Assembly (NCBI RefSeq): GCF_023243075.1
Contig: NZ_JALKFZ020000141.1
Span: forward strand, 1 to 64,000
DNA length: 64,000 nt
Direction of reading: 5' to 3'
Source of the DNA: Frankia sp. AiPa1
Lineage (GTDB): Bacteria; Actinomycetota; Actinomycetes; Frankiales; Frankiaceae
The number at the start of each line of letters is the position of its first letter. Within the stretch, counting starts at the first letter, position 1. Under the pieces are notes generated by a model. The model made no database searches. It worked only from the letters and a program-made list of their open reading frames with translations, and was not told where the DNA came from. The position numbers were made by a program, and so were the translations under genes. Positions 1 to 64,000 of the stretch are shown in pieces.

Positions 1-94
1 ACGACGCGTGAGCCATCACACCTGGCGTTTACTCAACGTAGTTGATCGTAGCCGAAAGCTACCTTCGCGCAGCCCTGGGTAGCGGGGGCACGTT

Positions 95-1753
95 TCAGCC
101 CACCCACACATCCGCCAGACGGGGCAGGTTGTCGGCGTCGAGCGCGAAGCCCGAAACCCGGCTCCGCAGGCCGTAGGTCCGCTTACCGACGAAGGTCGGC
201 AGAATGTACGCCTCGGCGATGACCTTGCGTTGTACCTTGCCGTAGAGCACGTTCTGCTCGGCCGTGTTCTGGCTGCGCAGGGCCTGGTCGAGCCAGCCGT
301 CGATCTCGGTGTCCCGGATGCGGGTGGTGTTCGCGCCGCCGTCGCCGGGAAGCTTGGACGAGTAGAACAGCGTACGAAGGATCGACGCATCGGTCGCGTT
401 TGCCGCGCCCGCGCCGAGATCGTAATCTCCCGAGGCCAGCGTCGCGATGATCTGCGCCGTGGCCAGCGGGCGCAGTACCACTTCGAGGCCGATCTGCTTG
501 AGGGCGTCCTTCAACGCCGTGTGGTAGTTCTTCTGCTCCTCGGTCGTGTACTCCGCGGCATAGGCCAGAGTGGCCCGCAGCCGCTGGCCGTCGCGGGTGC
601 GGTAGCCGGCGGAGTCGGTCGCGGTGTAGCCCGCCTTCGCAAGCAGGCTCAGCGCCTTGTTCTGGTCGTATTTCCAGGTGTTCTCCACCGAGCGGTCGTA
701 GCCAGGAGTGGAAGAGCTCAGTGCTGACCACCCGTTGCTGTACGCGCCCTGGAACAGCCCTTTGGTGATGGATCGGACGTCCACGCCGGACTGGACGGCG
801 AGCCGTACGTTCCGGTCATTGAACGGGGCCCTGGAGGTGTTCAGCGCGTAGGTGAAGGGCGCACCGATCTGATCCCGGCTGACCAGCGTGATGCCGGGCT
901 GGCCGCGCAGCTGGGCGAGCCGGGTGGCAGGTATCTGGTCGGCGACGTCGAGCTGCCCCGAGGTCAGCGCGCCGACCCTCGCGGCGTCGTCGGTCAGAAA
1001 CTGTACCGTGTACCGATCAAGATAGGCGTCACCCTGGTCCCGCACGGACTTCGGTGCCCACCGGTAGCCCTTGCGACGGGTGAACACCGCCTGCTGTCCG
1101 GGTGTCAGCTGGGTGAAGACGAACGGGCCGGTGCTGACGAGTGCCCGGCCACCCGCCGCGATCTCCGAAGCCCGGGTCCGCAGCACCGTGGGCGAGTGAA
1201 AACCCAGGTACGGCGATGCCAGGCCGCTCAGCAGCGGCGAGTACGGGGAGCTCAGCCGGATGACCACGGTGTGCTCGTCCACCACATCGGTCCCTTGATA
1301 GGGGCCGAGCAGGGTCTTGGCATTGCGGGACTTCGTCGCCGGAGCGACCACGTGGTCGAGGTTCACCTTCACCGCTTCGGCGTTGAAAGGCGTCCCGTCG
1401 TGGAATGTGACGTCGTCGCGCAGGACGAACGTGTAACTGCGCCCGTCGGCCGAGATCTTCCACGACGTGGCCAGCCACGGCTCCACGGAGCCGTCCCGCT
1501 TCTGGTGGACCAGCGAGTCGTATACCGCGCGCAGGGTGAGCGCCGAGAGGGTCGAGACCGAGACATGCAGGTCCCAGCTGTCCGGCTCGGCCGTCGTGGC
1601 CAGGATGATGCTCCCCCCGCTGTGCGGCGTACCCGTGCCGCCGGCCGCCGGCGACGAGGAATCGTCGGCGCACGCCGCCAGCCCCGCTGTCCCCAGGCCG
1701 AGCACGGCCACGGAACTCGCGGACAGGGCGAGGAAGTTTCTGCGGGTAGGCAT
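95..1753 (-). CDS. ABC transporter substrate-binding lipoprotein, family 5 (peptide/nickel type)
   Basis: A 552-residue extracellular solute-binding protein that would deliver an oligopeptide-like or other ligand to an ABC importer. The N-terminus has a twin-arginine stretch (RRNFLAL, residues 4-10), a hydrophobic segment and a lipobox LAAC with Cys28, so it is probably a Tat- or Sec-exported lipoprotein. The SBP_bac_5 signature lies around residues 75-135 (phrases such as YDSLV, VEPWLATSW, FHDGTPFNA), and the length is normal for the family. No permease or ATPase is adjacent inside the window. The gene reads leftward, so its partners may lie beyond position 1. The ligand cannot be told from sequence. 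Confidence 0.93.
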   Translation of the reverse strand: MPTRRNFLALSASSVAVLGLGTAGLAACADDSSSPAAGGTGTPHSGGSIILATTAEPDSWDLHVSVSTLSALTLRAVYDSLVHQKRDGSVEPWLATSWKISADGRSYTFVLRDDVTFHDGTPFNAEAVKVNLDHVVAPATKSRNAKTLLGPYQGTDVVDEHTVVIRLSSPYSPLLSGLASPYLGFHSPTVLRTRASEIAAGGRALVSTGPFVFTQLTPGQQAVFTRRKGYRWAPKSVRDQGDAYLDRYTVQFLTDDAARVGALTSGQLDVADQIPATRLAQLRGQPGITLVSRDQIGAPFTYALNTSRAPFNDRNVRLAVQSGVDVRSITKGLFQGAYSNGWSALSSSTPGYDRSVENTWKYDQNKALSLLAKAGYTATDSAGYRTRDGQRLRATLAYAAEYTTEEQKNYHTALKDALKQIGLEVVLRPLATAQIIATLASGDYDLGAGAANATDASILRTLFYSSKLPGDGGANTTRIRDTEIDGWLDQALRSQNTAEQNVLYGKVQRKVIAEAYILPTFVGKRTYGLRSRVSGFALDADNLPRLADVWVG

Positions 1754-2842
1754 GCGGGAGCATTCCGTTCTGTGCGGTCGCGGGGGTCGGATTCAGGGAT
1801 GAGCGGAGATGAATATCCGGTTCGGTACGGTTCGAGTTTCGGGCCGACCCGGAAGCGGGCCACCCGGGATTCGCCGAGTCGCCTCACGGGCGGTACCGGT
1901 AAGCCGTGGGAAACCCGTGGATGTCGGCGGCCCTGAGGCTTCGGGGCCGCCGATTTACTCTGCAGTTGCTCCCCGTCGATGCAGCCCTGGAACGGGTATC
2001 CATCTGGTGGAAGCGAAACCGGCGCGCCGGGCTGAGTAAAGGCGCTCGGGCGGGCACGGGAGCGGGAATCGCGGGCACACCGGACGCGGGGCAGGGCGTT
2101 TCCGGGGCCGGGTCCGTCGGGCCGTAAGGCACCCGACAGACGGCCAGAGCGTGGCTCGGCGCGGGCAGAGTAGTGACAGCACAGAGCGACAAGCCGTGGT
2201 GCGCGCCACTCAGCGAGCTACGCAGAAGGGCCCATGCGGACGTCGGCGGCCACATGTCGAGGAGATTCCAGCCCTGGTCGGGCAGGTGGAGAAGGGCTCT
2301 GTTGGAACTGCGGGCTCCCGGCACCACGGTGACACGCGGCAGCAGGAAAACTGTGAGCTCGGACTATCGGCGGAGGCGATGCCCGCCGCTGGTTCCCCAG
2401 CCCAGACCCGGAGCATGGCGTGGCGACGGAATCGCAGCAGTGGAGTCAGTAGCGGACGTCGACGCCACCCGAGGCCGCGGGACGAAGATCCTCTCCCGCA
2501 GGCCGTACGACCGTGGCCGCGCTCTGGAGCGACGCCCAAGGACCGGCGGGGTGGTTCAGAGCGAGCGAGCGGGACAAGCGGGACAGGAGGCACTCACCAC
2601 GGTGCCGAAGTCGACGTGCCGACGACGGAAGAAATCGACCGCCGGCGAACGGGGGCTGTCGAGGATATGGCTGGACGAGCCATTGCCGTAGGACAAAATA
2701 TCGTCACCCACCGTATTGCCCCCCCGCCTGCCGGTCTGTCGCAGATCGCAGCATACCGGCGTGGTACTCCGGTTTGCAACACGGTGCGGGCAGGGTTACG
2801 GCCCTGGTTGCGAGGGTGGAGCCGCCGTCGGGCTCACGCGCC
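1754..2842. other. Gene-poor stretch between the solute-binding protein and tetR
   Basis: About 1.1 kb with no reading frame that resembles a known protein on either strand. The open frames here are arginine- and proline-rich, lack convincing ribosome sites and look like random high-GC frames. The only structured item I see is the repeat copy near its right end. Confidence 0.5.
2728..2785 (+). repeat. Left copy of a dispersed inverted repeat
   Basis: The core 2747-2785 matches the reverse complement of 8442-8480 at 36 of 39 positions, by direct comparison. A weaker match (CTG, then CCGGTC at 2728-2736) extends it outward. It sits 58 bases past the stop of the tetR gene at 2843. No transposase is linked to it. 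Origin and function are unknown. Confidence 0.75.
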
Positions 2843-3520
2843 TCACAGGGCGGCCTGCTGCCCAGCCCCCGCGGGCAGGAGTGAGTCGGCGACACTCAGG
2901 GACCCGACCGGGTCACGGTGCGTGCGGCCCAGTGGCGGGCTTGCCCGCAGGCCGTCGAACATGACGGCCAGGAGCACACGCACGTGCGCGTCCCGGTCGG
3001 GCGCCTGTTCTTTCACCCAGGACAGCGCGCCGATCAGTGAGATCAGCTCGTCCGGCCGGACGTCGGCGCGGACGTCTCCGGCGTGCTGCGCCCGGCGCAA
3101 CAAGGACTCGGCCGCGAGGTCGACGGCCCGGCACGAGCTGCGCAGGGCGGAGTCCTCCTCCCCTGCGGCGAGCAGCGCCGCCGAGACGCCGTGATAGGCG
3201 GCGACATGGTCGACGAGATCCGTGAGCCAGTCGAACAGCGCCGTTGCCGCGGCCACCTCGGGCGCGCCGAGCAGCCGTTCGGCCTCGGCACACAACGCCT
3301 CGGTGCGGTCGTGCAGCAATGCCTCCAGCAGCGCGTCCCGATTCGGAAAGTGGCGGAAGAGCGTGCCCGTCCCGACGCCGGCCCGACGGGCCACCTCGTT
3401 GAGGGAGATGTCCCCCTCACCGCTGGCGAAAGCGTCGCGGGCCACCGCGAGGATGCGCTCCCGGTTGCGGCGGGCATGCGACCGCATCGGCCGTTGCGCG
3501 CCGTTCGCCTGGTCGACCAT
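2843..3520 (-). CDS. TetR/AcrR family transcriptional regulator
   Basis: A 225-residue one-component repressor. The helix-turn-helix occupies about residues 35-70, with the typical SLNEVARRAGVGTGTLFRHF core. The C-terminal region (residues 80-200) is the variable ligand/dimer domain. It lies 75 bases downstream of a second tetR gene on the same strand, so the two could be co-transcribed. The start at 3520 is the first Met before the basic arm and HTH. Target and ligand are unknown; the divergent MFS pump at 4334 is a plausible member of its regulon. Confidence 0.92.
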   Translation of the reverse strand: MVDQANGAQRPMRSHARRNRERILAVARDAFASGEGDISLNEVARRAGVGTGTLFRHFPNRDALLEALLHDRTEALCAEAERLLGAPEVAAATALFDWLTDLVDHVAAYHGVSAALLAAGEEDSALRSSCRAVDLAAESLLRRAQHAGDVRADVRPDELISLIGALSWVKEQAPDRDAHVRVLLAVMFDGLRASPPLGRTHRDPVGSLSVADSLLPAGAGQQAAL

Positions 3521-3595
3521 GCGATCCTCCCTGACCCCCGTCCGGGTGTAGCGACCCTCGCAACGAGCCTATGTACTTCCTTCGCTCGACACGAC

Positions 3596-4234
3596 CTACT
3601 CGTGGCGGCCAGCCGGCTGCCCCGGGTGCGGGTCCAGTGACGCTGGCGGGGGTGCCTGGCGCAGGAGGGCATCCTCAAGCAGCGCGAGCAACCGGATGCT
3701 GCCGTCCCGCCCAGGCGGGGAGGTCTCGCGTACCCAGGCCGCCGCGCTGATCAGGTCGAAGAGCTCAACCGGGTCAAGATCGGCGCGCACCCGGCCGCCG
3801 GCCTGGGCCGCCCGGAGCAGGTCAGCGCCACATCGGAACATCGCCTCACAGGCATCGTGCAGGGCGTTCTCGTCATGTTTGCCGCGGATCACGACCTCGA
3901 CCATGCCACGGTAGGTGCTGCAGTACTCGACCGCCCGCCGCAGCCAACCCAGCAGTGCCCGGTCAGGCGGGCCAAACTCGGCCGCCTGCTCGGCATACGT
4001 GACGAGCTTGGCAAGACCGTCCCTGGTCGCCGCCTCGATGAGCGCCTCCCGGCTCGGGAAGTGGCCGTACAACGTGCCGATCGCCACTCCCGCCCTGTTC
4101 GCGATGTCCTCCAGCGACGCCGCCGCGCCCCTGACCGCGAACACCTCCCGGGCCGCGGCCAGGACCGCATCGTAGTTCCGCTGGCCGTCGGCTCGCCGGG
4201 GCCGCGTGGCCAGACGACGCGCAGTACGTGTCAT
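3596..4234 (-). CDS. TetR/AcrR family regulator, likely repressor of the adjacent MFS pump
   Basis: A 212-residue TetR protein with HTH at about residues 38-70 (SLEDIANRAGVAIGTLYGHF). An open frame continues upstream to 4345, but the ATG at 4234 is preferred: AGGAG lies six bases before it, whereas the ATG at 4240 abuts that AGGAG directly. It is divergent from the MFS transporter starting at 4334, with a 99-base intergenic region that holds an 8-bp-arm palindrome. That arrangement is the classic autoregulated TetR/efflux-pump pair. The C-terminal part resembles that of the neighbouring TetR, suggesting a local duplication. Confidence 0.92.
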   Translation of the reverse strand: MTRTARRLATRPRRADGQRNYDAVLAAAREVFAVRGAAASLEDIANRAGVAIGTLYGHFPSREALIEAATRDGLAKLVTYAEQAAEFGPPDRALLGWLRRAVEYCSTYRGMVEVVIRGKHDENALHDACEAMFRCGADLLRAAQAGGRVRADLDPVELFDLISAAAWVRETSPPGRDGSIRLLALLEDALLRQAPPPASLDPHPGQPAGRHE

Positions 4235-4265
4235 CGTCATCTCCTGATTGACATCCCGAGGCATC

Positions 4266-4291
4266 CTCATGTTACATACCGAGAACATGAG
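4266..4291. promoter_or_regulatory. Palindromic candidate TetR operator
   Basis: CTCATGTT (4266-4273) and its perfect complement AACATGAG (4284-4291) are separated by 10 bases. It lies between the divergent tetR (start 4234) and MFS (start 4334) genes, where a repressor of both would bind. Assignment to the 3596-4234 regulator is inference from position. Confidence 0.6.
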
Positions 4292-4333
4292 CGATCCTCG
4301 ATTTACCCCCCGGCCCCCCGCGGAGGCAACCTC

Positions 4334-5821
4334 GTGAGTACGCACGCCAGCCCCGGCGCGGCCGGGAGCGAGACGGGCACCCCGAAAGCGTGGGGGCTCG
4401 TCCTGGCCGCGATCGTCGGCGCCGAGTACCTGCTCCAGCTCGACGGCACGATCATGAACGTGTCACTTCCCGCGATCCAGTCGCACTTCGACGTGAGCAT
4501 CACGACCGGGTCCTGGATCCTCAACGGCTTCTATCTCGCCTTCGGGTCACTGCTGTTGGTCACCGGCCGCATCGGTGACATGTTCGGCTACCGGCGGGTC
4601 TTCATCGCCGGCATCGGCCTCGTCGTCGTAGCGTCACTGCTCGCCGGGCTCGCCCCGAACGTGGCCGTGCTGCTGGTCGGCCGAGTACTGCAGGGAGTCG
4701 GCGCCGCCATCGCCGGCCCGACCGCCCTGGCATTGCTCACCACCCTGTCCGACGGGGAGCGCCGGCAGCGGGCCTTCGCCCTCTACTCAACGATCACCGC
4801 GCTCGGCTCGGCCTCGGGCATGGTGCTCGGTGGCGCGCTGACCTCCGCCGGCAGCTGGCGATACAGCCTGCTGGTGAACGTCCCGATCGGCCTGGTCATC
4901 TTCGTCGTCGCGCTGCGGGTGCTCGGCGTGCGCGACGACGTGCGGACCGAGCGCTCCCTGGGCACCTCCAGCGCCGCCCTGGTGACCGCGGCCCTGACCG
5001 CCGCTGTCTACGGCCTGGTGCACGCGGCCGATGCCGGGTGGAGCGACACCTGGACGATCGTTCCCCTGGCGGCCGCCGCGATCCTGTTCGCAGTGCTGCC
5101 AGCCGTGGACTCCCGGTCGTCCGAGCCGCTGCTGCCCGGGCGCGTCTTCGCGCACCGCAACCGGCTGGGCGGCATCGTGAATCTCCTGCTGCTCGCCACC
5201 GTGCTGGGCAGTTTCCTGTTCTTCCTGTCCCAGTATCTGCACACCGCCCATCACCTCAGCCCGATCGAGACCGGCCTTGCCCTGGTTCCCTTCGCGGCGG
5301 CCATCCTGGTCAGCGCCCAGTTCATCACCAAGTACCTGGCAAAAGTCGATCTTCGGGTCCGTGGTGTCATCGGTCTCGTCCTGATCTTCATCGGGATGAT
5401 CTGGCTGAGCCGCCTCGACGACAGCAGCAGCTACGCCACGGGCGTCCTGCCCCAGATCGTCATCATCGGGCTCGGGGTGGGGCTGTCCGTCGTCCCGTTC
5501 AACATCATCGTTCTGTCCAGTGCGGCGCCGGAGGACACGGGGATCACGGCCGGGATCGTACAGACCTCGATCAGCGTCGGCGGCCTCATCGGCATCGCCA
5601 TCTTCCTGCTGCCCTTCACCCAGGATTCCGGGTCCACGACCGACGCCTTCTCCCGGGTGTTCACCTGGATCTCCGCCACCGCCGTGCTCGGCATCCTGAC
5701 CTCGCTCGCGTTCTGGTTCGGCCCGCGCCGCAGGCCGGCCCCCGCGGCGGCGCCACCGGCCCAGCCGGACGGCAGCGACGAAGGCCTGCCGTCCGGCCGA
5801 CCCCACAGCCTGCAGTCCTGA
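4334..5821 (+). CDS. MFS drug/proton antiporter, DHA2 (14-helix) type
   Basis: A 495-residue inner-membrane exporter of the EmrB/QacA class, expected to extrude drugs or toxic metabolites using the proton gradient. It has the LDGTIMNVSLPAIQ first-helix motif near residue 35, the loop motif GRIGDMFGYRR near residue 75 and GRVLQGVGAA near 115. About 14 hydrophobic segments follow, then a short polar Pro/Ala-rich tail. The GTG start at 4334 has GGAGG seven bases before it; the longer open frame upstream overlaps the divergent tetR and is not used. The substrate is unknown. Confidence 0.94.
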   Translation: MSTHASPGAAGSETGTPKAWGLVLAAIVGAEYLLQLDGTIMNVSLPAIQSHFDVSITTGSWILNGFYLAFGSLLLVTGRIGDMFGYRRVFIAGIGLVVVASLLAGLAPNVAVLLVGRVLQGVGAAIAGPTALALLTTLSDGERRQRAFALYSTITALGSASGMVLGGALTSAGSWRYSLLVNVPIGLVIFVVALRVLGVRDDVRTERSLGTSSAALVTAALTAAVYGLVHAADAGWSDTWTIVPLAAAAILFAVLPAVDSRSSEPLLPGRVFAHRNRLGGIVNLLLLATVLGSFLFFLSQYLHTAHHLSPIETGLALVPFAAAILVSAQFITKYLAKVDLRVRGVIGLVLIFIGMIWLSRLDDSSSYATGVLPQIVIIGLGVGLSVVPFNIIVLSSAAPEDTGITAGIVQTSISVGGLIGIAIFLLPFTQDSGSTTDAFSRVFTWISATAVLGILTSLAFWFGPRRRPAPAAAPPAQPDGSDEGLPSGRPHSLQS

Positions 5822-5859
5822 CCCTGCCCACAGGCGCCGGCAGCCCGCGCCCGTGCGGG

Positions 5860-6777
5860 TCACGCGTCGAAGAGCGCTTCCCGCAGGCTGGCCAGGACGG
5901 TCTCGTCGATCCGTCGGCGCAGGCCCGGGGCAACCTGTCCGGCGAGGCCGTGCGCGACGCCGGGAAAGTGATGCAGCTCGACCGGCACGCCGTCGGCGGC
6001 CAGCCGGAAGGCGAACAACAGCGCCTCGTCCCGCACGGCGTCGCGCTCGCCCACCGCGACGAAGGTGGGTGGCAGGCCAACCAGCGAGGCGGCGCGGGCG
6101 GGGGCGGCCGTCCCCGGAACCTCTCCCGTCACGGCGGCCAGATAGCCGTCCCAGGACTCCCGCACCAGCACGGGGCTCAGCTCGGTGGGTCCCCAGTCCC
6201 GGCGCCGTGATTCGGTGTCGTCCCGGTCATCGAGTGACGGTGTCACCAGGTGCAGCAGCACCACCGGGGGGCCGCCATGATCACGGATCCACAGGCAGGC
6301 CCCGGCCGCCAGCGCGCCGCCGGCGCTGACCCCGGTGAGCGCGATACGGCCGGCATCGACGCCGAGCTCCGCCGGCCGCGCCGCCACCCAGCGCAGCACG
6401 GCGAGACAGTCCTGAAGCGCGGCCGGATAGGGGTACTCGGGAGCGAGCCGATAACCGACCGAGAACACGACCGCGCCGAGATCCGCCGCGAGCCGCGCCA
6501 CCCACGGGTGCAGCATGTCGATGCTGCCGATGGCCCATCCCCCGCCGTGGAGGTACAGCACCGCGGGGAGCGGCTCGTCCTGCCCCCGCGGGCCATAGCG
6601 GCGGACCGGAACCCGAAGTCCGGAGTCCGGGTCGTATGCTTCGAGGTTGCGGACGTCCAGCTCCTCCGTGCTGGGAAGCGGCGCCGGGTCAGCCAGCGGC
6701 CGGCGGCTCTCCTCTCCCCGGGCGGCGAGCAGTTCGGCGATTGTTCCCTCGACCCGGTTCGCTGTGTCGCGCGTCAT
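5860..6777 (-). CDS. Alpha/beta hydrolase fold-3 (hormone-sensitive lipase family) esterase
   Basis: A 305-residue serine hydrolase likely to cleave short acyl esters. It shows the HSL-family oxyanion motif HGGG (residues 77-80), the nucleophile elbow GVSAG (Ser151), a candidate acid Asp246/Asp250 and the catalytic His276 in GVAHG. Length is normal. It converges with the MFS gene across 38 bases. A similar esterase lies at 7172-8164, separated by a regulator remnant. Confidence 0.92.
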   Translation of the reverse strand: MTRDTANRVEGTIAELLAARGEESRRPLADPAPLPSTEELDVRNLEAYDPDSGLRVPVRRYGPRGQDEPLPAVLYLHGGGWAIGSIDMLHPWVARLAADLGAVVFSVGYRLAPEYPYPAALQDCLAVLRWVAARPAELGVDAGRIALTGVSAGGALAAGACLWIRDHGGPPVVLLHLVTPSLDDRDDTESRRRDWGPTELSPVLVRESWDGYLAAVTGEVPGTAAPARAASLVGLPPTFVAVGERDAVRDEALLFAFRLAADGVPVELHHFPGVAHGLAGQVAPGLRRRIDETVLASLREALFDA

Positions 6778-6949
6778 CGGTTTCCTCGGTCGGAACGGGT
6801 GAACGCGGTGCCCAGGCCCGAGTCGAGAAACCCTGGAGCGATTGCGTTGACCAGGATCTCATCGCCGGCCCATCCACCATCCAGTCCCTCGACGCCAACA
6901 CGATCATCGTATCGAAGCGTCGCTACGACCATTTGGCCCCGCCCCCCTA

Positions 6950-7117
6950 CACGAGGTGTTCTACCAGCAGCTTATGTTGGCGCTGCACCGCAGCGGCCGA
7001 CGGGCGGCGGCTCTGGAGGTCTACAAGTCCGCCCGGCAGACCATCACGACCGAGCTCGGCCTGGAGCCCGGTCGGGCGGTCCGAGAGCTTCACCAGGCGA
7101 TACTCGTCAGCGACTGA
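6950..7117 (+). pseudogene. Remnant of an AfsR/SARP-type bacterial transcriptional activator domain (BTAD)
   Basis: This stretch translates in one frame to about 55 residues beginning HEVFYQQLMLALHRSGRR and including ALEVYKSARQTITTELGLEP before a TGA at 7115-7117. That is the tetratricopeptide-like C-terminal part of the BTAD domain of SARP or AfsR regulators. The DNA-binding half, a start codon and a ribosome site are all missing; upstream is C-rich and non-coding. It is the stranded 3' end of a deleted regulator between two esterase genes. Confidence 0.8.
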
Positions 7118-7171
7118 CTCGTACTCGGCAGCGACCGACATTCGCCGCCAGTACCTGGTCGGATTGCGGGA

Positions 7172-8164
7172 TCACGTGAGTCGCACCCGTGCGTCCACCT
7201 CGACGCGGAGCCCGCGGGCCAGCGCGCGCAACCGCTCCTCGGCCGCCCGCAGGGACACGGCCGACAAGGGAGCAAAGGTCTCCGCACCGTGGAAAGCTCC
7301 GGGATACGAGTGCAGCTCGACGCTGACTCCGGCGGCAAGAAGCCGCAGAGCGAACTGGATTCCCTCGTCCCGGGCCGGATCCAGTTCCATGGTGGCGAGG
7401 TAGGTGCTGGGCAGCCCGGCAAGGTCCGCCGACCTGGCCGGGGCCGCGAAGGGCGAGACGTCCGGGTCACCGGGGCGCTGATCTGGCGGCAGGTAGGCCG
7501 TCCAGGCCGCGAGCGCGCCGGCCCGGGTGAAGCCCGGGGTATCCACGAATCGGGTCATGGAACCACTCGTCAGCCTGTCGTCGAGGAGTGGGACGTCAAG
7601 CAGCTGAAATGCCAGCGGGATCCCTCCGTCGTCGCGCGCCCACAGTGCGCTGGCAGCTGCCAGCGCGGCGCCGGAACTCGCGCCGCCGATCGCGATCCGC
7701 CGGTCGTCCAGACCAAGGTGATCCGCGCGGTCGTACACGTGACGGAGTGCGGCGCAGCAGTCGTCGAACGGACCGGGAAAGGGAGTCGTGGGGGCGAGCC
7801 GGTACTCGACGTTCGCCACGGCGATGTCCAGGCGCGCCGCGATCTGTGCGCAGAACGGGTCGAGCGCCGCCGCGCTGCCGGCTCTGAACCCGCCCCCGTG
7901 TATCCAGACGAGGACCGGCAGTCTGGAAGGGCGCCGGCGCGGACGGAACAGCCGTACAGGAACCGGGAAATCCGCAGGGGCCATCAGGTCGACCGCGTCG
8001 ACCGGCGGCAGCTCGTCCAGGGGCAGCCGCGCGGCGAGCTGCTCCTGGGCCTGTTCCCGGGTTCGGGCGAGGGCGTCAGGACGCCCGCTGCGCAGAACCT
8101 CGGCCACAGTGACAAGCTCCGGGTCGAGAGTAGACGGACGGTGACTGGCGGGAGTACTGACCAT
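7172..8164 (-). CDS. Alpha/beta hydrolase fold-3 (hormone-sensitive lipase family) esterase
   Basis: A 330-residue esterase with HGGG near residues 89-92, the nucleophile elbow GASSG with Ser about 163, an acidic residue in the ELDPARDE segment and His in GAFHG. The frame stays open up to 8305, but that extension (Gly/Pro/Cys-rich) does not resemble the family, so I prefer the ATG at 8164, preceded by GGTGGA. It is the second HSL-type esterase here; the two share layout but differ much in sequence. Confidence 0.9.
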   Translation of the reverse strand: MVSTPASHRPSTLDPELVTVAEVLRSGRPDALARTREQAQEQLAARLPLDELPPVDAVDLMAPADFPVPVRLFRPRRRPSRLPVLVWIHGGGFRAGSAAALDPFCAQIAARLDIAVANVEYRLAPTTPFPGPFDDCCAALRHVYDRADHLGLDDRRIAIGGASSGAALAAASALWARDDGGIPLAFQLLDVPLLDDRLTSGSMTRFVDTPGFTRAGALAAWTAYLPPDQRPGDPDVSPFAAPARSADLAGLPSTYLATMELDPARDEGIQFALRLLAAGVSVELHSYPGAFHGAETFAPLSAVSLRAAEERLRALARGLRVEVDARVRLT

Positions 8165-8441
8165 CCTCAGTCCACCAGCGCCGACAGGGCCGACGACGAG
8201 GCCGGGAGCGGTGGAGCCACATCCGGGCTGTGCCACCTGCGGACAAAGGGGAACCGGCCCACCAGAAAGGCATCCACCGGCCGATTCTGTCAGATCGTCG
8301 GCCATCTGACGGTCGGCCAGGGACGCAGCGGCGGTGCGGCTCTCGGCTCGCGCCGAGTACGGCTTCGCGCGGCCGGCTCCATTAGCTGAGCTCCAACGCC
8401 CGCGTCAGGACGGCGGGAACCGGCTCCCCTCGAGGTCACCT

Positions 8442-8499
8442 ACCCTGTTGCAAACCGGAGCACCACGCCGTTATGCTGCGTCCACGGTTGACCGGTCAG
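8442..8499 (-). repeat. Right copy of the dispersed inverted repeat
   Basis: 8442-8480 is 36/39 identical to the reverse complement of 2747-2785, and GACCGGTCAG (8490-8499) corresponds to the weaker outer match of the left copy. The two copies face each other and bracket about 5.7 kb with the tetR, MFS and esterase genes. Confidence 0.75.
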
Positions 8500-8690
8500 C
8501 TGGCAAGCGCAGGACGTCCAGGGGCGTCCCGGGGGGTGGTGAGCCGGCCGCACATGGTGTCTGGACCCGGCCTTCGCCGCGGCCGTTCGTCGTTCCATCG
8601 AAACGGGCACCCGAGCCTACGTGGCCTCCGCCGTCCACAGCTGGCCGGGCAATCCGAGACGTGACGCCTCACCATCGCGGCCCGTACTCC

Positions 8691-8726
8691 CCTGTCCTGT
8701 CCGTGGGCCCTGTCCTGTCCGTGGGC
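8691..8726 (+). repeat. 18-bp exact tandem duplication
   Basis: CCTGTCCTGTCCGTGGGC occurs twice back to back (8691-8708 and 8709-8726), about 100 bases before the monooxygenase start. It could be a duplicated regulator site or simple slippage. Confidence 0.7.
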
Positions 8727-8823
8727 GCCGTGTCGCGCGTGGGCGGAAACGCATGGCCCGCCGCGTCGGGATTCCCGGCCACCGACATTCCCTACGACCA
8801 TCGAGATCCCAAGGAGCCACCTG

Positions 8824-10167
8824 GTGTCGTCATCGGATCTGCATGGGCGCGAGCTGCACCTGAGCGTGCATCCGGTGGCCGCCGGCCATCATCCGGGGGC
8901 CTGGCGATGGCCTGGAGCCGATCCGCTGGCGTTCGCCCGGATCGAGGGGTACCTCGAGGTCGCGAAGGTGGCCGAGCGCGGACGACTCGACTCGATCTTC
9001 CTCGCGGACGTCCCGGGACTGCACGCCGACATCGATGACTACCCGCTGCTCAACGGCCTCGAGCCGACGCTGATCCTCACCGCGATGGCCGTCGTCACCG
9101 AGCGGATCGGGCTGGTCGGAACCGCGTCGACCACGTTCAACGAGCCGTTCAACATCGCCCGCCGGTTCCGGGCCCTGGACCTGATCAGCCACGGCAGGGC
9201 CGGCTGGAACGCCGTCACCACCTCGGGCCCGCGCGTCTCGGGCAACTTCGTCGCCGACGAGCCGAGCGCCGAGCAGCGGTACGCGCGGGCCGAGGAGTTC
9301 GTCGCCGTGGTGCTCGACCTCTGGCGCAGCTGGGCGCCGGACGCCCTGACCGCCGACGTGGAGGCCGGCCGCTACGCCGACATGGGCCTGATCCGCCCCA
9401 TCGATCACCACGGGGAGTTCTTCAGCGTACGGGGACCACTCAGCCTGCCCCCGTCCGAGCAGGGCTACCCGGTGATCTACCACGCCGGCGTGTCCGACGA
9501 CGTGCGCACCCTCACCGCCCGGACCGGCGAGGCTATGTTCACCGCCGTGGTCGACCCCGACACGGCCCGCGCCGAGCTGGACATCGTCCGCACCCGGGCC
9601 GCCCGCTTCGGCCGCCCCCGAGACGCGGTGCGTTTCCTGCCCGGTCTCGTCACCTCGGTCGGCGGCACCGAACAGGAGGCGCTCGCCCGGCGTCAGCGCC
9701 TCGACGAGCTGGCCGGTCCGCAGAGCGCGCTGCGAGCCGTCGCCGCGCAGCTCGGCCTGCCCGCCGGCGCGCTCGACCTCGACCGCCCCGTCCCCGACGT
9801 CCTGCGCGGGAGCCTGGTCCACGTCCGCGGGCACGCCCGTCCCTACGCCCGCCTCGCCGCGCGGGGACACACCGTGCGGGACATCATCCGCCGCGGCGGC
9901 GGTGGCGGGCACATCGTCGCGGCGGGTGCCCCGGAACAGGTCGCCGACGTGATCGAGACCTGGTTCACCACCGGGTTGGTCGACGGGTTCACGCTCATGC
10001 CGGACGTCACCGTCGACGGGCTGCCCGCCTTCGTCGACCACGTGGTGCCGATCCTCACCCGGCGTGGAGTCTTCCGCTCGGAGTATCGAGGAACGACGCT
10101 GCGAGAGCACTATGGTCTCCCGATCCCGGACGTCGCCACCCGCCGGCCGCTGGCGCGGAGCCTCTGA
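8824..10167 (+). CDS. FMN-dependent monooxygenase, NtaA/SnaA/DszA (luciferase-like) family
   Basis: A 447-residue LLM-class oxygenase that would use reduced flavin from a separate reductase to oxidise an organic substrate; family members act on nitrilotriacetate, pristinamycin precursors, dibenzothiophene sulfone or alkyl sulfides. The family signature is clear: LVGTASTTFNEPFNIARRF followed by LDLISHGRAGWNAVT (about residues 98-138), and the C-terminal FRSEYRG-TTLREHYGL. The GTG start at 8824 has AAGGAG eight bases upstream. Its stop overlaps the ATG of the next LLM gene (TGATG), so the two are translationally coupled. A paralogue lies at 60157-61548. The substrate is unknown. Confidence 0.93.
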   Translation: MSSSDLHGRELHLSVHPVAAGHHPGAWRWPGADPLAFARIEGYLEVAKVAERGRLDSIFLADVPGLHADIDDYPLLNGLEPTLILTAMAVVTERIGLVGTASTTFNEPFNIARRFRALDLISHGRAGWNAVTTSGPRVSGNFVADEPSAEQRYARAEEFVAVVLDLWRSWAPDALTADVEAGRYADMGLIRPIDHHGEFFSVRGPLSLPPSEQGYPVIYHAGVSDDVRTLTARTGEAMFTAVVDPDTARAELDIVRTRAARFGRPRDAVRFLPGLVTSVGGTEQEALARRQRLDELAGPQSALRAVAAQLGLPAGALDLDRPVPDVLRGSLVHVRGHARPYARLAARGHTVRDIIRRGGGGGHIVAAGAPEQVADVIETWFTTGLVDGFTLMPDVTVDGLPAFVDHVVPILTRRGVFRSEYRGTTLREHYGLPIPDVATRRPLARSL

Positions 10168-11339
10168 TGGTCGCGCTCTCCTTCGTCGACCAGGGTCCCA
10201 CCTCCGCTGAGACCCCTGGAGCGCGGAGTCTGCGGCACTCGGTCGCGCTCGCCCAGCTCGCCGACGAACTCGGTTACACCCGTTACTGGGTCGCCGAGCA
10301 CCACGGTGTGCGCAACATGACGATCGCCGCTCCGGAGATCCTCATCGCGCACATCGCCGAGCGGACGAGCCGGCTGCGGGTGGGCTCGGGCGGCATCATG
10401 CTGCCCAACCACTCCCCCCTGCACGTCGCCGAGCAGTTCCGCACCCTCGAGGCGTTGTACCCGGGACGGATCGACCTGGGGATCGGTCGCTCCACCGGGA
10501 CGGGCGACGACCCCACCCGCGACGCGCTGCTGCGCACCCCCGACGGCCTGGACCGGTTCGACGAACACCTGCGCCAGCTGCTCGCCGTCGGCGGGCGGGG
10601 GGACCTGCCCGCCGACGACCCGTACCGCGGTCTCATCGCGTCACCGGCGGCCGTGCCACTGCCACCGGTCTTCCTGCTCGGCGCCAGTGTGCGCAGTGCG
10701 AGGCTCGCGGGTCAGGCGGGCCTCGGATACGGATTCCTCGGCGTCTACCAGGACCCGGCGGTCGCGATCGAGGCGCTGCGCGCCTACCGCGCGTCCTTCG
10801 TGCCCCGTGTCGGTGCGCTCCGTGTCGATGCCCCCGACGCCGACGTCCCCGGCGCTGACGTCCCCGGTGCCAAGGCGGACCGGCCGACGGCGATCCTCGC
10901 GGTGCGGGTCTGGGTCGGCGAGGACGACGAGCACGCCGCGGCACTCGCCGCCCCCGAGCGACTCGCCGTACTCGACTACCTCACCGGCAATCCAAGCCCC
11001 CTGGAGTCCGTCGAGCGGGCGCTCGCCCGCCGGCTCACCGACGCCCAGCTGGCCAAGCGGGAGACGCTCGACGCGCGCGGCGACGTCACCGGTGGCGTCG
11101 AGCGGGTGGCCGCCCGGCTCGCGGAGCTCGCCGACGCCAGCGGCGCCGACGAGATCATGGCGATCTCCAACATCCATGACCCCGAGGATCGCCGCGACTC
11201 GCTGCGGCGTCTGGCGCTGGCCGCCGGCCTGCGCCCGGCGCCCGCGGCCCCGATTCCGCATCCCGGGTCCGTTCCCGACCCCGCGGCGGTGCCGCGGGAG
11301 GCGGCGTCGGCGTCCGCGTCGCCTGACCGGTCCGCCTGA
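10167..11339 (+). CDS. LLM-class flavin-dependent oxidoreductase, MsnO8/YhbW-like
   Basis: A 390-residue luciferase-like oxidoreductase of the short group (TRYWVAEHHG near residue 40, LRVGSGGIMLPNHSPL near 72-87, IDLGIGRSTGTG near 106). Its ATG shares one base with the stop of the upstream monooxygenase, so the products are probably made in fixed ratio and may act in sequence or share a reductase. The last 25-30 residues are Pro/Ala-rich and probably disordered, as is an Asp/Ala/Pro repeat near residues 220-235. No flavin reductase gene is adjacent. Confidence 0.9.
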   Translation: MVALSFVDQGPTSAETPGARSLRHSVALAQLADELGYTRYWVAEHHGVRNMTIAAPEILIAHIAERTSRLRVGSGGIMLPNHSPLHVAEQFRTLEALYPGRIDLGIGRSTGTGDDPTRDALLRTPDGLDRFDEHLRQLLAVGGRGDLPADDPYRGLIASPAAVPLPPVFLLGASVRSARLAGQAGLGYGFLGVYQDPAVAIEALRAYRASFVPRVGALRVDAPDADVPGADVPGAKADRPTAILAVRVWVGEDDEHAAALAAPERLAVLDYLTGNPSPLESVERALARRLTDAQLAKRETLDARGDVTGGVERVAARLAELADASGADEIMAISNIHDPEDRRDSLRRLALAAGLRPAPAAPIPHPGSVPDPAAVPREAASASASPDRSA

Positions 11340-11349
11340 ACTCCAGCGC

Positions 11350-11393
11350 CGCGCGGCAGGAATCGTGGTGTTCCTCGGTTCCCCTGCCGCGCG
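11350..11393. terminator. Bidirectional terminator-like hairpin
   Basis: Perfect 11-bp arms 11350-11360 (CGCGCGGCAGG) and 11383-11393 with a 22-base loop. It starts 11 bases after the stop of the LLM gene and lies between two converging genes, as expected for a shared terminator. It has no T tract, which is common in high-GC actinomycetes. Confidence 0.6.
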
Positions 11394-11530
11394 ACTTCGA
11401 GCCAGAGCCGCTGAAACGGACCGGGATGCCACCCAGTCTGGCGATCTCGTCGTCCGGAGACGGCGTCCGGAGGTCGGGGTCACCTCCGCCATGCTCCAAG
11501 CGGCGCTGTCGGTCGGCGGGCCGCGCCGGA

Positions 11531-12379
11531 TCAGGAGTAGCTGTGGATGGTGACGTTACTCAGGGTCGCGTCGCCGGCCTTTGCTGCCGCTTTGCAGATG
11601 TTCACCTGTACGACCCGGCTCGTGCCGTCAACGACGTTGAAGCAGTAGATGGATGCCGTCGCGTCGCCACCGCGGACGGTGACGTTGATCCCGCGGCGGG
11701 TCGACGTGGTGCCGTCCGCGTTGTGGGTGAGCACGTCGACGTTACGCAGGCTCCACGCCCCGCCGGTACCGCTACCGTCGCAGTCGTCCTCCTGCCGGTC
11801 GGGATCCGCGTTGACGTTGCGGCAGGCGGCACCCGCGGTGCCCCGCGCCGGCAGCGCGGCGGCGAGGTTGGCGATACGGCGACTGGTGGTGCTCCCGTCG
11901 GCGCGGTGACTGACCAGCGTGACGTTGTCGAGTCGCGGCTGCCCACCATGCCCGCTCGACGAGCACTCGTTGCGCTGGCGAGCGCCGGACGAGCCGGCAG
12001 GCCGGTGGCGAGCGCATGTGTCGGCGGCGGAGGCCGAGGTCCCGCCGCCGGCCAGCCTGGCCAGGGCGTCGTCGTCGCCGCCTCCACCGCTGCTGGGCAG
12101 GGTGATCTCGACGTCCCGCAGCGCCACGTCGCCGCCGGCCGCGTTCGCGTTGCACCGGCTGCGCTGGAGGGTGATGCGCCGCTGCGCGGCCAGGGCCTGG
12201 GCCTCGGCGACGTTGCCGCAGACCACGGCGCTGGTGGCCGTGCCGCCGACGATGTTGATATCCGCGTCCGCAGCGGAGCTGGGGACCGCTGTCGCTCCGG
12301 CGAACGCGACGCTCAGCAGCGGGGTGATGGCCGCGGCGGTCATCACCACACGCAGCCGAGTGAGCGCACTGGCGCCCAT
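11531..12379 (-). CDS. Secreted protein with four cysteine-pair repeats, unknown family
   Basis: 282 residues. A signal peptide covers about residues 1-36 (hydrophobic core AAAITPLLSVAFAGATAV, likely cut near SSA-A). The mature part is four repeats of roughly 55-65 residues. Each has two cysteines 13-21 residues apart, then a Gly-rich turn and a strand of type L-x-N-V-x-(L/I), as in LDNVTLVSH, LRNVDVLTH and LSNVTIHSY. Repeats 2 and 3 end in a shared ADG-(S/T)-TTS-RR motif. ATG 12379 is chosen because it precedes the signal peptide and has GAGAGGA upstream; the open frame to 12664 is not supported. The shorter neighbour at 12741 has the same repeat. Paired cysteines suggest one disulfide per repeat in a surface or extracellular beta structure (inference). 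It is not a chaplin or rodlin by any motif I recognise. Confidence 0.8.
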   Translation of the reverse strand: MGASALTRLRVVMTAAAITPLLSVAFAGATAVPSSAADADINIVGGTATSAVVCGNVAEAQALAAQRRITLQRSRCNANAAGGDVALRDVEITLPSSGGGGDDDALARLAGGGTSASAADTCARHRPAGSSGARQRNECSSSGHGGQPRLDNVTLVSHRADGSTTSRRIANLAAALPARGTAGAACRNVNADPDRQEDDCDGSGTGGAWSLRNVDVLTHNADGTTSTRRGINVTVRGGDATASIYCFNVVDGTSRVVQVNICKAAAKAGDATLSNVTIHSYS

Positions 12380-12608
12380 GTCGTTCCTCTCCGAGGCCGC
12401 CGCCGGCGGGGCCGCCACCGATGACGTCGTCGGGTCGTCAACGCCGACCGGATGCTCCGGCAGCGACGAACCCGTTCGTCCCCGGCCGGAAATCCGCCGA
12501 CGCGGTCTCACCACGGTAGGTGTGAAAAGTCCGGAACTGCCCGCGGAGCGCGCTCCGTGCCCCCCCGGTCCGCCGGCAGGCATTCCGACTTCTCGAAACG
12601 GTAAGGTC

Positions 12609-12662
12609 GTGGTCTGCCGTTCTCGCGGATCACGGCATTTCAGATCCGAGAAATGAGACCAC
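12609..12662 (-). terminator. Nested stem-loop between the two secreted-repeat genes
   Basis: Outer arms GTGGTCT (12609-12615) and AGACCAC (12656-12662) enclose inner arms 12620-12631 and 12643-12652 (TTCTCG, one bulged base, GGATC; then GATCC, GAGAA). On the minus strand it lies about 80 bases beyond the stop of the 12741-13241 gene and about 230 bases before the start of the next. It could terminate the first transcript or act as a leader structure for the second. Confidence 0.55.
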
Positions 12663-12740
12663 ACACGGCGTCGGGCGGATGCGGGAACCAGTCACCCCAC
12701 CCGCCCGAAGCCGAACTCGATTACTCAGTCAATCCGTTGC

Positions 12741-13241
12741 TCAGGTGTTCGTCTGCACGAGGGTCAGGTCGACGTTGTCCAGAGTGACGTTGCCACCGTT
12801 GGACGTCGCGCTGTTGCGGCAGGTGTTGGCCTGGGCCTCGGACGCGGTGCCCTGCACGTAGTTCACGCAGGCCGCGATGGCGGTCGAATCGCCCCCGCTG
12901 ATGTTGACCGACGCGTTGTTGTACGACCGGCCAGGCCCGCCGTCGTTCTCCTGGTCGACGAACAGGCTGACGTTCTTCAGGTGGACAGTTCCACCGGAGG
13001 CATCCGCGACGTTGCGGCAGTAGTTCGACCGCGGCCGCACGTGGTTACGGGCCGACCCGCGGGCGTAGTTCAGGCAGCCCGTGAGGGACGCCCCGCTACC
13101 GCCCTGAATGTTGATCTTGGCGTCGTTGAACTGGGTCGCGGACCCCGCCGCGAACGCCGGCGTGGCACCCATGACCGCGAACGCGGCCGCGAAAGCAACA
13201 GCCGTTCCCCGCGCCGTGCGCCCAAAACCCGAGATATTCAT
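12741..13241 (-). CDS. Secreted protein with two cysteine-pair repeats, unknown family
   Basis: 166 residues with a classical signal peptide (basic start, core AVAFAAAFAVMG, likely cleavage AFA-A at 31/32). The mature protein is two repeats of about 60 residues: a short strand (KINIQGG; VNISGG), Cys, 15-18 residues, Cys-Arg-Asn, then GG-x-V-x-L-x-NV-x-L (GGTVHLKNVSLFV; GGNVTLDNVDLTLV). Each repeat holds exactly two cysteines. It is homologous to the four-repeat protein encoded next on the same strand. No enzyme motif is visible. The ATG has an AAGGGGA ribosome site nine bases upstream. The role is unknown; a cell-surface or secreted structural role is a guess. Confidence 0.82.
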   Translation of the reverse strand: MNISGFGRTARGTAVAFAAAFAVMGATPAFAAGSATQFNDAKINIQGGSGASLTGCLNYARGSARNHVRPRSNYCRNVADASGGTVHLKNVSLFVDQENDGGPGRSYNNASVNISGGDSTAIAACVNYVQGTASEAQANTCRNSATSNGGNVTLDNVDLTLVQTNT

Positions 13242-14001
13242 GAAAGGATTCCCCTTCAGTCAAGTGCCGCTGACACATCGTCTCCACAGGGCAGCGACGC
13301 CATAATTTCCGAACACGTCGCCGGACAGGTTTCCTCGCAGTTCCCCCTGGCAGGCGTGGCCCAACGTAGCCAATGGAAAACGCGCCGTCAAAGCACCGGC
13401 CGCCCCGCGTGGCGTGCGGACACGCGACCACTCTGTCAGATACCTGACCGCGCCCCTCCGTGCAATGTGCAGCCCTTGCCACTAGCGCCGATCAAATCGA
13501 GTGCGCACAATGAGGCAACGAAGCCAGCCGGTCGATGCACCCGCTCTCCTTCCGACCCGGCCACCGACCCGGGCCGCCCGCCGGAACGGCGGTCCAGATG
13601 CGGCGATATCCTCGTATTTCTTTCCGCCGCCCGGCCGGCAGAACAATCCAGCGAATACGAATACTGCTTACCGAGAACCATCCCGTGGCCGGGGCGGACC
13701 GTGGTGGTGACCACGTGCCAGTCCGCGTGCGGACTGGCACGTGTGTCGGTCAACCGACACACGACCCGGCGCCGATGCCGACGCGGTTCATGGCCAGCCG
13801 CGTCCGGTGGGGCCGACCAGGTGCACGGGAACCGGGGCGCCCCGAGTCGTCCGCGCCCGCCACGCCCCGCACCCCACAGGGCCGAGCTCCTACCGCGCGA
13901 GGCCGGCAGAGCGGCCCGATTGTGGAAAATTCGTGCATATATTGTGACTCGACCGCAGTGGTCGGCGCTAAGTTGAGCTTCTCGGACGAGGGGGCTCTGC
14001 T
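13242..14001. other. Divergent intergenic region with strong palindromes
   Basis: About 760 bases between the secreted-repeat gene (leftward) and the solute-binding protein (rightward). No credible gene. It contains the overlapping palindromes at 13712-13763 and a less GC-rich stretch at 13920-13980 just before the lipoprotein gene, where its promoter probably lies. Confidence 0.5.
13712..13763. promoter_or_regulatory. Two overlapping perfect palindromes
   Basis: Palindrome 1 has 15-bp arms 13712-13726 and 13729-13743 around two bases (arm ACGTGCCAGTCCGC plus one). Palindrome 2 has 11-bp arms 13740-13750 and 13753-13763 around CA (arm CGTGTGTCGGT). They share 13740-13743, so as RNA or cruciform only one can form fully. 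The site lies between divergent genes, where a terminator is not expected, so a protein-binding or attenuation role is likelier. Confidence 0.65.
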
Positions 14002-15252
14002 GTGACAACCCGGGCGCTGTCGGCAGTTTCTGCTTTATTTTTATTCCTGTGCCTCGCTTCGCTCGCGGCCTGTCGTAGCGGCGCGGCAACATCGCAATCC
14101 GCTGCCTGCGCCAGCGCGCCTGGAGTCACGCCGAACGAGGTCAGAACGGGCTACATCTATCCGGAGACCGGGTCGCTGGCGGAGACCTTCGCCTCCGTGC
14201 GCGCCGGCCTGGATGCCCGGATCGATCTCGCGAACGCATCAGGCGGGGTGTTCGGACGTCAGATCAGATATGACTGGGAGGACGACCGGGGCCTACTGGA
14301 CACCAACCGCGTCGTCAGCCAGCGTCTGGTGGAGAACCGCAACGACTTCGGCATCGTCGAGGTGTCCACGGCCGCGAGCGGCGGTGCCGCCTATCTGGCG
14401 AGCAAGGGCGTTCCGGTGGTCGGCATCGCGATCGAGTCCGTGTGGGCACAGTACCGGAACATGTTCTCGTTCTCCTACTCCCAGATCCCCACCAGCTCGG
14501 ACGAGACCGTGACCACGCTCGGGCAGTACGCCAAGGCGCACGGCGGATCACGGGTCCTCGCCATCACCAATCCCGCCGGCCTCAGTCTCATGGACAGCAT
14601 TGCCGGACAGGTGCGCGACAGCTACGAGTCCGCCGGGATCTCCGTGTACTCCGCGGCCGCGGACGAGGTGCCAAGCCAGGATCAGATCAACGGCATCATC
14701 CGTCAGATCGCCGCCAACCACACGGACATCCTCCAGATCATGGTGTCCACGCACGCCGCCGCGCCGATCGTCGCCGCGCTCCGGCAGCGGGGGGTCAACC
14801 CCGGGATCATCCTTGCCTCCGGCGAGGCACCCGACGCCCAGCTGATGGACCAGTACGGCTCGCTGCTGGCGGGCCTGACGATTTACAACGGGCCCACCTT
14901 GGACCTGAGCCAGCCGGCAGCCAAGACCTACCTCTCCGCCCTCGCGCGCTTCGCCCCCGAGCTGCAGGACACCAGCCAGTCCACCGCACTGACCGGCTAC
15001 ATCATCGGGGACATGCTGGTGCGCGGCCTACAGGCCGCCGGGCCATGCCCGACCCGGCAGAGCTTCATCAACGGCCTGCGCGCCGTCAGGAACTACACAG
15101 CCGGCGGCCTGACCGCGGAGATCAACTTTGACGCGGACTTCGGCAAGTCGCCCACCTGTTACACCTTCCTCTCGGTGAACGCCACCGGTACCGGCCTGAC
15201 GACCACCGCGCGCGACTACTGTGGAAGCCGCGTCCCCAAGCGGGGGAACTGA
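14002..15252 (+). CDS. ABC transporter substrate-binding lipoprotein, branched-chain amino acid type
   Basis: A 416-residue periplasmic-binding-protein fold of the LivK/amide type (Peripla_BP_6). A signal sequence ends in lipobox LAAC with Cys24, so it is probably anchored to the outer face of the membrane. Typical features are RTGYIYPETG near residue 50, IDLANASGGVFGRQIRYDWEDD near 75-95 and a hinge-containing C-terminal half. Ligands for this family include branched amino acids, amides, urea and aromatic acids. No permease or ATPase genes are adjacent, so it is an orphan binding protein or serves a transporter elsewhere. GTG start at 14002 follows a G-rich ribosome site. Confidence 0.88.
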   Translation: MTTRALSAVSALFLFLCLASLAACRSGAATSQSAACASAPGVTPNEVRTGYIYPETGSLAETFASVRAGLDARIDLANASGGVFGRQIRYDWEDDRGLLDTNRVVSQRLVENRNDFGIVEVSTAASGGAAYLASKGVPVVGIAIESVWAQYRNMFSFSYSQIPTSSDETVTTLGQYAKAHGGSRVLAITNPAGLSLMDSIAGQVRDSYESAGISVYSAAADEVPSQDQINGIIRQIAANHTDILQIMVSTHAAAPIVAALRQRGVNPGIILASGEAPDAQLMDQYGSLLAGLTIYNGPTLDLSQPAAKTYLSALARFAPELQDTSQSTALTGYIIGDMLVRGLQAAGPCPTRQSFINGLRAVRNYTAGGLTAEINFDADFGKSPTCYTFLSVNATGTGLTTTARDYCGSRVPKRGN

Positions 15253-15349
15253 CCGGCTGCCGGATGTACCCGGGCCGCTCCCGCCCTGGTCACCCCAGGT
15301 CCATCGTCGCGGCGGATCAGGCCAGGCCGGAGGCCGTGCGGCGCGATTT

Positions 15350-15364
15350 CGGGCCGACGGCCCG
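15350..15364. terminator. Small GC hairpin between convergent genes
   Basis: CGGGCC (15350-15355) and GGCCCG (15359-15364) around GAC, between the lipoprotein gene and the converging glycosyltransferase. It is a weak candidate because short GC palindromes are common in this DNA. Confidence 0.3.
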
Positions 15365-15483
15365 CGGCGAGGAACCCGCGTCGGGCAGGGCCTCCTCATC
15401 CCGGATAACCCGATCGACGACCCCCTGCACCACGTCCACCGCATCGATCGCCCGCCTCGGACCTCACCGCATCGGTAGGCGGC

Positions 15484-16338
15484 TCAGCGCTTCGTGAGCA
15501 GGTGCGGGGGCGGAGGGCCGAAACGCCCGCGCAGGAAGTCAGCGAGACCCCGGACGCGTCCCCCGGGGTGCCAGTAGGGGCCGCGGTGGGTGGGTGCGAC
15601 GGCGCCGACTCCAAGCTCCACCAGGGCGATGCAGAAGCGGATGAACGTGTGGTAGCGGCCTGAGTGCTCCCGAACGAGCAGGAGAGTGTTGCGCAGCTGG
15701 AGGTAGTCGATGGCCGCCGACGGCGAGCTGATGTGCGGGTTCTTCACCATCGCGCCGCGCACCAGGCCGCATTCCCAGCCGGCGTCGCGGGCGCGCAGCG
15801 CGAGGTCCGCCTCCTCGCAGTAGGCGAAGTAGCGCTCGTCGAAGATCCCGACCTGGTCCAGGCAGGCACGGTGGGCGAACATCAGCGTGCCGTGCGGGTG
15901 TCCGGCCGGCTCCCAGCCCTCGTCGACCCGGGCGGGGACGAGGATACCGCCGAGGTACGGGTCGACGACCGGTGTCGCGGCGTCCCCGAAGTCGGCGCAC
16001 GCGAGCCCCGCCCGAGGCCGGTCCGCGAGCACGCTCAGCATGTGGCTCAGGCAGGTCGGTTCGGGCAGGGCGTCGTGCGGCGCGAGCACCACCCAGTCGC
16101 CGGCGTCGGCGTCGGCCAGGAACCGGCGGTAGCCGATGTTGGCGGCCGCGCCGAAGCCCAGGTTCGCTCCGGCGCGCACGACCGTGACGTCGACGGCCTC
16201 GACCGGCGGCACGCTCACGGATCCGTTGTCGACAATCGTGATCACGACGGGAACGTCCTGGGCCCGGAACGCGTCGATCGTGTCGACGAGTCGCTCGGGC
16301 TGGTCGCGGTGAACGAGGACGACCGAAAGAGGCTGCAC
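15484..16338 (-). CDS. Family 2 glycosyltransferase, rhamnosyltransferase-like
   Basis: A 284-residue cytoplasmic GT-A enzyme that would move a sugar from a nucleotide donor to a cell-surface glycan or lipid. The N-terminal Rossmann-like part carries VVLVHRDQPE, the DNGS motif near residue 38 and NLGFGAAANIGYR near 60-72; the metal/donor site equivalent is APHDALPEP near 88. GTLMFAHRACLDQVGIFDERYFAYCEEADLALR (about 150-185) is the conserved acceptor/ED region. The start is GTG at 16338. It stands alone, so the pathway is not fixed by context. Confidence 0.88.
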   Translation of the reverse strand: MQPLSVVLVHRDQPERLVDTIDAFRAQDVPVVITIVDNGSVSVPPVEAVDVTVVRAGANLGFGAAANIGYRRFLADADAGDWVVLAPHDALPEPTCLSHMLSVLADRPRAGLACADFGDAATPVVDPYLGGILVPARVDEGWEPAGHPHGTLMFAHRACLDQVGIFDERYFAYCEEADLALRARDAGWECGLVRGAMVKNPHISSPSAAIDYLQLRNTLLLVREHSGRYHTFIRFCIALVELGVGAVAPTHRGPYWHPGGRVRGLADFLRGRFGPPPPHLLTKR

Positions 16339-16456
16339 GACCTCAGTGCTACCTCAACGGACCCCTGAGGAGCGCGGGAGCGGTGGTGATGCCGCCCATC
16401 TCATGCGTTCACCGTCGCCACCGCGTCCGCGCCCAGCACCAGCCGGGGCGCGGACG

Positions 16457-16945
16457 TCAGCGGGATGGGGAGGAGATCGGCTGTTCCACGGTGCGGGCAA
16501 GGATGCCGAGGGTCGCCCGCAGGCCGGCCTCCGGAATCACCGGGAAGATGCCCTTGCCGCGGTAGTCGTCGCCGATCTGGCTCCAGTCGTAGTACGAGGT
16601 GACGAGCGTGCCGGACTCGGCGGGCTCGAGCTGGTACCCGTACAGGTGGTTGATCGCCGGGGTGAAATTGCCGCCGATGGTCCACTCGATGAGGGCGTCC
16701 GGCTCGAACCTGGTGATCTCGACCGTGACGTCGTACTTTCCGAGCGGAAAGTCGTTGAGGGACTCCCGGTCCATATGGACCACGAAAGTGTCGCCAACCT
16801 GACCGACCGGCTTCCCCTCGGCGGACTGAAGCATTCCCGAGCTGTCGATCGCCACGTGCCCGGCAGGATCAGTCAGTACCGCAAACACCGCTGCGGGCGA
16901 GGCAGCGATCGTTCGCTGCACCTCGAACCGTTCGACTGTCGTCAT
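16457..16945 (-). CDS. SRPBCC-family (polyketide cyclase/dehydrase-like) protein
   Basis: A 162-residue START-like helix-grip protein (VQRTIAASPAAVFAVLTDPAGH at the N-terminus is the family opening). Such proteins bind hydrophobic ligands and include polyketide cyclases and stress proteins. The ATG at 16945 is preferred, with GGGAGG nine bases upstream; the ATG at 16954 abuts it. No polyketide genes are nearby, so catalysis is doubtful. A later short acidic/aromatic stretch (SYYDWSQIGDDYRGKG) is typical of the Polyketide_cyc2 subgroup. Confidence 0.85.
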   Translation of the reverse strand: MTTVERFEVQRTIAASPAAVFAVLTDPAGHVAIDSSGMLQSAEGKPVGQVGDTFVVHMDRESLNDFPLGKYDVTVEITRFEPDALIEWTIGGNFTPAINHLYGYQLEPAESGTLVTSYYDWSQIGDDYRGKGIFPVIPEAGLRATLGILARTVEQPISSPSR

Positions 16946-17137
16946 GCCGGGCATCCTCCCATCCGAGGAAGCCCGAACGCCAACCCCGCGCGGCGGCGCG
17001 AAGGCGCCCCCGCACAGGGCCAGCGGGGCGGGACACGGGGCCCCGCGGGCCGACGCCGCCGCCCGCCCGGCGGCATCGCAGCGGGCTCGGCACAGCGGAC
17101 CGGTCAGCCGGTCAGCCGGGACCGGCTCGCCTCCCGG

Positions 17138-17389
17138 TCAGCGGGAGACCGCGGCCCCGGTGACGGCGCGGGAGCGGCGCACGGCCGCCGTGCGCTGCAC
17201 GGGAACGGAGACCGCCCCGTCCTGCGCACCCTGGGCGCGGAAGATGATCACGGTCATCTCCTGGCGGGCGGCGGGCGACAGGTCGGGGTTGTCGAGCAGC
17301 CTGACAAGCTCACGCTGCTCGGCACGCTCGGCGAGGTACGAGGCGAACGTCCTCCGCAGCGAGGAAACGGAATTGTGGTGGACGCGCAT
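17138..17389 (-). CDS. Small hypothetical protein
   Basis: 83 residues. I do not recognise it. It starts MRVHHNSVSSLRRTFASYLA, is Arg- and Glu-rich through residue 60 and has a basic Val/Ala tail. The case for a real gene is a good ribosome site (AAGGAG five bases before the ATG at 17389) and a plausible amphipathic helical centre (LAERAEQRELVRLLDNPDLS). No signal peptide, membrane segment or metal motif. Confidence 0.6.
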   Translation of the reverse strand: MRVHHNSVSSLRRTFASYLAERAEQRELVRLLDNPDLSPAARQEMTVIIFRAQGAQDGAVSVPVQRTAAVRRSRAVTGAAVSR

Positions 17390-17926
17390 GAGAACTCCTT
17401 GAGTTTAAAACCGGGGAGGACGGGCCACTGTCATCTCCCACCATCATTGTGCCCCCGGAGCGAGCACTTCGGGGTGAACGGACAACGTGACGTGGACTGC
17501 AGTCCGCATCATTCGTCGACCTATATGAGCTGGCCCACAGTAATGGCGCTCACAATGCCGGCCCAGTCAGTAACCGGGGTCACAGTAGGTTCATCCGGAA
17601 TTCGGATTCCGCGTAGCGGCGGTCACATTCACCCGTTAACCGGAGCGTCCACTGCCGTTCTACCCACTGCCTCACACTCCACGACCGCCCGATACCTGGC
17701 ACCCGGGGCGCTCACCTCATCCGCAGGCAGACCCCTCGACCAGGGCCGCCCGGAGCCGGCCCGGGAAGCCTCGAGTGACGCCGGCCACCAGAACACGGGC
17801 GAAATCGGGACACTTCCCCCAGCTCGGCCAGCGGCATCCACGAAGAGACCGTCCGAGCTGGTTCCGGTCGCGCGGAAAACGGAATAACACGGCCCGCGCC
17901 ACCTCGCTTCCGGGCCGATCTCACCG
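17390..17926. other. Intergenic stretch without a recognisable gene
   Basis: About 540 bases between a small hypothetical gene and a P450 relic. The base composition is a little lower in GC than the flanks. Open frames across it do not resemble proteins. I see no strong palindrome or repeat. Confidence 0.45.
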
Positions 17927-18250
17927 TCAGAACGTCACCGGAAGGGCGCGCAACCCGTACACCACCGTGTTCGTCCGGAACTCCACCGCGCCGAAGGGCA
18001 CCGCGAGGGCAAGCCCGGGAAAGCGGCGCAGCAGTGCGGGCAGGCCGATGCGCAGCTCCAGGCGGGCCAGCGGAGCGCCGAGGCAGTGATGCCGCCCGAA
18101 GCCGAAGGCGACATGGCCCACGGCTCGGTCGCCACCAGATCCACCGGCCGACCCCGCCCGCTCGACGTCCCCCAGGGCCTGCTCGACGATCTCGGACACC
18201 CGGGCGGCAAGACGCCGCATCCGGGCGCCGGTGAACTCGGAGGTGAGCAT
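17927..18250 (-). pseudogene. Cytochrome P450 relic with 5' truncation and internal deletion
   Basis: The 107-residue frame holds the P450 haem-binding signature FGFGRHHCLGAPLARLE (Cys ligand near residue 57) and the C-terminal strands ending VVYGLRALPVTF. Its first 35 residues (RMLTSEFTGARM, then a VSEIVEQAL helix) match the C-helix region found about 90-110 residues into a normal P450. Everything between, including the I-helix oxygen-binding motif and ExxR, is absent: the frame passes from the C/D region straight to the haem loop through a Gly/Ser linker. A TGA lies in frame three codons before the ATG. Full-length P450s are about 400 residues, so this cannot be an active oxygenase. Confidence 0.85.
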
Positions 18251-18258
18251 CCGGCTTC

Positions 18259-18603
18259 ACCACGGTTCGACCTCGACGCGTTCACCGGTGGAGGCGGAGT
18301 ACGCACATCAGGGAAAGGGAGACCGGTGCTATTCGGCGGCACCACATCGTGCATCCGAACCCAAATACCAGACCGGATTCGAGTCCGCACGCGCCCGACG
18401 GCGAGGCTTCGAGCCAGGCCCGCGCCGATTAAGGCATACCGCAAAGGCAAGGCAGGGCGAATTCCGGACCGACATCACGTGATTTGCTCGAAGCACTTCG
18501 CGGCGCCAGCACACAGGCACCCGAGAAGACCCTGGAGTAGCCGACTATACTTCCCGGAAGGCAGGAACACAGAGGATTCAAGCGCCGTCACAATAGCAGC
18601 GGG
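18259..18603. other. Leader region of the helD-like gene
   Basis: About 345 bases of somewhat lower GC. It contains a TATACT hexamer at 18546-18551, a possible -10 box 53 bases before the GTG at 18604, but no matching -35 at the usual spacing. I did not find the 19-bp rifamycin-associated element in front of the gene. Confidence 0.35.
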
Positions 18604-21348
18604 GTGGCCGATTTGTCAATCGAGGACATGGATTCCGAGCAGGCGTACATCTCGGCTCTCTACGATCGACTTGACGATCTGCGCCGGCGTACTTCGGTCC
18701 GACTGCGTGGAGTGCTCGCGCGGTCGGAGAGCCTGCCGCGGGCCCGGTTCGAACGGGAGGTCGCCAGTGCGGACTGCGCCGCCACGCTGGCCCGGCTGCG
18801 GGCAGCCGAGATCGGACTCTGCTTCGGCCGGCTGGACTTCGACGGCGGCGAGCAGCGCTACGTCGGCCGGATGGGAATCTTCGACGAGGCCGACGACTAC
18901 GCGCCCCTGCTGATCGACTGGCGCACTCCAGCCGCTCGGCCGTTCTACGCGGCGACCGGAGCCGAGCGGCTCGGGGTGCGGCGGCGGCGACACATCGCCA
19001 CCCGCCAGCGCGAGGTCACCGGCCTGGAGGACGACATCTTCGAGATGGCGGACCCCCACGGCAGTGCGGCTCCCGACGGCGCGACCTCCGACGGCGCCGT
19101 GTCCGATGGCGCGGTGTCCGACAGCGCAGGCCTCGAAGGTGCCACCCCGCTCATCGGCGAGCCAGGGTTGTTCGCCACGCTCAATGCGGCCCGCACCGGC
19201 CGGATGAGCGACATCGTCGCGACCATCCAGACCGAGCAGGACCGGATTATTCGATCTGATCACCGCGGCGTCCTCGTCGTGCAGGGCAGCCCCGGTACGG
19301 GAAAGACCGCGGTGGCTCTGCACCGAGCGGCCTATCTGCTTTACACCCACCGCGAGCGGCTCGCCCGCAGCGGAGTTCTCGTTCTGGGGCCGCATCCGGC
19401 GTTCCTGCGCTATATCGAGAACGTGTTGCCGTCCCTCGGCGAGACCAGCGTTGTCAGCGCGACGGTCGACGCGCTCTACCCCGGGGTGACGGTGCGCCGT
19501 GTCGACGAGCCGGCGGTGAGTGAACTCAAGGGGCGGGCGGACCTTGCCGAGGTCATCGCCGCCGCCGTACGCCACCGCCAACGTCTGCCCCGCGCGAACA
19601 CTCTGGAGATCCACACCGACGAGCGACTGCTCCTGCTGGAACGTTCCACCTGTGAACGCGCACGGTCGCTTGCCCGGGAATCCGGCGAGCTGCACAACGA
19701 CGCCCGGCCCATCTTCGTCCGGGCGGTGATCGAGGCGCTGGCTCGTCAGGTCGCGGACGGGTACGCGGCCGAGACGATCACGGCACAGGTGCTGGAAGCC
19801 GACCCGGAGGCGCTCGACCTGCTCGCCCCGGCCGGTTCGGGTGGCTCGAGCCTGCTCGACGATGACGACGTCGCCCAGCTGCGTCGCGAGCTGCGCGCGG
19901 ATCCCGCGGTGCAGGCCACCCTCGAGGAGCTGTGGCCGACGCTGACTCCCGAACTTCTCGTCGCCGAGCTGTACGCCGACCCCGGCACGCTCGCCGCGGT
20001 CGCGCCGCAGTTGTCCGCCGCCGAGCGGCACCTGTTGCACCGTCCGCTCACCGAGGACGACGCCGACGACGAGGACTGGCTGCGCGAGCTGCGGGCGGTG
20101 ACCGACACGGCAACCGACACGGCAACCGACACAGCGACCAGCGCGCCGACCGACACCGCGTCGGCGCCCGCCGGGCCGGCGCTGGCCCCCACCGCACCCG
20201 ACGGCCGCGACCTCGGCGACGAGGACGGACAGGCATCGCCGGGCGGCCCGGCGCGACCGCGACCGGTCGGCGGCTGGAGCGCGGCGGACATCCCGCTACT
20301 CGACGAGGCCGCGGAGCTCCTGGGCGATGACGATCAGGCCGCGAAGGCCGCGGCGCTGCGCGAACGGCTCGCCCGGGTCGCCTACGCCCAGGGCGTGCTC
20401 GACATTCTCTCCCGCGACATCGAGGACGACCCGGAAATCATGATGGCCGTCGACCTCATCGACGCCAGCCGGCTGGCCGAACGGCATGAGGACTCCGATC
20501 CCCGCACGATCGCGCAGCGCGCCTTGGCCGACCGGACCTGGGTATTCGGCCATGTCGTCGTCGACGAGGCGCAGGAACTGTCGGAGATGGCCTGGCGGAT
20601 GGTGATGCGCCGGTGCCCGACCCGCTCGATGACCATCGTCGGTGACGTCGCGCAGACCGGCGACCCGGCCGGCACCACCTCGTGGGAGCGGGTCCTCGCC
20701 CCCTATCCGGCCGCCGGTTTGCCGGCGCGGTGGGAGACGCTGACGGTGAACTACCGCACGCCGGCGGAGATCATGGAGGTCGCCGCCGACGTGCTGGCGA
20801 CGCTGTCCCCGCCCCAGCAGCCTCCCCGTTCGGTGCGCACGGTCGGGCACCGCCCATGGCGGCAGTGGGTCGACGGCCAGGATCTCGGCCCATGCTCAGC
20901 CCGGTTCGTCCTGACCGAGCTGGCACGGCTCGCCGCCGCGGGGAGGTCGGCCTACGGCGATCCCGCCTCGGCGAGGTCCAACGGAACCGCTTCGACGGGG
21001 CGAGGCGCCGAGCCGGCCTCAGCAGGCGGGGCCGGGCGGCTGGCCGTCCTCGTCCCTGCCTCCCGGATCGCCGAGGTGACGGCCGCGGTGCGGTCTGTCG
21101 TGCCCGACGCGGACGCCGGGCCCGGCGCGCTGCTGACGTCCTCGGTCGTGGTGCTCGAGGTTCGCCAGGCCAAAGGGCTGGAGTTCGACTCGGTCCTGCT
21201 GGTCGACCCGGACGCCGTGCTCGCCGAGTCGCCGCGCGGCGCACACGATCTGTACGTCGCGCTCACCCGGGCGACGGACCGCCTCGGGGTTCTGCACACC
21301 GGCGAGATCGCGCCGATGCTCGCCCGTCTCGCCCCCGCGCAGGGGTGA
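18604..21348 (+). CDS. HelD/HelR-like UvrD-family ATPase that recycles RNA polymerase
   Basis: A 914-residue superfamily 1 helicase-like protein. The N-terminal arm (residues 1-75, MDSEQAYISALYDRLDDL and following helices) is the RNA polymerase-inserting coiled coil of HelD. The IDWRTPAARPFYAAT block near residue 110-124 is diagnostic. Walker A is GSPGTGKTA near 229-237, Walker B/helicase motif II is VVVDEAQEL near 657, and later motifs are VGDVAQTGDP, VNYRTP and RQAKGLEFDSV. HelD family proteins detach RNA polymerase from DNA, and HelR gives rifamycin tolerance. Two inserts are unusual: an SDGAV-type repeat near 160-180 and a DTAT-type repeat near 500-512. Either the GTG at 18604 or the ATG at 18628 could be the start. 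Confidence 0.9.
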   Translation: MADLSIEDMDSEQAYISALYDRLDDLRRRTSVRLRGVLARSESLPRARFEREVASADCAATLARLRAAEIGLCFGRLDFDGGEQRYVGRMGIFDEADDYAPLLIDWRTPAARPFYAATGAERLGVRRRRHIATRQREVTGLEDDIFEMADPHGSAAPDGATSDGAVSDGAVSDSAGLEGATPLIGEPGLFATLNAARTGRMSDIVATIQTEQDRIIRSDHRGVLVVQGSPGTGKTAVALHRAAYLLYTHRERLARSGVLVLGPHPAFLRYIENVLPSLGETSVVSATVDALYPGVTVRRVDEPAVSELKGRADLAEVIAAAVRHRQRLPRANTLEIHTDERLLLLERSTCERARSLARESGELHNDARPIFVRAVIEALARQVADGYAAETITAQVLEADPEALDLLAPAGSGGSSLLDDDDVAQLRRELRADPAVQATLEELWPTLTPELLVAELYADPGTLAAVAPQLSAAERHLLHRPLTEDDADDEDWLRELRAVTDTATDTATDTATSAPTDTASAPAGPALAPTAPDGRDLGDEDGQASPGGPARPRPVGGWSAADIPLLDEAAELLGDDDQAAKAAALRERLARVAYAQGVLDILSRDIEDDPEIMMAVDLIDASRLAERHEDSDPRTIAQRALADRTWVFGHVVVDEAQELSEMAWRMVMRRCPTRSMTIVGDVAQTGDPAGTTSWERVLAPYPAAGLPARWETLTVNYRTPAEIMEVAADVLATLSPPQQPPRSVRTVGHRPWRQWVDGQDLGPCSARFVLTELARLAAAGRSAYGDPASARSNGTASTGRGAEPASAGGAGRLAVLVPASRIAEVTAAVRSVVPDADAGPGALLTSSVVVLEVRQAKGLEFDSVLLVDPDAVLAESPRGAHDLYVALTRATDRLGVLHTGEIAPMLARLAPAQG

Positions 21349-21361
21349 CGAGACGGGCGAG
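21319..21361. terminator. Strong bidirectional terminator overlapping the helD-like stop
   Basis: Perfect 13-bp arms CTCGCCCGTCTCG (21319-21331) and its complement (21349-21361) with a 17-base loop that contains the TGA stop (21346-21348). It lies between converging genes and would serve both. Confidence 0.75.
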
Positions 21362-21395
21362 AAACCTGGATCGGGGCCGGCCCAGCCGCGGCGGG

Positions 21396-24300
21396 CTATC
21401 CCAGGGCCGGCAGCCGCGGCGGTGTGGCTGGAGCCAGGGTCGCCGCCGGGTCGACGAAACCGCCAGTCGCCTCGTCCAGGATGGAGATCCGCGCCTCGGC
21501 GATGTCGAAGTACATGCCGACCAGGCGCAGCGCGCCCGCGTCGACGGCGCGGCGCACCGTCGGCTGCTCGCGCAGGTTCTCCAGCTGCTGGGCGACGTTC
21601 GCGCGGCCGAGCCGCTCGACGGGTGGCAGGTGCTCCGCACCGGGCGGCACGGCGCGGGTGAGCGACGCCGCGGCGTGGGCCAGCCAGCCGGCGAGCGCGG
21701 AGTCGCGTGGGCCGTTACCGGACCCGGCGAGCAGCGCCTTCATAGCGCCACAGGCCGAGTGCCCGCAGACGACGATCGCGGGCACCCGCAGCACCTCGAC
21801 GGCGTAGTCCACCGCGGCGGTGACCGACAGTTCGCTGGAGAAGGGCACCCCGGGGAGGGGTTCGGCCGCGGCGCCGATGCCGACCCCGGCCGCCATGCCA
21901 AGGCCGCGGGCCATGCCCGTCCCGTGGCCGGCCGGCGAGCCGGCGAGCAGCGGGTTCATCCCACCGGACGCGGGCGACGCGCCGGGCGGTCGAGGCACGA
22001 TGTTGCCGACGTTACGCACGGTGAACAGGTCGCCGGGACCGCTGCTGGTGAGGATGTTCGGCACGATCCGCGAGTCGGCGCAGGTCAGGAACAGGGCGCC
22101 CGGCTCCTGCCCGGCAGCGAGACCGTCGAAGGTGTCCCGCAGCAGGGGTGCGGCACGGCGGTGGAACTCCCGCACCCCAACCATGATCGTCCCGACATGG
22201 TCGAGGTCGGCCTGGGCCCGGGTCTGCGGCTGCGGTGCCGATGGGTGGGTCGGCACCGCCGAGGGCTCGGCCAGCGAACCCCCCGCTCCCCAGGCGAGGC
22301 CGGACGGCGAGGCAACTCCCGGCGTCCGGCCCGCCCACGACGCCGGACCGGTCGCCTCCTCCGACGCGTGGCCCGGTGACGACATCAGCTCCGGGAACGA
22401 CAGCTGTTCCGGGTACGACGGCTGTTCCGGGGTCGACATGTGCTCCGGGGACGGCGTCTGATCCGGGGACGGCGTCTGATCCACGGGCGACGCATGGTCC
22501 GGGGACGGTTGGAAGGCGAGCGCGGAACCGGCATCCCGGACCCGCGGCCCGGCCGCCGCGGTGGTGGTGGTGGTGGTGGTGCCGTCCAGCGTCGGCGTGC
22601 CGTCCTGCCACTGCGACCAGGGGGCGAACCAGCGTGGCAGATGCGGAACGACCGTCCGGCGACGTTGCGACAGGTCGGTTCGGCGCAGCCAGACACGGCC
22701 GATCTCGTCGATGTCGACGGATCCTCCCGACGCCTCGTGGGCCGCGCACCAGCCCCGCAGATGGTCGTAGACGGCATGGTCGAGGTAGTCGACGATGAGC
22801 TCGATCGACACGGGTACGCCAGCGGGAATCCGCCCGAGCACGCGGGCCAGGCGGGGCAGCGCGAGGAAGCTCAGGGTCCCCTCTACCTCCACCTGCCACA
22901 GCTCGCCGTCGCGCTGCAGGTGCACGCTGGACCACAGCACCCGGCGCAGCACCAGCACGAGCGCGGTGAGCAGGCCCAAGCCCACCCCCTTGAGCAGGTC
23001 CAACCCGACGACGCCGGCCAGCGTCACGACGTAGACCGGCAGCTCACCGTGCCTGCGGACGTGGCGCAGGTGGGAGATGTCGACCAGGCGCAGCCCGACG
23101 ACGACCAGCAGCCCGGCCAGCGCCGCCAGCGGGATCCACTCGACGGCGAAGCCGAGGAACAGCGCGAATCCGAGCATCCAGACGCCGTGCAGGATCGCCG
23201 AGGCGCGGGTACGCCCGCCGGAGGCGACGTTCGTCGAGCTACGCACGATGACGCCGGTGATGGGCAGGCCACCGATGATGCCGGACAGCAGGTTGGCCGA
23301 GCCCTGACCGATCAGCTCCCGGTCGAGGTCGAGCCGGGGGCCGCGCCAGCCGCGGGAGGTCGCGAGCTGCTCGACGGCGACCGCGGACAGCAGTGACTCC
23401 ACGCTGGCCACGATCGCGACCGTCACCACGCCGAGGATGATCCCTGACCAGTCGCCGTCCGGCAGAGAGGGGAGCTCGACCGCGTCGAACAGCGAGGCGG
23501 GCAGCTCGACCCTGGGCACGTCGAAACCGGCGCCGGCCGCGAACGCGGTACCGGTGACGACGGCGACGAGATAGGCCGGGATACGGCGGATCACCGTGGG
23601 TATGGCCTCGGGCAGCCGCGGCCAGAGCAGGATCACGGCGATCGTCACCAGGCCGACCGTCGTCGCCCCGCTGTGCGGGTCGACGACCGCCCCCGGGATC
23701 GCCTTGATGTTGTCCCAGGCGTGGCTGTCGGCTGAACCGCCGAGCACCACATGGATCTGGCCGAGGACGATGGTCAGACCGATACCACCGAGCATGCCGT
23801 GCACGATGGCCGGCGACACCGCCAGGGAGGCGCGCGCGATCCGGCCCAGACCCAGCAGAATCTGCAGCAGGCCGGCCGCCGCGGTGATCAGACAGGTGAC
23901 CCGCCAGCCATACGTGTTGACCAGGTTGGCCACGATGACGGTGAGGCCAGCGGCCGGGCCGCTGACCTGCAACGGGGCGCCACCCAGCGCGCCGGCGACG
24001 ATACCGCCGATGACGGCGGCCAGCAGCCCCGCGGCCACGGGAGCGCCCGAGGCCACCGCGATGCCGAGCGAGAGCGGCAGGGCGACGACGAACACGACCA
24101 GCGATGCCTGCAGGTCGGGACGCCAGGACGCCCGCGGCGCGGCATCCGCGCCTGGCGGCGCGCCAGGACCGCTATCGATGCCGGTCGTGGAACTGGCGAT
24201 GGCGCGGGAGGCCTGCGCGTCGCTGGCAGCGCCCGGGACGGCGCCGCCAGCCGGCGAGACGGCTCGGCCTGCTCGCCGACGCCGGCGCGAGCCCGGCGGT

Positions 24301-24437
24301 GAATGGCTGTGCCGGCTTGGGGCCGCGGGGGGCGAGGCCGACGACGAAGCCGACGCCGAGGCCGAGAACGAGGTGCTGCTTGACGACGACGGGGATGGGT
24401 CTCCTGACGGCGTCGCCGGTGGAATGGGTGGGCTCAC
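21396..24437 (-). CDS. SulP-family anion transporter fused to a beta carbonic anhydrase
   Basis: A 1013-residue fusion. Residues 1-105 are a low-complexity Ser/Pro/Ala/Arg cytoplasmic leader. About 108-500 is a SulP membrane domain (starts RPDLQASLVVFVVALPLSLGIA; includes LQVSGPAAGLTVIVANLV). A STAS-like domain follows (about 520-600). After a Pro/Ser/Glu-rich linker (about 630-740) comes a beta carbonic anhydrase with zinc ligands in TCADSRIVP and VVCGHSACGAM. SulP-CA fusions are known in actinomycetes (the type of Rv3273) and are thought to import bicarbonate and interconvert it with CO2 at the membrane. The GTG start has AGGAG six bases upstream. Other ions are possible for the SulP part. 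Confidence 0.93.
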   Translation of the reverse strand: MSPPIPPATPSGDPSPSSSSSTSFSASASASSSASPPAAPSRHSHSPPGSRRRRRAGRAVSPAGGAVPGAASDAQASRAIASSTTGIDSGPGAPPGADAAPRASWRPDLQASLVVFVVALPLSLGIAVASGAPVAAGLLAAVIGGIVAGALGGAPLQVSGPAAGLTVIVANLVNTYGWRVTCLITAAAGLLQILLGLGRIARASLAVSPAIVHGMLGGIGLTIVLGQIHVVLGGSADSHAWDNIKAIPGAVVDPHSGATTVGLVTIAVILLWPRLPEAIPTVIRRIPAYLVAVVTGTAFAAGAGFDVPRVELPASLFDAVELPSLPDGDWSGIILGVVTVAIVASVESLLSAVAVEQLATSRGWRGPRLDLDRELIGQGSANLLSGIIGGLPITGVIVRSSTNVASGGRTRASAILHGVWMLGFALFLGFAVEWIPLAALAGLLVVVGLRLVDISHLRHVRRHGELPVYVVTLAGVVGLDLLKGVGLGLLTALVLVLRRVLWSSVHLQRDGELWQVEVEGTLSFLALPRLARVLGRIPAGVPVSIELIVDYLDHAVYDHLRGWCAAHEASGGSVDIDEIGRVWLRRTDLSQRRRTVVPHLPRWFAPWSQWQDGTPTLDGTTTTTTTAAAGPRVRDAGSALAFQPSPDHASPVDQTPSPDQTPSPEHMSTPEQPSYPEQLSFPELMSSPGHASEEATGPASWAGRTPGVASPSGLAWGAGGSLAEPSAVPTHPSAPQPQTRAQADLDHVGTIMVGVREFHRRAAPLLRDTFDGLAAGQEPGALFLTCADSRIVPNILTSSGPGDLFTVRNVGNIVPRPPGASPASGGMNPLLAGSPAGHGTGMARGLGMAAGVGIGAAAEPLPGVPFSSELSVTAAVDYAVEVLRVPAIVVCGHSACGAMKALLAGSGNGPRDSALAGWLAHAAASLTRAVPPGAEHLPPVERLGRANVAQQLENLREQPTVRRAVDAGALRLVGMYFDIAEARISILDEATGGFVDPAATLAPATPPRLPALG

Positions 24438-24982
24438 GTCATCTCCTCGGGAACGGGGCTAGAGGAAGCGCCTGGTGGGGAGGCCTGAAACGGCAATGGT
24501 CCAGCGGCCACACCGCTGATCGTCACCAAGGCACCCGTTTCGTCCCCACCTGTCCGCTGCCTGCGGTGACGGATGTCGTACCCGGTTGAACGATCCGGGT
24601 CGCCTGAAAGTTTCGGTGCGTGAGGAATCGATCATCGCCGCGTGACCATTCGACCGCATCGGGCGTGTCCATCCCAGGATCTCAATGGCCCGCAATAACG
24701 GATAAAACCGACCATATGCGCCCCGGCCAAGGTCCCCTGAGCCGAGGGCCGCCCGGCCGTGGCCGCGCGATCCTCAACCCGTTTCGAGGTAGGCCCGGCA
24801 GGCGTGGGCCATGCCATGGACGATCTCTCCCCGACGACCTCTGATGATGGCCACGTCGGCCAGGAGCCACCGCCCGGCCAGGGCGCTCGGCGGGCGAAGG
24901 GGTCTGGAGCAGGCCGGCTGAACCGCCCTTCGCAGCCGATCCGCGACTGTTCGTCGCCGGACATTCACCGTATCCTCGCCAG
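24438..24982. other. Divergent intergenic region, no gene seen
   Basis: About 545 bases separating the SulP-CA fusion and the DUF2142-like membrane gene, which read away from each other. No frame resembles a protein. Promoters for both must be here, but I cannot place them. Confidence 0.45.
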
Positions 24983-26953
24983 GTGTCCTACTTTGGGTGG
25001 GCATCGTCCTTCCACGGGGGCTGGCCGGCAGTGGTACGGACCCTGGTGGTACGGACCCTGGTGATGGCCGGGTTCGCTCTGCTGCTCGCTGCCTGGGTGG
25101 GGACCAACGCTCCGGGGTTCGGGCCCGACGAGCCGGCGAACTTCATCAAGGAGGTGGGTGCCGGCACCGGTCAGTGGACGGGTGTCCCGGGCCGGCTGGC
25201 CCATCCGGCCTTCGGCAACCAGCCCGGAGCCCCCGAGCGCATCGCCTGGATCAACCGCGACAGCCGGGTGTTCCGCCTGCCGGCCGGGCTTGACCCCGGC
25301 GCCGCCCACTTCCCGTGCGACCTGTTCCGCAACGGGAAGTCCGTGCGCTGCCTCGACCGGCCGCATACCCGCCCCGCGGCCACGCGGGCGCTGAGTTATG
25401 TCGGCACCTACGAGCCGTACGTGTATGCCGTGCCCGGCGCGGCCATGGCGCGTACGCACACCGCGCTCGGCGCGCTCTACACCGGCCGGGCGGTGACCGC
25501 CGGGCTGGTCTCGGTGCTGCTGGCCCTCGCACTCGCCGCCGGATGGGACAGTCGCGCCGACGCCGTGTCCATGGCCGGCGTGCTGCTGGCGGCCTCACCG
25601 ATGGTGCTGTTCCTCGGCTCGGTGCTCGGCACGAACGGCATAGAGATCGCCGGTGTGCTCGCCCTGTACGCGACGGTACTGCGGATGGGTCGACCGGGCC
25701 GGACGCCCGCCTGGACCTGGCCGGCGGCGGGCATCGTCGGCGCGCTGGTGGCACTCTCACGGCCCACCGGTCCGGCCTGGGTGCTCCTCGCCCCGGTCAT
25801 CGGCTGGCTGCTCGCCGCGCGCCGAACCGACCAGCCGACCCACGCCGCCGACCACCCCGCCGCCCCGTTCCCGGCCGTCGCCTTCCCCGCTACGCACCCA
25901 CCCGGCTCCGCGCCCGGCTCGCCGGACGACCACGGCACCAACCGTCGGCGCGTCTGGCGGATTCTGTGGCTGCTCCCGGCGGCGGGCGGCGTCACCGCCA
26001 CCCTGTTGTGGGAGCGTGCCGTGCAGCCCCATCCGGGAATCCACCGCGCGGTGGTCGCCGAGGGACTGCGCCGGCTGGACGTCGACGCCCAGGCGTGGAC
26101 CCGGCAGTGGGTGGGGGTGTTCGGCTGGGCGAGCCTGCCGATGCCGTCGTTCACCTACCGTCTGTGGTGGGCCGCGGTGGTCGTGCTCGTCGTGGTCGCG
26201 CTCGTGCTCGGCTCGGCGCGGACCCGGCTGGGGTTCGTCGTCGTGCTGCTCGGCGCCGCGTCCCTCGCCGTCGGGCTGGACGTGCTGGTGCTGCGCCAGA
26301 CCCGCTTCCCGGTCTACGGTCGCTATCTGCTGCCACTGGCCGTGCTGGTGCCGCTGTGCGCCGGTGAGCTGGTCACCCGGCAGGCACACCGGCTGCCCAT
26401 GGCTCTACGGCGGATCACGCAGGCCGCGGTGCTCCTGCTGGTCACCGCGGTGCATCTGGCAGGCCTGTGGGCCGACGGACGGCGCTACGCGGTCGGCGAC
26501 CACGGCCCGGCCTGGTTCCTCGACGACGCGCAGTGGACGCCGCGCGGCGGCTGGGCGCTGTGGGGCGCCGTGGCCCTCGCCGGCGGCGCCTGCCTGCTCG
26601 GTGCCGCCCTCGCGGGCCTGGTCACCGGTGAGCACTCAGCCGCGACGGCACCCGGGGCGCCCGACGGTCCTCCCTCCCGGCGCCGCCCAGGCCGCCCGCT
26701 CGACGGCCGCCCGCTCCGGGGCCGTGCTCTCGATGGCCTGGCTGTCCAGGCCGGCCGGGCCGACGGCGACGACCTCGACGACCCTGACCTCGACGGCCGC
26801 GCACTCGACGATCGTGCCCTCCATCGGCCTCCCAGCGCTGCCACCGCCGCACGGGAGGCGCACGCCGACGCCGTCATCCCCGGGTGTGGGGATCAGGAGC
26901 GCCGGGCGCCCCCGCCGAACCGCCTGCGGCGATCTCCGCGCGGGCCCGGGTGA
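24983..26953 (+). CDS. DUF2142-like polytopic membrane protein
   Basis: A 656-residue integral membrane protein with about ten to twelve hydrophobic segments. The N-terminal segment is followed by GTNAPGFGPDEPANF (near residues 37-51), the acidic first-loop motif seen in DUF2142 and GT-C-like glycosyltransferase proteins, so a role in cell-envelope sugar transfer is possible but unproven. The last 100 residues are hydrophilic and Asp/Arg/Pro-rich and likely disordered. The GTG start at 24983 (AGGTG context) lacks a strong ribosome site. The 3' end overlaps the converging DUF1003 gene by 80 bases, all within the low-complexity tails. Confidence 0.75.
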   Translation: MSYFGWASSFHGGWPAVVRTLVVRTLVMAGFALLLAAWVGTNAPGFGPDEPANFIKEVGAGTGQWTGVPGRLAHPAFGNQPGAPERIAWINRDSRVFRLPAGLDPGAAHFPCDLFRNGKSVRCLDRPHTRPAATRALSYVGTYEPYVYAVPGAAMARTHTALGALYTGRAVTAGLVSVLLALALAAGWDSRADAVSMAGVLLAASPMVLFLGSVLGTNGIEIAGVLALYATVLRMGRPGRTPAWTWPAAGIVGALVALSRPTGPAWVLLAPVIGWLLAARRTDQPTHAADHPAAPFPAVAFPATHPPGSAPGSPDDHGTNRRRVWRILWLLPAAGGVTATLLWERAVQPHPGIHRAVVAEGLRRLDVDAQAWTRQWVGVFGWASLPMPSFTYRLWWAAVVVLVVVALVLGSARTRLGFVVVLLGAASLAVGLDVLVLRQTRFPVYGRYLLPLAVLVPLCAGELVTRQAHRLPMALRRITQAAVLLLVTAVHLAGLWADGRRYAVGDHGPAWFLDDAQWTPRGGWALWGAVALAGGACLLGAALAGLVTGEHSAATAPGAPDGPPSRRRPGRPLDGRPLRGRALDGLAVQAGRADGDDLDDPDLDGRALDDRALHRPPSAATAAREAHADAVIPGCGDQERRAPPPNRLRRSPRGPG

Positions 26954-27590
26954 CCTCCTCGCGCACCTTCCGCTCCACCTCATGCGGGTCGATGCCGAGC
27001 GCGCGACCGATCTGCGCCGCCCACACCACGGAGCGCAGGTTCGTCTCGAAGTCGAGTTCGGCGCGCACGTCCTGCCGGGCCGACTCCCGGTTCTGGCTGA
27101 TCATCACGAAGGTCGACAGGAAGATCGCCTCCAGGCTGACGATCATGGTGAGCAGCCCGAACGGGAACCGGTCGAACACCACGGCGTCGCCGAGCACCCC
27201 CTCGTTGACGAGGATCCACCCGGCGAACCACACGGCATGCAGGTAGACGAACACCAGCGACCCGGCGAACCGGGTGATCGCGTCCGCCGCCCGGTCCTGC
27301 CCCGATCGGGTCCGGGAAAGCACCGCCCGCTCGTCGCGGATCCGCAACCAGGCATGACCCCGGCCGTCCCCCGGATGCGCCCGCCCCCGCGGCACCGTCA
27401 CGGACGGTCCGCCCACCGAAGGTCCGTCAGCAGCCGTTCCGTCGCCCGGCGGCCCGCTGTTGCTCCGCCCGCTGTTGCTCTGCCCGCTGGTGCCCGGCCC
27501 GCCGGTGCCCGGCCCCCCGCCCGACGATGGCGTGCCGGGCATCGGGGCACCGAACGGGGACGGGGCGGACGACGAACACATACCGCCCAT
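26874..27590 (-). CDS. DUF1003 membrane protein
   Basis: 238 residues. Residues 1-75 are a Gly/Ser/Pro-rich disordered leader. The DUF1003 core (about 85-210) has two transmembrane helices (FAGSLVFVYLHAVWFAGWIL and the PFGLLTMIVSLEAIFLSTFV segment) with the family signature SLEAIFLSTFVMISQNR, then a charged helix with RAELDFETNLR. The family function is unknown; it is common in actinomycetes and sometimes linked to magnesium transport-like folds. The start at 27590 or the Met three codons later are both possible. Confidence 0.88.
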   Translation of the reverse strand: MGGMCSSSAPSPFGAPMPGTPSSGGGPGTGGPGTSGQSNSGRSNSGPPGDGTAADGPSVGGPSVTVPRGRAHPGDGRGHAWLRIRDERAVLSRTRSGQDRAADAITRFAGSLVFVYLHAVWFAGWILVNEGVLGDAVVFDRFPFGLLTMIVSLEAIFLSTFVMISQNRESARQDVRAELDFETNLRSVVWAAQIGRALGIDPHEVERKVREEVTRARAEIAAGGSAGAPGAPDPHTRG

Positions 27591-27690
27591 GGTCGCAGCC
27601 CCACTCCCCGAACCAAACTCCCCGTGCCATGACCGCCAGCCAGAACCGCCACAGGTGCGGCGCCCGAGCTCCCAGCGTCCGCTCGGCGGT

Positions 27691-28458
27691 TCAGCGCAGT
27701 TGCGCGGTGGGGCGGATCAGCAGCTCGTTGACCGCCACCCGGCGCGGACGGGTCACGATGTAGGCGATGCCATCGGCGATGTCCTCGGCCAGGAGCCTCT
27801 CCTCCTGATCCACCAGGCTGGCGAGAATCTGCTCCCGGACCTCCGGGCGCACCTGGTCCACCAGTTCGGTGATCACCGCGCCCGGCTCGACGACGCTGAC
27901 CCGCACGTACCGCTCGGTGATCTCCTGGCGCAGGGACTCGGTGAAGGCGTTCACCCCGAACTTCGTCAGGTTGTACACACCGCTCATCGGCTGGGCCCGC
28001 CGGCCCGCCACCGAGCTGATGTTGACCAGGTCGGCGACCTCGCGGGGGCCGGAGCCGGCGGCGGTGACCAGGTGCGGCAGCGCCGCGTGCGACACGTAGA
28101 GCAGCCCCTGCAGGTTCAGGGAGATCATCCGGTCCCACTCCTCGGTGGGCGCGCCGAGGACCGGCCCGAGCAGCATGACCCCCGCGTTGTTGACGACGGT
28201 GTCCAGGCGACCGAGCTCGGCCACGGTCCGCTCGACCGCGTCGATCGCCTGGTTCTGCTCGGTGATGTCGGCGGCGATCGCCACCGCCCGCCCGCTCTCG
28301 GCCTGGATCTCGGCGGCGAGCTCGTCGAGCCGCTCCTTGCGCCGGGCGACGAGCGCGACCGCCGCCCCCTGACGGGCCAGCTCCCGCCCGGTGGCGGCCC
28401 CGATCCCGCTGCTCGCCCCCGTCACCAGTGCCACGGTCCCGCTCAGCGTCTGCGTCAT
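27691..28458 (-). CDS. Short-chain dehydrogenase/reductase (SDR)
   Basis: A 255-residue classical SDR that would oxidise or reduce a carbonyl with NAD(P). Cofactor motif TGASSGIG (residues 13-20), ARRKER after the second strand (suggests NADPH preference), NNAG near 90, catalytic Ser in NISSVAG and YNLTK (Tyr-x3-Lys). The ATG at 28458 has AGGGAG six bases upstream; a longer frame to 28953 has no family similarity. The substrate is unknown. It resembles the YdfG/serine-dehydrogenase-like branch. Confidence 0.92.
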   Translation of the reverse strand: MTQTLSGTVALVTGASSGIGAATGRELARQGAAVALVARRKERLDELAAEIQAESGRAVAIAADITEQNQAIDAVERTVAELGRLDTVVNNAGVMLLGPVLGAPTEEWDRMISLNLQGLLYVSHAALPHLVTAAGSGPREVADLVNISSVAGRRAQPMSGVYNLTKFGVNAFTESLRQEITERYVRVSVVEPGAVITELVDQVRPEVREQILASLVDQEERLLAEDIADGIAYIVTRPRRVAVNELLIRPTAQLR

Positions 28459-28607
28459 GATGCTCCCTTCGTTCGGCACGGAAGCCGTGTGGTGGCGGTG
28501 GAGCAGATGGCCCGCCGCACCGCCCAGCCACCCGGCGGACGCTATGCCTTCGAGCGCACGCAAGGTCAAAACCACCCGCCCCGCCGACGGAGATCCCCAG
28601 CCCAGCC

Positions 28608-28763
28608 CTACACCGCGGGCCCCGTGCCACCCGTCGTCGCGCCGTCCGCGGACCCCTGCCACTCGCGGAGGTTCTGCACCACCTCCTCGTAGAACCGCTC
28701 CAGGGTCTCGACGACCGAGCCCGAGTCGCCATCCAGCCTGGCCGCCAGCGGGACACGCTCCAC
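28608..28763 (-). CDS. Possible small protein, unknown
   Basis: A 51-residue frame from a GTG at 28763 with strongly coding-like third positions and a helical centre (SVVETLERFYEEVVQNLREW), ending in a Gly/Thr-rich tail. The same frame stays open to an ATG at 28862 (84 residues). Neither start has a clear ribosome site. It could be a fragment of a larger lost gene. I do not recognise a family. Confidence 0.35.
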   Translation of the reverse strand: MERVPLAARLDGDSGSVVETLERFYEEVVQNLREWQGSADGATTGGTGPAV

Positions 28764-29235
28764 GCTGTTCGGAACATCGTCCGCCGACTGCCGCCATCTC
28801 CCCGGCACCCGGTGGGCAGTCGCCAGCGTAGGCGCGGTCACCAGAGACCGCCTCTCCCACATACGATCGCCGCCGACGCGGCAAGCCAGCGCTCGTGGTC
28901 CTTATCCGGGTTTCGGAGAGCCTCGAGAGAGGGCCTCGGCGGCCTGAAGTCACCCTCCGCGATGGAGCTACGGAGGCCGAGATCCAAAGAGGTCGGCGTG
29001 GGGGGGTCTGTGTCCGGTTTGCCCCCTACGGCGACCCGGGTAGGCGGATCTTGCCGGGCGAACGACTGCACGGCGCGGCGATCATGGGATTCGGGCGGCG
29101 TTCTCGTGCGGAGGAGACCAGAGGATCGGCAGAGGCGCCAGAGATCCCTCCCGGCCACGGTTGTCACCCTCCTCGGCCGGGCGAATCGGTGCATTGCCCG
29201 AAATACGGCCGCCAGGATCGTGGCCGGTCGCGCTG
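28764..29235. other. Intergenic stretch, no gene seen
   Basis: About 470 bases between the small frame and the methyltransferase stop. Apart from the possible 5' extension of the small frame (to 28862), I see no coding signal, strong palindrome or repeat. Confidence 0.4.
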
Positions 29236-30024
29236 TCAGCGGGGGCGACGGGCCTCGATGAGGAAACGGGTGGTGCGGGCGGTGAACGGGCCCGTGTCGC
29301 GGATCTGGCGGTGCAGGTCGGCGAGACGCTCGCGGTGGCGGTCGGCGGTGAAGCCGGGGACGATCCAGATGACCTTGCGCAGGAAGTAGACGACCGCGCC
29401 GACGTCCCGGAACTCGGTGTGCAGCGTCTCGGCCCGCAGGTCCACGACGTCGAGACCGGCCGCCTGTGCGGCAGCGCGGGCCGCGTCGGGATCGCGCCGC
29501 GCGCGGACCTCGGCGGGCTGGGGGCCGAGGAAGTGCTCGGTCAGCTCGAACACGCTGGCCGGGCCGACCTGCTGGGAGAGGTAGTGCCCGCCGGGACGCA
29601 GCACCCGGGCGATCTGCGGCCAGCAGGTGACCACCGGGTGGCGGCTGACCACGAGGCCGAAGGTGGCGTCCGCGAACGGCAGAGTGCGGTCGCTGTCGGC
29701 GGCCACCATCGAGACCCCGCGTGGGCGCAGCAGTGCGGATGCCTGGACGAGGTTGGGCGGCCAGGACTCGACCGCGACGGTGCGCCGCGCGAGCTGTGGG
29801 ACGCCGGCCAGCACCTCCCCGCCGCCGGTCTGTATGTCGAGCGCCGTGTCGGCGCGGGCCATCCGCTCGCTCATGAGCCGCGCGTATCCCCAGGAGGGCC
29901 GCTGTTCGCTGGCCCGACCCTCCAGCCAGGAGAAGTCCCAGCCGTCGACCGGTACGGCCGTGGCCTGTGCCACCAGCTCGTCGAACCCGGCCTCCGGCGA
30001 GGCCACCGGGTCTGCCTGCGCCAT
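29236..30024 (-). CDS. SAM-dependent methyltransferase-like protein
   Basis: 262 residues with a class I methyltransferase fold: strand and loop ALDIQTGGGEVLAGVPQ (motif I, near 60-76), AVESWPPNLVQAS (motif II), DRTLPFADATFGLVVSRHPV (motif III/IV region) and RVLRPGGHYLSQQVG (motif V). Motif I reads IQTGGGE rather than the usual LGCGTG, as in a subgroup of UbiE-like proteins. The ATG at 30024 is preferred over 30060 because the fold begins just after it. Substrate unknown. Confidence 0.85.
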   Translation of the reverse strand: MAQADPVASPEAGFDELVAQATAVPVDGWDFSWLEGRASEQRPSWGYARLMSERMARADTALDIQTGGGEVLAGVPQLARRTVAVESWPPNLVQASALLRPRGVSMVAADSDRTLPFADATFGLVVSRHPVVTCWPQIARVLRPGGHYLSQQVGPASVFELTEHFLGPQPAEVRARRDPDAARAAAQAAGLDVVDLRAETLHTEFRDVGAVVYFLRKVIWIVPGFTADRHRERLADLHRQIRDTGPFTARTTRFLIEARRPR

Positions 30025-30166
30025 GGTCGCATCGTCCCAGCTCCCCGAACGGATTCCCAACGGTTATCCGACCGCCGCCTCGGCCCGATCATGAGGGGCC
30101 AGCGGCTCCGAAGGCCGACGGACCGCCAGCGCCGACCGCCCGGGCGGGAAGCGCCCCGGGGCCGGG

Positions 30167-31051
30167 TCAGGCGGCGCGCAGGGCGGCGATGACCGGCGCG
30201 AACTGCTCCAGCGCGGGGTGCAGGACGGTGAGGTAACTGATGCCGAGACGGGCCCGCAGCGCACGCAGCTGGGTGGCCATCTGTTCCACCGTGCCGACGA
30301 GCAGGGTGGGCGCGGCGTCGAGCTGGGCGGGAGTCAGGTACGGCAGCTGGTCGGCCTTGGCGGCCAGCCGGGCCGCACGGTCGTCGGTGGGCGCCACCAC
30401 CTGCAGCAGCAGGTTGCGCTCGATCTCGGCGGCACGCGCGCCGGCAGCACGCTCGAAGAAGGCGACCCGTTCCGCGAACGCCTCCGCGGTCAGGAGCCGG
30501 AACGCGCTCGGGTCCGCCGGGTCCGGCGCCGCGGCGGTGAAGGCCACGATGTCAGCTCGCCGCGCGGCGAGCGCGAGAAGCCGGTCGCCGTTGCCGCCGA
30601 TCAGCAGTGGCACCCGGGACTGGACCGGCCGGGGCACGGCGGCCGGGTCGGCGAGGTGCTCGTCGAGTTGGTCGACGACCTGGACCAGGCGATCCACCCG
30701 GTCACCGGCCGAGCCGAAGGGGAGGCCGGCCATGGCGAACTCGTCCGCGACGTATCCGGTGCCGATGCCGAGCTCGAGTCGCCCGCCGGTCAGCACATCC
30801 GTGGACGCCACCTCCCGGGCCAGGAGCGCCGGATTGTGGAAGGCGGCGTTGAGAACGAACGTACCGACCCGCAGGTCCGCCGCGGCACCCACGGCGACCA
30901 GGGTGGGAAACGGCGCGGGCAGGCCCAGGTGGTCCGGCACGAGCAGAACGTCGTAGCCAAGCTCGGCGGCACGCCGGGCGAGCGCCGCCACCTCGAGCGG
31001 CCCCGGAAGATCGAGGATGTTCACTCCGAACCGGAACGGCCGCTCGGTCAT
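30167..31051 (-). CDS. LLM-class F420-dependent oxidoreductase
   Basis: A 294-residue TIM-barrel oxidoreductase of the F420-using branch of the luciferase-like superfamily (ELGYDVLLVPDHLGLPAPF near 32-50; LRVGTFVLNAAFHNPALLAREVASTDVLTGGRLELGIGTGYVADEF near 60-105; PLLIGGNGDRLLALAARRADIVAF near 148-172). Cofactor assignment is by family resemblance only. AGGGAG precedes the ATG. It is unlinked to the other two LLM loci and stands alone between a methyltransferase and a YdcF-like gene. Confidence 0.9.
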   Translation of the reverse strand: MTERPFRFGVNILDLPGPLEVAALARRAAELGYDVLLVPDHLGLPAPFPTLVAVGAAADLRVGTFVLNAAFHNPALLAREVASTDVLTGGRLELGIGTGYVADEFAMAGLPFGSAGDRVDRLVQVVDQLDEHLADPAAVPRPVQSRVPLLIGGNGDRLLALAARRADIVAFTAAAPDPADPSAFRLLTAEAFAERVAFFERAAGARAAEIERNLLLQVVAPTDDRAARLAAKADQLPYLTPAQLDAAPTLLVGTVEQMATQLRALRARLGISYLTVLHPALEQFAPVIAALRAA

Positions 31052-31296
31052 CGTCTCCCTCTCGGATCACGGGCGGCGCACGCGCCAACGGCGGCGTGGC
31101 TTCCCTCGACACCCGGACCGTCGCCACCGCCGACCGCCGACCGCGGGGCTCGCCAATCCGTTCGTTCGTCGGTCCGAGCGTCCGGTTGTGTCGTCATGAC
31201 CCTACTGTCCGGCGCAGCGCTCTCGACAACGAGGAGGGACACCGCCCGCTCTCCCAAAGCCTGCCAAATCGGTCAGCCTCGGTGTTGGATGGGAGG

Positions 31297-32145
31297 ATGC
31301 CCGCGCCTACCTCCGATCGTCGGCAGTCAGGACGTCGTCTGCTGCGCGGAGTGGCCGGGACCGTCGCCGTCGCCGTCACGACGGTCGGACTGGCCGACCT
31401 GCTGCACGGGCTCGCGTCCCGTCGCCGACTCGGCACTGGGCCGTCCCCGTCGGCCGAGGCCCAGCGGACCGCGGCACAGCGGACCGCGGCACAGCGGACC
31501 GGGGCACAGCGGACCGGGGCACAGCGGACCGGGGCACAGCGGACCGGGGCACAGGCGGATGGGACGCGAGCGGACGGGGCACAGGCGGACTCGGGCGCCG
31601 GGGTGGGCGTGGGCGCCGGGGTGGGTTCGGGCCCGGAGGCAGACCGGCGGGCGCAGGTCGTGCTGGTCCTTGGTTTCCCGGCGAACCGCCGGGGCAGTCT
31701 GCGGCCACTGCAGCGGTGGCGCACCGAGATCGGGGTGCGTTCACTCGAACCCGGCGGAGACAGCCTGCTGATCTTCAGCGGCGGCGGCCCGGCGGGGGCG
31801 CCGACCGAGGCCGAGACGATGGCCGCCTATGCCCGCGACGTCCTTGGGGTGCCCGCGCACCGGATCCGGCTGGAGACCTCGGCCAAGAGCACCTGGGAGA
31901 ACATCGCGTTCTCGTTGCCGTGGCTGGAGCCCGCGCGGACCATCGCGATCGCCTCCGACCCGCTGCACGCCGCCCGCGGACGGCTCTACCTGCACCGCCA
32001 GCGGCCGGATCTGGCCACCCGGCTGGTGCCGGCCGACGACTACCGCCCGTTCGACCATTGGCGGCTCAAGGTGCCGACCGCCGTCTACGCGGTCACCAGG
32101 CCGCCGATGCGCCGGCTGCGCGCGCGGCTGTACCCGCCGGCCTGA
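31297..32145 (+). CDS. YdcF/SanA-like (DUF218) membrane-anchored protein
   Basis: About 282 residues. An N-terminal hydrophobic segment (VAGTVAVAVTTVGLADLLHG) follows a basic stretch, then a long disordered Gln/Arg/Thr repeat, then the DUF218 domain (VVLVLGFPANRRG, LLIFSGGGPAGAPTEAETMA, IRLETSAKSTWENIAFS, IAIASDPLHAARGRLYL). DUF218 proteins act in cell-envelope biogenesis; some influence vancomycin sensitivity or lipid-carrier metabolism. The start is uncertain: ATG 31297 immediately follows GGGAGG, and the frame is open further upstream. The six-unit 15-bp repeat makes the linker length likely to vary between strains. Confidence 0.78.
   Translation: MPAPTSDRRQSGRRLLRGVAGTVAVAVTTVGLADLLHGLASRRRLGTGPSPSAEAQRTAAQRTAAQRTGAQRTGAQRTGAQRTGAQADGTRADGAQADSGAGVGVGAGVGSGPEADRRAQVVLVLGFPANRRGSLRPLQRWRTEIGVRSLEPGGDSLLIFSGGGPAGAPTEAETMAAYARDVLGVPAHRIRLETSAKSTWENIAFSLPWLEPARTIAIASDPLHAARGRLYLHRQRPDLATRLVPADDYRPFDHWRLKVPTAVYAVTRPPMRRLRARLYPPA
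31462..31551 (+). repeat. Six tandem 15-bp units inside the ydcF-like gene
   Basis: Unit CAGCGGACC-GSGG-CA is repeated six times without interruption, the first two with GCGG and the last four with GGGG. It encodes AQRTA or AQRTG per unit. Being a multiple of three, copy-number change keeps the frame. Confidence 0.9.
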
Positions 32146-32250
32146 CCTCGGCCAGTTCTCCGGGTCGGCCGCCCATCTGCTGGCCGACCCGAGCTCACCG
32201 CTCTGGACGGCGGACGAAGTGCTCAGAGTGGTCGGTGGATCTGAGGTCGC

Positions 32251-32279
32251 TGGATCCAGGCCGCATGAGCCTGGATCCA
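32251..32279 (+). terminator. Hairpin after the ydcF-like gene
   Basis: Perfect 11-bp arms TGGATCCAGGC (32251-32261) and its complement (32269-32279) around a 7-base loop, about 105 bases after the stop and about 100 bases before the S4 gene on the same strand. Confidence 0.6.
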
Positions 32280-32377
32280 CGTGAGCCGGGGCGAGTGGGG
32301 CAAGGGGAGGCACGCCGATCCGGCGCGCCCTGGCCGGGCGGTGCGCGTCCGGGCGGTCCGGTTCGTAGAGTCAGATC

Positions 32378-33112
32378 ATGGCTCCACCGCAGGACTCCGC
32401 CCGGGTCGACACGTGGATCTGGTGCGTACGGCTGGTGAAGACCCGTTCCCAGGCGACGGACGCGTGTCGCGCCGGCCACGTACGGGTCAACGGGGAGCGG
32501 GTGAAGCCGGCCCACGCGGTCCGTCCCGGGGACGAGATCCGGGTGCGTCTGGCCGGGCGGGAACGTGTCGTCGTGATCACCCGGGTGGTGCGCAGTCGGG
32601 TCGGTGCGCCCGTCGCCGCCGAGTGCTACACCGACCACAGCCCGCCGGTCGAACGGCAGCCGGCACCGCTGGTCGCCGCCCGCGACCGCGGCGCGGGGCG
32701 CCCCACCAAACGCGATCGCCGCGCCCTGGAACGCCTGCGGGGCAGTGTCTCGCGGGGCAGTGTCTCGCCGGGCGGAGTCCCGCAGGACAGCTCACCCCCC
32801 CTGGCTCCCGCCGCAGGACACCCTGGAGCCCTAGGGACCGCCCTCCTCGCCGCTGCGCGTGACGACGGATCGGCCCCCGCAACTCTCCATGTCGCTTCTA
32901 CAGGGTTACGAAGGGGCAAATCGGACGAAAAACCCGGTAGAAGCGACATCCCCGCCCATCAGCAGCGCGCAACGGTCGCATGGCGCGACGGTGGGGTCAG
33001 GCGACGGTGGGGTCAGGCGACGGTGGGGTCAGGCGACGGTGGCACCAGGCAGTGCGGCGACCCCGGAAGGTGCGGGCGCGCCGGCCGGCATCGAGACCCC
33101 GGCGGGCACTGA
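32378..33112 (+). CDS. S4-domain RNA-binding protein (Hsp15-like) with a variable tail
   Basis: The first 110 residues are a standard S4 RNA-binding protein: RVDTWIWCVRLVKTRSQATDACRAGHVRVNGERVKPAHAVRPGDEIRVR, then GRPTKRDRRALERLRG. E. coli Hsp15 with this fold rescues stalled 50S subunits. Typical relatives end at about 130-140 residues; here the frame continues to 244 residues through low-complexity sequence, a long hairpin (32889-32949) and four 16-bp repeats, and overlaps the converging tetR by 84 bases. The tail is therefore probably not conserved and may reflect a lost stop codon. Confidence 0.82.
   Translation: MAPPQDSARVDTWIWCVRLVKTRSQATDACRAGHVRVNGERVKPAHAVRPGDEIRVRLAGRERVVVITRVVRSRVGAPVAAECYTDHSPPVERQPAPLVAARDRGAGRPTKRDRRALERLRGSVSRGSVSPGGVPQDSSPPLAPAAGHPGALGTALLAAARDDGSAPATLHVASTGLRRGKSDEKPGRSDIPAHQQRATVAWRDGGVRRRWGQATVGSGDGGTRQCGDPGRCGRAGRHRDPGGH
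32889..32949. repeat. Long hairpin element, copy 1
   Basis: Arms 32889-32907 and 32931-32949 pair at 18 of 19 positions (ATGTCGCTTCTAC, one mismatch, GGGTT) with a 23-base loop. It lies inside the 3' tail of the S4 gene. The CCATGTCGCT start and the loop phrase GGGGCAAATCGGAC recur in a second hairpin at 62324-62367. Confidence 0.75.
32985..33048 (+). repeat. Four tandem 16-bp units
   Basis: GCGACGGTGGGGTCAG is repeated at 32985, 33001 and 33017, with a degenerate fourth unit at 33033-33048. It spans the 3' ends of both the S4 and tetR genes; the tetR stop (33029-33031) lies in it. As 16 is not a multiple of three, copy changes would shift the frames of both tails. Confidence 0.88.
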
Positions 33113-33766
33113 AACGCCGGTGGACACTGAGGCCCCGGCCGGCGCTGAAACGCCGGTGGCGCCGCGCAGGAGGTGCTGGGCAGCGTCGACGAGCCGTTCA
33201 TCGCTGACGCTGTCCGCACCATGCCGCAGGGCGCGGACGAAGGCATGCAGGGCGGTGAGGAACAACAGCGCGGTTGCCTCGACGTCGTCGATCCGGTAGG
33301 CGCCGGCGGCGACCCCGGCGCGCAGCAGGCCACCGATCGCCTCGACCAGGTGCTGGTGAGCGGCCCGGTGGCCGGAGGACGCGGGACTGCGTGGGTCGGC
33401 GGGCTCCTCCGGCAGGCCCCGGAACAGAGCTGCGCCCGCCGAGTCGCAGCCGGCGAAATGCTCGAAGCAGACAAGCACGACGGCATCAAGTTTGCCCGCC
33501 CAGTCGGCCCGGGCGGCCGCGGCGGCCCTGAGCCGGGCCGCGAACTCCAGGGAGGCCTTGTCCTGCAGGGCGAACACCAGCTCCTCCTTGGAGGGGAAGT
33601 ACTGGTAAAACAGGCCCTTCGACACGCCGGCCCGGCGGGTGATGTCCTCGAGCGTGGTGGCCGAGTATCCCTTGGCCGCGAACAGCTCCCCGCCGGCGGT
33701 CATCAGCTGTGCGCGTCGCTCGTCGGCCGACCGGTACCTGGACACGCCACCTCCCAGCCGCTCCAC
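33029..33766 (-). CDS. TetR/AcrR family regulator, likely repressor of the divergent MFS pump
   Basis: A 245-residue TetR protein. The HTH is at about residues 30-62 (TTLEDITRRAGVSKGLFYQYF), followed by a ligand domain to about residue 205. The tail (about 206-245) is an imperfect (V/A)PAGxS repeat and ends within a DNA tandem repeat. It is divergent from the DHA2 pump at 34074; the intervening 300 bases contain two palindromes that fit TetR operators. Length without the tail is typical. Ligand unknown. Confidence 0.92.
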   Translation of the reverse strand: MERLGGGVSRYRSADERRAQLMTAGGELFAAKGYSATTLEDITRRAGVSKGLFYQYFPSKEELVFALQDKASLEFAARLRAAAAARADWAGKLDAVVLVCFEHFAGCDSAGAALFRGLPEEPADPRSPASSGHRAAHQHLVEAIGGLLRAGVAAGAYRIDDVEATALLFLTALHAFVRALRHGADSVSDERLVDAAQHLLRGATGVSAPAGASVSTGVSVPAGVSMPAGAPAPSGVAALPGATVA

Positions 33767-33896
33767 AACACCTGGGGAAAGCTTCCCTTCCCCAGGATCC
33801 GTGTGCCCTGTCTACCTCACTGCGCCGTTCACGCTTACCGCGCCGTTCACGTCGCCGCACCGTGCTGGCGCCAGCTTACCGCGCGGGACCGACTCC

Positions 33897-33940
33897 CGGT
33901 CAATCCACTGACCGGAAGTCAGTGGATTGACCGACGGTCA
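33897..33940. promoter_or_regulatory. Overlapping palindromic operators between tetR and MFS
   Basis: First palindrome: perfect 16-bp arms 33897-33912 and 33918-33933 around five bases (inner arm GTCAATCCACTGAC). Second: TGACCG-A-CGGTCA at about 33928-33940, which overlaps the end of the first and has the compact form of known TetR operators. Both sit between divergent genes and should control both. Confidence 0.7.
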
Positions 33941-34073
33941 TTCCCTCCGTAGTCTGACCGCGTCCGGCAGGTGGCGCACCGTTCGCCGCGCCGTCACCCG
34001 GGCACGCCACCACCACGACCCGCCGCGATGGCATGCCATGCCGGACAGCGGCCACAGGGCCCCGGGGAGAACC

Positions 34074-35738
34074 ATGGATCGGAAATGGTGGACGCTGCTG
34101 GTCGTCTGCGGCGCCACGTTCATGCTGCTGCTCGACGTCACGATCGTGATCGTCGCGCTGCCCGAGATTCAGACCGGTCTGGACGCCGGATTCGCCGACG
34201 TGCAGTGGGTCATCGACGCCTACGCCCTGACCCTCGCCTCGCTGCTGCTGACCGCCGGCTCGCTCGCCGACCTGTACGGACGGCGGCTGCTGTTCGTCAT
34301 CGGCTTCGCCGTGTTCACCGTCGGCTCGCTGCTGTGCGGCCTCGCCCAGTCGGCGCTGATGCTGATCGTCTCCCGTGGTGTACAGGGAGTCGGCGGCGCG
34401 ATCCTGTTCGCGACGTCGCTGGCGTTGCTCGCCCACAGTTTCCGTGGTCGCGACCGGGGTGTCGCCTTCGGCATATGGGGCGCGGTCGTCGGCATCGCCA
34501 CGTCGCTCGGGCCGATCCTCGGCGGGCTGATCACCACCGGGATCAGCTGGCGGGGCATCTTCCTGGTCAACGTGCCGATCGGCGTCGCCGCCGTCGTGCT
34601 GACGCTGCGGAAGGTCGAGGAGTCCCGCCCTCCGGTGGCGAACCGGCCGGACTGGGCCGGCTTCGCCAGCCTCACCTCGGGGCTCGTCGCCCTGGTCTAC
34701 GGGCTGATCCGCGCGGGCGAGCACGGCTGGACCGAGACCGCCGTGCTGGCCTGCATCGTGGGTGGCGCGGTCATGGTCGTCGTGTTCGCCCTGGTGGAGT
34801 CGCGGGTCGCCCATCCGATGTTCGACCTGTCGTTGCTACGCACACCGACCTTCCTCGGTGGCTCGCTCGCGGCGATGACGATGAACGGCTCGCTGTACGC
34901 GATGTTCGTCTACCTGGTGCTGTTCCTGCAGAACGACCTGGGCTACTCCGCGCTCGGCACCGGTCTGCGGATGCTGCTGGTCAGCATGACGGCATTGATC
35001 GCCTCGACCGCGGCCGGCCGGTTGTCCAGCACGGTACCGACCCGCTTCCTGGTCGGCCCGGGCCTGCTGCTGACCGGGGTGGGTCTGCTGCTCATGACCG
35101 GGCTGGACGCCGGCAGCGACTGGACGCACCTGATCCCGGGCTTCCTCGTCGCGGGCTTCGGCAGCGGGATGGTCAACCCGCCGCTGGCCTCCACCGCCGT
35201 GGGTGTGGTCCCGCCCGCCCGCTCGGGCATGGCTTCCGGCGCGAACACGACGTTCCGCCAGATCGGCATGGCGATCAGCATCGCGGCCCTGGGGTCGATC
35301 TTCTCGTCGAAGCTGGCGAGCGGCATCAACGGCGCGCTCGACACCGTCCCGGCGCTGCAGGGCCAGGGCGACCGGATCGCCGACGCACTGCGCCAGGGCG
35401 ATGCCGACCAGATCTTCTCGGCCACCGCTCCGAACACCCGCCCGATGCTGGGCACCGCGATCCGTTCCGGGTTCGCCGGGGCGATCAACGACCTGCTCGT
35501 GGTGGCTGCCGTCGTCGCGCTCGTCGGCGGGGTGTTCGCCCTGGCGCTCATCCGGCGCAAGGACTTCATCGGCAACGCTCCCGCGCCGGCCCCGCCGGCC
35601 CCGGCGGACGCGGTGGACGCGGTGGACGCGGTGGACGCGGTGGACGCAGCCGGCACGCCAACCCAGCCCGGCACGCCAACCCAGCCCGGGGCGCCCGACC
35701 CGGCCACGGCAACCACCGCGACGCCGCGGCACGCGTGA
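34074..35738 (+). CDS. MFS drug/proton antiporter, DHA2 (14-helix) type
   Basis: A 554-residue EmrB/QacA-class exporter (LLLDVTIVIVALPEIQ in helix 1; GSLADLYGRR loop motif near 68; VSRGVQGVGGAILFATSLAL near 104-123). About 14 membrane segments, then a C-terminal tail of DNA-repeat origin (AVD repeats and a duplicated GTPTQP). The ATG at 34074 has GGGGAGA upstream and starts right at helix 1; the open frame back to 33927 would run through the operator and is unlikely. Its stop overlaps the GTG of the next gene (GTGA), so pump and kinase are coupled. Confidence 0.93.
   Translation: MDRKWWTLLVVCGATFMLLLDVTIVIVALPEIQTGLDAGFADVQWVIDAYALTLASLLLTAGSLADLYGRRLLFVIGFAVFTVGSLLCGLAQSALMLIVSRGVQGVGGAILFATSLALLAHSFRGRDRGVAFGIWGAVVGIATSLGPILGGLITTGISWRGIFLVNVPIGVAAVVLTLRKVEESRPPVANRPDWAGFASLTSGLVALVYGLIRAGEHGWTETAVLACIVGGAVMVVVFALVESRVAHPMFDLSLLRTPTFLGGSLAAMTMNGSLYAMFVYLVLFLQNDLGYSALGTGLRMLLVSMTALIASTAAGRLSSTVPTRFLVGPGLLLTGVGLLLMTGLDAGSDWTHLIPGFLVAGFGSGMVNPPLASTAVGVVPPARSGMASGANTTFRQIGMAISIAALGSIFSSKLASGINGALDTVPALQGQGDRIADALRQGDADQIFSATAPNTRPMLGTAIRSGFAGAINDLLVVAAVVALVGGVFALALIRRKDFIGNAPAPAPPAPADAVDAVDAVDAVDAAGTPTQPGTPTQPGAPDPATATTATPRHA
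35610..35687 (+). repeat. In-frame short tandem repeats in the MFS tail
   Basis: Four 9-bp units GCGGTGGAC (35610-35645) and two 18-bp units GGCACGCCAACCCAGCCC (35652-35669 and 35670-35687). Both preserve the frame and lengthen the cytoplasmic tail. Confidence 0.85.
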
Positions 35739-36286
35739 CTGACGCGCAGGTGGCCCGGATCGCGGCGGCGTTGCGGTCCGCGCCGCCGGGAGCGGGCGGC
35801 GTGCGGGTACTCGGCCTCGACGGATGCTCGGGCGCGGGCAAGAGCACGCTCGCTGCCCGGCTGTGTGCCGCTCTGCCCGCACCATGCGTGAACCTGGAGG
35901 ATCTCTACGGCGGCTGGGACGGCCTGGCCGCCGGGGTCGGGCGGCTGGTCGCCGACGTGCTCGCCCCGCTCGCCGCCGGACGCAATCCACGGGTACCGCG
36001 CTACGACTGGACGGCCGGGGTCTGGCGGGACCCCCGCCCGCTGGACGTGCGAGGCGGGCTCCTCGTCGTCGAGGGAGTCGGTGCCGGCGCCCAGGCGGTG
36101 GCACCGTACCTGAGTCTGCTGGTCTGGCTGGAGGCGCCGCGGGCGCTACGGCGCGAGCGCGCCCTCGCCCGCGACGGCGACGGCTACGCCGGCCACTGGG
36201 ACGCCTGGGCCGAGCAGGAGGCCACGCTGCTCGCCCAGGACGATCCGCGCGCCCGCGCCGACATCGTGCTGCACACCGGACCTTGA
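35735..36286 (+). CDS. Small P-loop kinase, uridine kinase-like
   Basis: A 183-residue P-loop NTPase. Walker A is GCSGAGKST (residues 30-38); VNLEDLYGGWDGL follows, as in uridine/cytidine kinase-like proteins, then YDWTAGVWRDPR and a LLVVEGVGAG strand (Walker B region). The C-terminal DGYAGHWDAWAEQE block is common in actinobacterial relatives. The GTG start overlaps the stop of the MFS gene by four bases, so translation is coupled. Phosphate acceptor unknown; a nucleoside or related small molecule is likely. A link with the efflux pump is suggested only by the overlap. Confidence 0.85.
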   Translation: MTDAQVARIAAALRSAPPGAGGVRVLGLDGCSGAGKSTLAARLCAALPAPCVNLEDLYGGWDGLAAGVGRLVADVLAPLAAGRNPRVPRYDWTAGVWRDPRPLDVRGGLLVVEGVGAGAQAVAPYLSLLVWLEAPRALRRERALARDGDGYAGHWDAWAEQEATLLAQDDPRARADIVLHTGP

Positions 36287-36486
36287 CCGGCGGCGCGACT
36301 ACCCCACGCGGGCCGGCCCGGTCGGGGACGTCGGTCGCAACGGCTCTGGGCTGCGGGCCGTAGGTCCCTGGGCAGCATGGCGGCCCGCGGCACAGGATCA
36401 CAGGGGACGATCGCGCAGGGACAGGATTGCCATGCCGGGCTGCCGCAGGGGCGGTCACCGTGAGGGGTGGACGGGAGGGCTACGCG

Positions 36487-38292
36487 ATGCCCACGACGGA
36501 CGACTGGCCGTCACGTCACCCGGAGGCCGACCAGGGCTCGATAGACGGATCGATGGACGGCTCGGTAGGTCACCAGGGAGGTAGCGGTGTCGTTCCGGCG
36601 GCGCCGGGTGATCTGATCTTCCCGGCGGTCGCCCGGCTCGAGCTCGACGAGCTGCTCGCCCAGCTGGTCGACCGGGCCCAGGACGTGCTGGCCACCCAGG
36701 GCCGTCTGCGCGGCCTGCTGCGCGCCAACCGCGTGATCACCGCCGATCTCAGCCTGGACGTCGTGCTGCGTCGCATCGTGGAGTCGGCATGCGAGCTGGT
36801 CGACGCCCGGTACGGCGCCCTCGGGGTGATCGCCCGCGACGGCCATCTCGAGCAGTTCATCCATGTCGGCATGGACCCGGGGATCGTCGAGGCGATCGGA
36901 CGCACTCCCCGCGGCGACGGGGTGCTCGGGGTGCTTACCGCGGAGCCGGCCGCGGTCCGCCTCGACGACATCGCCCATCATCCCCAGGCGGTCGGATTTC
37001 CGGCCGGTCACCCGCCGATGGAGGGCTTCCTCGGCGTGCCGATCCGGGTGCGCAACGAGATCTTCGGCAACCTCTACCTGACCGAGAAGCGCGGCGGGCG
37101 GCTGTTCACCGCCGAGGACGAGGAGCTCGTCCAGGCCTTGGCCGCCAACGCGGGCGTCGCCATCGACAACGCCCGGCTGTTCGGCGAGGCGCAGCACCGC
37201 CAGCTGTGGTCGCAGGCCTCCGCGGACATCACCCGGCATCTGCTCGCCGACGGCGCCGACACGCTGGAACTGATCGTGCTGCGGGCCGGCGACGTCGCCC
37301 GCGCGGACACCACCGCACTCGCCCTGTGCGACCCGGCGGCGGGGGCACTGGCCTACGACGTCGCCGAGGGACACGATGCCGACCTGCTGCGGGCCCGGCG
37401 GGTGCCGATGGACGACTCCCTGGCTGGCCAGGCCGTGCGCAACCGGGCACCGCTGGTCGTCGCGGACGTGCGTGCCCTCGGCGGCTCGGAGGTCGATGGG
37501 CTCGACGTCGGCCCGATCATGATCGTGCCGCTGATCGCCTCACAGGTCACCTCCGGCGCGCTGGTGCTGGGCCGTCGTCGCGGCAGCGGCACGTTCTCCG
37601 ATGAGGACCTGGAGCTTGCCGCCGCGTTCGCCGCCCATGTCGCGCTCGCCCTGGAGCTTGCCCGCTCCCGGGCCGCGCGCGGGCGGCTGTCGCTGCTCGA
37701 GGATCGCGACCGCATCGCCCGCGATCTGCATGACCACGTGATGCAACGGCTGTTCGCCGTGGCGATGGGCCTGCAGGGCCTGGCGGCGAGCGAGGAACGG
37801 CCCGAACGCGCCGAGCGGATGAACACCTACGTGGAGGACCTCGACGAGACCGTCCGCGAGATCCGCCAGACCATCTTCGAGCTGCGGGGACGCTCCACCC
37901 CGGCCACCGGCAGCGGCCTGCGGGCCAAGATCCTCGGGATCATCGACGACATGGCGGACGCGTTCGGGTTCACTCCTCGCCTGCATCTGGACGGCCCGGT
38001 TGACAGCGCGATCGACGCGACCGTCGGTGATCATCTGACCGCGGTGGTGCGCGAGACACTGTCCAACGCGGCCCGGCATGCCGATGCCCACGCCGTCGAG
38101 GTCACGGTGCGGGCCGCCGACGGTCAGGTCACCGTCGACGTCGTCGACGACGGCGTGGGGCTGGGACCAACCACCCGGCGCAGCGGGCTGGCGAACCTGC
38201 GCAGTCGGGCTGAGGGCCTCGGCGGCACCTTCCGCCTCGAGTCCGCGCCCGGCGGCGGCACCCGGGTCCACTGGTCCGTCCCCACCGGCTGA
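36487..38292 (+). CDS. GAF-domain sensor histidine kinase (DevS/NarL-partner type)
   Basis: A 601-residue soluble sensor. Two GAF domains (about 70-215 and 235-390; first includes YGALGVIARDGHLEQFIHVGMD, second VALALCDPAAGALAYDVAEG). The HisKA_3 phosphoacceptor box DRIARDLHDHVMQRLFAVAMG holds the His near 414. The C-terminal HATPase has NAARHADAHAVEV and DDGVGLG. The order is that of DevS/DosT oxygen/redox sensors, but haem binding cannot be judged. GGGAGGG precedes the ATG at 36487. No response regulator is adjacent: an orphan kinase. Confidence 0.93.
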   Translation: MPTTDDWPSRHPEADQGSIDGSMDGSVGHQGGSGVVPAAPGDLIFPAVARLELDELLAQLVDRAQDVLATQGRLRGLLRANRVITADLSLDVVLRRIVESACELVDARYGALGVIARDGHLEQFIHVGMDPGIVEAIGRTPRGDGVLGVLTAEPAAVRLDDIAHHPQAVGFPAGHPPMEGFLGVPIRVRNEIFGNLYLTEKRGGRLFTAEDEELVQALAANAGVAIDNARLFGEAQHRQLWSQASADITRHLLADGADTLELIVLRAGDVARADTTALALCDPAAGALAYDVAEGHDADLLRARRVPMDDSLAGQAVRNRAPLVVADVRALGGSEVDGLDVGPIMIVPLIASQVTSGALVLGRRRGSGTFSDEDLELAAAFAAHVALALELARSRAARGRLSLLEDRDRIARDLHDHVMQRLFAVAMGLQGLAASEERPERAERMNTYVEDLDETVREIRQTIFELRGRSTPATGSGLRAKILGIIDDMADAFGFTPRLHLDGPVDSAIDATVGDHLTAVVRETLSNAARHADAHAVEVTVRAADGQVTVDVVDDGVGLGPTTRRSGLANLRSRAEGLGGTFRLESAPGGGTRVHWSVPTG

Positions 38293-38508
38293 CCCCGTCC
38301 CGCCGCCCGCCCCAGCCAAGGGAGGCCTGGCCAGGCGGGCTTTCCCCGGCCTGGACGCAACCGCCGGAGAGTATCGGCCGCAGGCGGAGCGCCGTGTCTG
38401 TTACGTGGAAACAATCCACCACCCCCAATGAGAGCCTTCCGCCGATACGTGTTACTTTCCGCACTACGTCGGACCCTGCCCGCAGGGTTCCTCGAAGAAA
38501 GGCGGGAT

Positions 38509-40155
38509 GTGACCGCATCGCAGCTGCAGCGCGACACGCGAGTACTTCCACCCCGGCTCGATCCGCGGGGTTCCGGGCCCGGTCGTACCGGTCGTCCCGC
38601 CCCCGGCGGGGGGCGCCCACCGCGGCGTCGGCGCGGACTGCTGGCGGTCCTGTCCTTCGTGTCCAGCTGCATCCTGATCGTCACGGTCGGCGGGTGGGCC
38701 ACCTATTCGTTCATCAACGGCAAGGTCAGCCGGATCGACCTCGGTCTGGGCTCGGGCAGCAGCTCGGGCGTCGGCAAGGCGAACTACCTGATCGTGGGTA
38801 CCGACAGCCGGCCGGGTCTCGATGGGCAGCGCTCCGACACGACGATCCTCGCGCACCTGGACGAGAACGGCAGCACCACCATGATCTCGTTTCCGCGCGA
38901 CATGTACGTCACGATTCCCGAATACACCGACTCCGCCGGCAAGCACCATTCCGCGCACAAGGACAAGTTCAACTCGGCGATCTCCTCGGGCGGTGAGCCC
39001 CTGCTGGTGCAGACCGTGCAGAGCCTGACCGGCATGCAGGTCAACCACTACATCTCGATGGATCTCCAGGGCTTCAAGAAGATCACCAACGCGATCGGTG
39101 GCGTGCAGGTGTGCATCAAGCCGTATGACGGTCCGGCACAGCGGTACGACGACGACAACGGCCGGCTGCGGTCGAGCACAAACACCAATGATCCCATGAG
39201 CGGATTCAAAGGCGGTCCGGGCGTGATCCAGATCGACGGCGATCAGGCCCTCGCCTTCGTCCGGCAGCGCCACGGCCTGCCCGCCGGTGACACCGACCGC
39301 ATCGCCCGCCAGCAGCAGTTCATCGGCGCCATGTTCCACAAAATCATGAGCGGGGACACCCTCACCAACCCGATCAAGATCGAGAAGCTCACGTTGGCCG
39401 CCGCGGGCGCGCTCACCCTCGACAACAACACCGAGCTGAACGACCTGCGGTCACTGGCCACCCGCATTCACGGGCTGAGTACCGGCGGCATCAGGATGCA
39501 GACCGTACCCACGCACGCGCCGACCCGCGCCGAGGGGGCCATCGACGATATCGGCGACGTCTCCATGCACGGGGTGCGCGCCTCGGTGCAGTTCTACCAG
39601 CCCGACGATCTCGCCCGGATGGTCGTTCCCCTCGGCGGCCACGTCGAGGGCGCCACATTCAGCGGCGACGCCGGGGCGGCGACCGGCCCGGCACTGCGCC
39701 CCGGTGCCACCGCCGCGCCGTCGCAGGTGCGGGTCTCGGTCTACAACGGGTCCTCGCGGGCCGGGCTCGCCGCGAAGGTCACCAGCCAACTGACCGCCAA
39801 GGGCTTCCACGCCCGCAACGCCGGCAACGCCTCCGTGCTCACCCACGAGTCGTCCCGGGTCAGCTACGGTCCCGGCCAGGAGGCCGAGGCCCGCACCGTC
39901 GCCGCGGCCGTGCCCGGGTCGAGCACCATCGCCGACTCGTCGATCACCGGAGTCCAGCTGGTACTCGGCTCCGAGTTCACCTCCGTCGTGACGCCGACCC
40001 TCACCCCGAGCCCCGCCGGCGCCTCGGCCGGCACGGGCTCGGGCAGCTCGGCCGCGGGCGGCACCGGCACCGCGAACACCGCGGGGAGCCCCGCGCCGCA
40101 GGCCGGTGGCGGCGCCACCGCCGCAGCCTCGGACACCCCGTCCTGCACCTACTAG
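38509..40155 (+). CDS. LytR-CpsA-Psr family cell-wall glycopolymer ligase
   Basis: About 548 residues. A basic, disordered cytoplasmic N-terminus, one membrane helix (LLAVLSFVSSCILIVTVGGW), then the LCP domain outside the cell (NYLIVGTDSRPGLDGQRSDTTILAHLD, MISFPRDMYV, HYISMDLQGFKKITNAIGGV, ALAFVRQRHGLPAGDTDRI). A LytR_C domain follows (VRVSVYNGSSRAGLAAKV, near 410-490), then a Gly/Ser/Thr-rich tail. LCP proteins attach teichoic acid, arabinogalactan or capsule to peptidoglycan. I favour the GTG at 38509 (AAAGGCGGG upstream); the frame is open to 38428. Confidence 0.92.
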   Translation: MTASQLQRDTRVLPPRLDPRGSGPGRTGRPAPGGGRPPRRRRGLLAVLSFVSSCILIVTVGGWATYSFINGKVSRIDLGLGSGSSSGVGKANYLIVGTDSRPGLDGQRSDTTILAHLDENGSTTMISFPRDMYVTIPEYTDSAGKHHSAHKDKFNSAISSGGEPLLVQTVQSLTGMQVNHYISMDLQGFKKITNAIGGVQVCIKPYDGPAQRYDDDNGRLRSSTNTNDPMSGFKGGPGVIQIDGDQALAFVRQRHGLPAGDTDRIARQQQFIGAMFHKIMSGDTLTNPIKIEKLTLAAAGALTLDNNTELNDLRSLATRIHGLSTGGIRMQTVPTHAPTRAEGAIDDIGDVSMHGVRASVQFYQPDDLARMVVPLGGHVEGATFSGDAGAATGPALRPGATAAPSQVRVSVYNGSSRAGLAAKVTSQLTAKGFHARNAGNASVLTHESSRVSYGPGQEAEARTVAAAVPGSSTIADSSITGVQLVLGSEFTSVVTPTLTPSPAGASAGTGSGSSAAGGTGTANTAGSPAPQAGGGATAAASDTPSCTY

Positions 40156-40249
40156 ACGACATCCCCATAACCGCCCCGCAGGGACCAGCCAGCGCGACGT
40201 CGACCGGCCCCCAGGTGCTCGCTGCCGCCCGGCGAGGCGACGATGCGGT

Positions 40250-40996
40250 TCACTGATGGCTCACAGCGCTGTGGCCGACCCCACTGTGAGCCACAGCGGA
40301 ATGGCCGGCGGTGGTGTGCGGGACCTCGGACGGGGTGAACACCCGGCCCCGTTCAACAGCGGCGTGCAGGGTGAGCACGCCGTCGTGCCACACCGGTCGG
40401 ACGTGGTTGCGGGTGCGCAGCAGGTCCGAGTGGCGGGGCGCGGCCTGACCGACGGGCACGACCACCCGGCCGACCGCGGTCTGGCCAAGGACCGTCTCGA
40501 CCGACACGGTCCCCCGAAGCCGACCGACCCCCGGGTACACGACGGCGCGGCCTGCCTGCCGGCCCGAATGGTCAACAACGGCTTGGGCGGCGCTGTCCGC
40601 CAGCTCCGGCGGCCCGACGGCCTCTGCCCCGGCAGCCACTCCGACCGGACCGGCGATCAGGGCCTCGGCCTCGATGAACCCACTCAGGGCAAGGTCAGTC
40701 ACCGCCGTCGCGGACCCGTAGCCGAGCCCCGCGGCGGCGCGGCGGGCAGCGGTCAGCTCGGCAGCGGCCAGGTCCCCGGCAAGGTAGGCCACCCGGCGCC
40801 AGCTTGCCCGGTCCCACCAGGATGCGGGCAGGGCGAACGAGAGCGCGACATGCCCTGCGCCCACGCCGACATCGTGGGTGCAGGCCACCGTGTCCGCGGG
40901 CAGGGCAAGTAGTTCGACCAACCGGTGCACGAGCAGGTCGGCATCGCGCAGGGTGGTGCAGCCGGCGTCGACGCCGACGATCAGCGGTCCGCTCAT
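40250..40996 (-). CDS. Hypothetical protein, unknown family, with coupled leader ORF
   Basis: 248 residues from the ATG at 40996 (frame open to a GTG at 41023). Third positions are almost all G or C, as in real genes here. It opens with MSGPLIVGVDAGCTTLRDADLL and is Ala/Val/Leu-rich throughout; the end has a His/Ser/Ala/Gly repeat (HSAVAHSGVGHSAVSHQ). I see no signal peptide, clear membrane helix, nucleotide-binding loop or metal site. The start codon overlaps the stop of a 16-codon ORF that has the better ribosome site, so expression is probably by translational coupling. I do not recognise the family. Confidence 0.65.
   Translation of the reverse strand: MSGPLIVGVDAGCTTLRDADLLVHRLVELLALPADTVACTHDVGVGAGHVALSFALPASWWDRASWRRVAYLAGDLAAAELTAARRAAAGLGYGSATAVTDLALSGFIEAEALIAGPVGVAAGAEAVGPPELADSAAQAVVDHSGRQAGRAVVYPGVGRLRGTVSVETVLGQTAVGRVVVPVGQAAPRHSDLLRTRNHVRPVWHDGVLTLHAAVERGRVFTPSEVPHTTAGHSAVAHSGVGHSAVSHQ
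40257..40293. terminator. Hairpin at the convergent 3' ends
   Basis: Ten-bp perfect arms TGGCTCACAG (40257-40266) and its complement (40284-40293) with a 17-base loop. It lies in the last codons of the minus-strand hypothetical gene and about 100 bases past the LCP stop on the plus strand. Confidence 0.5.
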
Positions 40997-41043
40997 CGCA
41001 CTCGCGCCCGTACCCGCACCCACGGCTGGTCCTGCTCGCCCAT
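40993..41043 (-). CDS. 16-codon leader/upstream ORF
   Basis: ATG at 41043 preceded by GGGAGGGAGCGAG, encoding MGEQDQPWVRVRARVR and ending in a TGA that overlaps the next ATG (ATGA at 40993-40996). The strong ribosome site and exact four-base overlap suggest a translated leader coupling to the downstream gene. Its length is too short to test for homology by eye. Confidence 0.5.
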   Translation of the reverse strand: MGEQDQPWVRVRARVR

Positions 41044-41858
41044 CTCGCTCCCTCCCGCTGCGTCCCGCCGGGCCCGACCGCCCGACGCGCCGAGCCGAGG
41101 GTGGCAGCGCGGGGTGAACGTCCGGTCAACATGTGCGGGCCAGTTAGTTGTAGCCAGCCCAGTTATAGTCAGAAGTGGCTGGGCTGCCGACTGAAGCTAG
41201 CCCTTTTCGGTGATGCCGCACCCCCATTCGGTTATCGGCAGGTCACGCGATCGTTGCGTCGAAGTATGCGGACACCCGCCGTGCGGCCCAGGCTCGCATC
41301 AGCGACCCCCGCAGGCCAGGACCTCGGCAGGCCAGCCCGCCATCCTGCCCAACGCCGCCGCACGATGCACGTTCTCCTCCCCCGGCGCCACCATCCCCGC
41401 ACACCGCACATCCCCCCACAGGGCTCGCCCACCCATGGCATATGCCCCGGCCACCACACGTACCCAGGGGCGGAGTTACTCCAGCCAGCGCGGACGCGCC
41501 GAGCGGATATCTCTCCCAGCCGGCCCGGCAGGAAAAGCGACAGTACACCGCCCCGCGCTGTCCCCCAACAGAGGTGAGCTCGACGGCCGGTCGGTCGAGG
41601 CTCGAAAGGACCATACTGGCCCGATCCGGGGGCGACGGCATTGTGCCATGGCGGACTGCGAGATAGAGCGGCCAATCCGGCTGTCAGGACCGGACTTAGG
41701 GCCCTGCCGACGGCACGGGCAGATGGGGACAATCTTAAGTGACATTGCCCGACGACCGGTCCGAGCCCCCCGTCCACATTTCCAGGACTGTTTCCTGGGG
41801 TGAATAATGCCTGCGTGTGGACGGTGACCTCGATTTGCGACCAGGGGAGAACACACAC
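41044..41858. other. Divergent intergenic region of atypical composition
   Basis: About 800 bases between the hypothetical gene (leftward) and the SnoaL-like gene (rightward). 41130-41230 is distinctly less GC-rich, with repeated CAGTTA words and an inverted repeat, and probably contains promoters. Frames in 41240-41640 look artefactual. CCAGGA-CTGT-TTCCTGG near 41783-41799 is a small hairpin before the SnoaL-like gene. Confidence 0.45.
41155..41186. promoter_or_regulatory. Inverted repeat in a less GC-rich promoter-like stretch
   Basis: CAGCCCAG (41155-41162) and CTGGGCTG (41179-41186) separated by 16 bases, flanked by CAGTTAG and CAGTTAT words. It is about 110 bases upstream of the leader ORF and may be a regulator site. 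Confidence 0.4.
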
Positions 41859-42533
41859 GTGACCGACACCGCGACACCCGACCAGCCGCTGCACGCGCAG
41901 GGCCGCGAGGCAGTCATCGCCGCCTCGCCCGACGCGGCCTGGCGGGACGGCGAGCCGCCCGACTACCACCTGTCCCATCAGGACATGCCGGCGCAACGCG
42001 TCTCACGGCATGCCCCGGGTTCACTCGCGGACATCGTGGAGCGAGTCGTGCAGGTGTTCGAGATGGAGCTGTCCCACAAGAAGAACCCCGCCGACTGGCT
42101 CAGCATGGTCGCCGATCAGGTCCAGGTCAGCGTCAACGGCGGGCAGCCGGTGGGCAGCGCGGAGCTGGCCGAGCGGGGCAGCTACAACGTCCTCATCGGG
42201 GAGAACCCGTACTACTCGGCCGGCCAGGAGACGTTCGAATCGTCGCACGACGTGTTTCACAAGGCTTTTCCGGGAGGTTTCTTCTGGGAGGTGCTGGAGG
42301 TCTACTCGCCGCCGCCCGTCATCACCTTCAAGTGGCGGCACTGGGGTACCTTCAGTGGGCCCTACAAGGGTGTGGAGCCGACCGGTGAGCGCATTGAGAT
42401 GTTCGGCATCACCGTCGCCAGGGTGACGGATGACCTGCGCATCACCGACGCACAGCACTATTACGACAACACCGATTTCCTCGGGCAGCTCGCCCGCGGC
42501 CAGCTGGCGCCGAATCCCGCCGCCCACGGCTGA
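41859..42533 (+). CDS. SnoaL-like / nuclear transport factor 2-fold protein
   Basis: 224 residues. The central part (about 60-205) looks like a SnoaL-type ester cyclase fold: LADIVERVVQVFEMELSHKKNPADWLSMVADQVQVSVNG, then FKWRHWGTFSGPYKGVEPTGERIEMFGITVARVTDD, and an aromatic end QHYYDNTDFLGQL. Members cyclise polyketides, isomerise steroids or act only as small-molecule binders. No polyketide synthase is near, so its role is open. The GTG at 41859 has AGGGGAGA eight bases upstream. Confidence 0.85.
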   Translation: MTDTATPDQPLHAQGREAVIAASPDAAWRDGEPPDYHLSHQDMPAQRVSRHAPGSLADIVERVVQVFEMELSHKKNPADWLSMVADQVQVSVNGGQPVGSAELAERGSYNVLIGENPYYSAGQETFESSHDVFHKAFPGGFFWEVLEVYSPPPVITFKWRHWGTFSGPYKGVEPTGERIEMFGITVARVTDDLRITDAQHYYDNTDFLGQLARGQLAPNPAAHG

Positions 42534-42627
42534 GGCTCCGCCTCCGCCTCGACCCCACCGCCGCTCCGTCGTCGGCGACGCCCGGTCGACGCCCACAGGC
42601 CGGGCCGGGCTCGCCCACCGTCACCGC

Positions 42628-43425
42628 CTAGGCGGTGACGACAGCGCCGCGGACACGTTCGGTGCTGGCAAGCCGCGCGTCAAGCTCGTCCCGGAACGCC
42701 ACCAGTCGCGTGATCTTGTCGCTGACCTCGTCGCGCAGCCGCTGGTTGACCTGCTGTGCCTCGATCAGCAGGCGCATCCGGTCACCGTCGTCGGACGAGG
42801 CACGGTACTCGGCCCGGACCTGCGCGAGCCGGTCCTCGCTGCTGAGAATCACCCGGATCTCGTCCAGGTTGAAGCCGAGCAGCGTCTGGAGCTCACGGAT
42901 GCGACGGACACGGTCCAGATCCTGTTCGGCATAGAGCCGGTTGCCGCCCGAGGTCCGCCCGGACGGGGTGATCAGGCCCATCTCCTGGTAGTACCGCAGG
43001 GCCCGGATCGAGACGCCGAGTTCCTGCGCCGCCTGACCAATCCCACGAAGATCCCGCACCGATTTCCCGGGCTGCGTCACCTTCCCAGGCCGCGGCGCCT
43101 TCCCCAGCGGCGGCGCTTCCCCGTGCTGTGTCGTCTCGGGCGACGACCCGGACGCCCCGGGCTGTTCCGAGGACGCGGCGGGCCTCGGAGCCTGGCGTGG
43201 CTCCGAGGATGTCGACCCTGACGTCGGGACTGCGCTACCCACTCTCTGATTGTTCCGCACATCCTCACCAAAGGACGCGGCGGCGATCTCGTGGGGCGCG
43301 TCTGTTGCCGCGCCGCCGGGCATGGTCCGCGCCGCGCCGCCGGACGGTGTTTCCACGGGGCGGTCGGGCACGGGGAGCTGGACGACCGGGCCGGGCTTGG
43401 AGCGCCCTGCGGCGCCGGCGGTCAC
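42628..43425 (-). CDS. MerR-family regulator with long disordered N-terminus
   Basis: 265 residues from a GTG at 43425. The first ~120 residues are Pro/Gly/Ser-rich and disordered. The winged HTH (about 125-190) reads GIGQAAQELGVSIRALRYYQEMGLITPSGRTSGGNRLYAEQDLDRVRRI. A coiled coil follows (LAQVRAEYRASSDDGDRMRLL, EVSDKITRLVAFRDELDARL). It lacks the metal-binding Cys set of MerR/CueR, so an organic ligand or drug is likelier. It starts eight bases after the MFS stop, so it is the second gene of that operon and probably regulates it. The minus-strand frame is open far upstream (to 45219), but that part is a shadow of the MFS gene. Confidence 0.88.
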   Translation of the reverse strand: MTAGAAGRSKPGPVVQLPVPDRPVETPSGGAARTMPGGAATDAPHEIAAASFGEDVRNNQRVGSAVPTSGSTSSEPRQAPRPAASSEQPGASGSSPETTQHGEAPPLGKAPRPGKVTQPGKSVRDLRGIGQAAQELGVSIRALRYYQEMGLITPSGRTSGGNRLYAEQDLDRVRRIRELQTLLGFNLDEIRVILSSEDRLAQVRAEYRASSDDGDRMRLLIEAQQVNQRLRDEVSDKITRLVAFRDELDARLASTERVRGAVVTA

Positions 43426-43433
43426 GTGATGTC

Positions 43434-45326
43434 CTACTCGCCTGCTGGTCGGCTCCGCACAGCGTGCGCGGATTCGTCCGTGCCGGCCGCGGGCAGCATC
43501 TCGCCGGCGCCGCTCTCCAGCGCGGCGAGGTCGCCCACCTCGGCCAGGGCCACCCCGATGCCCTCGTGCGGGGCGCGCCGGGACGTGCGGCGGTCGCGTT
43601 CGGAGCCACGCAGCCAGGACAGCACCGCGGCGATCACGCAGGCGCCGGCGGCGAAGGCGAAGGCGAGGTGCAGGCCGTCCCCGAACGGGCCGGAGATGAG
43701 GTTCGGGAAGAACGCGTGGCCGGTGAGGAAGTCGACCTTGGCCTGGGGAAGGGAGTGCAGCGTGTCGGCCCCGAGCAGCTGCTGGGCGGGGTTGTAGCCG
43801 AGGAAGGCGGCGAACAGACTTCCGATCGGCGGCAGGTTGGCGATCTCGTGGGCCTTCGCCGGGGAGACGCCCTGGCCGATGAGCCCGGTGTACATCGAGT
43901 GGGGCAGCGAGGAGGCCAGTCCCAGCACGACGATCGTGAAGAACACGCCGATGGACAGCACACCCGCCGCGTTCTGGAAGGTGTTGAGCATGCCGGCGCC
44001 AGCGCCGCGCCCGTCCGGCGGCAGGCTGTTCATCACGGAACTGGTGTTCGGCGCGGCGTACAGGCCCATGGACAGGCCCATCAGGAACAGCACGGCCGCG
44101 AACGCCAGGTAGTTGAAGTCGATCGGCAGCACGTCGAACAGCAGGAACGCGACCGCGGTGAGGCCCAGGCCGAGGGTGGCGAAGGGGCGCGCGCCGTAGC
44201 GGTCGGCCAGGCTTCCGGCAAGCGGCCCGGCGACCAGGAAGCCGATGGTCAGCGGGATCATGTAGATGCCCGCCCACAGCGGGGTCTTCTCGAAGCTGTA
44301 ACCGTGCAGCGGCAGCCAGATGCCCTGCAGCCAGATGATCAGCATGAACTGGAGGCCGCCGCGGGCGAGCGAGGCGATCAACGCGGTGAGGCTGCCCATC
44401 AGGAAGGCCCGGCGGCGGAACAGGTTCAGGCGGAACATGGGGTCCGTCGTGTTCAGCTCGATCACCGCGAACCCGATCAGCACGGCCAGCCCGCCGAACA
44501 GGCAGACCAGCACGAACGGCTTGGTCCAGCCCATCGTGTGCCCGCCATAGGGCTGCAGGCCGTAGATGATCCCGGTGAGGATCGCGATCAGCCCGACGGC
44601 AAAGCTGATGTTGCCGGCCCAGTCGATGCGGGCCGGGTGGCGCACGCCGTTGTCCTGGAGCTTCAGGTAGGCCCAGATCGTCCCGAACACGCCGAACGGC
44701 ACCGACACCAGGAATACCAGGTGCCATTCGACCGGACCGAGCAGGCCGCCGATGAGCAGGCCGAGGAACGACCCGCCGATCGTCGCGACGCCGTTGACGC
44801 CGAGGGCGAAGCCGCGTTCGTTCTCCGGGAACGCGTCGGTGATGATCGCGCTCGAGTTGGCGAACAGGAACGCGCCGCCGACGCCCTGGCCGACCCGCAT
44901 GATGATGATCCACAGGGCGGCGGCCGTGCCGTGCATCCAGGTGACCGCCAGCAGGATCGAGAACACCGTGAAGACCGCGAAACCGAGGTTGTACATCCGC
45001 ACCCGGCCGAACATGTCGCCGACCCGGCCGAGGCTGACCACCAGCACCGCGGTGACCAGCATGAACCCCATCAGGATCCACAGGAAGTAGGACGTGTTCC
45101 CCGGCGACAACGGGTCGAGCCTGATCCCCCGGAAGATGTCCGGCAGCGCGATGAGCAGGATCGACGAGTTGATCGTCGCCATCAGGATGCCGATGGTCGT
45201 GTTCGACAGCGCGATCCACTTGTAGGTGCCGCCCCCTGCCGGGGCACGGCCGGAACCGGCTCCCCGCGGGGCGGACGCTGCGGTGGTGTCGGGGGTCGTC
45301 ACGGCAGGGAACGTTAGCTTCTCCAT
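43434..45326 (-). CDS. MFS transporter, 14-helix DHA2 type
   Basis: A 630-residue exporter. After a 30-residue polar leader come [30 protein letters not shown] (helix 1, with a variant first motif), [13 protein letters not shown] (loop motif), [21 protein letters not shown] and about 14 hydrophobic segments, then a 60-residue charged tail. The NSSI motif in helix 1 marks a subgroup distinct from the other two pumps here, common in actinomycetes. It forms an operon with the MerR gene. The promoter region (45327-45600) is shared with the divergent ABC operon and contains TCATGAC-type repeats. Confidence 0.92.
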
Positions 45327-45513
45327 CTCACGTCAGCGGTAGATGTGACAGGATTCATAAGAGGTTCCCGCGGCGAGAGGCACCTTGGTGCACCCTCTGC
45401 TACCCCCAAGTGGAGTGGCCGCGACGCGCGCCGCGTGCCGTGCGCCTTCCTGCGCCTGAAGGGGAACCGCCGACGGCACCGGACGGCGCGGAGTGGAGTC
45501 CACGACCGACGCG

Positions 45514-45564
45514 TCATGACACGCGTCATGACAACTGTCATGGTCGACCGGTGACGGTCATGAC
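45514..45564. promoter_or_regulatory. Cluster of TCATGAC-like repeats
   Basis: TCATGAC at 45514 and 45526 (12 bp apart, each preceded by GCG), TGTCATGG at 45537-45544 (a GTCATG core) and GGTCATGAC at 45556-45564. They lie between the divergent MFS/MerR and ABC/two-component operons, 37-90 bases before the ABC start. TCATGA is itself palindromic, so this looks like an array of regulator sites. Confidence 0.6.
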
Positions 45565-45600
45565 TGGGGAACGTGACCGTCGATCGCGATCCTTGGAGCC

Positions 45601-46698
45601 ATGACCACTGACGCCTACCCGGCGGACGGGTGGGCAGCCGGCCCCGAGAACTCCCTCGTCACGGCCGCCAGCCCCACCGCCCTGTCGTCCGCTCCCCCGC
45701 CGAGCGTGTCCCTGATCGGTCTGCGCAAGCGCTACGGCAGCGTGCGGGCCATCGACGGCGTGGATCTCACGATCACCGCCGGCGAGATCGTCGCGCTACT
45801 CGGCCCGAACGGCGCCGGCAAGTCGACAACCATCGACGTAATGCTGGGCCTGAGTCGTCCGGACTCCGGCGAGGTGCGCCTGTTCGGCCGCAGCCCACGC
45901 CAGGCGTGCGTGGCCGGGCGGGTCGGCGCGATGCTGCAGAACGGCGGCCTGCTCACGGAGATCACCGTCGGGCGGATGCTCGAGTCCGTCCGCAACCTCT
46001 ACCCGAGGGCGCTGACCGTGGACGAGGTGCTCGCCCGCGCCGGGGTCTCCGAGCTGATCGGCGCGCGCACCAACCGACTCTCCGGCGGCCAGCGCCAGCG
46101 GGTCCGCTTCGCCCTCGCCCTGCTGCCCGACCCCGACCTGATCGTCCTCGACGAGCCGACGGCCGCGATGGACGTGGAGAGCCGCCGGGCGTTCTGGGCG
46201 GCGATGCGGGCCTGGGCCGCCACCGGGCGCACCGTCCTGTTCGCCACCCATTACCTGGAGGAGGCCGACGACTTCGCCGACCGCATCGTGCTGCTGCGCC
46301 GCGGGCGCATCATCGCCGACGGCCCGACCACCGAGGTCAAAGCACTGGTCGGCGGACGGACCATCCGGGCGACCCTGCGCGGCCGGAACGGGTCGGCGCC
46401 GGATGCCGCGACCCTCGCGGCGCTCTCCCGGCTGCCCGGCGTCGGCCGGGTCGAGCATCGCGGCGAGTCGATCGCCCTGACCTGCCCGGACAGTGACACG
46501 GCCCTCCGCGCTCTGCTCGCCGACTTCCCCTGGGTTGAGGACATCGAGGTGGCCGGAGCAGGCCTTGAGGACGCCTTTGTCGCCCTGACCACGGACCCCA
46601 CCGGCCCCACCAACCCGGCGGACCCCGCCGACCCGGGCCGGTCCAGCGACCCGGCCAGCCCGGCCAGCCCGGCCAGCCAGAAGGAGGTCCTCCGATGA
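45601..46698 (+). CDS. ABC transporter ATP-binding protein (DrrA/NatA-like)
   Basis: A 365-residue ATPase subunit of an exporter. Walker A GPNGAGKST (residues 68-76), Q-loop MLQNGG, signature LSGGQRQR and Walker B LIVLDEP. A DrrA-type C-terminal domain follows, then a Pro/Asp/Ser repeat tail before QKEVLR. It overlaps the permease gene start by four bases (ATGA at 46695-46698). Together with the permease it should export a drug, lipid or peptide; the kinase/regulator genes in the same operon suggest sensing of the exported compound or membrane state. Confidence 0.94.
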   Translation: MTTDAYPADGWAAGPENSLVTAASPTALSSAPPPSVSLIGLRKRYGSVRAIDGVDLTITAGEIVALLGPNGAGKSTTIDVMLGLSRPDSGEVRLFGRSPRQACVAGRVGAMLQNGGLLTEITVGRMLESVRNLYPRALTVDEVLARAGVSELIGARTNRLSGGQRQRVRFALALLPDPDLIVLDEPTAAMDVESRRAFWAAMRAWAATGRTVLFATHYLEEADDFADRIVLLRRGRIIADGPTTEVKALVGGRTIRATLRGRNGSAPDAATLAALSRLPGVGRVEHRGESIALTCPDSDTALRALLADFPWVEDIEVAGAGLEDAFVALTTDPTGPTNPADPADPGRSSDPASPASPASQKEVLR

Positions 46699-47507
46699 TC
46701 GTCGACACCGCCGAGACCAAGGCCACCCTGGGCGGACGTGACCACGAACGCGATCGGATCGCGCTGGCTGCGGTCACCTACCTGCGTTTCGTCCGTACCG
46801 AGGTCAAGCGGGCCTGGCGCAATCCCCGGGTCCTGCTGTTCATGCTGGTGCTGCCGGTCATCCTGTTCGGTGCGTTCAGCTCCGCGGACCCGGGCGACCA
46901 GCTCGGCAGCCTCACCGTCGCCCCCTACATCATGATCAGCATGGCGACGTTCGGCGCCATGAACGCGATCCTCGGCACGGCCGGACGGATCTCGCTCGAA
47001 CGTTCCCTCGGCTGGAACCGGCAACTGCGGCTGACGGCGCTGTCCGGCCCGCAGTACGTCCTCGGCAAGCTCGGCGTGGGCTTCAGCCTCGCGGTCCTGC
47101 CGATCGTCGGCGTCTACATCGCCGGCGACGCGATGCGCGGCGTCCATCTTTCGGCTGGCACCTACGTCGGCTCGGCCGCGTCGATCCTGCTCGCCATGGT
47201 GCCGATCGGGGCGTTCGGGATCTGGCTGAGCTATGTGATCCGCCCGGAGAACATGCAGGCCGTCATGGGCGGTCTGTTCAGCCTGCTGGCGCTGGCCGGC
47301 GGGATCTGGGTTCCGGTGGAGAACTTTCCCGACTGGCTGGCCGATATCGTGAAGCTGCTCCCGATGTACTGGTCGGCGCAGGCCGGCCGGGCGGTGCTTG
47401 AGGGCGGCTGGATCGGCCCGCGTGGCCTCGTGACACTGGTGGTGTGGACAGCCGTGCTGGGCGCGGCGGCAGGTCGGGCCTACGTCCACGACCAGCTGCG
47501 CACGTGA
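46695..47507 (+). CDS. ABC transporter permease (ABC-2 type)
   Basis: A 270-residue membrane subunit with six hydrophobic segments: FVRTEVKRAWRNPRVLLFMLVLPVILFG at the N-terminus is typical of ABC-2 exporters, and the last segments include GLFSLLALAGGIWVPVENFP, the conserved ABC-2 loop. It starts inside the ATPase stop and its own stop overlaps the kinase start (GTGA), so all are coupled. One permease with one ATPase would form a homodimer of each. Confidence 0.92.
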   Translation: MIVDTAETKATLGGRDHERDRIALAAVTYLRFVRTEVKRAWRNPRVLLFMLVLPVILFGAFSSADPGDQLGSLTVAPYIMISMATFGAMNAILGTAGRISLERSLGWNRQLRLTALSGPQYVLGKLGVGFSLAVLPIVGVYIAGDAMRGVHLSAGTYVGSAASILLAMVPIGAFGIWLSYVIRPENMQAVMGGLFSLLALAGGIWVPVENFPDWLADIVKLLPMYWSAQAGRAVLEGGWIGPRGLVTLVVWTAVLGAAAGRAYVHDQLRT

Positions 47508-49009
47508 GCCTCGCGGTGCCGGCCGAGCGCGCACGCGTGGGCGAGGAGGCGGCACGGACCATGCTCGACGGGCTGCGGCGTTGGCTGCTCGCACCGGTTC
47601 CGGAGCGCCGCCCCGGTGATCGGGGCATGGACTCCTGGCGCTGGCGCCGGGTCGGCGGGGTCTTCCTCATCTACCTCGGCTACGCCGTGTCGGACATGAC
47701 CAGGCTGCACGACGGTGCCGCGACCATCGCCTTCGGCTGCGTCCTGCTGGTCGCGTTCAGCGTCGTCTACCTGTGGGTCCTGCCGCTGGCCGTGTTCGAG
47801 GGGCGCTCGCGGTACCGCTACCCGCTGCTCGCCGGGATGGCGGCCTGCATCCTCGTCTACCTGCCGACGGTCGGCGGGGGTGGGCTGGTCATGACGGTCT
47901 ACCTGACCGTCGCCGTGACCCTGGTGCTGCGGCCGATCGCCTCGATCCCACTCACCCTGGCGATCGCCGCCGTCGACACCTGGCTGCCCGGGCACATCGA
48001 CTGGTGGCAGACCTACGGCCCGCAGTGGTCGACGTCCGCGCCGGTGCTGTTCGCCGCGCTCACCATGCACTGCATCCGGGCCGGCGCCCGCAACCAGGCC
48101 GAGCTGCACCGCGCGAACCAGGAGATAGAACGGCTCGCCAAGGAGCAGGAACGGCTGCGGATCGCCCGCGACCTGCACGACCTGCTCGGCCACGCGCTCA
48201 CCACCATCACGGTGAAGGCGGAGCTGGCCTCGAAGCTCGCCGGACGCGACCCGGCTCGCGCCGCCGACGAGATGGCCCAGGTCGCCGTCCTCGGCCGGCA
48301 GGGCCTTGCCGATGTGCGGGCCACCGTCGCCGGCTACCGGGAGGTCAGTCTGGTCACCGAACTCGCCGCTGCCCGGCAGGTGCTGGCCGCCGCCGGCATC
48401 CGGGCCGAGCTGCCGGCCTCCGGCGAGGGCGTGCCCGACCATCTGCGGGAGCTGTTCGGCTGGGTGGTCCGCGAGGGTGTGACCAACGCGGTCCGCCACT
48501 CCGGCGCCGGGCAGCTGCAGGTCGCCGTGGGCGACACCTTCATCGAGATCGTCGACGACGGCCGCGGCCGGGCCGCGCCTGCCCCCGTCGCGGCCCGCGG
48601 TCCCAGCACCGACCCCGTCCTCCCGTCCGGCGGCAGCGTTCGCCCAGGTACGGGGCTTGCCGGCCTGTCCGAGCGGGTCCAGGCCGCTAGTGGGCGGCTG
48701 CACACCGGTCCGGCGCGGCCGGATACTCCCCGTCCCGGCTTCCGCCTACGCGTCGATCTCGGCCCCACCCCGTCCGTCTCCGTCCCTGTCCCTGCCTCCG
48801 CCTCGGCGCGTCCCAGCAGCCCTTCACCGCCCACGCCGGTGGCGGCGGAACACGAGACCGACCTGGCAGGATCACTCACCGCCGAGCCGAGAACCGCAGC
48901 CATCCCGGCTGGCCCCGGGGCGACGACCTCTGCCACGGACCCTGCCGCGCGGCGGCCACGCGCCACGGGCGTCGTTCCCGCGGCTCCCGGGTCGGGAGGC
49001 AGCCGATGA
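47504..49009 (+). CDS. Membrane sensor histidine kinase (DesK/NarL-partner type)
   Basis: 501 residues. Four to six membrane segments lie in residues 45-195, then a coiled coil and the HisKA_3 box RLRIARDLHDLLGHALTTITVKAEL with the phosphoacceptor His near 225. HATPase motifs are VREGVTNAVRHSGA and IVDDGRG, then a glycine-rich lid (GTGLAGLSERV). The final 85 residues are Pro/Ser/Ala-rich and disordered. The GTG at 47504 overlaps the permease stop by four bases. DesK-like kinases sense membrane state; here the operon suggests control of the ABC exporter. Confidence 0.94.
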   Translation: MSLAVPAERARVGEEAARTMLDGLRRWLLAPVPERRPGDRGMDSWRWRRVGGVFLIYLGYAVSDMTRLHDGAATIAFGCVLLVAFSVVYLWVLPLAVFEGRSRYRYPLLAGMAACILVYLPTVGGGGLVMTVYLTVAVTLVLRPIASIPLTLAIAAVDTWLPGHIDWWQTYGPQWSTSAPVLFAALTMHCIRAGARNQAELHRANQEIERLAKEQERLRIARDLHDLLGHALTTITVKAELASKLAGRDPARAADEMAQVAVLGRQGLADVRATVAGYREVSLVTELAAARQVLAAAGIRAELPASGEGVPDHLRELFGWVVREGVTNAVRHSGAGQLQVAVGDTFIEIVDDGRGRAAPAPVAARGPSTDPVLPSGGSVRPGTGLAGLSERVQAASGRLHTGPARPDTPRPGFRLRVDLGPTPSVSVPVPASASARPSSPSPPTPVAAEHETDLAGSLTAEPRTAAIPAGPGATTSATDPAARRPRATGVVPAAPGSGGSR

Positions 49010-49611
49010 TCAAGGTGTTGCTGGCGGATGACCAGCACCTGGTCCGGGGCGCGCTCGCGGCCCTGCTGGCGCTGGAGGACGACATCGAGGTCGTCGGGCA
49101 GGTGGGGCGCGGCGACGAGGTGGTCGCGCAGGTCACGGCCCTGCACCCGGATGTCGTCCTGATGGACGTCGAGATGCCGGGCATCGACGGGCTCGCCGCC
49201 GCCGCGGCCGTGCGCACCACCACCGCGCACACCCAGGTGCTCATGGTGACCACGTTTGGCCGCACCGGTTACCTGCGCCGCGCGATGGAGGCCGGCGCGC
49301 TCGGCTTCGTCGTCAAGGACGCGCCGGCCGAGGCACTCGCCGACGCCATCCGCCGGGTGGCCCGCGGAGAACGGGTCGTCGACCCGACCCTGGCCGCGGC
49401 GACCCTCGCCGGAGGCGCGAGTCCGCTGACCGGACGGGAACGCGACGTCCTCGTCGCCGCCCGCGACGGCGCGACCGTCGCCGACATCGCCGGCCGGCTG
49501 TTTCTGTCCGAGGGCACCGTGCGCAACTACCTGTCCGCGGTGATCGCCAAGACCGGCACCCGCAACCGCATGGAAGCCCTGCGCGTCGCCGAGGACGCCG
49601 GCTGGCTCTGA
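49006..49611 (+). CDS. NarL/FixJ-family response regulator (DesR-like)
   Basis: A 201-residue two-domain regulator. The receiver domain has acidic pocket ADDQ (Asp8, Asp9) and phosphorylation site Asp54 in VVLMDVEMPG; Thr in MVTTFG and Lys in VVKDAP complete it. The LuxR-type HTH is at about 138-198 (LTGRERDVLVAARDGATVADIAGRLFLSEGTVRNYLSAVIAKTG). It starts with ATGA overlap and is the cognate partner of the upstream kinase. It is the last gene of the four-gene operon. Confidence 0.95.
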   Translation: MIKVLLADDQHLVRGALAALLALEDDIEVVGQVGRGDEVVAQVTALHPDVVLMDVEMPGIDGLAAAAAVRTTTAHTQVLMVTTFGRTGYLRRAMEAGALGFVVKDAPAEALADAIRRVARGERVVDPTLAAATLAGGASPLTGRERDVLVAARDGATVADIAGRLFLSEGTVRNYLSAVIAKTGTRNRMEALRVAEDAGWL

Positions 49612-49726
49612 GCACTGTCCGGCAGGCGACGGGGGGTTGCCAGGGCGGCCACCCGGGCATGATCATTGCACTCCGGGCCCGAGTTCGTGTCGCGGCACCG
49701 GGTCGTGCGGACACGGAGGGGACGTC

Positions 49727-50389
49727 ATGCTGCTCGCCGAGGAACTTCTGCTGCTCGCGCTCGATCCGGATTCCGGCACTCCGGTGAACAGCTCCCGCTC
49801 GCCGTTGGGCGTCGCGCTCAGCGGCGCGCTGGTCGCGGAGTTGGGGCTGGCCGAGCTCGTCGCCGAGGACGGCCGTCGCCTCGCCCCGGTCGGCCCGGCC
49901 CCGAGCCATCCGCTGCTCGCCGACGCCCATACCCTGCTCGGCACGCTGCGCGGACGGCGGGCCGCCGACCAGCTGCGCCGGATGGACCGGGCGCTCGGCG
50001 GCGGGTGGTCGCGGGTGGTCGACGGTCTCGTGCAGGACGGCGTGCTCGGGCGGCGGCGCGACCGGGTGCTGTTCGTGCCGGTCACGCATCACCCGGTGCT
50101 GTACCCCAAGGCGCGCGACGAGGTGCTCGCCCGGATGCGGGAAGCCGCAACCGGTGACGGTCCGCTGGACCCGCGCACGGCGACGGTGCTTGCGCTCGCT
50201 GGGCCGTCCCGTTTGCTGGAGGTCGTCGCGCCCGCGCGCGCCGACCGCGGGCACGCCAAGATGCGCATCAGGCTCGCCGCCGAGCAGACGCCGGTTGCCC
50301 CGATCGTCCGCAAGGTCATCCAGGAGGCGCAGAACGCGGCCGCCGCCGCGGCCACCATTGCCGCCACGTCCGCAGCGACCTCCAGCTGA
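49727..50389 (+). CDS. GPP34 (Golgi phosphoprotein 3-like) family protein
   Basis: 220 residues of the GPP34 fold (LLAEELLLLALDPDSGTP at the start, ALSGALVAELGLAELV near 28-45, then a mainly helical body). Eukaryotic GOLPH3 binds phosphoinositides; bacterial members are common in actinomycetes and of unknown role. The ATG at 49727 has GGAGGGG upstream; the frame open to 49637 adds unrelated residues. The C-terminus is Ala/Thr-rich. Confidence 0.9.
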   Translation: MLLAEELLLLALDPDSGTPVNSSRSPLGVALSGALVAELGLAELVAEDGRRLAPVGPAPSHPLLADAHTLLGTLRGRRAADQLRRMDRALGGGWSRVVDGLVQDGVLGRRRDRVLFVPVTHHPVLYPKARDEVLARMREAATGDGPLDPRTATVLALAGPSRLLEVVAPARADRGHAKMRIRLAAEQTPVAPIVRKVIQEAQNAAAAAATIAATSAATSS

Positions 50390-50509
50390 TCGGCGAGACC
50401 ACGATCGTGCTACCGCGAATCGCACAGGACGTCGGCGGGGCACCAGACTGATCCCCTAGAGTGACGGGCTGAACGCGGCACGAAACAGCCCACTGTGGGG
50501 AGACACCGC

Positions 50510-51010
50510 ATGACCTCCGCGCGCCGCGTGGCTGCGGCTCAGCCCGGCCCGGATGGGCACGCGATCGCCACACCACCGCCTCCTGGTGCGGGGCGCGGTG
50601 GTGTGGCGGCCCGGATCGTCGCCGCTGCCGTCCTCGGCGTCCAGATCGTGGCGATGCTGCTGGTCGGGACGTACGCCCGGCGTGGGCCACAGCTGTGGGG
50701 CCTGCCGTTCTTCTACTGGTACTCCCTTGTGTGGCTGCCGGTGGGCGCGGTGTCGATGGCGGGCTGCGTCTGGCTGCTCGGACGCTTCCCGGACCGGACC
50801 GCCCCGCTCTCCCGGCTCGGGCCCCCCGTCCCGGCCGCCCGTTCCACCCAGGACACCCGCGTCTCCCGCCGGGTGTATCGGCTGGGCGAGCATCCCCATC
50901 ATGACCGAGCCGTACAGCACGGCCCGACCGGCCCGACCGGCCCGAACGGCGAAACCATCCGGCCCACCCGGATCGAACGGCCGGCCTCGCGCGGAGGGTC
51001 GGACCAGTGA
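50510..51010 (+). CDS. DUF3311 small membrane protein, symporter partner
   Basis: 166 residues with two membrane helices (about 41-60 and 67-92): VLGVQIVAMLLVGTYARRGPQLWGLPFFYWYSLVWLPVGAVSM is the DUF3311 core. DUF3311 proteins are regularly encoded just before an SSS-family carboxylate symporter, as here, where the stop overlaps the symporter start (GTGA at 51007-51010). It probably is an accessory subunit. The hydrophilic tail from about residue 100 is not conserved. Confidence 0.9.
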   Translation: MTSARRVAAAQPGPDGHAIATPPPPGAGRGGVAARIVAAAVLGVQIVAMLLVGTYARRGPQLWGLPFFYWYSLVWLPVGAVSMAGCVWLLGRFPDRTAPLSRLGPPVPAARSTQDTRVSRRVYRLGEHPHHDRAVQHGPTGPTGPNGETIRPTRIERPASRGGSDQ

Positions 51011-52893
51011 TCGGCCCGGTCGGCGGGTCGGTGGGTTCGCGAGTGCTCGCGGTGCAGGCGGAGCCCGGGACGACGTTTCACGGTGAACAGTTCGCGGTGT
51101 TCGCGGCGCTGTTCGTCGTGGTCGCGGTGGTCGGCTTCTCGGCGTCCCGGTGGCGGCGCGCCGACGCGCCCGGCTCGGGCGAGCGCAACGCGCTGGACGA
51201 GTGGGGGCTGGGCGGGCGACGGTTCGGCGGGTTCGTCGCGTGGTTTCTCATCGGCGGTGACGTCTTCACCGCATACACATTCGTCGCCGTGCCCGGCGCG
51301 ATGTACGCGGCCGGCGCGGTCTCCGGCTGGTACGCCGTCGCCTACACCACGATCATGTGGCCGATCTTCTTCGTCATCATGCCCCGGATGTGGGACATCG
51401 CCCGGCGCAACGGCTATGTGACCCCGGCCGATCTCGTCCGCGGCCGGTACGGATCGCAGACCCTGGCGCTGGCCATCGCCGTCACCGGCGTGCTCGCCAC
51501 CATGCCGTACATCGCGTTGCAGCTCGTCGGGATGCAGGCGGTGCTGGAGGTGATGGGCGTCGGGGCGGGGGCGTCCAACGGGTTCGTCCGGGACCTGCCG
51601 GTGATCGTCGCCTTCGGCGTACTGGCCGTGTGCACGTATACGGCGGGACTGCGGGCACCGGCGCTGCTCGCGTTCGTCAAGGACTTCCTGATCTACCTGG
51701 TCGTCGCGGTCGCCGTCGTGGTGCTTCCGCACCGGTTCGGCGGGTTCGGGCACATCTTCGACGCGGCCGGCCAGAAGTTCGACACGGCGAACGCCGCCGC
51801 CGTCGCCGCCGGGCGCACACCCACCGCCACGCTCATCCCCGGGTCGAAGGACCTCGTCGCCTACGCGACACTCGCGCTCGGCTCGGCGATGGCGCTGTTC
51901 CTCTACCCGCACTCGATCACCGGGGTGCTCTCGACCCGTTCCCGGGATGTTATCCGCCGCAACACGGCCGTTCTGCCGCTGTACACGGTGCTGCTGGCGT
52001 TCATCGCCCTGCTCGGCTATGTCGCGATCGCGGCCGGGGTGCACACCACCAACCCACGCCTGGCCATCCCGCTGCTGTTCGACCACGAGTTCCCGGCCTG
52101 GTTCGCCGGGGTCGCGTTCGCCGCGATCGGCATCGGCGCGCTGGTGCCGGCGGCCATCATGTCGATCGCCGCGGCGAACCTGTTCACCCGGACCGTCTAC
52201 GTCAGCTACCTGCGCCAGGACGCGGATGCCGCCGAGCAGACCCGGGTATCGAAGATCGCCTCGCTGGTGGTGAAGCTCGGTGCGCTGGCGTTCGTCCTCG
52301 GCCTCGACACACAGAACTCGATCAACCTGCAGCTGCTCGGCGGAGTGTGGATCCTGCAGACGTTCCCCGCCGTGGTGTTCGGTCTGTGGCGCCGCCCTCG
52401 CCTGCACCGCCTCGCGCTTCTCGCCGGCTGGGCCGTCGGCATGGTCTACGGCACCGCGGCAGCCTACCACCAGCACAGCATGGTTGCCCGCCACTTCGGC
52501 GGGGCGCTCGCCGAGGTCCCCGGCCTTGGCCGCGCCGGCTACATCGCGCTGACCGCCTTCGCCGTCAATCTCGCCATCGCCATCCTCGGCACCCTCCTGC
52601 TGCGCGCCCTGCGCGTTCCGGGCGGCGTGGACACCACCCGGGACGACCCACGCACCGCCGGCGCCGACTCGGACGCGACCGCCGTCCCCGTGGCCGCGGC
52701 CAGCGCCGTCATCGCCGCACCCCGGACGGCCGCATCCCGGACAACCGCACCCGGTCCACGCGCGTCCAGGATTACCATTCCCTCCGCCGCCAGAGTCTCC
52801 ACCGCCACGGCAGACCGCGAGGCCACCCCGACCGCCGAAATCCCCGCACCAGCCACGTCCGACGGCAATGCCGACACCGGCTTCCACGGGTGA
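51007..52893 (+). CDS. Sodium:solute symporter, MctP/ActP-like
   Basis: A 628-residue SSS-family transporter with about 13 helices, likely importing a monocarboxylate such as acetate, pyruvate or lactate. Family blocks: EWGLGGRRFGGFVAWFLIGGDVFTAYTFVAVPGAMYAAG (near 62-102, with D for E in the first residue), RNGYVTPADLVRGRYGS and LYPHSITGVLSTRSRDVIRRNTAVLP. The last 90 residues are Ala/Thr/Pro-rich. Coupling to DUF3311 strengthens the assignment. Substrate not provable here. Confidence 0.92.
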   Translation: MIGPVGGSVGSRVLAVQAEPGTTFHGEQFAVFAALFVVVAVVGFSASRWRRADAPGSGERNALDEWGLGGRRFGGFVAWFLIGGDVFTAYTFVAVPGAMYAAGAVSGWYAVAYTTIMWPIFFVIMPRMWDIARRNGYVTPADLVRGRYGSQTLALAIAVTGVLATMPYIALQLVGMQAVLEVMGVGAGASNGFVRDLPVIVAFGVLAVCTYTAGLRAPALLAFVKDFLIYLVVAVAVVVLPHRFGGFGHIFDAAGQKFDTANAAAVAAGRTPTATLIPGSKDLVAYATLALGSAMALFLYPHSITGVLSTRSRDVIRRNTAVLPLYTVLLAFIALLGYVAIAAGVHTTNPRLAIPLLFDHEFPAWFAGVAFAAIGIGALVPAAIMSIAAANLFTRTVYVSYLRQDADAAEQTRVSKIASLVVKLGALAFVLGLDTQNSINLQLLGGVWILQTFPAVVFGLWRRPRLHRLALLAGWAVGMVYGTAAAYHQHSMVARHFGGALAEVPGLGRAGYIALTAFAVNLAIAILGTLLLRALRVPGGVDTTRDDPRTAGADSDATAVPVAAASAVIAAPRTAASRTTAPGPRASRITIPSAARVSTATADREATPTAEIPAPATSDGNADTGFHG

Positions 52894-52906
52894 CACCTGG
52901 AGCAGT

Positions 52907-52945
52907 CCCGGGTGGCAAGCTCGGCACGCGAGCCCGCCACCCGGG
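52907..52945 (+). terminator. Nested hairpin after the symporter gene
   Basis: Ten-bp arms CCCGGGTGGC (52907-52916) and its complement (52936-52945) enclose a second stem GCTCG (52919-52923) with CGAGC (52929-52933). It begins 14 bases after the stop codon. Confidence 0.7.
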
Positions 52946-53257
52946 GCTGACGACGGGGCGGATGGATTGTGGGATGGGATCCACAACGCGCTGCGCCGCC
53001 GTCGGTGAACGGGGGAACGCGCCGCTCAAGGGTACTTTCGGTGTCCTGCGCACCGTCACGATCGATCCCTGGAAGATCGGATCCGTGGTGAGAGCATGCC
53101 TCGCGCTGCTCCACCTGGAGCACCAGCGCACCACGTAGAGATCAACCTGTGTGCACAGCGTTGTTGCTACCAAAGGTGACGAAAGGTTACCGGGAAAGGT
53201 TCACTGGGTGCGAGGGCCGACCTCGTCGGCCGGCGACCATTCGGGGAGGACTGCGCG
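52946..53257 (+). other. Leader region of the M20 peptidase gene
   Basis: About 310 bases without a gene. Near 53167-53200 are repeated AAAGGTT words and a possible GGTGAC/GTTACC stem, which may be regulatory. A good ribosome site (GGGAGGA) precedes the ATG at 53258. Confidence 0.4.
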
Positions 53258-54637
53258 ATGGCTGCGGTGGACGGCAGGGCGGTGCCCGACGACCCGACGT
53301 TGGACGGGGGGCTGCTCGGCGATGCGCGGGCGATGGCGGACGAGCTCGTCGCGCTGCGCCGACGGGTGCACCGGGAGCCGGAGATCGGCCTGGCGCTGCC
53401 TCGCACGCAGGAGAAGGTGCTCGCCGCGCTCGACGGGCTCCCCCTGGAGATCACTCTCGGCCGTGGTCTGACCTCGGTGACCGCCGTCCTGCGCGGCGGC
53501 GCGGTCCGGCCGGACGGCACGGATCTCCCGGACGTCGCGGTTGCGCGGAACCGTCCGCTGCCCCGGGACGACGGCGCCGCGGCGGGCAGCGGGCCACTGG
53601 ACAGCGACCAGCACTCGCCTGACGAGGCGCCGGTGGTGCTGCTGCGGGCAGACATGGACGCGCTGCCGCTGCGGGAGGCGACGGGGCTGGCGCACGCGTC
53701 GACCGTGGACGGGGTGATGCATGCCTGTGGGCATGATCTGCACACGGCGATGTTGGTGGGGGCGGCGCGGTTGCTGAGCTCGCGGCGCGAGCGGCTTGCC
53801 GGGGACGTGGTGTTCATGTTCCAGCCGGGCGAGGAGGGGTTCGAGGGCGCCCAGCACATGATCGACGAGGGGGTGCTGAGCGCGGCGGGACGGCCGGTGT
53901 CGGCCGCCTACGCGCTACACGTGTTCTCGGGGCTGCTGCCGGGGGGCAGTTTCGGGGTGCGGGCGGGGGCGATCACGTCGGAGTCCGCGATGCTGCGGGT
54001 GACCGTGCGCGGCGAGGGCGGGCACGGGTCGATGCCCCATCTGGCCGCCGATCCGGTGACAGCGGCGGCCGAGATGGTGCTGGGGCTGCAGACGATGGTG
54101 ACCCGGCAGTTCGACGTCTTCGACCCGGTCGTGATCACCGTCGGAGTGCTGCGGGCGGGGACGCGGCGCACGGTCATCCCGGACGAGGCCCTGTTCGAGG
54201 CGACCGTGCGGACTTTCTCGGCGGCGACCGCTGAGCGGGTCGAGCGGGCCGCGCGGCGGCTGCTGGCCGGGATCGCCGCGGGGCATGGCGTCGAGGCGGA
54301 AGTGGAGTTCGTGCCCGAGCGGCCGGCGACCGTCAACGACGCGGCGCGCGCGGCGGTCGCGGGCCGCGCGGTCATCGAGATGTTCGGCGTCCGGCGCCAC
54401 GTCGAACTCGCCCATCCGCTGGCCTGCTCGGAGGACTTCTCCCGCGTACTCACCCACGTGCCGGGCAGCCTCATCGCGCTCGGCGCCACCCCGGCGGGTA
54501 CCGATGCGCGCACCGCGCCGATGAACCACAGCTCCCGGGTGCACTTCGACGAGGCGATCCTTCCCGACGGCGCCGCGTTGTATGCCGCGCTCGCCACCCG
54601 GACCCTCACCGCCGGAACCGGCCTGTCGGTGAGTTAG
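53258..54637 (+). CDS. M20-family amidohydrolase/metallopeptidase
   Basis: 459 residues, related to hippurate hydrolase and N-acyl-amino-acid amidohydrolases, which release free amino acids from acyl or peptide conjugates. Metal-site and family motifs: RRRVHREPEIG near 33, RADMDALPLREATG near 129-142, HACGHDLHTAM near 153-163 and MFQPGEEGFEGA near 187-198; the dimer domain contains GEGGHGSMPH. A roughly 25-residue Asp/Pro/Arg insert lies between the first strand and the RADMDALP block. It is likely cytoplasmic (no signal peptide). Confidence 0.92.
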   Translation: MAAVDGRAVPDDPTLDGGLLGDARAMADELVALRRRVHREPEIGLALPRTQEKVLAALDGLPLEITLGRGLTSVTAVLRGGAVRPDGTDLPDVAVARNRPLPRDDGAAAGSGPLDSDQHSPDEAPVVLLRADMDALPLREATGLAHASTVDGVMHACGHDLHTAMLVGAARLLSSRRERLAGDVVFMFQPGEEGFEGAQHMIDEGVLSAAGRPVSAAYALHVFSGLLPGGSFGVRAGAITSESAMLRVTVRGEGGHGSMPHLAADPVTAAAEMVLGLQTMVTRQFDVFDPVVITVGVLRAGTRRTVIPDEALFEATVRTFSAATAERVERAARRLLAGIAAGHGVEAEVEFVPERPATVNDAARAAVAGRAVIEMFGVRRHVELAHPLACSEDFSRVLTHVPGSLIALGATPAGTDARTAPMNHSSRVHFDEAILPDGAALYAALATRTLTAGTGLSVS

Positions 54638-54750
54638 GGCGCGGGAGTGACGCGGAGCCGGGAGGCTACGTGCCGGCGCGCCGCGGAAATGGCGATCGTC
54701 ATGCCATCATGAGACGGCGGTCCCGGTCGGGTCCGCGGGCCGGCGGAAAC

Positions 54751-55332
54751 GTGGACGACGAACAGTGGACGAATGAGGAAGAGAGATTGAACGATCGGGT
54801 GATCTCCCTGGTCCGGGACTATCTGGTCGCCTATCCCACGGAGGCCGAGGTACTGGCGCCGCTGCTCACGCTTGCGGCCACCGACGTGCCGGTCACCTCC
54901 CGCGGCACCCTGCCGGGCCATGTGACCTGCGGCGCCATCGCGGTCGACACGACGTACCGGGTGCTGCAGATCCACCATCGCGCCCTGGACCGCTGGCTGT
55001 TCCCCGGCGGGCACGTCGAGGCCGACGACGACAGCCTGGAGGCTGCGGCCCTGCGGGAGCTCGCCGAGGAGACCGGGGTGCAGCCGACCGCGGTCCGGTC
55101 ACTGCGCGAGCTCCCGATGGACATTGACGTCCATGTCATTCCGGAGAATCCGGCCCGGGCCGAACCAGAACATGTTCATTACGATTTCCAGTTCGTTTTC
55201 CAGATCCTGCGGTCGACCGGTCCGGGCACGGTGGATCTGCGCCTCGACGAGGTCACCGACCACCGCTGGATTCCCGTGTCCGACCTGCACGGCCCGGCCA
55301 GCAGGCGGATCACCGCCCTGCTGGCCGGGTGA
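54751..55332 (+). CDS. Nudix hydrolase
   Basis: About 193 residues from a GTG at 54751 (a TTG at 54787 and a longer frame to 54670 are alternatives). It would hydrolyse a nucleoside diphosphate linked to another group. The Nudix box reads GGHVEADDDSLEAAALRELAEETGV: the REL-x-EE catalytic helix is intact, but the preceding conserved Glu is Asp and the loop is one residue longer, as in other actinobacterial members. Upstream is TSRGTLPGHVT and a strand VLQIHHRALDRWLFPGG. It converges with the NmrA-like gene. Confidence 0.88.
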   Translation: MDDEQWTNEEERLNDRVISLVRDYLVAYPTEAEVLAPLLTLAATDVPVTSRGTLPGHVTCGAIAVDTTYRVLQIHHRALDRWLFPGGHVEADDDSLEAAALRELAEETGVQPTAVRSLRELPMDIDVHVIPENPARAEPEHVHYDFQFVFQILRSTGPGTVDLRLDEVTDHRWIPVSDLHGPASRRITALLAG

Positions 55333-55348
55333 CCGCCCGCCGCGGAGC

Positions 55349-56209
55349 TCAGGCCGCGGTGAAGTCCGCCGCATGCTCGGCGGTCCAGGCCGCGAACGTC
55401 AGGGACGGACGGCCGAGGATCTTCGGCACCGCGTCGTACACCGGGGCGGGGATGCCGTCGTTCGCCGCCTGGTAGCCCAACAACGTGTCGACGAGGCCGG
55501 GCCAGACATGCTCGCCCATCGCCGCGATCATCCGCTCCCGGGCTTCCGCCGGCGACTCCACCTCGATCCGCACGGGCCGGCCGGTCGCCTCGGCGATGAG
55601 CTCGAGCTGCCGGCGCCGGGTGATCGACTCGGGACCGGTCATCGGGTAGGTGGCGCCGTCATGGCCCGGCCGCAGCAGCGCGGCCGCCGCCACCGCGGCG
55701 ATGTCGCGCTCGTGTACCGGCGCCAGCTGCGACTCCGGGTAGGCCTCCCACACCGGCTCGCCCGCCCGGATCGCCGGCGCCCAGGACAGCGCGTTCGTCG
55801 CGAAGCTGCCGGGCCGCACGAACGTCCAGGCGAGACCGCTCGCCGCGATCGCCTCCTCCACCGCGGTGTGCTGACGCGCGATGACGTTCGGCTCGTCCGC
55901 TTCGGCCTCATGCTCGGACGCCAGCGAGGACAACAGCACGATCCGCTCCACCTTCGCCACGCGGGCCGCGTCCAGGAACCCCTCGATGCCGGCCGGCTCC
56001 GCGTAGAGGAAAACCGTGCGCACTCCGTCGAGCGCGCCCGGCAGCGTCTCGGGCCGGGCCAGGTCGAGCGGCACGACCGGCGCGCCGCCCGGCGCCGTCA
56101 CCTTCCCCGGGTCACGGCTCGCGATCCGAACCGCGGCGCCCGCGTCGAGCAGTTCACCCACGAGGGCGCGGGCCACGCCGCCCCGCCCGCCAGTCACCAG
56201 AATCGTCAT
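55349..56209 (-). CDS. NmrA/SDR-like NAD(P)-binding protein
   Basis: 286 residues. The Rossmann motif TILVTGGRGGVARALVGELL opens the protein, then VRIASRDPGKV and VFLYAEPAGIEGFLDAARVAKVERIVLLSSLASEHE, and RPGSFATNAL, the usual NmrA/ytfG-type layout. Such proteins act as quinone reductases or redox-sensing regulators. The ATG at 56209 is preferred: it starts the Rossmann strand directly. A longer frame to 56335 overlaps the region of the divergent GNAT gene. Confidence 0.9.
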   Translation of the reverse strand: MTILVTGGRGGVARALVGELLDAGAAVRIASRDPGKVTAPGGAPVVPLDLARPETLPGALDGVRTVFLYAEPAGIEGFLDAARVAKVERIVLLSSLASEHEAEADEPNVIARQHTAVEEAIAASGLAWTFVRPGSFATNALSWAPAIRAGEPVWEAYPESQLAPVHERDIAAVAAAALLRPGHDGATYPMTGPESITRRRQLELIAEATGRPVRIEVESPAEARERMIAAMGEHVWPGLVDTLLGYQAANDGIPAPVYDAVPKILGRPSLTFAAWTAEHAADFTAA

Positions 56210-56355
56210 GGCGCTCAGTCTCCCACCGACCTCTGACAGTCCTTCCCGGTCCATGCCGTCCGGTCCGAGCCTTCCGGCCCACGCACTGCGTCCACCCGTG
56301 GGCGAGCGGTACATCAGCCGGAACATTCGGCGCATGCGGCGGACGATCGGAGAGG

Positions 56356-57117
56356 ATGGGGCCTGTGCCGCATCTGTTGGACAATCCCGTCCGGGCCGCG
56401 CTGCTGGGGCCGCACGCGCACTTCGCCGAGGGTCACGGCGCGGTCCTGCGCTATCCCACCGACGTGTGTCCCTTCGTCGCTCTGCCCGACGAGCCGGACC
56501 TCGCCGCCTGGCAGGATGCCGCGGCGCTGCTCGGCCCGGGTGCCGTGCTGGCCTACACCGTCGACGCGACGCCGCCGCCGGGCTGGACGATCGATGGGTT
56601 CGGGGCCGGTGTGCAGATGATCGATGTCGGGGTGGACCCGGCGCCCGACCCCGAGGCCGTGCGGCTCACCCTGGCCGACGTCCCGGAGATGCTGGACCTG
56701 GTGGCCCGCACCAAACCCGGCCCGTATCTCGCGCGCACCGTCACGATGGGCACCTATCTCGGGATCCGCCGCGGCGGCGCGCTCGTCGCGATGGCCGGGG
56801 AGCGGCTGCATCCACCGGGCTGGACGGAGATCAGCGCCGTGTGCACCGACCCGGCCTACCAGGGCCAGGGGCTGGCAGCCCGCCTGGTCCGCGCGGTGGC
56901 CGCCGGCATCCATGCCCGCGGCGAGCGGCCCTTCCTGCACTCAACCGCCACCAACACCCGGGCGATCGAGCTTTACACGTTCCTCGGCTTCGAGGTGCGC
57001 CGTACGGTCGACTTCCGCGCCGCCCGCATACCCATGCCCCTCTCCCAGCCCGCACCGCCATCGCAGGCCGCCCTGGTCCCCCAGCCTTCCTCGGCGCCGC
57101 CCGCAACCCAGAGCTGA
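56356..57117 (+). CDS. GNAT-family N-acetyltransferase (FR47-like)
   Basis: 253 residues. A poorly conserved N-terminal half (about 1-115), then the GNAT domain with IRRGGALVAMAGERL, EISAVCTDPAYQGQGLAARLVRAVAAGIHARGERPFLHS (acetyl-CoA binding loop Q-G-Q-G-L-A) and NTRAIELYTFLGFEVRR. The last 30 residues are Pro/Ala/Ser-rich. Substrate unknown. It is divergent from the NmrA-like gene across about 145 bases. Confidence 0.9.
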   Translation: MGPVPHLLDNPVRAALLGPHAHFAEGHGAVLRYPTDVCPFVALPDEPDLAAWQDAAALLGPGAVLAYTVDATPPPGWTIDGFGAGVQMIDVGVDPAPDPEAVRLTLADVPEMLDLVARTKPGPYLARTVTMGTYLGIRRGGALVAMAGERLHPPGWTEISAVCTDPAYQGQGLAARLVRAVAAGIHARGERPFLHSTATNTRAIELYTFLGFEVRRTVDFRAARIPMPLSQPAPPSQAALVPQPSSAPPATQS

Positions 57118-57354
57118 CGCGGGACGGATGGCCGGCTGGACGGCCCCCGACGCGGGGTGCGGACCTGTCGATGCCCGGGGGCGGATGGGCCTGCGGCCGG
57201 GTGTGACCGTGCCGGACAGCCTGCCCGCCTGGCGACGATCGGCCCCTGACCGGGCGGGCGGGCACGGCCTACGGTCGAACCGGACGTCCGCCAGCGCGGC
57301 CCGCCGGGGCGCCGCAGTGCGGACGCCCACCCGAGCGGACGAGGGGAACACACG

Positions 57355-57849
57355 ATGACACCGACGAACGCGAGCGCAGGCGTGACCACGGTGAGCAGCG
57401 GGGTGCTCACCACCAGCGGTCGCGACGGAGCGACCGTCGCCCTCGACCACGCTGGTGGCGGGATCCTGCCCGCGGCGACCTGCCTGTGGCTGCTGTCCGG
57501 TGAGCAGGTGGGACGGGTGGCGTTCCGCAGGGACGGGGAGGTCCTCGTCCTGCCGGTCAACTACGTGCTCGATGGTGACGCCATCGCCTTCCGCACGGCG
57601 ACCGGCTCGAAGCTCGCCGCCGCCCTGGACGAGGACGCCGTCGGTTTCGAGGTCGACGGCCACGACCCGGTGGCCCGCGCCGGGTGGAGCGTGCTGATCA
57701 ACGGCCGGGCGGTCGCGGTCAACGACCCGGCCACCCTGGGCCGGCTCGAGGCTACGGGTCTCGCCCCCTGGGCGGACCGGATTGATCATCCGCACTGGGT
57801 GCGCATCCTGCCCGAGACGATGACCGGACGCGTCGTCGCCCACTCGTAG
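57355..57849 (+). CDS. PPOX-fold flavin/F420-binding protein (pyridoxamine 5'-phosphate oxidase family)
   Basis: 164 residues with a split-barrel fold: LLSGEQVGRVAFRRDGEVLVLPVNYVLDGDAIAFRTATGSKLAAALDEDAVGFEVDGHDPVARAGWSVLINGRA (about 49-123). This is the short MSMEG-like/nitroimidazole-resistance-protein type rather than PdxH. It may bind FMN or F420. A good GAGGGGA ribosome site precedes the ATG. A strong hairpin follows at 57899. Confidence 0.88.
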   Translation: MTPTNASAGVTTVSSGVLTTSGRDGATVALDHAGGGILPAATCLWLLSGEQVGRVAFRRDGEVLVLPVNYVLDGDAIAFRTATGSKLAAALDEDAVGFEVDGHDPVARAGWSVLINGRAVAVNDPATLGRLEATGLAPWADRIDHPHWVRILPETMTGRVVAHS

Positions 57850-57898
57850 CGCGTCGCTTTTTTGCGCAAAACGGACGAGAGCGGACACAATTTGCCGA

Positions 57899-57925
57899 CT
57901 ACCGACGAGTCGAACTCGTCGGTAG
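57899..57925 (+). terminator. Strong hairpin after the PPOX-fold gene
   Basis: Perfect 12-bp arms CTACCGACGAGT (57899-57910) and its complement (57914-57925) with a CGA loop, 50 bases past the stop. Followed by GTTTG, so a weak T run. Good intrinsic-terminator candidate. Confidence 0.75.
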
Positions 57926-59433
57926 GTTTGCCCTGTCTTTCGGCTCCGCCGCAGGCCGGCCTGGGCCGCACACGGGCTCGCCCGGCATTGGGAGATACAT
58001 TGCCGCCGGCTCCACCTCGTGGTGCGCCGTAACGGCCCCGCCCGCATGGCCGACCGCATTCGTCCACCCCTATCTCTCGCGGAACCGCCGGCCGTAAGCG
58101 CGGCGGGTCTGCTGAAGCCCGCGTGGGCCGGCAGTACCGGCGGCCCGCGCGGGCCCATACCGACCTGGCAGTCAACCAGTACCCGTGGTGCCGGCAGCCT
58201 GGACACGCGGTACCGGAGGCAGGCGGGACACCGGCGGCGTGGACGGTCCGCATCGGTGACGTGGTCGGGTCGCACCCGTTCCATGGACCGATGGCGGCAC
58301 CGATCACGGGGTGCGACCGGGTCGGGGCCGCGGATGTGCCGCACTCGTCCGGGCGGTTTGGCCGTTCATGCCGAACTCCATTCGCCGCCACCAGCCGATC
58401 GCGGGTACATAAGGCCAGAAAAGCAGACAGCCCGGCCTCGTCTCAGTGCGCCGCCGTGAATGTATGAACCACCGTCGCAGGACCGGCGACCGACTGTTCC
58501 GGCCAGACCGGAACAGTCACGGGAAAGAAATATTCCACGGCCGCCCGCCGCCGCGCCCGTTCGACGAACACGATGTGTTCCCGGGAAACTATGGGCACCG
58601 TTCCAGAACGCCTCGACGCACACGCGCCGACAGCTTCTTCCGCATTCGACGACGAGGTCCAGACCCACCCATCATGTTGACGGCGCAACAATACTGGGCG
58701 GCCGTCGTCCGCGGGTTCGGTCACCGCCTGGACCTGGTCGGAGCCGTCGCAGACCTCGCCGGGCCGGATGGCAGGCGGGCAGGCGGGCGGGCGGGCGGGG
58801 CCTGCGCCCGCCATCCGTGGAGTGCCGCCCGGCGCGCCAGGGCCAGCATCCATCCGGGCCCGGGTCGCTCCGGGGGCGGGCGCCAGCAACGGGGCAAGTG
58901 CAGGCTCGCAGCCAGCCGCACCGACGGATTCCCGTGCAGATGACCGTCTCATCTGCCGACTGCCAAATGAATTCGCATCCGCCGTCCTCGGATTCCTCGG
59001 GATACTTGTTTACAATCCACTTCCTCCGCGTCGGCAATCCACCGGACGACCAACCAGCCGTCCGGCCTCCCCACCCCCGCAAGCCGGCAGGGTGTCGAGG
59101 TGAGGCCCCGATCCCGCGCTTCCCTGCCGAGGGGAGTCTGTTCTCGCACATCGACCAGCCGGCCATTGACGAAACAGCCTGCCCGCGGGATAACCTTTTT
59201 GATGTAGCCGACCGCGGTGGACCGGCGAGGGATGCTCAACCCGGAAGGAGCGGGAGTGGCAGCACACCCACTTCTCCGGGAGCCGGGCCATGAGCGGTCA
59301 CCCACAAAGGTGGTATACGGCTGATCTTTCGTCCGGCCCTCGGACGAATCCGCCGGCAGGGCTACGACGGTCTGCCGGTGGCAGGAGGCCGAAGGGGCCG
59401 GGCACTCCGGAGTGGAACAGGGAGAGGAGCACG
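57926..59433. other. Gene-poor region
   Basis: About 1.5 kb with no frame I can support. 58380-58700 and 58930-59230 are relatively less GC-rich. It contains the hairpin at 58492-58518 and a GCGGGCAG/GCGG slippage tract at about 58770-58800. It could hold a non-coding RNA or the decayed remains of genes; I cannot tell which. Confidence 0.5.
58492..58518. other. Perfect hairpin in the gene-poor region
   Basis: GACTGTTCCGG (58492-58502) and its complement CCGGAACAGTC (58508-58518) around CCAGA. Far from any gene end, so it may mark the end of an unannotated transcript or be a protein site. Confidence 0.5.
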
Positions 59434-59901
59434 ATGGCCCCAGTGGTTTCGGATCCGGCAGTGATGCAGGCACGCCCGCCACGGGCGATGAGCGCCGCCG
59501 GCTTCGACCGAGCGTCGGGTCCGCTTACTGCCGACAACCTACCGACCGACGCGCGGACCCAGAAGGAACGGGTCCGACTGGCCCAGATCGAGCTGCTCGA
59601 GCTCAGCGCCCAACTCACCACGCCGCACCTGCGACGCCGGATCCTGCGCATCTACTCGCTGCTGCGCAGTGAACCGGCCGCCCCGAGCCCGGCCAAGCCT
59701 CCGCCGTTCCGTCTCACCCTGCGGGAGATGGAGGTACTGACGCTGGTGGCGACGGGCTGCTCCAACGGTGAGGCCGCCGAGCAGCTCACCATCCAGGCCG
59801 AGACCGTCAAGACGTACATGCGCAGCATCATGCGCAAGATGGGGGTCCGCAACCGGACCGCGGCGGTACACATCGCCCGCCAGATCGGCCTGCTCGACTG
59901 A
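59434..59901 (+). CDS. Small LuxR-type HTH regulator
   Basis: 155 residues. An N-terminal helical part (KERVRLAQIELLELSAQL) and a C-terminal LuxR/FixJ DNA-binding domain (LTLREMEVLTLVATGCSNGEAAEQLTIQAETVKTYMRSIMRKMGVRNRTAAVHIARQIGL). There is no receiver or autoinducer domain, so it is a stand-alone HTH protein. The ATG at 59434 has GGAGAGGAG upstream; an open frame begins further back at 59290. Targets unknown. Confidence 0.9.
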   Translation: MAPVVSDPAVMQARPPRAMSAAGFDRASGPLTADNLPTDARTQKERVRLAQIELLELSAQLTTPHLRRRILRIYSLLRSEPAAPSPAKPPPFRLTLREMEVLTLVATGCSNGEAAEQLTIQAETVKTYMRSIMRKMGVRNRTAAVHIARQIGLLD

Positions 59902-60075
59902 GCCCGGCCGAATGCCTGAACTGGACCAACGCCTGAGCCGGGCAGCCGCCTGAATCCGGCCCGAGCACAGCACCACACCACACAGCACCACACCGGCGCA
60001 CCGGTCACGGCCGCCGGGCGACTGATCCGGCACTCCCTCCAGGTCGGATCGTCCACCACTCCGGGAAGCACCAGC

Positions 60076-60118
60076 CCGGACCGTCTGCGTGCGGCCATCC
60101 CGCACGCAGACGGTCCGG
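60076..60118. terminator. Very strong bidirectional terminator
   Basis: Perfect 19-bp arms 60076-60094 and 60100-60118 (arm core GGACCGTCTGCGTGCGG) with a five-base loop CCATC. It lies between the converging LuxR and monooxygenase genes. Confidence 0.85.
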
Positions 60119-60156
60119 CGCGGGCCGCGCCAGCGCCCCCCGGCCGCCGCCATCCA

Positions 60157-61548
60157 CTAATCGAGGGGCGCGAGGCCAAGATGGTCACGCAGCGTTGAAC
60201 CGACGTACTCGCTGCGGAAGACGCCCCACTCCTGCAGCAGCGGCACGACCGTGTCGGCGAACTCGTCCAGCCCACCGGGCGTGATGTGCGGGACCAGGAT
60301 GAACCCGTCACTGGCCTTCGACTGGACGAAGTGGTTGATCGTCTCCGCGACCGTGCGCGCCGACCCGACGAACTGCTGACGCCCCGTCACCTCGATGACG
60401 ACCTCGCGCAGGGAGAGCTTCTTGGTCTCCGCGAGCTCCCGCCACTGCTGGGCGGTCGCCACCCGGTCGGTGAACATCCGTACGCTCGCCCGCCCCTTCG
60501 CGACGGTGTTCTCGCCCGCCAGGGGGTCGATCTCCGGCACGGGACCGTCCGGGTCGTACCCGGAGAGGTCGCGGTTCCACAGCTGCTCGGCGTACATGAT
60601 CGCGGTTGCGCCGCTGACCTGCTGGCGCCGGATCAGCGCGGCGCGTTCCCGGGCCTCGGCGTCGGTGTCCGCGAGCACGAACGTCGCCGCAGGCAGGACG
60701 ACCAGTTCCTGCGGGAAACGGCCGTACTTCGCCAACCGGCCCTTGATGTCGGCGTAGAACGCCTGACCCGCGTCGAACGTGCTGTGCCGGCTGAAGATCG
60801 CGTCCGCGCCCGCGGCGGCGAACTCGCGCCCCGCGTCGGAGTCGCCCGCCTGGAAGATGACCGGGCGGCCCTGGGGACTGCGGGGGACGTTGAAGTGCCC
60901 CTGGATGTCGAAGAACTGGTCCCGGCGGGCAAACGCGCCGGGACCAGGCTCACGCAGGTACCGTCCGCTGCCGGCATCGGCGAGGACGTCGTCGCCCCGC
61001 CACGAGTCGAACAATTCGAGCGCCGTGGTCAGAAAGCTACGAGCCCGTTCGTAGCGGTCGGCCTCGGCGAGGTAGCCGCCACGGCGGAAGTTCTCGCCAG
61101 TGAAGGCATCCCAGGAGGTCACGACGTTCCAGGCCGCCCGCCCGGCGGACAGATGGTCAAGGCTGGCGAACTGCCGGGCCACCTCATAGGGCTCGTTGAA
61201 GGTGGAGTTGACGGTGCCGGCGAGCCCGAGCCGTTCGGTGACGCCCGCGAGCGCCGCGAGGACGGTGAACGTGTCCGGCCGGCCGACGACGTCAAGGTCG
61301 TGGATGCGCCCGTTCTGCTCGCGCAGCCGCAGCCCCTCGGCCAGGAAGAAGAAGTCGAACTTCGCGCGCTCGGCCGTCCGCGCCAGGTGCACGAACGAGC
61401 TGAACTCGATCTGGCTGCCGGCGGCGGGGTCGCTCCACACCGTCGTGTTGTTCACGCCGGGGAAGTGCGCCGCCAGGTGGATCTGCCTGCTCGGCCCGGA
61501 CGGGGTCGGCCCGAATGCGCTGGGCCCGGACGGGGTCGGCCTGGTCAC
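60157..61548 (-). CDS. FMN-dependent monooxygenase, NtaA/DmoA-type (luciferase-like)
   Basis: 463 residues from a GTG at 61548 (GGAGG six bases upstream). It uses reduced flavin to oxygenate an unknown organic compound; relatives include nitrilotriacetate and dimethylsulfide monooxygenases. Signature segments: IHLAAHFPGVNNTTVW, ERAKFDFFFLAEGL, LGLAGTVNSTFNEPYEVARQFASLDHLSAGRAAWNVVTSW and IFQAGDSDAGREFAA; the end FRSEYVGSTLRDHLGL matches its paralogue at 8824. An N-terminal duplication GPTPSGPS comes from an 18-bp direct repeat (61493 and 61523). No reductase is next to it. Confidence 0.93.
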   Translation of the reverse strand: MTRPTPSGPSAFGPTPSGPSRQIHLAAHFPGVNNTTVWSDPAAGSQIEFSSFVHLARTAERAKFDFFFLAEGLRLREQNGRIHDLDVVGRPDTFTVLAALAGVTERLGLAGTVNSTFNEPYEVARQFASLDHLSAGRAAWNVVTSWDAFTGENFRRGGYLAEADRYERARSFLTTALELFDSWRGDDVLADAGSGRYLREPGPGAFARRDQFFDIQGHFNVPRSPQGRPVIFQAGDSDAGREFAAAGADAIFSRHSTFDAGQAFYADIKGRLAKYGRFPQELVVLPAATFVLADTDAEARERAALIRRQQVSGATAIMYAEQLWNRDLSGYDPDGPVPEIDPLAGENTVAKGRASVRMFTDRVATAQQWRELAETKKLSLREVVIEVTGRQQFVGSARTVAETINHFVQSKASDGFILVPHITPGGLDEFADTVVPLLQEWGVFRSEYVGSTLRDHLGLAPLD

Positions 61549-62323
61549 GAGGATCCTCCGCGGTCGGTCGTGGCTGACGTGCCGGACGGACACGGCTGGC
61601 CCAGGGGCCGGCCGGGCGGGAGACGGCGGGCACCGACGCGACAGCCGGGCCCGGACGCCGGGTCACCAACAGCGGCTGGAGGTGGCCCGGCAGAAGTCGA
61701 TACAGCGGCGGCACGTCAACAGCACGGAGGTGCGCACCCCTCCGACTCTGAAAGGCCGCCCAGATGCGGTCAAGCCCACACCCTGTGAACTACGACACCG
61801 GCCCATTCCGCGCAGACACACATTGCCGAAGACGCACTGTCATGTGGCGTGCGCCACTTACCCTTCCGGTTGGCGGAGCTCGCCCGGCTGTGTTTTGGTT
61901 CACACATGCTGGCTTCGCCGCTACTCGTCCAGCGACGACACATCGACCTTCAGCTGGTCGCCGCCGCGCTGTGTCCCGGCGCTGGCGGCGGCCCACACTA
62001 CGAGCAGCCACGGTAGCGGGATGCACGGTCACGGCGGTCGCTGACCCTGGGCGGGGCGACGGCGACAGCGGTCGATCTCACCGCGCCGACGATGGCACTG
62101 GGCCGGTCTACCGCCTACCCGAGCCGGATTCCGCCCATGAGGTCGCCATGACCTTGCCGACCTGTTCGGCTAGCGCCCGGGACCGGTCGGACTACTGTCC
62201 ATGCGCTCATCCAGATGACCGGCCCCCGCCGAGGCCAGCGGCCACCTGATCCCACCAGAGGCGCCCAGACCCACGGATCGTCACCATCCGCACTCGACGG
62301 CAAAGCAAGATCCGGCTATCCAT

Positions 62324-62367
62324 GTCGCTGTGGGGGGCAATTCGGACACGAACGCCCCCACAACGAC
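62324..62367. repeat. Hairpin element, copy 2
   Basis: Arms 62324-62336 (GTCGCTGTGGGGG) and 62355-62367 pair at 12 of 13 positions around an 18-base loop. It shares CCATGTCGCT and the loop phrase GGGGCAAWTCGGAC with the hairpin at 32889-32949, while the stem bases differ yet still pair. Confidence 0.7.
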
Positions 62368-62500
62368 CTGTTTGGATCTTCGACCGGTCCGGCTCCGCGT
62401 ATTCCGTTGCGGAACGTGACTCCGGCCGTCTGGTGGCGGCACGCCGACCCCGAATCGGCCAGCGGGTCCGGGGCGGCGGCAGGACCGGCCGGCCGGCGAG

Positions 62501-62590
62501 CTCCGCTGCGGCCACAGACTCCACTGCGGCCACAGACTCCACTGCGGCCACAGACTCCGCTCCGGCCACAGACTCCGTTCCGGCCACAGA
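62501..62590 (+). repeat. Five tandem 18-bp units upstream of the carbonic anhydrase
   Basis: Units of the form CTCCRCTGCGGCCACAGA at 62501, 62519, 62537, 62555 and 62573 with small variations. It lies 135-225 bases before the carbonic anhydrase start, in frame with it, and would encode LRPQTP repeats if translation began further upstream. Confidence 0.85.
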
Positions 62591-62724
62591 CTGCCGCCGC
62601 AGCCACCGAACCCACTGCGGCCACGGACTCCGCGCCCACAGGTCCGGCCCGCCGTCCGCCTGGTCTCGAGGAGGTGGGCGCGGGAGCAGCACCCGACATG
62701 TTCAGCCGACCCCTGGAGGCCCAG

Positions 62725-63216
62725 ATGACCAGCACCGACGCTCTGCTCACCAACGCCGTGCGCTACGCCCAGGCATTCACCGCCGGCGGACTTCCCCTGC
62801 CCCCGAAGCTTGGCGTCGCGGTCGTGGCCTGCATGGATGCCCGAGTCAACGTCTATGGCCTGCTCGGCCTGACCGAAGGCGACGCGCATGTGATCCGCAA
62901 TGCGGGCGGCGCGGTGACGGACGACGAGATCCGCTCCCTGGCGATCAGCCAGCGGCTGCTCGGCACCCGGGAGATCATCCTGATCCACCATACGGACTGC
63001 GGCATGCTCACCTTCACCGACGAGCAGTTCAAGGCACAGATCGCCGCGGAGACCGGGATCCGCCCGCCCTGGGCGGTCGAGACGTTCACCGATCTCGAGG
63101 ATGACGTCCGGCAGTCGATCGCGCGCATCACCTCCAGCCCCTTCATCCCGCACCGCGACTCGGTCCGCGGCTTCGTGTACTCGGTCGAGCGGGGCGAGCT
63201 CACCGAGGTCCAGTAA
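62725..63216 (+). CDS. Beta-class carbonic anhydrase
   Basis: 163 residues. Converts CO2 and bicarbonate. Zinc ligands Cys36 and Asp38-Arg40 dyad in VACMDAR, His89 and Cys92 in HHTDCGM. It is a short beta-CA of the type of mycobacterial Rv1284. The ATG at 62725 has GGAGG six bases upstream; a longer repeat-containing N-terminus is possible from upstream starts but unlikely. Its cytosolic location would complement the membrane-fused anhydrase at 21396-24437. Confidence 0.93.
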   Translation: MTSTDALLTNAVRYAQAFTAGGLPLPPKLGVAVVACMDARVNVYGLLGLTEGDAHVIRNAGGAVTDDEIRSLAISQRLLGTREIILIHHTDCGMLTFTDEQFKAQIAAETGIRPPWAVETFTDLEDDVRQSIARITSSPFIPHRDSVRGFVYSVERGELTEVQ

Positions 63217-63293
63217 CTCGCCCCCGTTACCCCCCAGCCGGCGACATGGACACATCCGCCCTTCGACGAGGTCGTCCGCCGAGGGGATACCGC

Positions 63294-64000
63294 ATGCCCT
63301 ACATTGGTCCAATGAGTGAGACAAGCATCTCATATTCTGAGACGCCTATCTGGGATCCGGCGACCTACGACGCGCAGCGGCGGCGGCTCGTACCCTCCTT
63401 CGACCTGCTCTACGGCACGGTCGGCGACCTGGTGGCGAGGACCGATGTGCCGAGTCCGACCGTGCTTGACCTCGGCTGTGGTACCGGTCTGCTGGGCGCG
63501 GCAGTGCTGAGTGCTGTGCCCGCCGCGCGGCTGCACCTGTTCGACGGCGCGGCGGCCATGCTGGAGCGCGCGCGGGCACGGCTGTCCGCCGAGAGCGTCA
63601 CGGCGGCGACCGTCGCGGACCTGACCGGTGCGCTGCCGGCCGGGCCGTTCGACGCGGTCGTCTCCGGCCTGGCGATCCATCACCTCGATGATCCGGGGAA
63701 ACAGGACCTGTTCGCCCGGATCGCCGGCGTACTGCGTCCAGGTGGGCTGTTCGTCAACCTCGAGCAGGTGGACGGGCCCAGCCCGACGCTGACCCGCCTC
63801 TACGCGGACATGCACGAGCGCCACGCCCGCTCGTCGGGGTCGGACGATGCCGAGTGGCAGGCGGCGCTGGGCCGGATGGCCTTCGACCGGTGCGCCTCCC
63901 TGGCCGACCAGCTCGGTTGGCTCACCGACGCCGGATTCGCCCCGGTGGACTGCATCGTGCGTGACGGTCGGTTCGCCGTCTACGCCGGCTGGCGGGCCTG
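63294..64000 (+). CDS. SAM-dependent methyltransferase, 3' end outside the window
   Basis: The frame is open from an ATG at 63294 (GAGGGG upstream) or 63312 to the last base, about 235 residues. Class I methyltransferase motifs: TVLDLGCGTGLLGAAVL (motif I), LHLFDGAAAMLERARARL (motif II), FDAVVSGLAIHHLDD (motif IV) and GVLRPGGLFVNLEQVDG (motif V). UbiE/COQ5-like. The window ends in ...GWRA followed by TG, so the stop is probably the next base or soon after. Substrate unknown. Confidence 0.88.
   Translation, partial: MPYIGPMSETSISYSETPIWDPATYDAQRRRLVPSFDLLYGTVGDLVARTDVPSPTVLDLGCGTGLLGAAVLSAVPAARLHLFDGAAAMLERARARLSAESVTAATVADLTGALPAGPFDAVVSGLAIHHLDDPGKQDLFARIAGVLRPGGLFVNLEQVDGPSPTLTRLYADMHERHARSSGSDDAEWQAALGRMAFDRCASLADQLGWLTDAGFAPVDCIVRDGRFAVYAGWRA

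Follow-up and report, generated by a model that had tools for sequence, protein, structure and literature searches.

The chaplins (ChpA-C; PF03777), known from Streptomyces and certain other actinobacteria, are secreted, strongly amphipathic proteins with a small, beta-prone unit of about 40 – 60 residues, often in several copies, with one cysteine pair, an SGNVVQVPV strand, and a CGN-V-V-G core. Right-handed beta-helix proteins consist of coils of about 22 – 25 residues, with short strands, N-V motifs, and hydrophobic alternation. The rodlins of Streptomyces represent a third system, consisting of an adjacent pair of secreted paralogues in a mycelial actinomycete. Obvious rodlins are confined to streptomycetes (PMC4255298). 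The window analysed here, a stretch of 64,000 nucleotides from the soil bacterium and nitrogen fixer Frankia sp. AiPa1 (contig NZ_JALKFZ020000141.1, positions 1 to 64,000), contains two adjacent genes in the same direction, A (12741..13241, minus strand) and, downstream of it, B (11531..12379, minus strand). Judged from sequence, their products may be Frankia-restricted, Sec-secreted, disulfide-stiffened proteins of the extracellular space or the hyphal surface, a reading to which a probability of about 0.4 is assigned.

Gene A encodes a precursor of 166 amino acids with a putative signal peptide (13146..13241, minus strand; MNISGFGRTARGTAVAFAAAFAVMGATPAFA-A), which would leave a mature protein of about 134 amino acids with two repeat units and four cysteines. 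Similarly, gene B encodes a precursor of 282 amino acids, the putative signal peptide of which (12269..12379, minus strand) ends in ...VPSSAA before DADINI, leaving about 245 amino acids with four units and eight cysteines. Both cleavage sites were read by eye; both signal peptides are of the typical Sec type and are conserved in the orthologues, in agreement with the first-pass annotation, which had described two secreted proteins. The coordinates given by that annotation were correct for both genes, except that the longest mechanical open reading frame of gene B, beginning at GTG 12664, has to be corrected to ATG 12379. The latter is almost certainly the true start, since the Sec-type signal peptide that begins there is immediately preceded by a ribosome-binding region (GCGGCCTCGGAGAGGA) shared unchanged by three Frankia species. 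Past the signal peptides, no membrane anchor or sorting signal was visible in A or B, and GRAVY values of -0.46 to -0.10 mark the mature products as mildly hydrophilic. Upstream of gene A, a candidate housekeeping-type promoter was read by consensus (13363..13391, minus strand; TTGACG - 17 bases - TACGTT). The form TTGAC - 17 bases - TAC[GC]TT is shared by the window and Frankia sp. R82, and Frankia sp. AgKG'84/4 has TTGGAC in the same place. A G+C-rich hairpin after gene A (12666..12713, minus strand), present in all three species with varying sequence, is likely the terminator of this gene, so that A and B are probably transcribed separately. An inverted repeat (11350..11393) between gene B and a convergent luciferase-like gene is likely a terminator common to both. 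The latter gene belongs to two adjoining luciferase-like monooxygenase genes (8824-11339), convergent on gene B; none were observed at this locus in the remaining Frankia genomes that were inspected.

Each unit of 54 – 61 residues consists of an N-terminal strand (mostly INI-x-GG), a cysteine, 13 – 21 residues, a second cysteine, a GG or AG turn 5 – 8 residues further on, and an L-x-NV-x-[LVI] strand. Gene A encodes units A1 (12951..13133, minus strand; Cys56 and Cys75) and A2 (12753..12926, minus strand; Cys125 and Cys141), and gene B encodes units B1 (12098..12271, minus strand; Cys54 and Cys76), B2 (11909..12061, minus strand; Cys122 and Cys139), B3 (11726..11872, minus strand; Cys186 and Cys200), and B4 (11537..11701, minus strand; Cys246 and Cys262). 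This corresponds with the two and four copies counted before, each with two cysteines. Indeed, exactly two cysteines, always 13 – 21 residues apart, were found in all 18 units of the three species, and no mature protein has a cysteine outside its units (four in A, eight in B). All 12 cysteines are invariant among the orthologues. A hidden Markov model of the six A units of the three species retrieved B at E-values of 3e-13 to 2e-10, against 0.012 for the top-scoring sequence among 2,000 shuffles of B. Units B1 and B4 are individually significant matches to the profile. Unit B2 is diverged and matches weakly but in register (E-value of 0.7 – 2.3), and B3, the most diverged unit, matches very weakly and in its C-terminal strand only (E-value of 11 – 49). 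In a further profile search, both B2 and B3 were members of the training set. The recognition of these two as units, weak for B2 and very weak for B3, is suggested by the register, the cysteine pair, the GG turn, the L-x-NV motif, and the conservation of that pattern.

The orthologues in the three Frankia species are 72 – 76% identical, with dN of about 0.14 – 0.17, dS of about 0.45 – 0.59, and dN/dS of about 0.24 – 0.37. Synonymous changes exceed nonsynonymous ones about three- to fourfold, and A and B thus bear the signature of real coding genes under purifying selection. The GC content at the successive codon positions is 57, 55, and 89% for A and 67, 61, and 89% for B. A chance frame is ruled out by the orthologues, the dN/dS values, and this codon bias. 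In whole-genome searches, a profile of A alone retrieved B in all three genomes (E-values of 2e-9 to 2e-8) and a profile of B alone retrieved A (6e-7 to 1e-4). Together with the excess of the A-unit model over 2,000 shuffles, the search with A alone bears out the kinship of A and B by duplication that had been proposed from the tandem arrangement. Orthologous units of different species are far closer to each other than units inside one protein, indicating that the duplications are older than the split of the three species and that the expansion is not recent.

Regarding known families, Pfam, NCBIfam, PHROGs, PADLOC, and PDB sequences gave chance-level matches only, and no paper mentioning these proteins was found in the literature. 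Within these libraries, the unit could not be placed in any annotated family and the description of an unfamiliar repeat holds. As to distribution, the pair is present in three of the 13 Frankia species genomes, namely the source genome, R82, and AgKG'84/4, the last two providing homologues in related genomes. Relatives were absent from the 22 other genomes of the family, from plasmids, phages, and viral contigs, and, in sample searches of which the first pass scored part of the candidates, from about 390 genomes of the class outside the three Frankia (three profiles), from about 395 genomes of the phylum, and from all 121 Streptomyces genomes. A full scan of the genome contigs, which made use of two short peptide patterns and the A alignment only and reaches close relatives, yielded R82 and AgKG'84/4 only. 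All weak matches outside the three Frankia were inspected and dismissed, namely a stop-containing frame opposite ABC-transporter genes (L007), a membrane-protein-like open reading frame (L109), a transporter-like open reading frame, random frames, N-masked DNA, and proteins that, named by eye, are aldehyde-dehydrogenase-like, MerR-like, metalloprotease-like, and glnE-like. Lineage-restricted secreted families are common, and the distribution of A and B points to a genuine, lineage-restricted orphan family.

In the window and in R82, the pair lies downstream of a common glycosyltransferase - SRPBCC - P450 - HelD block. Both flanks of the R82 locus have a colinear counterpart in Frankia genome G006, with about 0.8 kb there in place of the about 4.7 kb holding the pair in R82; the pair is thus dispensable. 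As the window, R82, and G006 group together in the glycosyltransferase tree, loss in G006 is the more economical explanation; across the genus, a minimum of two changes is forced. In the window, the neighbours of the pair are luciferase-like and Peripla_BP_6 genes. The AgKG'84/4 pair maps to a contig of 4.3 kb, where PIN and uracil-DNA glycosylase genes adjoin it; the glycosyltransferase copy of this strain is located elsewhere. As no neighbour accompanies the pair through all three genomes, the pair itself is the unit of inheritance. These regions have other features as well. The G006-colinear stretch of R82 includes, a few kb past the pair, a Replic_Relax gene (L017, 12999-14051; replication-relaxation) that belongs to an integrated, plasmid-like element. 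At the edge of the AgKG'84/4 contig (L018, 1-363), short tandem CRYDEQ units run in frame into a PIN-domain toxin fragment. Elsewhere in the window, ARAGORN called a tRNA-Arg of 89 bases with anticodon GCG (32635-32723, minus strand). This anticodon is unusual for tRNA-Arg in bacteria, ACG being normal, and the call may be false or the tRNA odd.

Accessory genes for competition typically show a patchy presence, here with an insertion or deletion in a locus that is otherwise colinear, and a fairly fast protein change (the above dN values). Together with the element-borne Replic_Relax gene past the pair in R82, these traits would fit soluble secreted effectors in competition or colony defence, such as an inhibitor, an antimicrobial, or a binding protein, in which the units would serve to bind ligands. 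This is nevertheless unlikely, as no immunity-like gene accompanies the pair, no toxin, inhibitor, or defence model of the libraries matches A or B, and the dN/dS values reflect purifying selection and not diversification. A symbiotic role, at the surface of the root or nodule or close to it, may be considered too, as both R82 and AgKG'84/4 are nodule isolates, from Myrica gale and Alnus glutinosa, respectively (PMC9670867, PMC9379372). It is, however, improbable, given that ten of the 13 Frankia genomes lack the pair and that no symbiosis-related gene adjoins it.

Concerning structure, AlphaFold models from alignments of nine and six rows were unusable (pLDDT of 35 and 38), probably due to scant sequence diversity. 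Beta-type alternation of the N-terminal strand is above that of shuffled sequences (reached by none of 1,000), and that of the C-terminal strand is not (reached by 377 of 1,000). One disulfide per unit and a beta-rich repeat stack, as suggested by the first-pass annotation, would be plausible. It is rather doubtful that A and B represent a far-diverged known fold, such as a right-handed beta-helix, a lectin, or another beta repeat, which would be compatible with any role. The L-x-NV-x-L strands are reminiscent of beta-helix coils, and the power of profiles and structure prediction alike is limited by there being just three sequences, closely related, for each protein; on the other hand, no single unit matched Pfam at an E-value of 1 or below beyond two chance-level matches, and a profile search of the PDB gave no match. 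If the unit is indeed a new disulfide-locked repeat fold, it would offer a secreted scaffold that is small, modular, and easy to express and that has no characterised relative.

According to the preferred reading of A and B as extracellular or hyphal-surface proteins, both would be exported via Sec, after which the two cysteines of each unit would pair as one disulfide, closing a loop of 13 – 21 residues flanked by two short beta strands. The mature protein would then consist of two or four such modules in a row, small, protease-resistant, and rich in glycine, asparagine, serine, and threonine. It would remain outside the cell and serve there for structure or adhesion, A and B acting jointly. 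Arguing for this are the 12 invariant cysteines, the N-terminal alternation, the lack of a catalytic or known binding domain in library profile searches, the retention of the pair despite differing neighbourhoods, the conserved promoter-like and ribosome-binding sequences, and the lack of chaplins in the sampled Frankia. Arguing against a surface material are the low pLDDT values, the C-terminal alternation at shuffle level, and the mildly hydrophilic character of the mature proteins. The pair would be a candidate extracellular matrix for Frankia, the sampled genomes of which yielded no chaplins. A further step, in which a new disulfide-stabilised beta-repeat module takes over the part of chaplins in some chaplin-less Frankia and builds an extracellular coat on hyphae or spores, is a long shot; if true, a mycelial actinomycete would have invented a surface matrix independently. 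As ten of the 13 Frankia genomes do without them, A and B are not a core coat.

A comparison with the three described systems shows both differences and likenesses. First, the short strands, N-V motifs, and hydrophobic alternation recall right-handed beta-helix proteins, although the unit of 54 – 61 residues with its cysteine pair differs from their much shorter coil and no Pfam beta-helix family matched A or B. Second, A and B resemble rodlins (RdlA and RdlB) as adjacent, signal-peptide-bearing paralogues in a mycelial actinomycete; the library search of Pfam and NCBIfam gave no match at an E-value of 10 or below. Third, chaplins by descent are out, as had been anticipated. Indeed, PF03777 matched neither A nor B (hmmscan, E-value of 10 or below), and alignment of the unit with the chaplin domain by hhalign, direct and circularly permuted, gave probabilities of 0.3% and 0.1%, no better than column-shuffled controls (mean 0.17%, maximum 1.9%). 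The genome-wide search for PF03777 found none in the source genome. Among the Frankiaceae genomes sampled (G000, G005, G010, and relatives), none yielded a PF03777 domain, and Streptomyces-like genomes carry many. Unlike chaplins, A and B lack the SGNVVQVPV strand and the CGN-V-V-G core, and they are mildly hydrophilic instead of strongly amphipathic. The two cysteines per unit, found in 18 of the 18 units, are a weak chaplin feature, as some chaplin-like units lack cysteines. Similar to chaplins, however, A and B combine a signal-peptide-like start with several copies of a small, beta-prone unit of comparable length with one cysteine pair, and a C-x-N ... C-x-N echo before and after the loop is common to both. 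In the preferred reading, the working mode of A and B would be somewhat chaplin-like, relying on extracellular repeats of a beta module with two cysteines, but without common descent.
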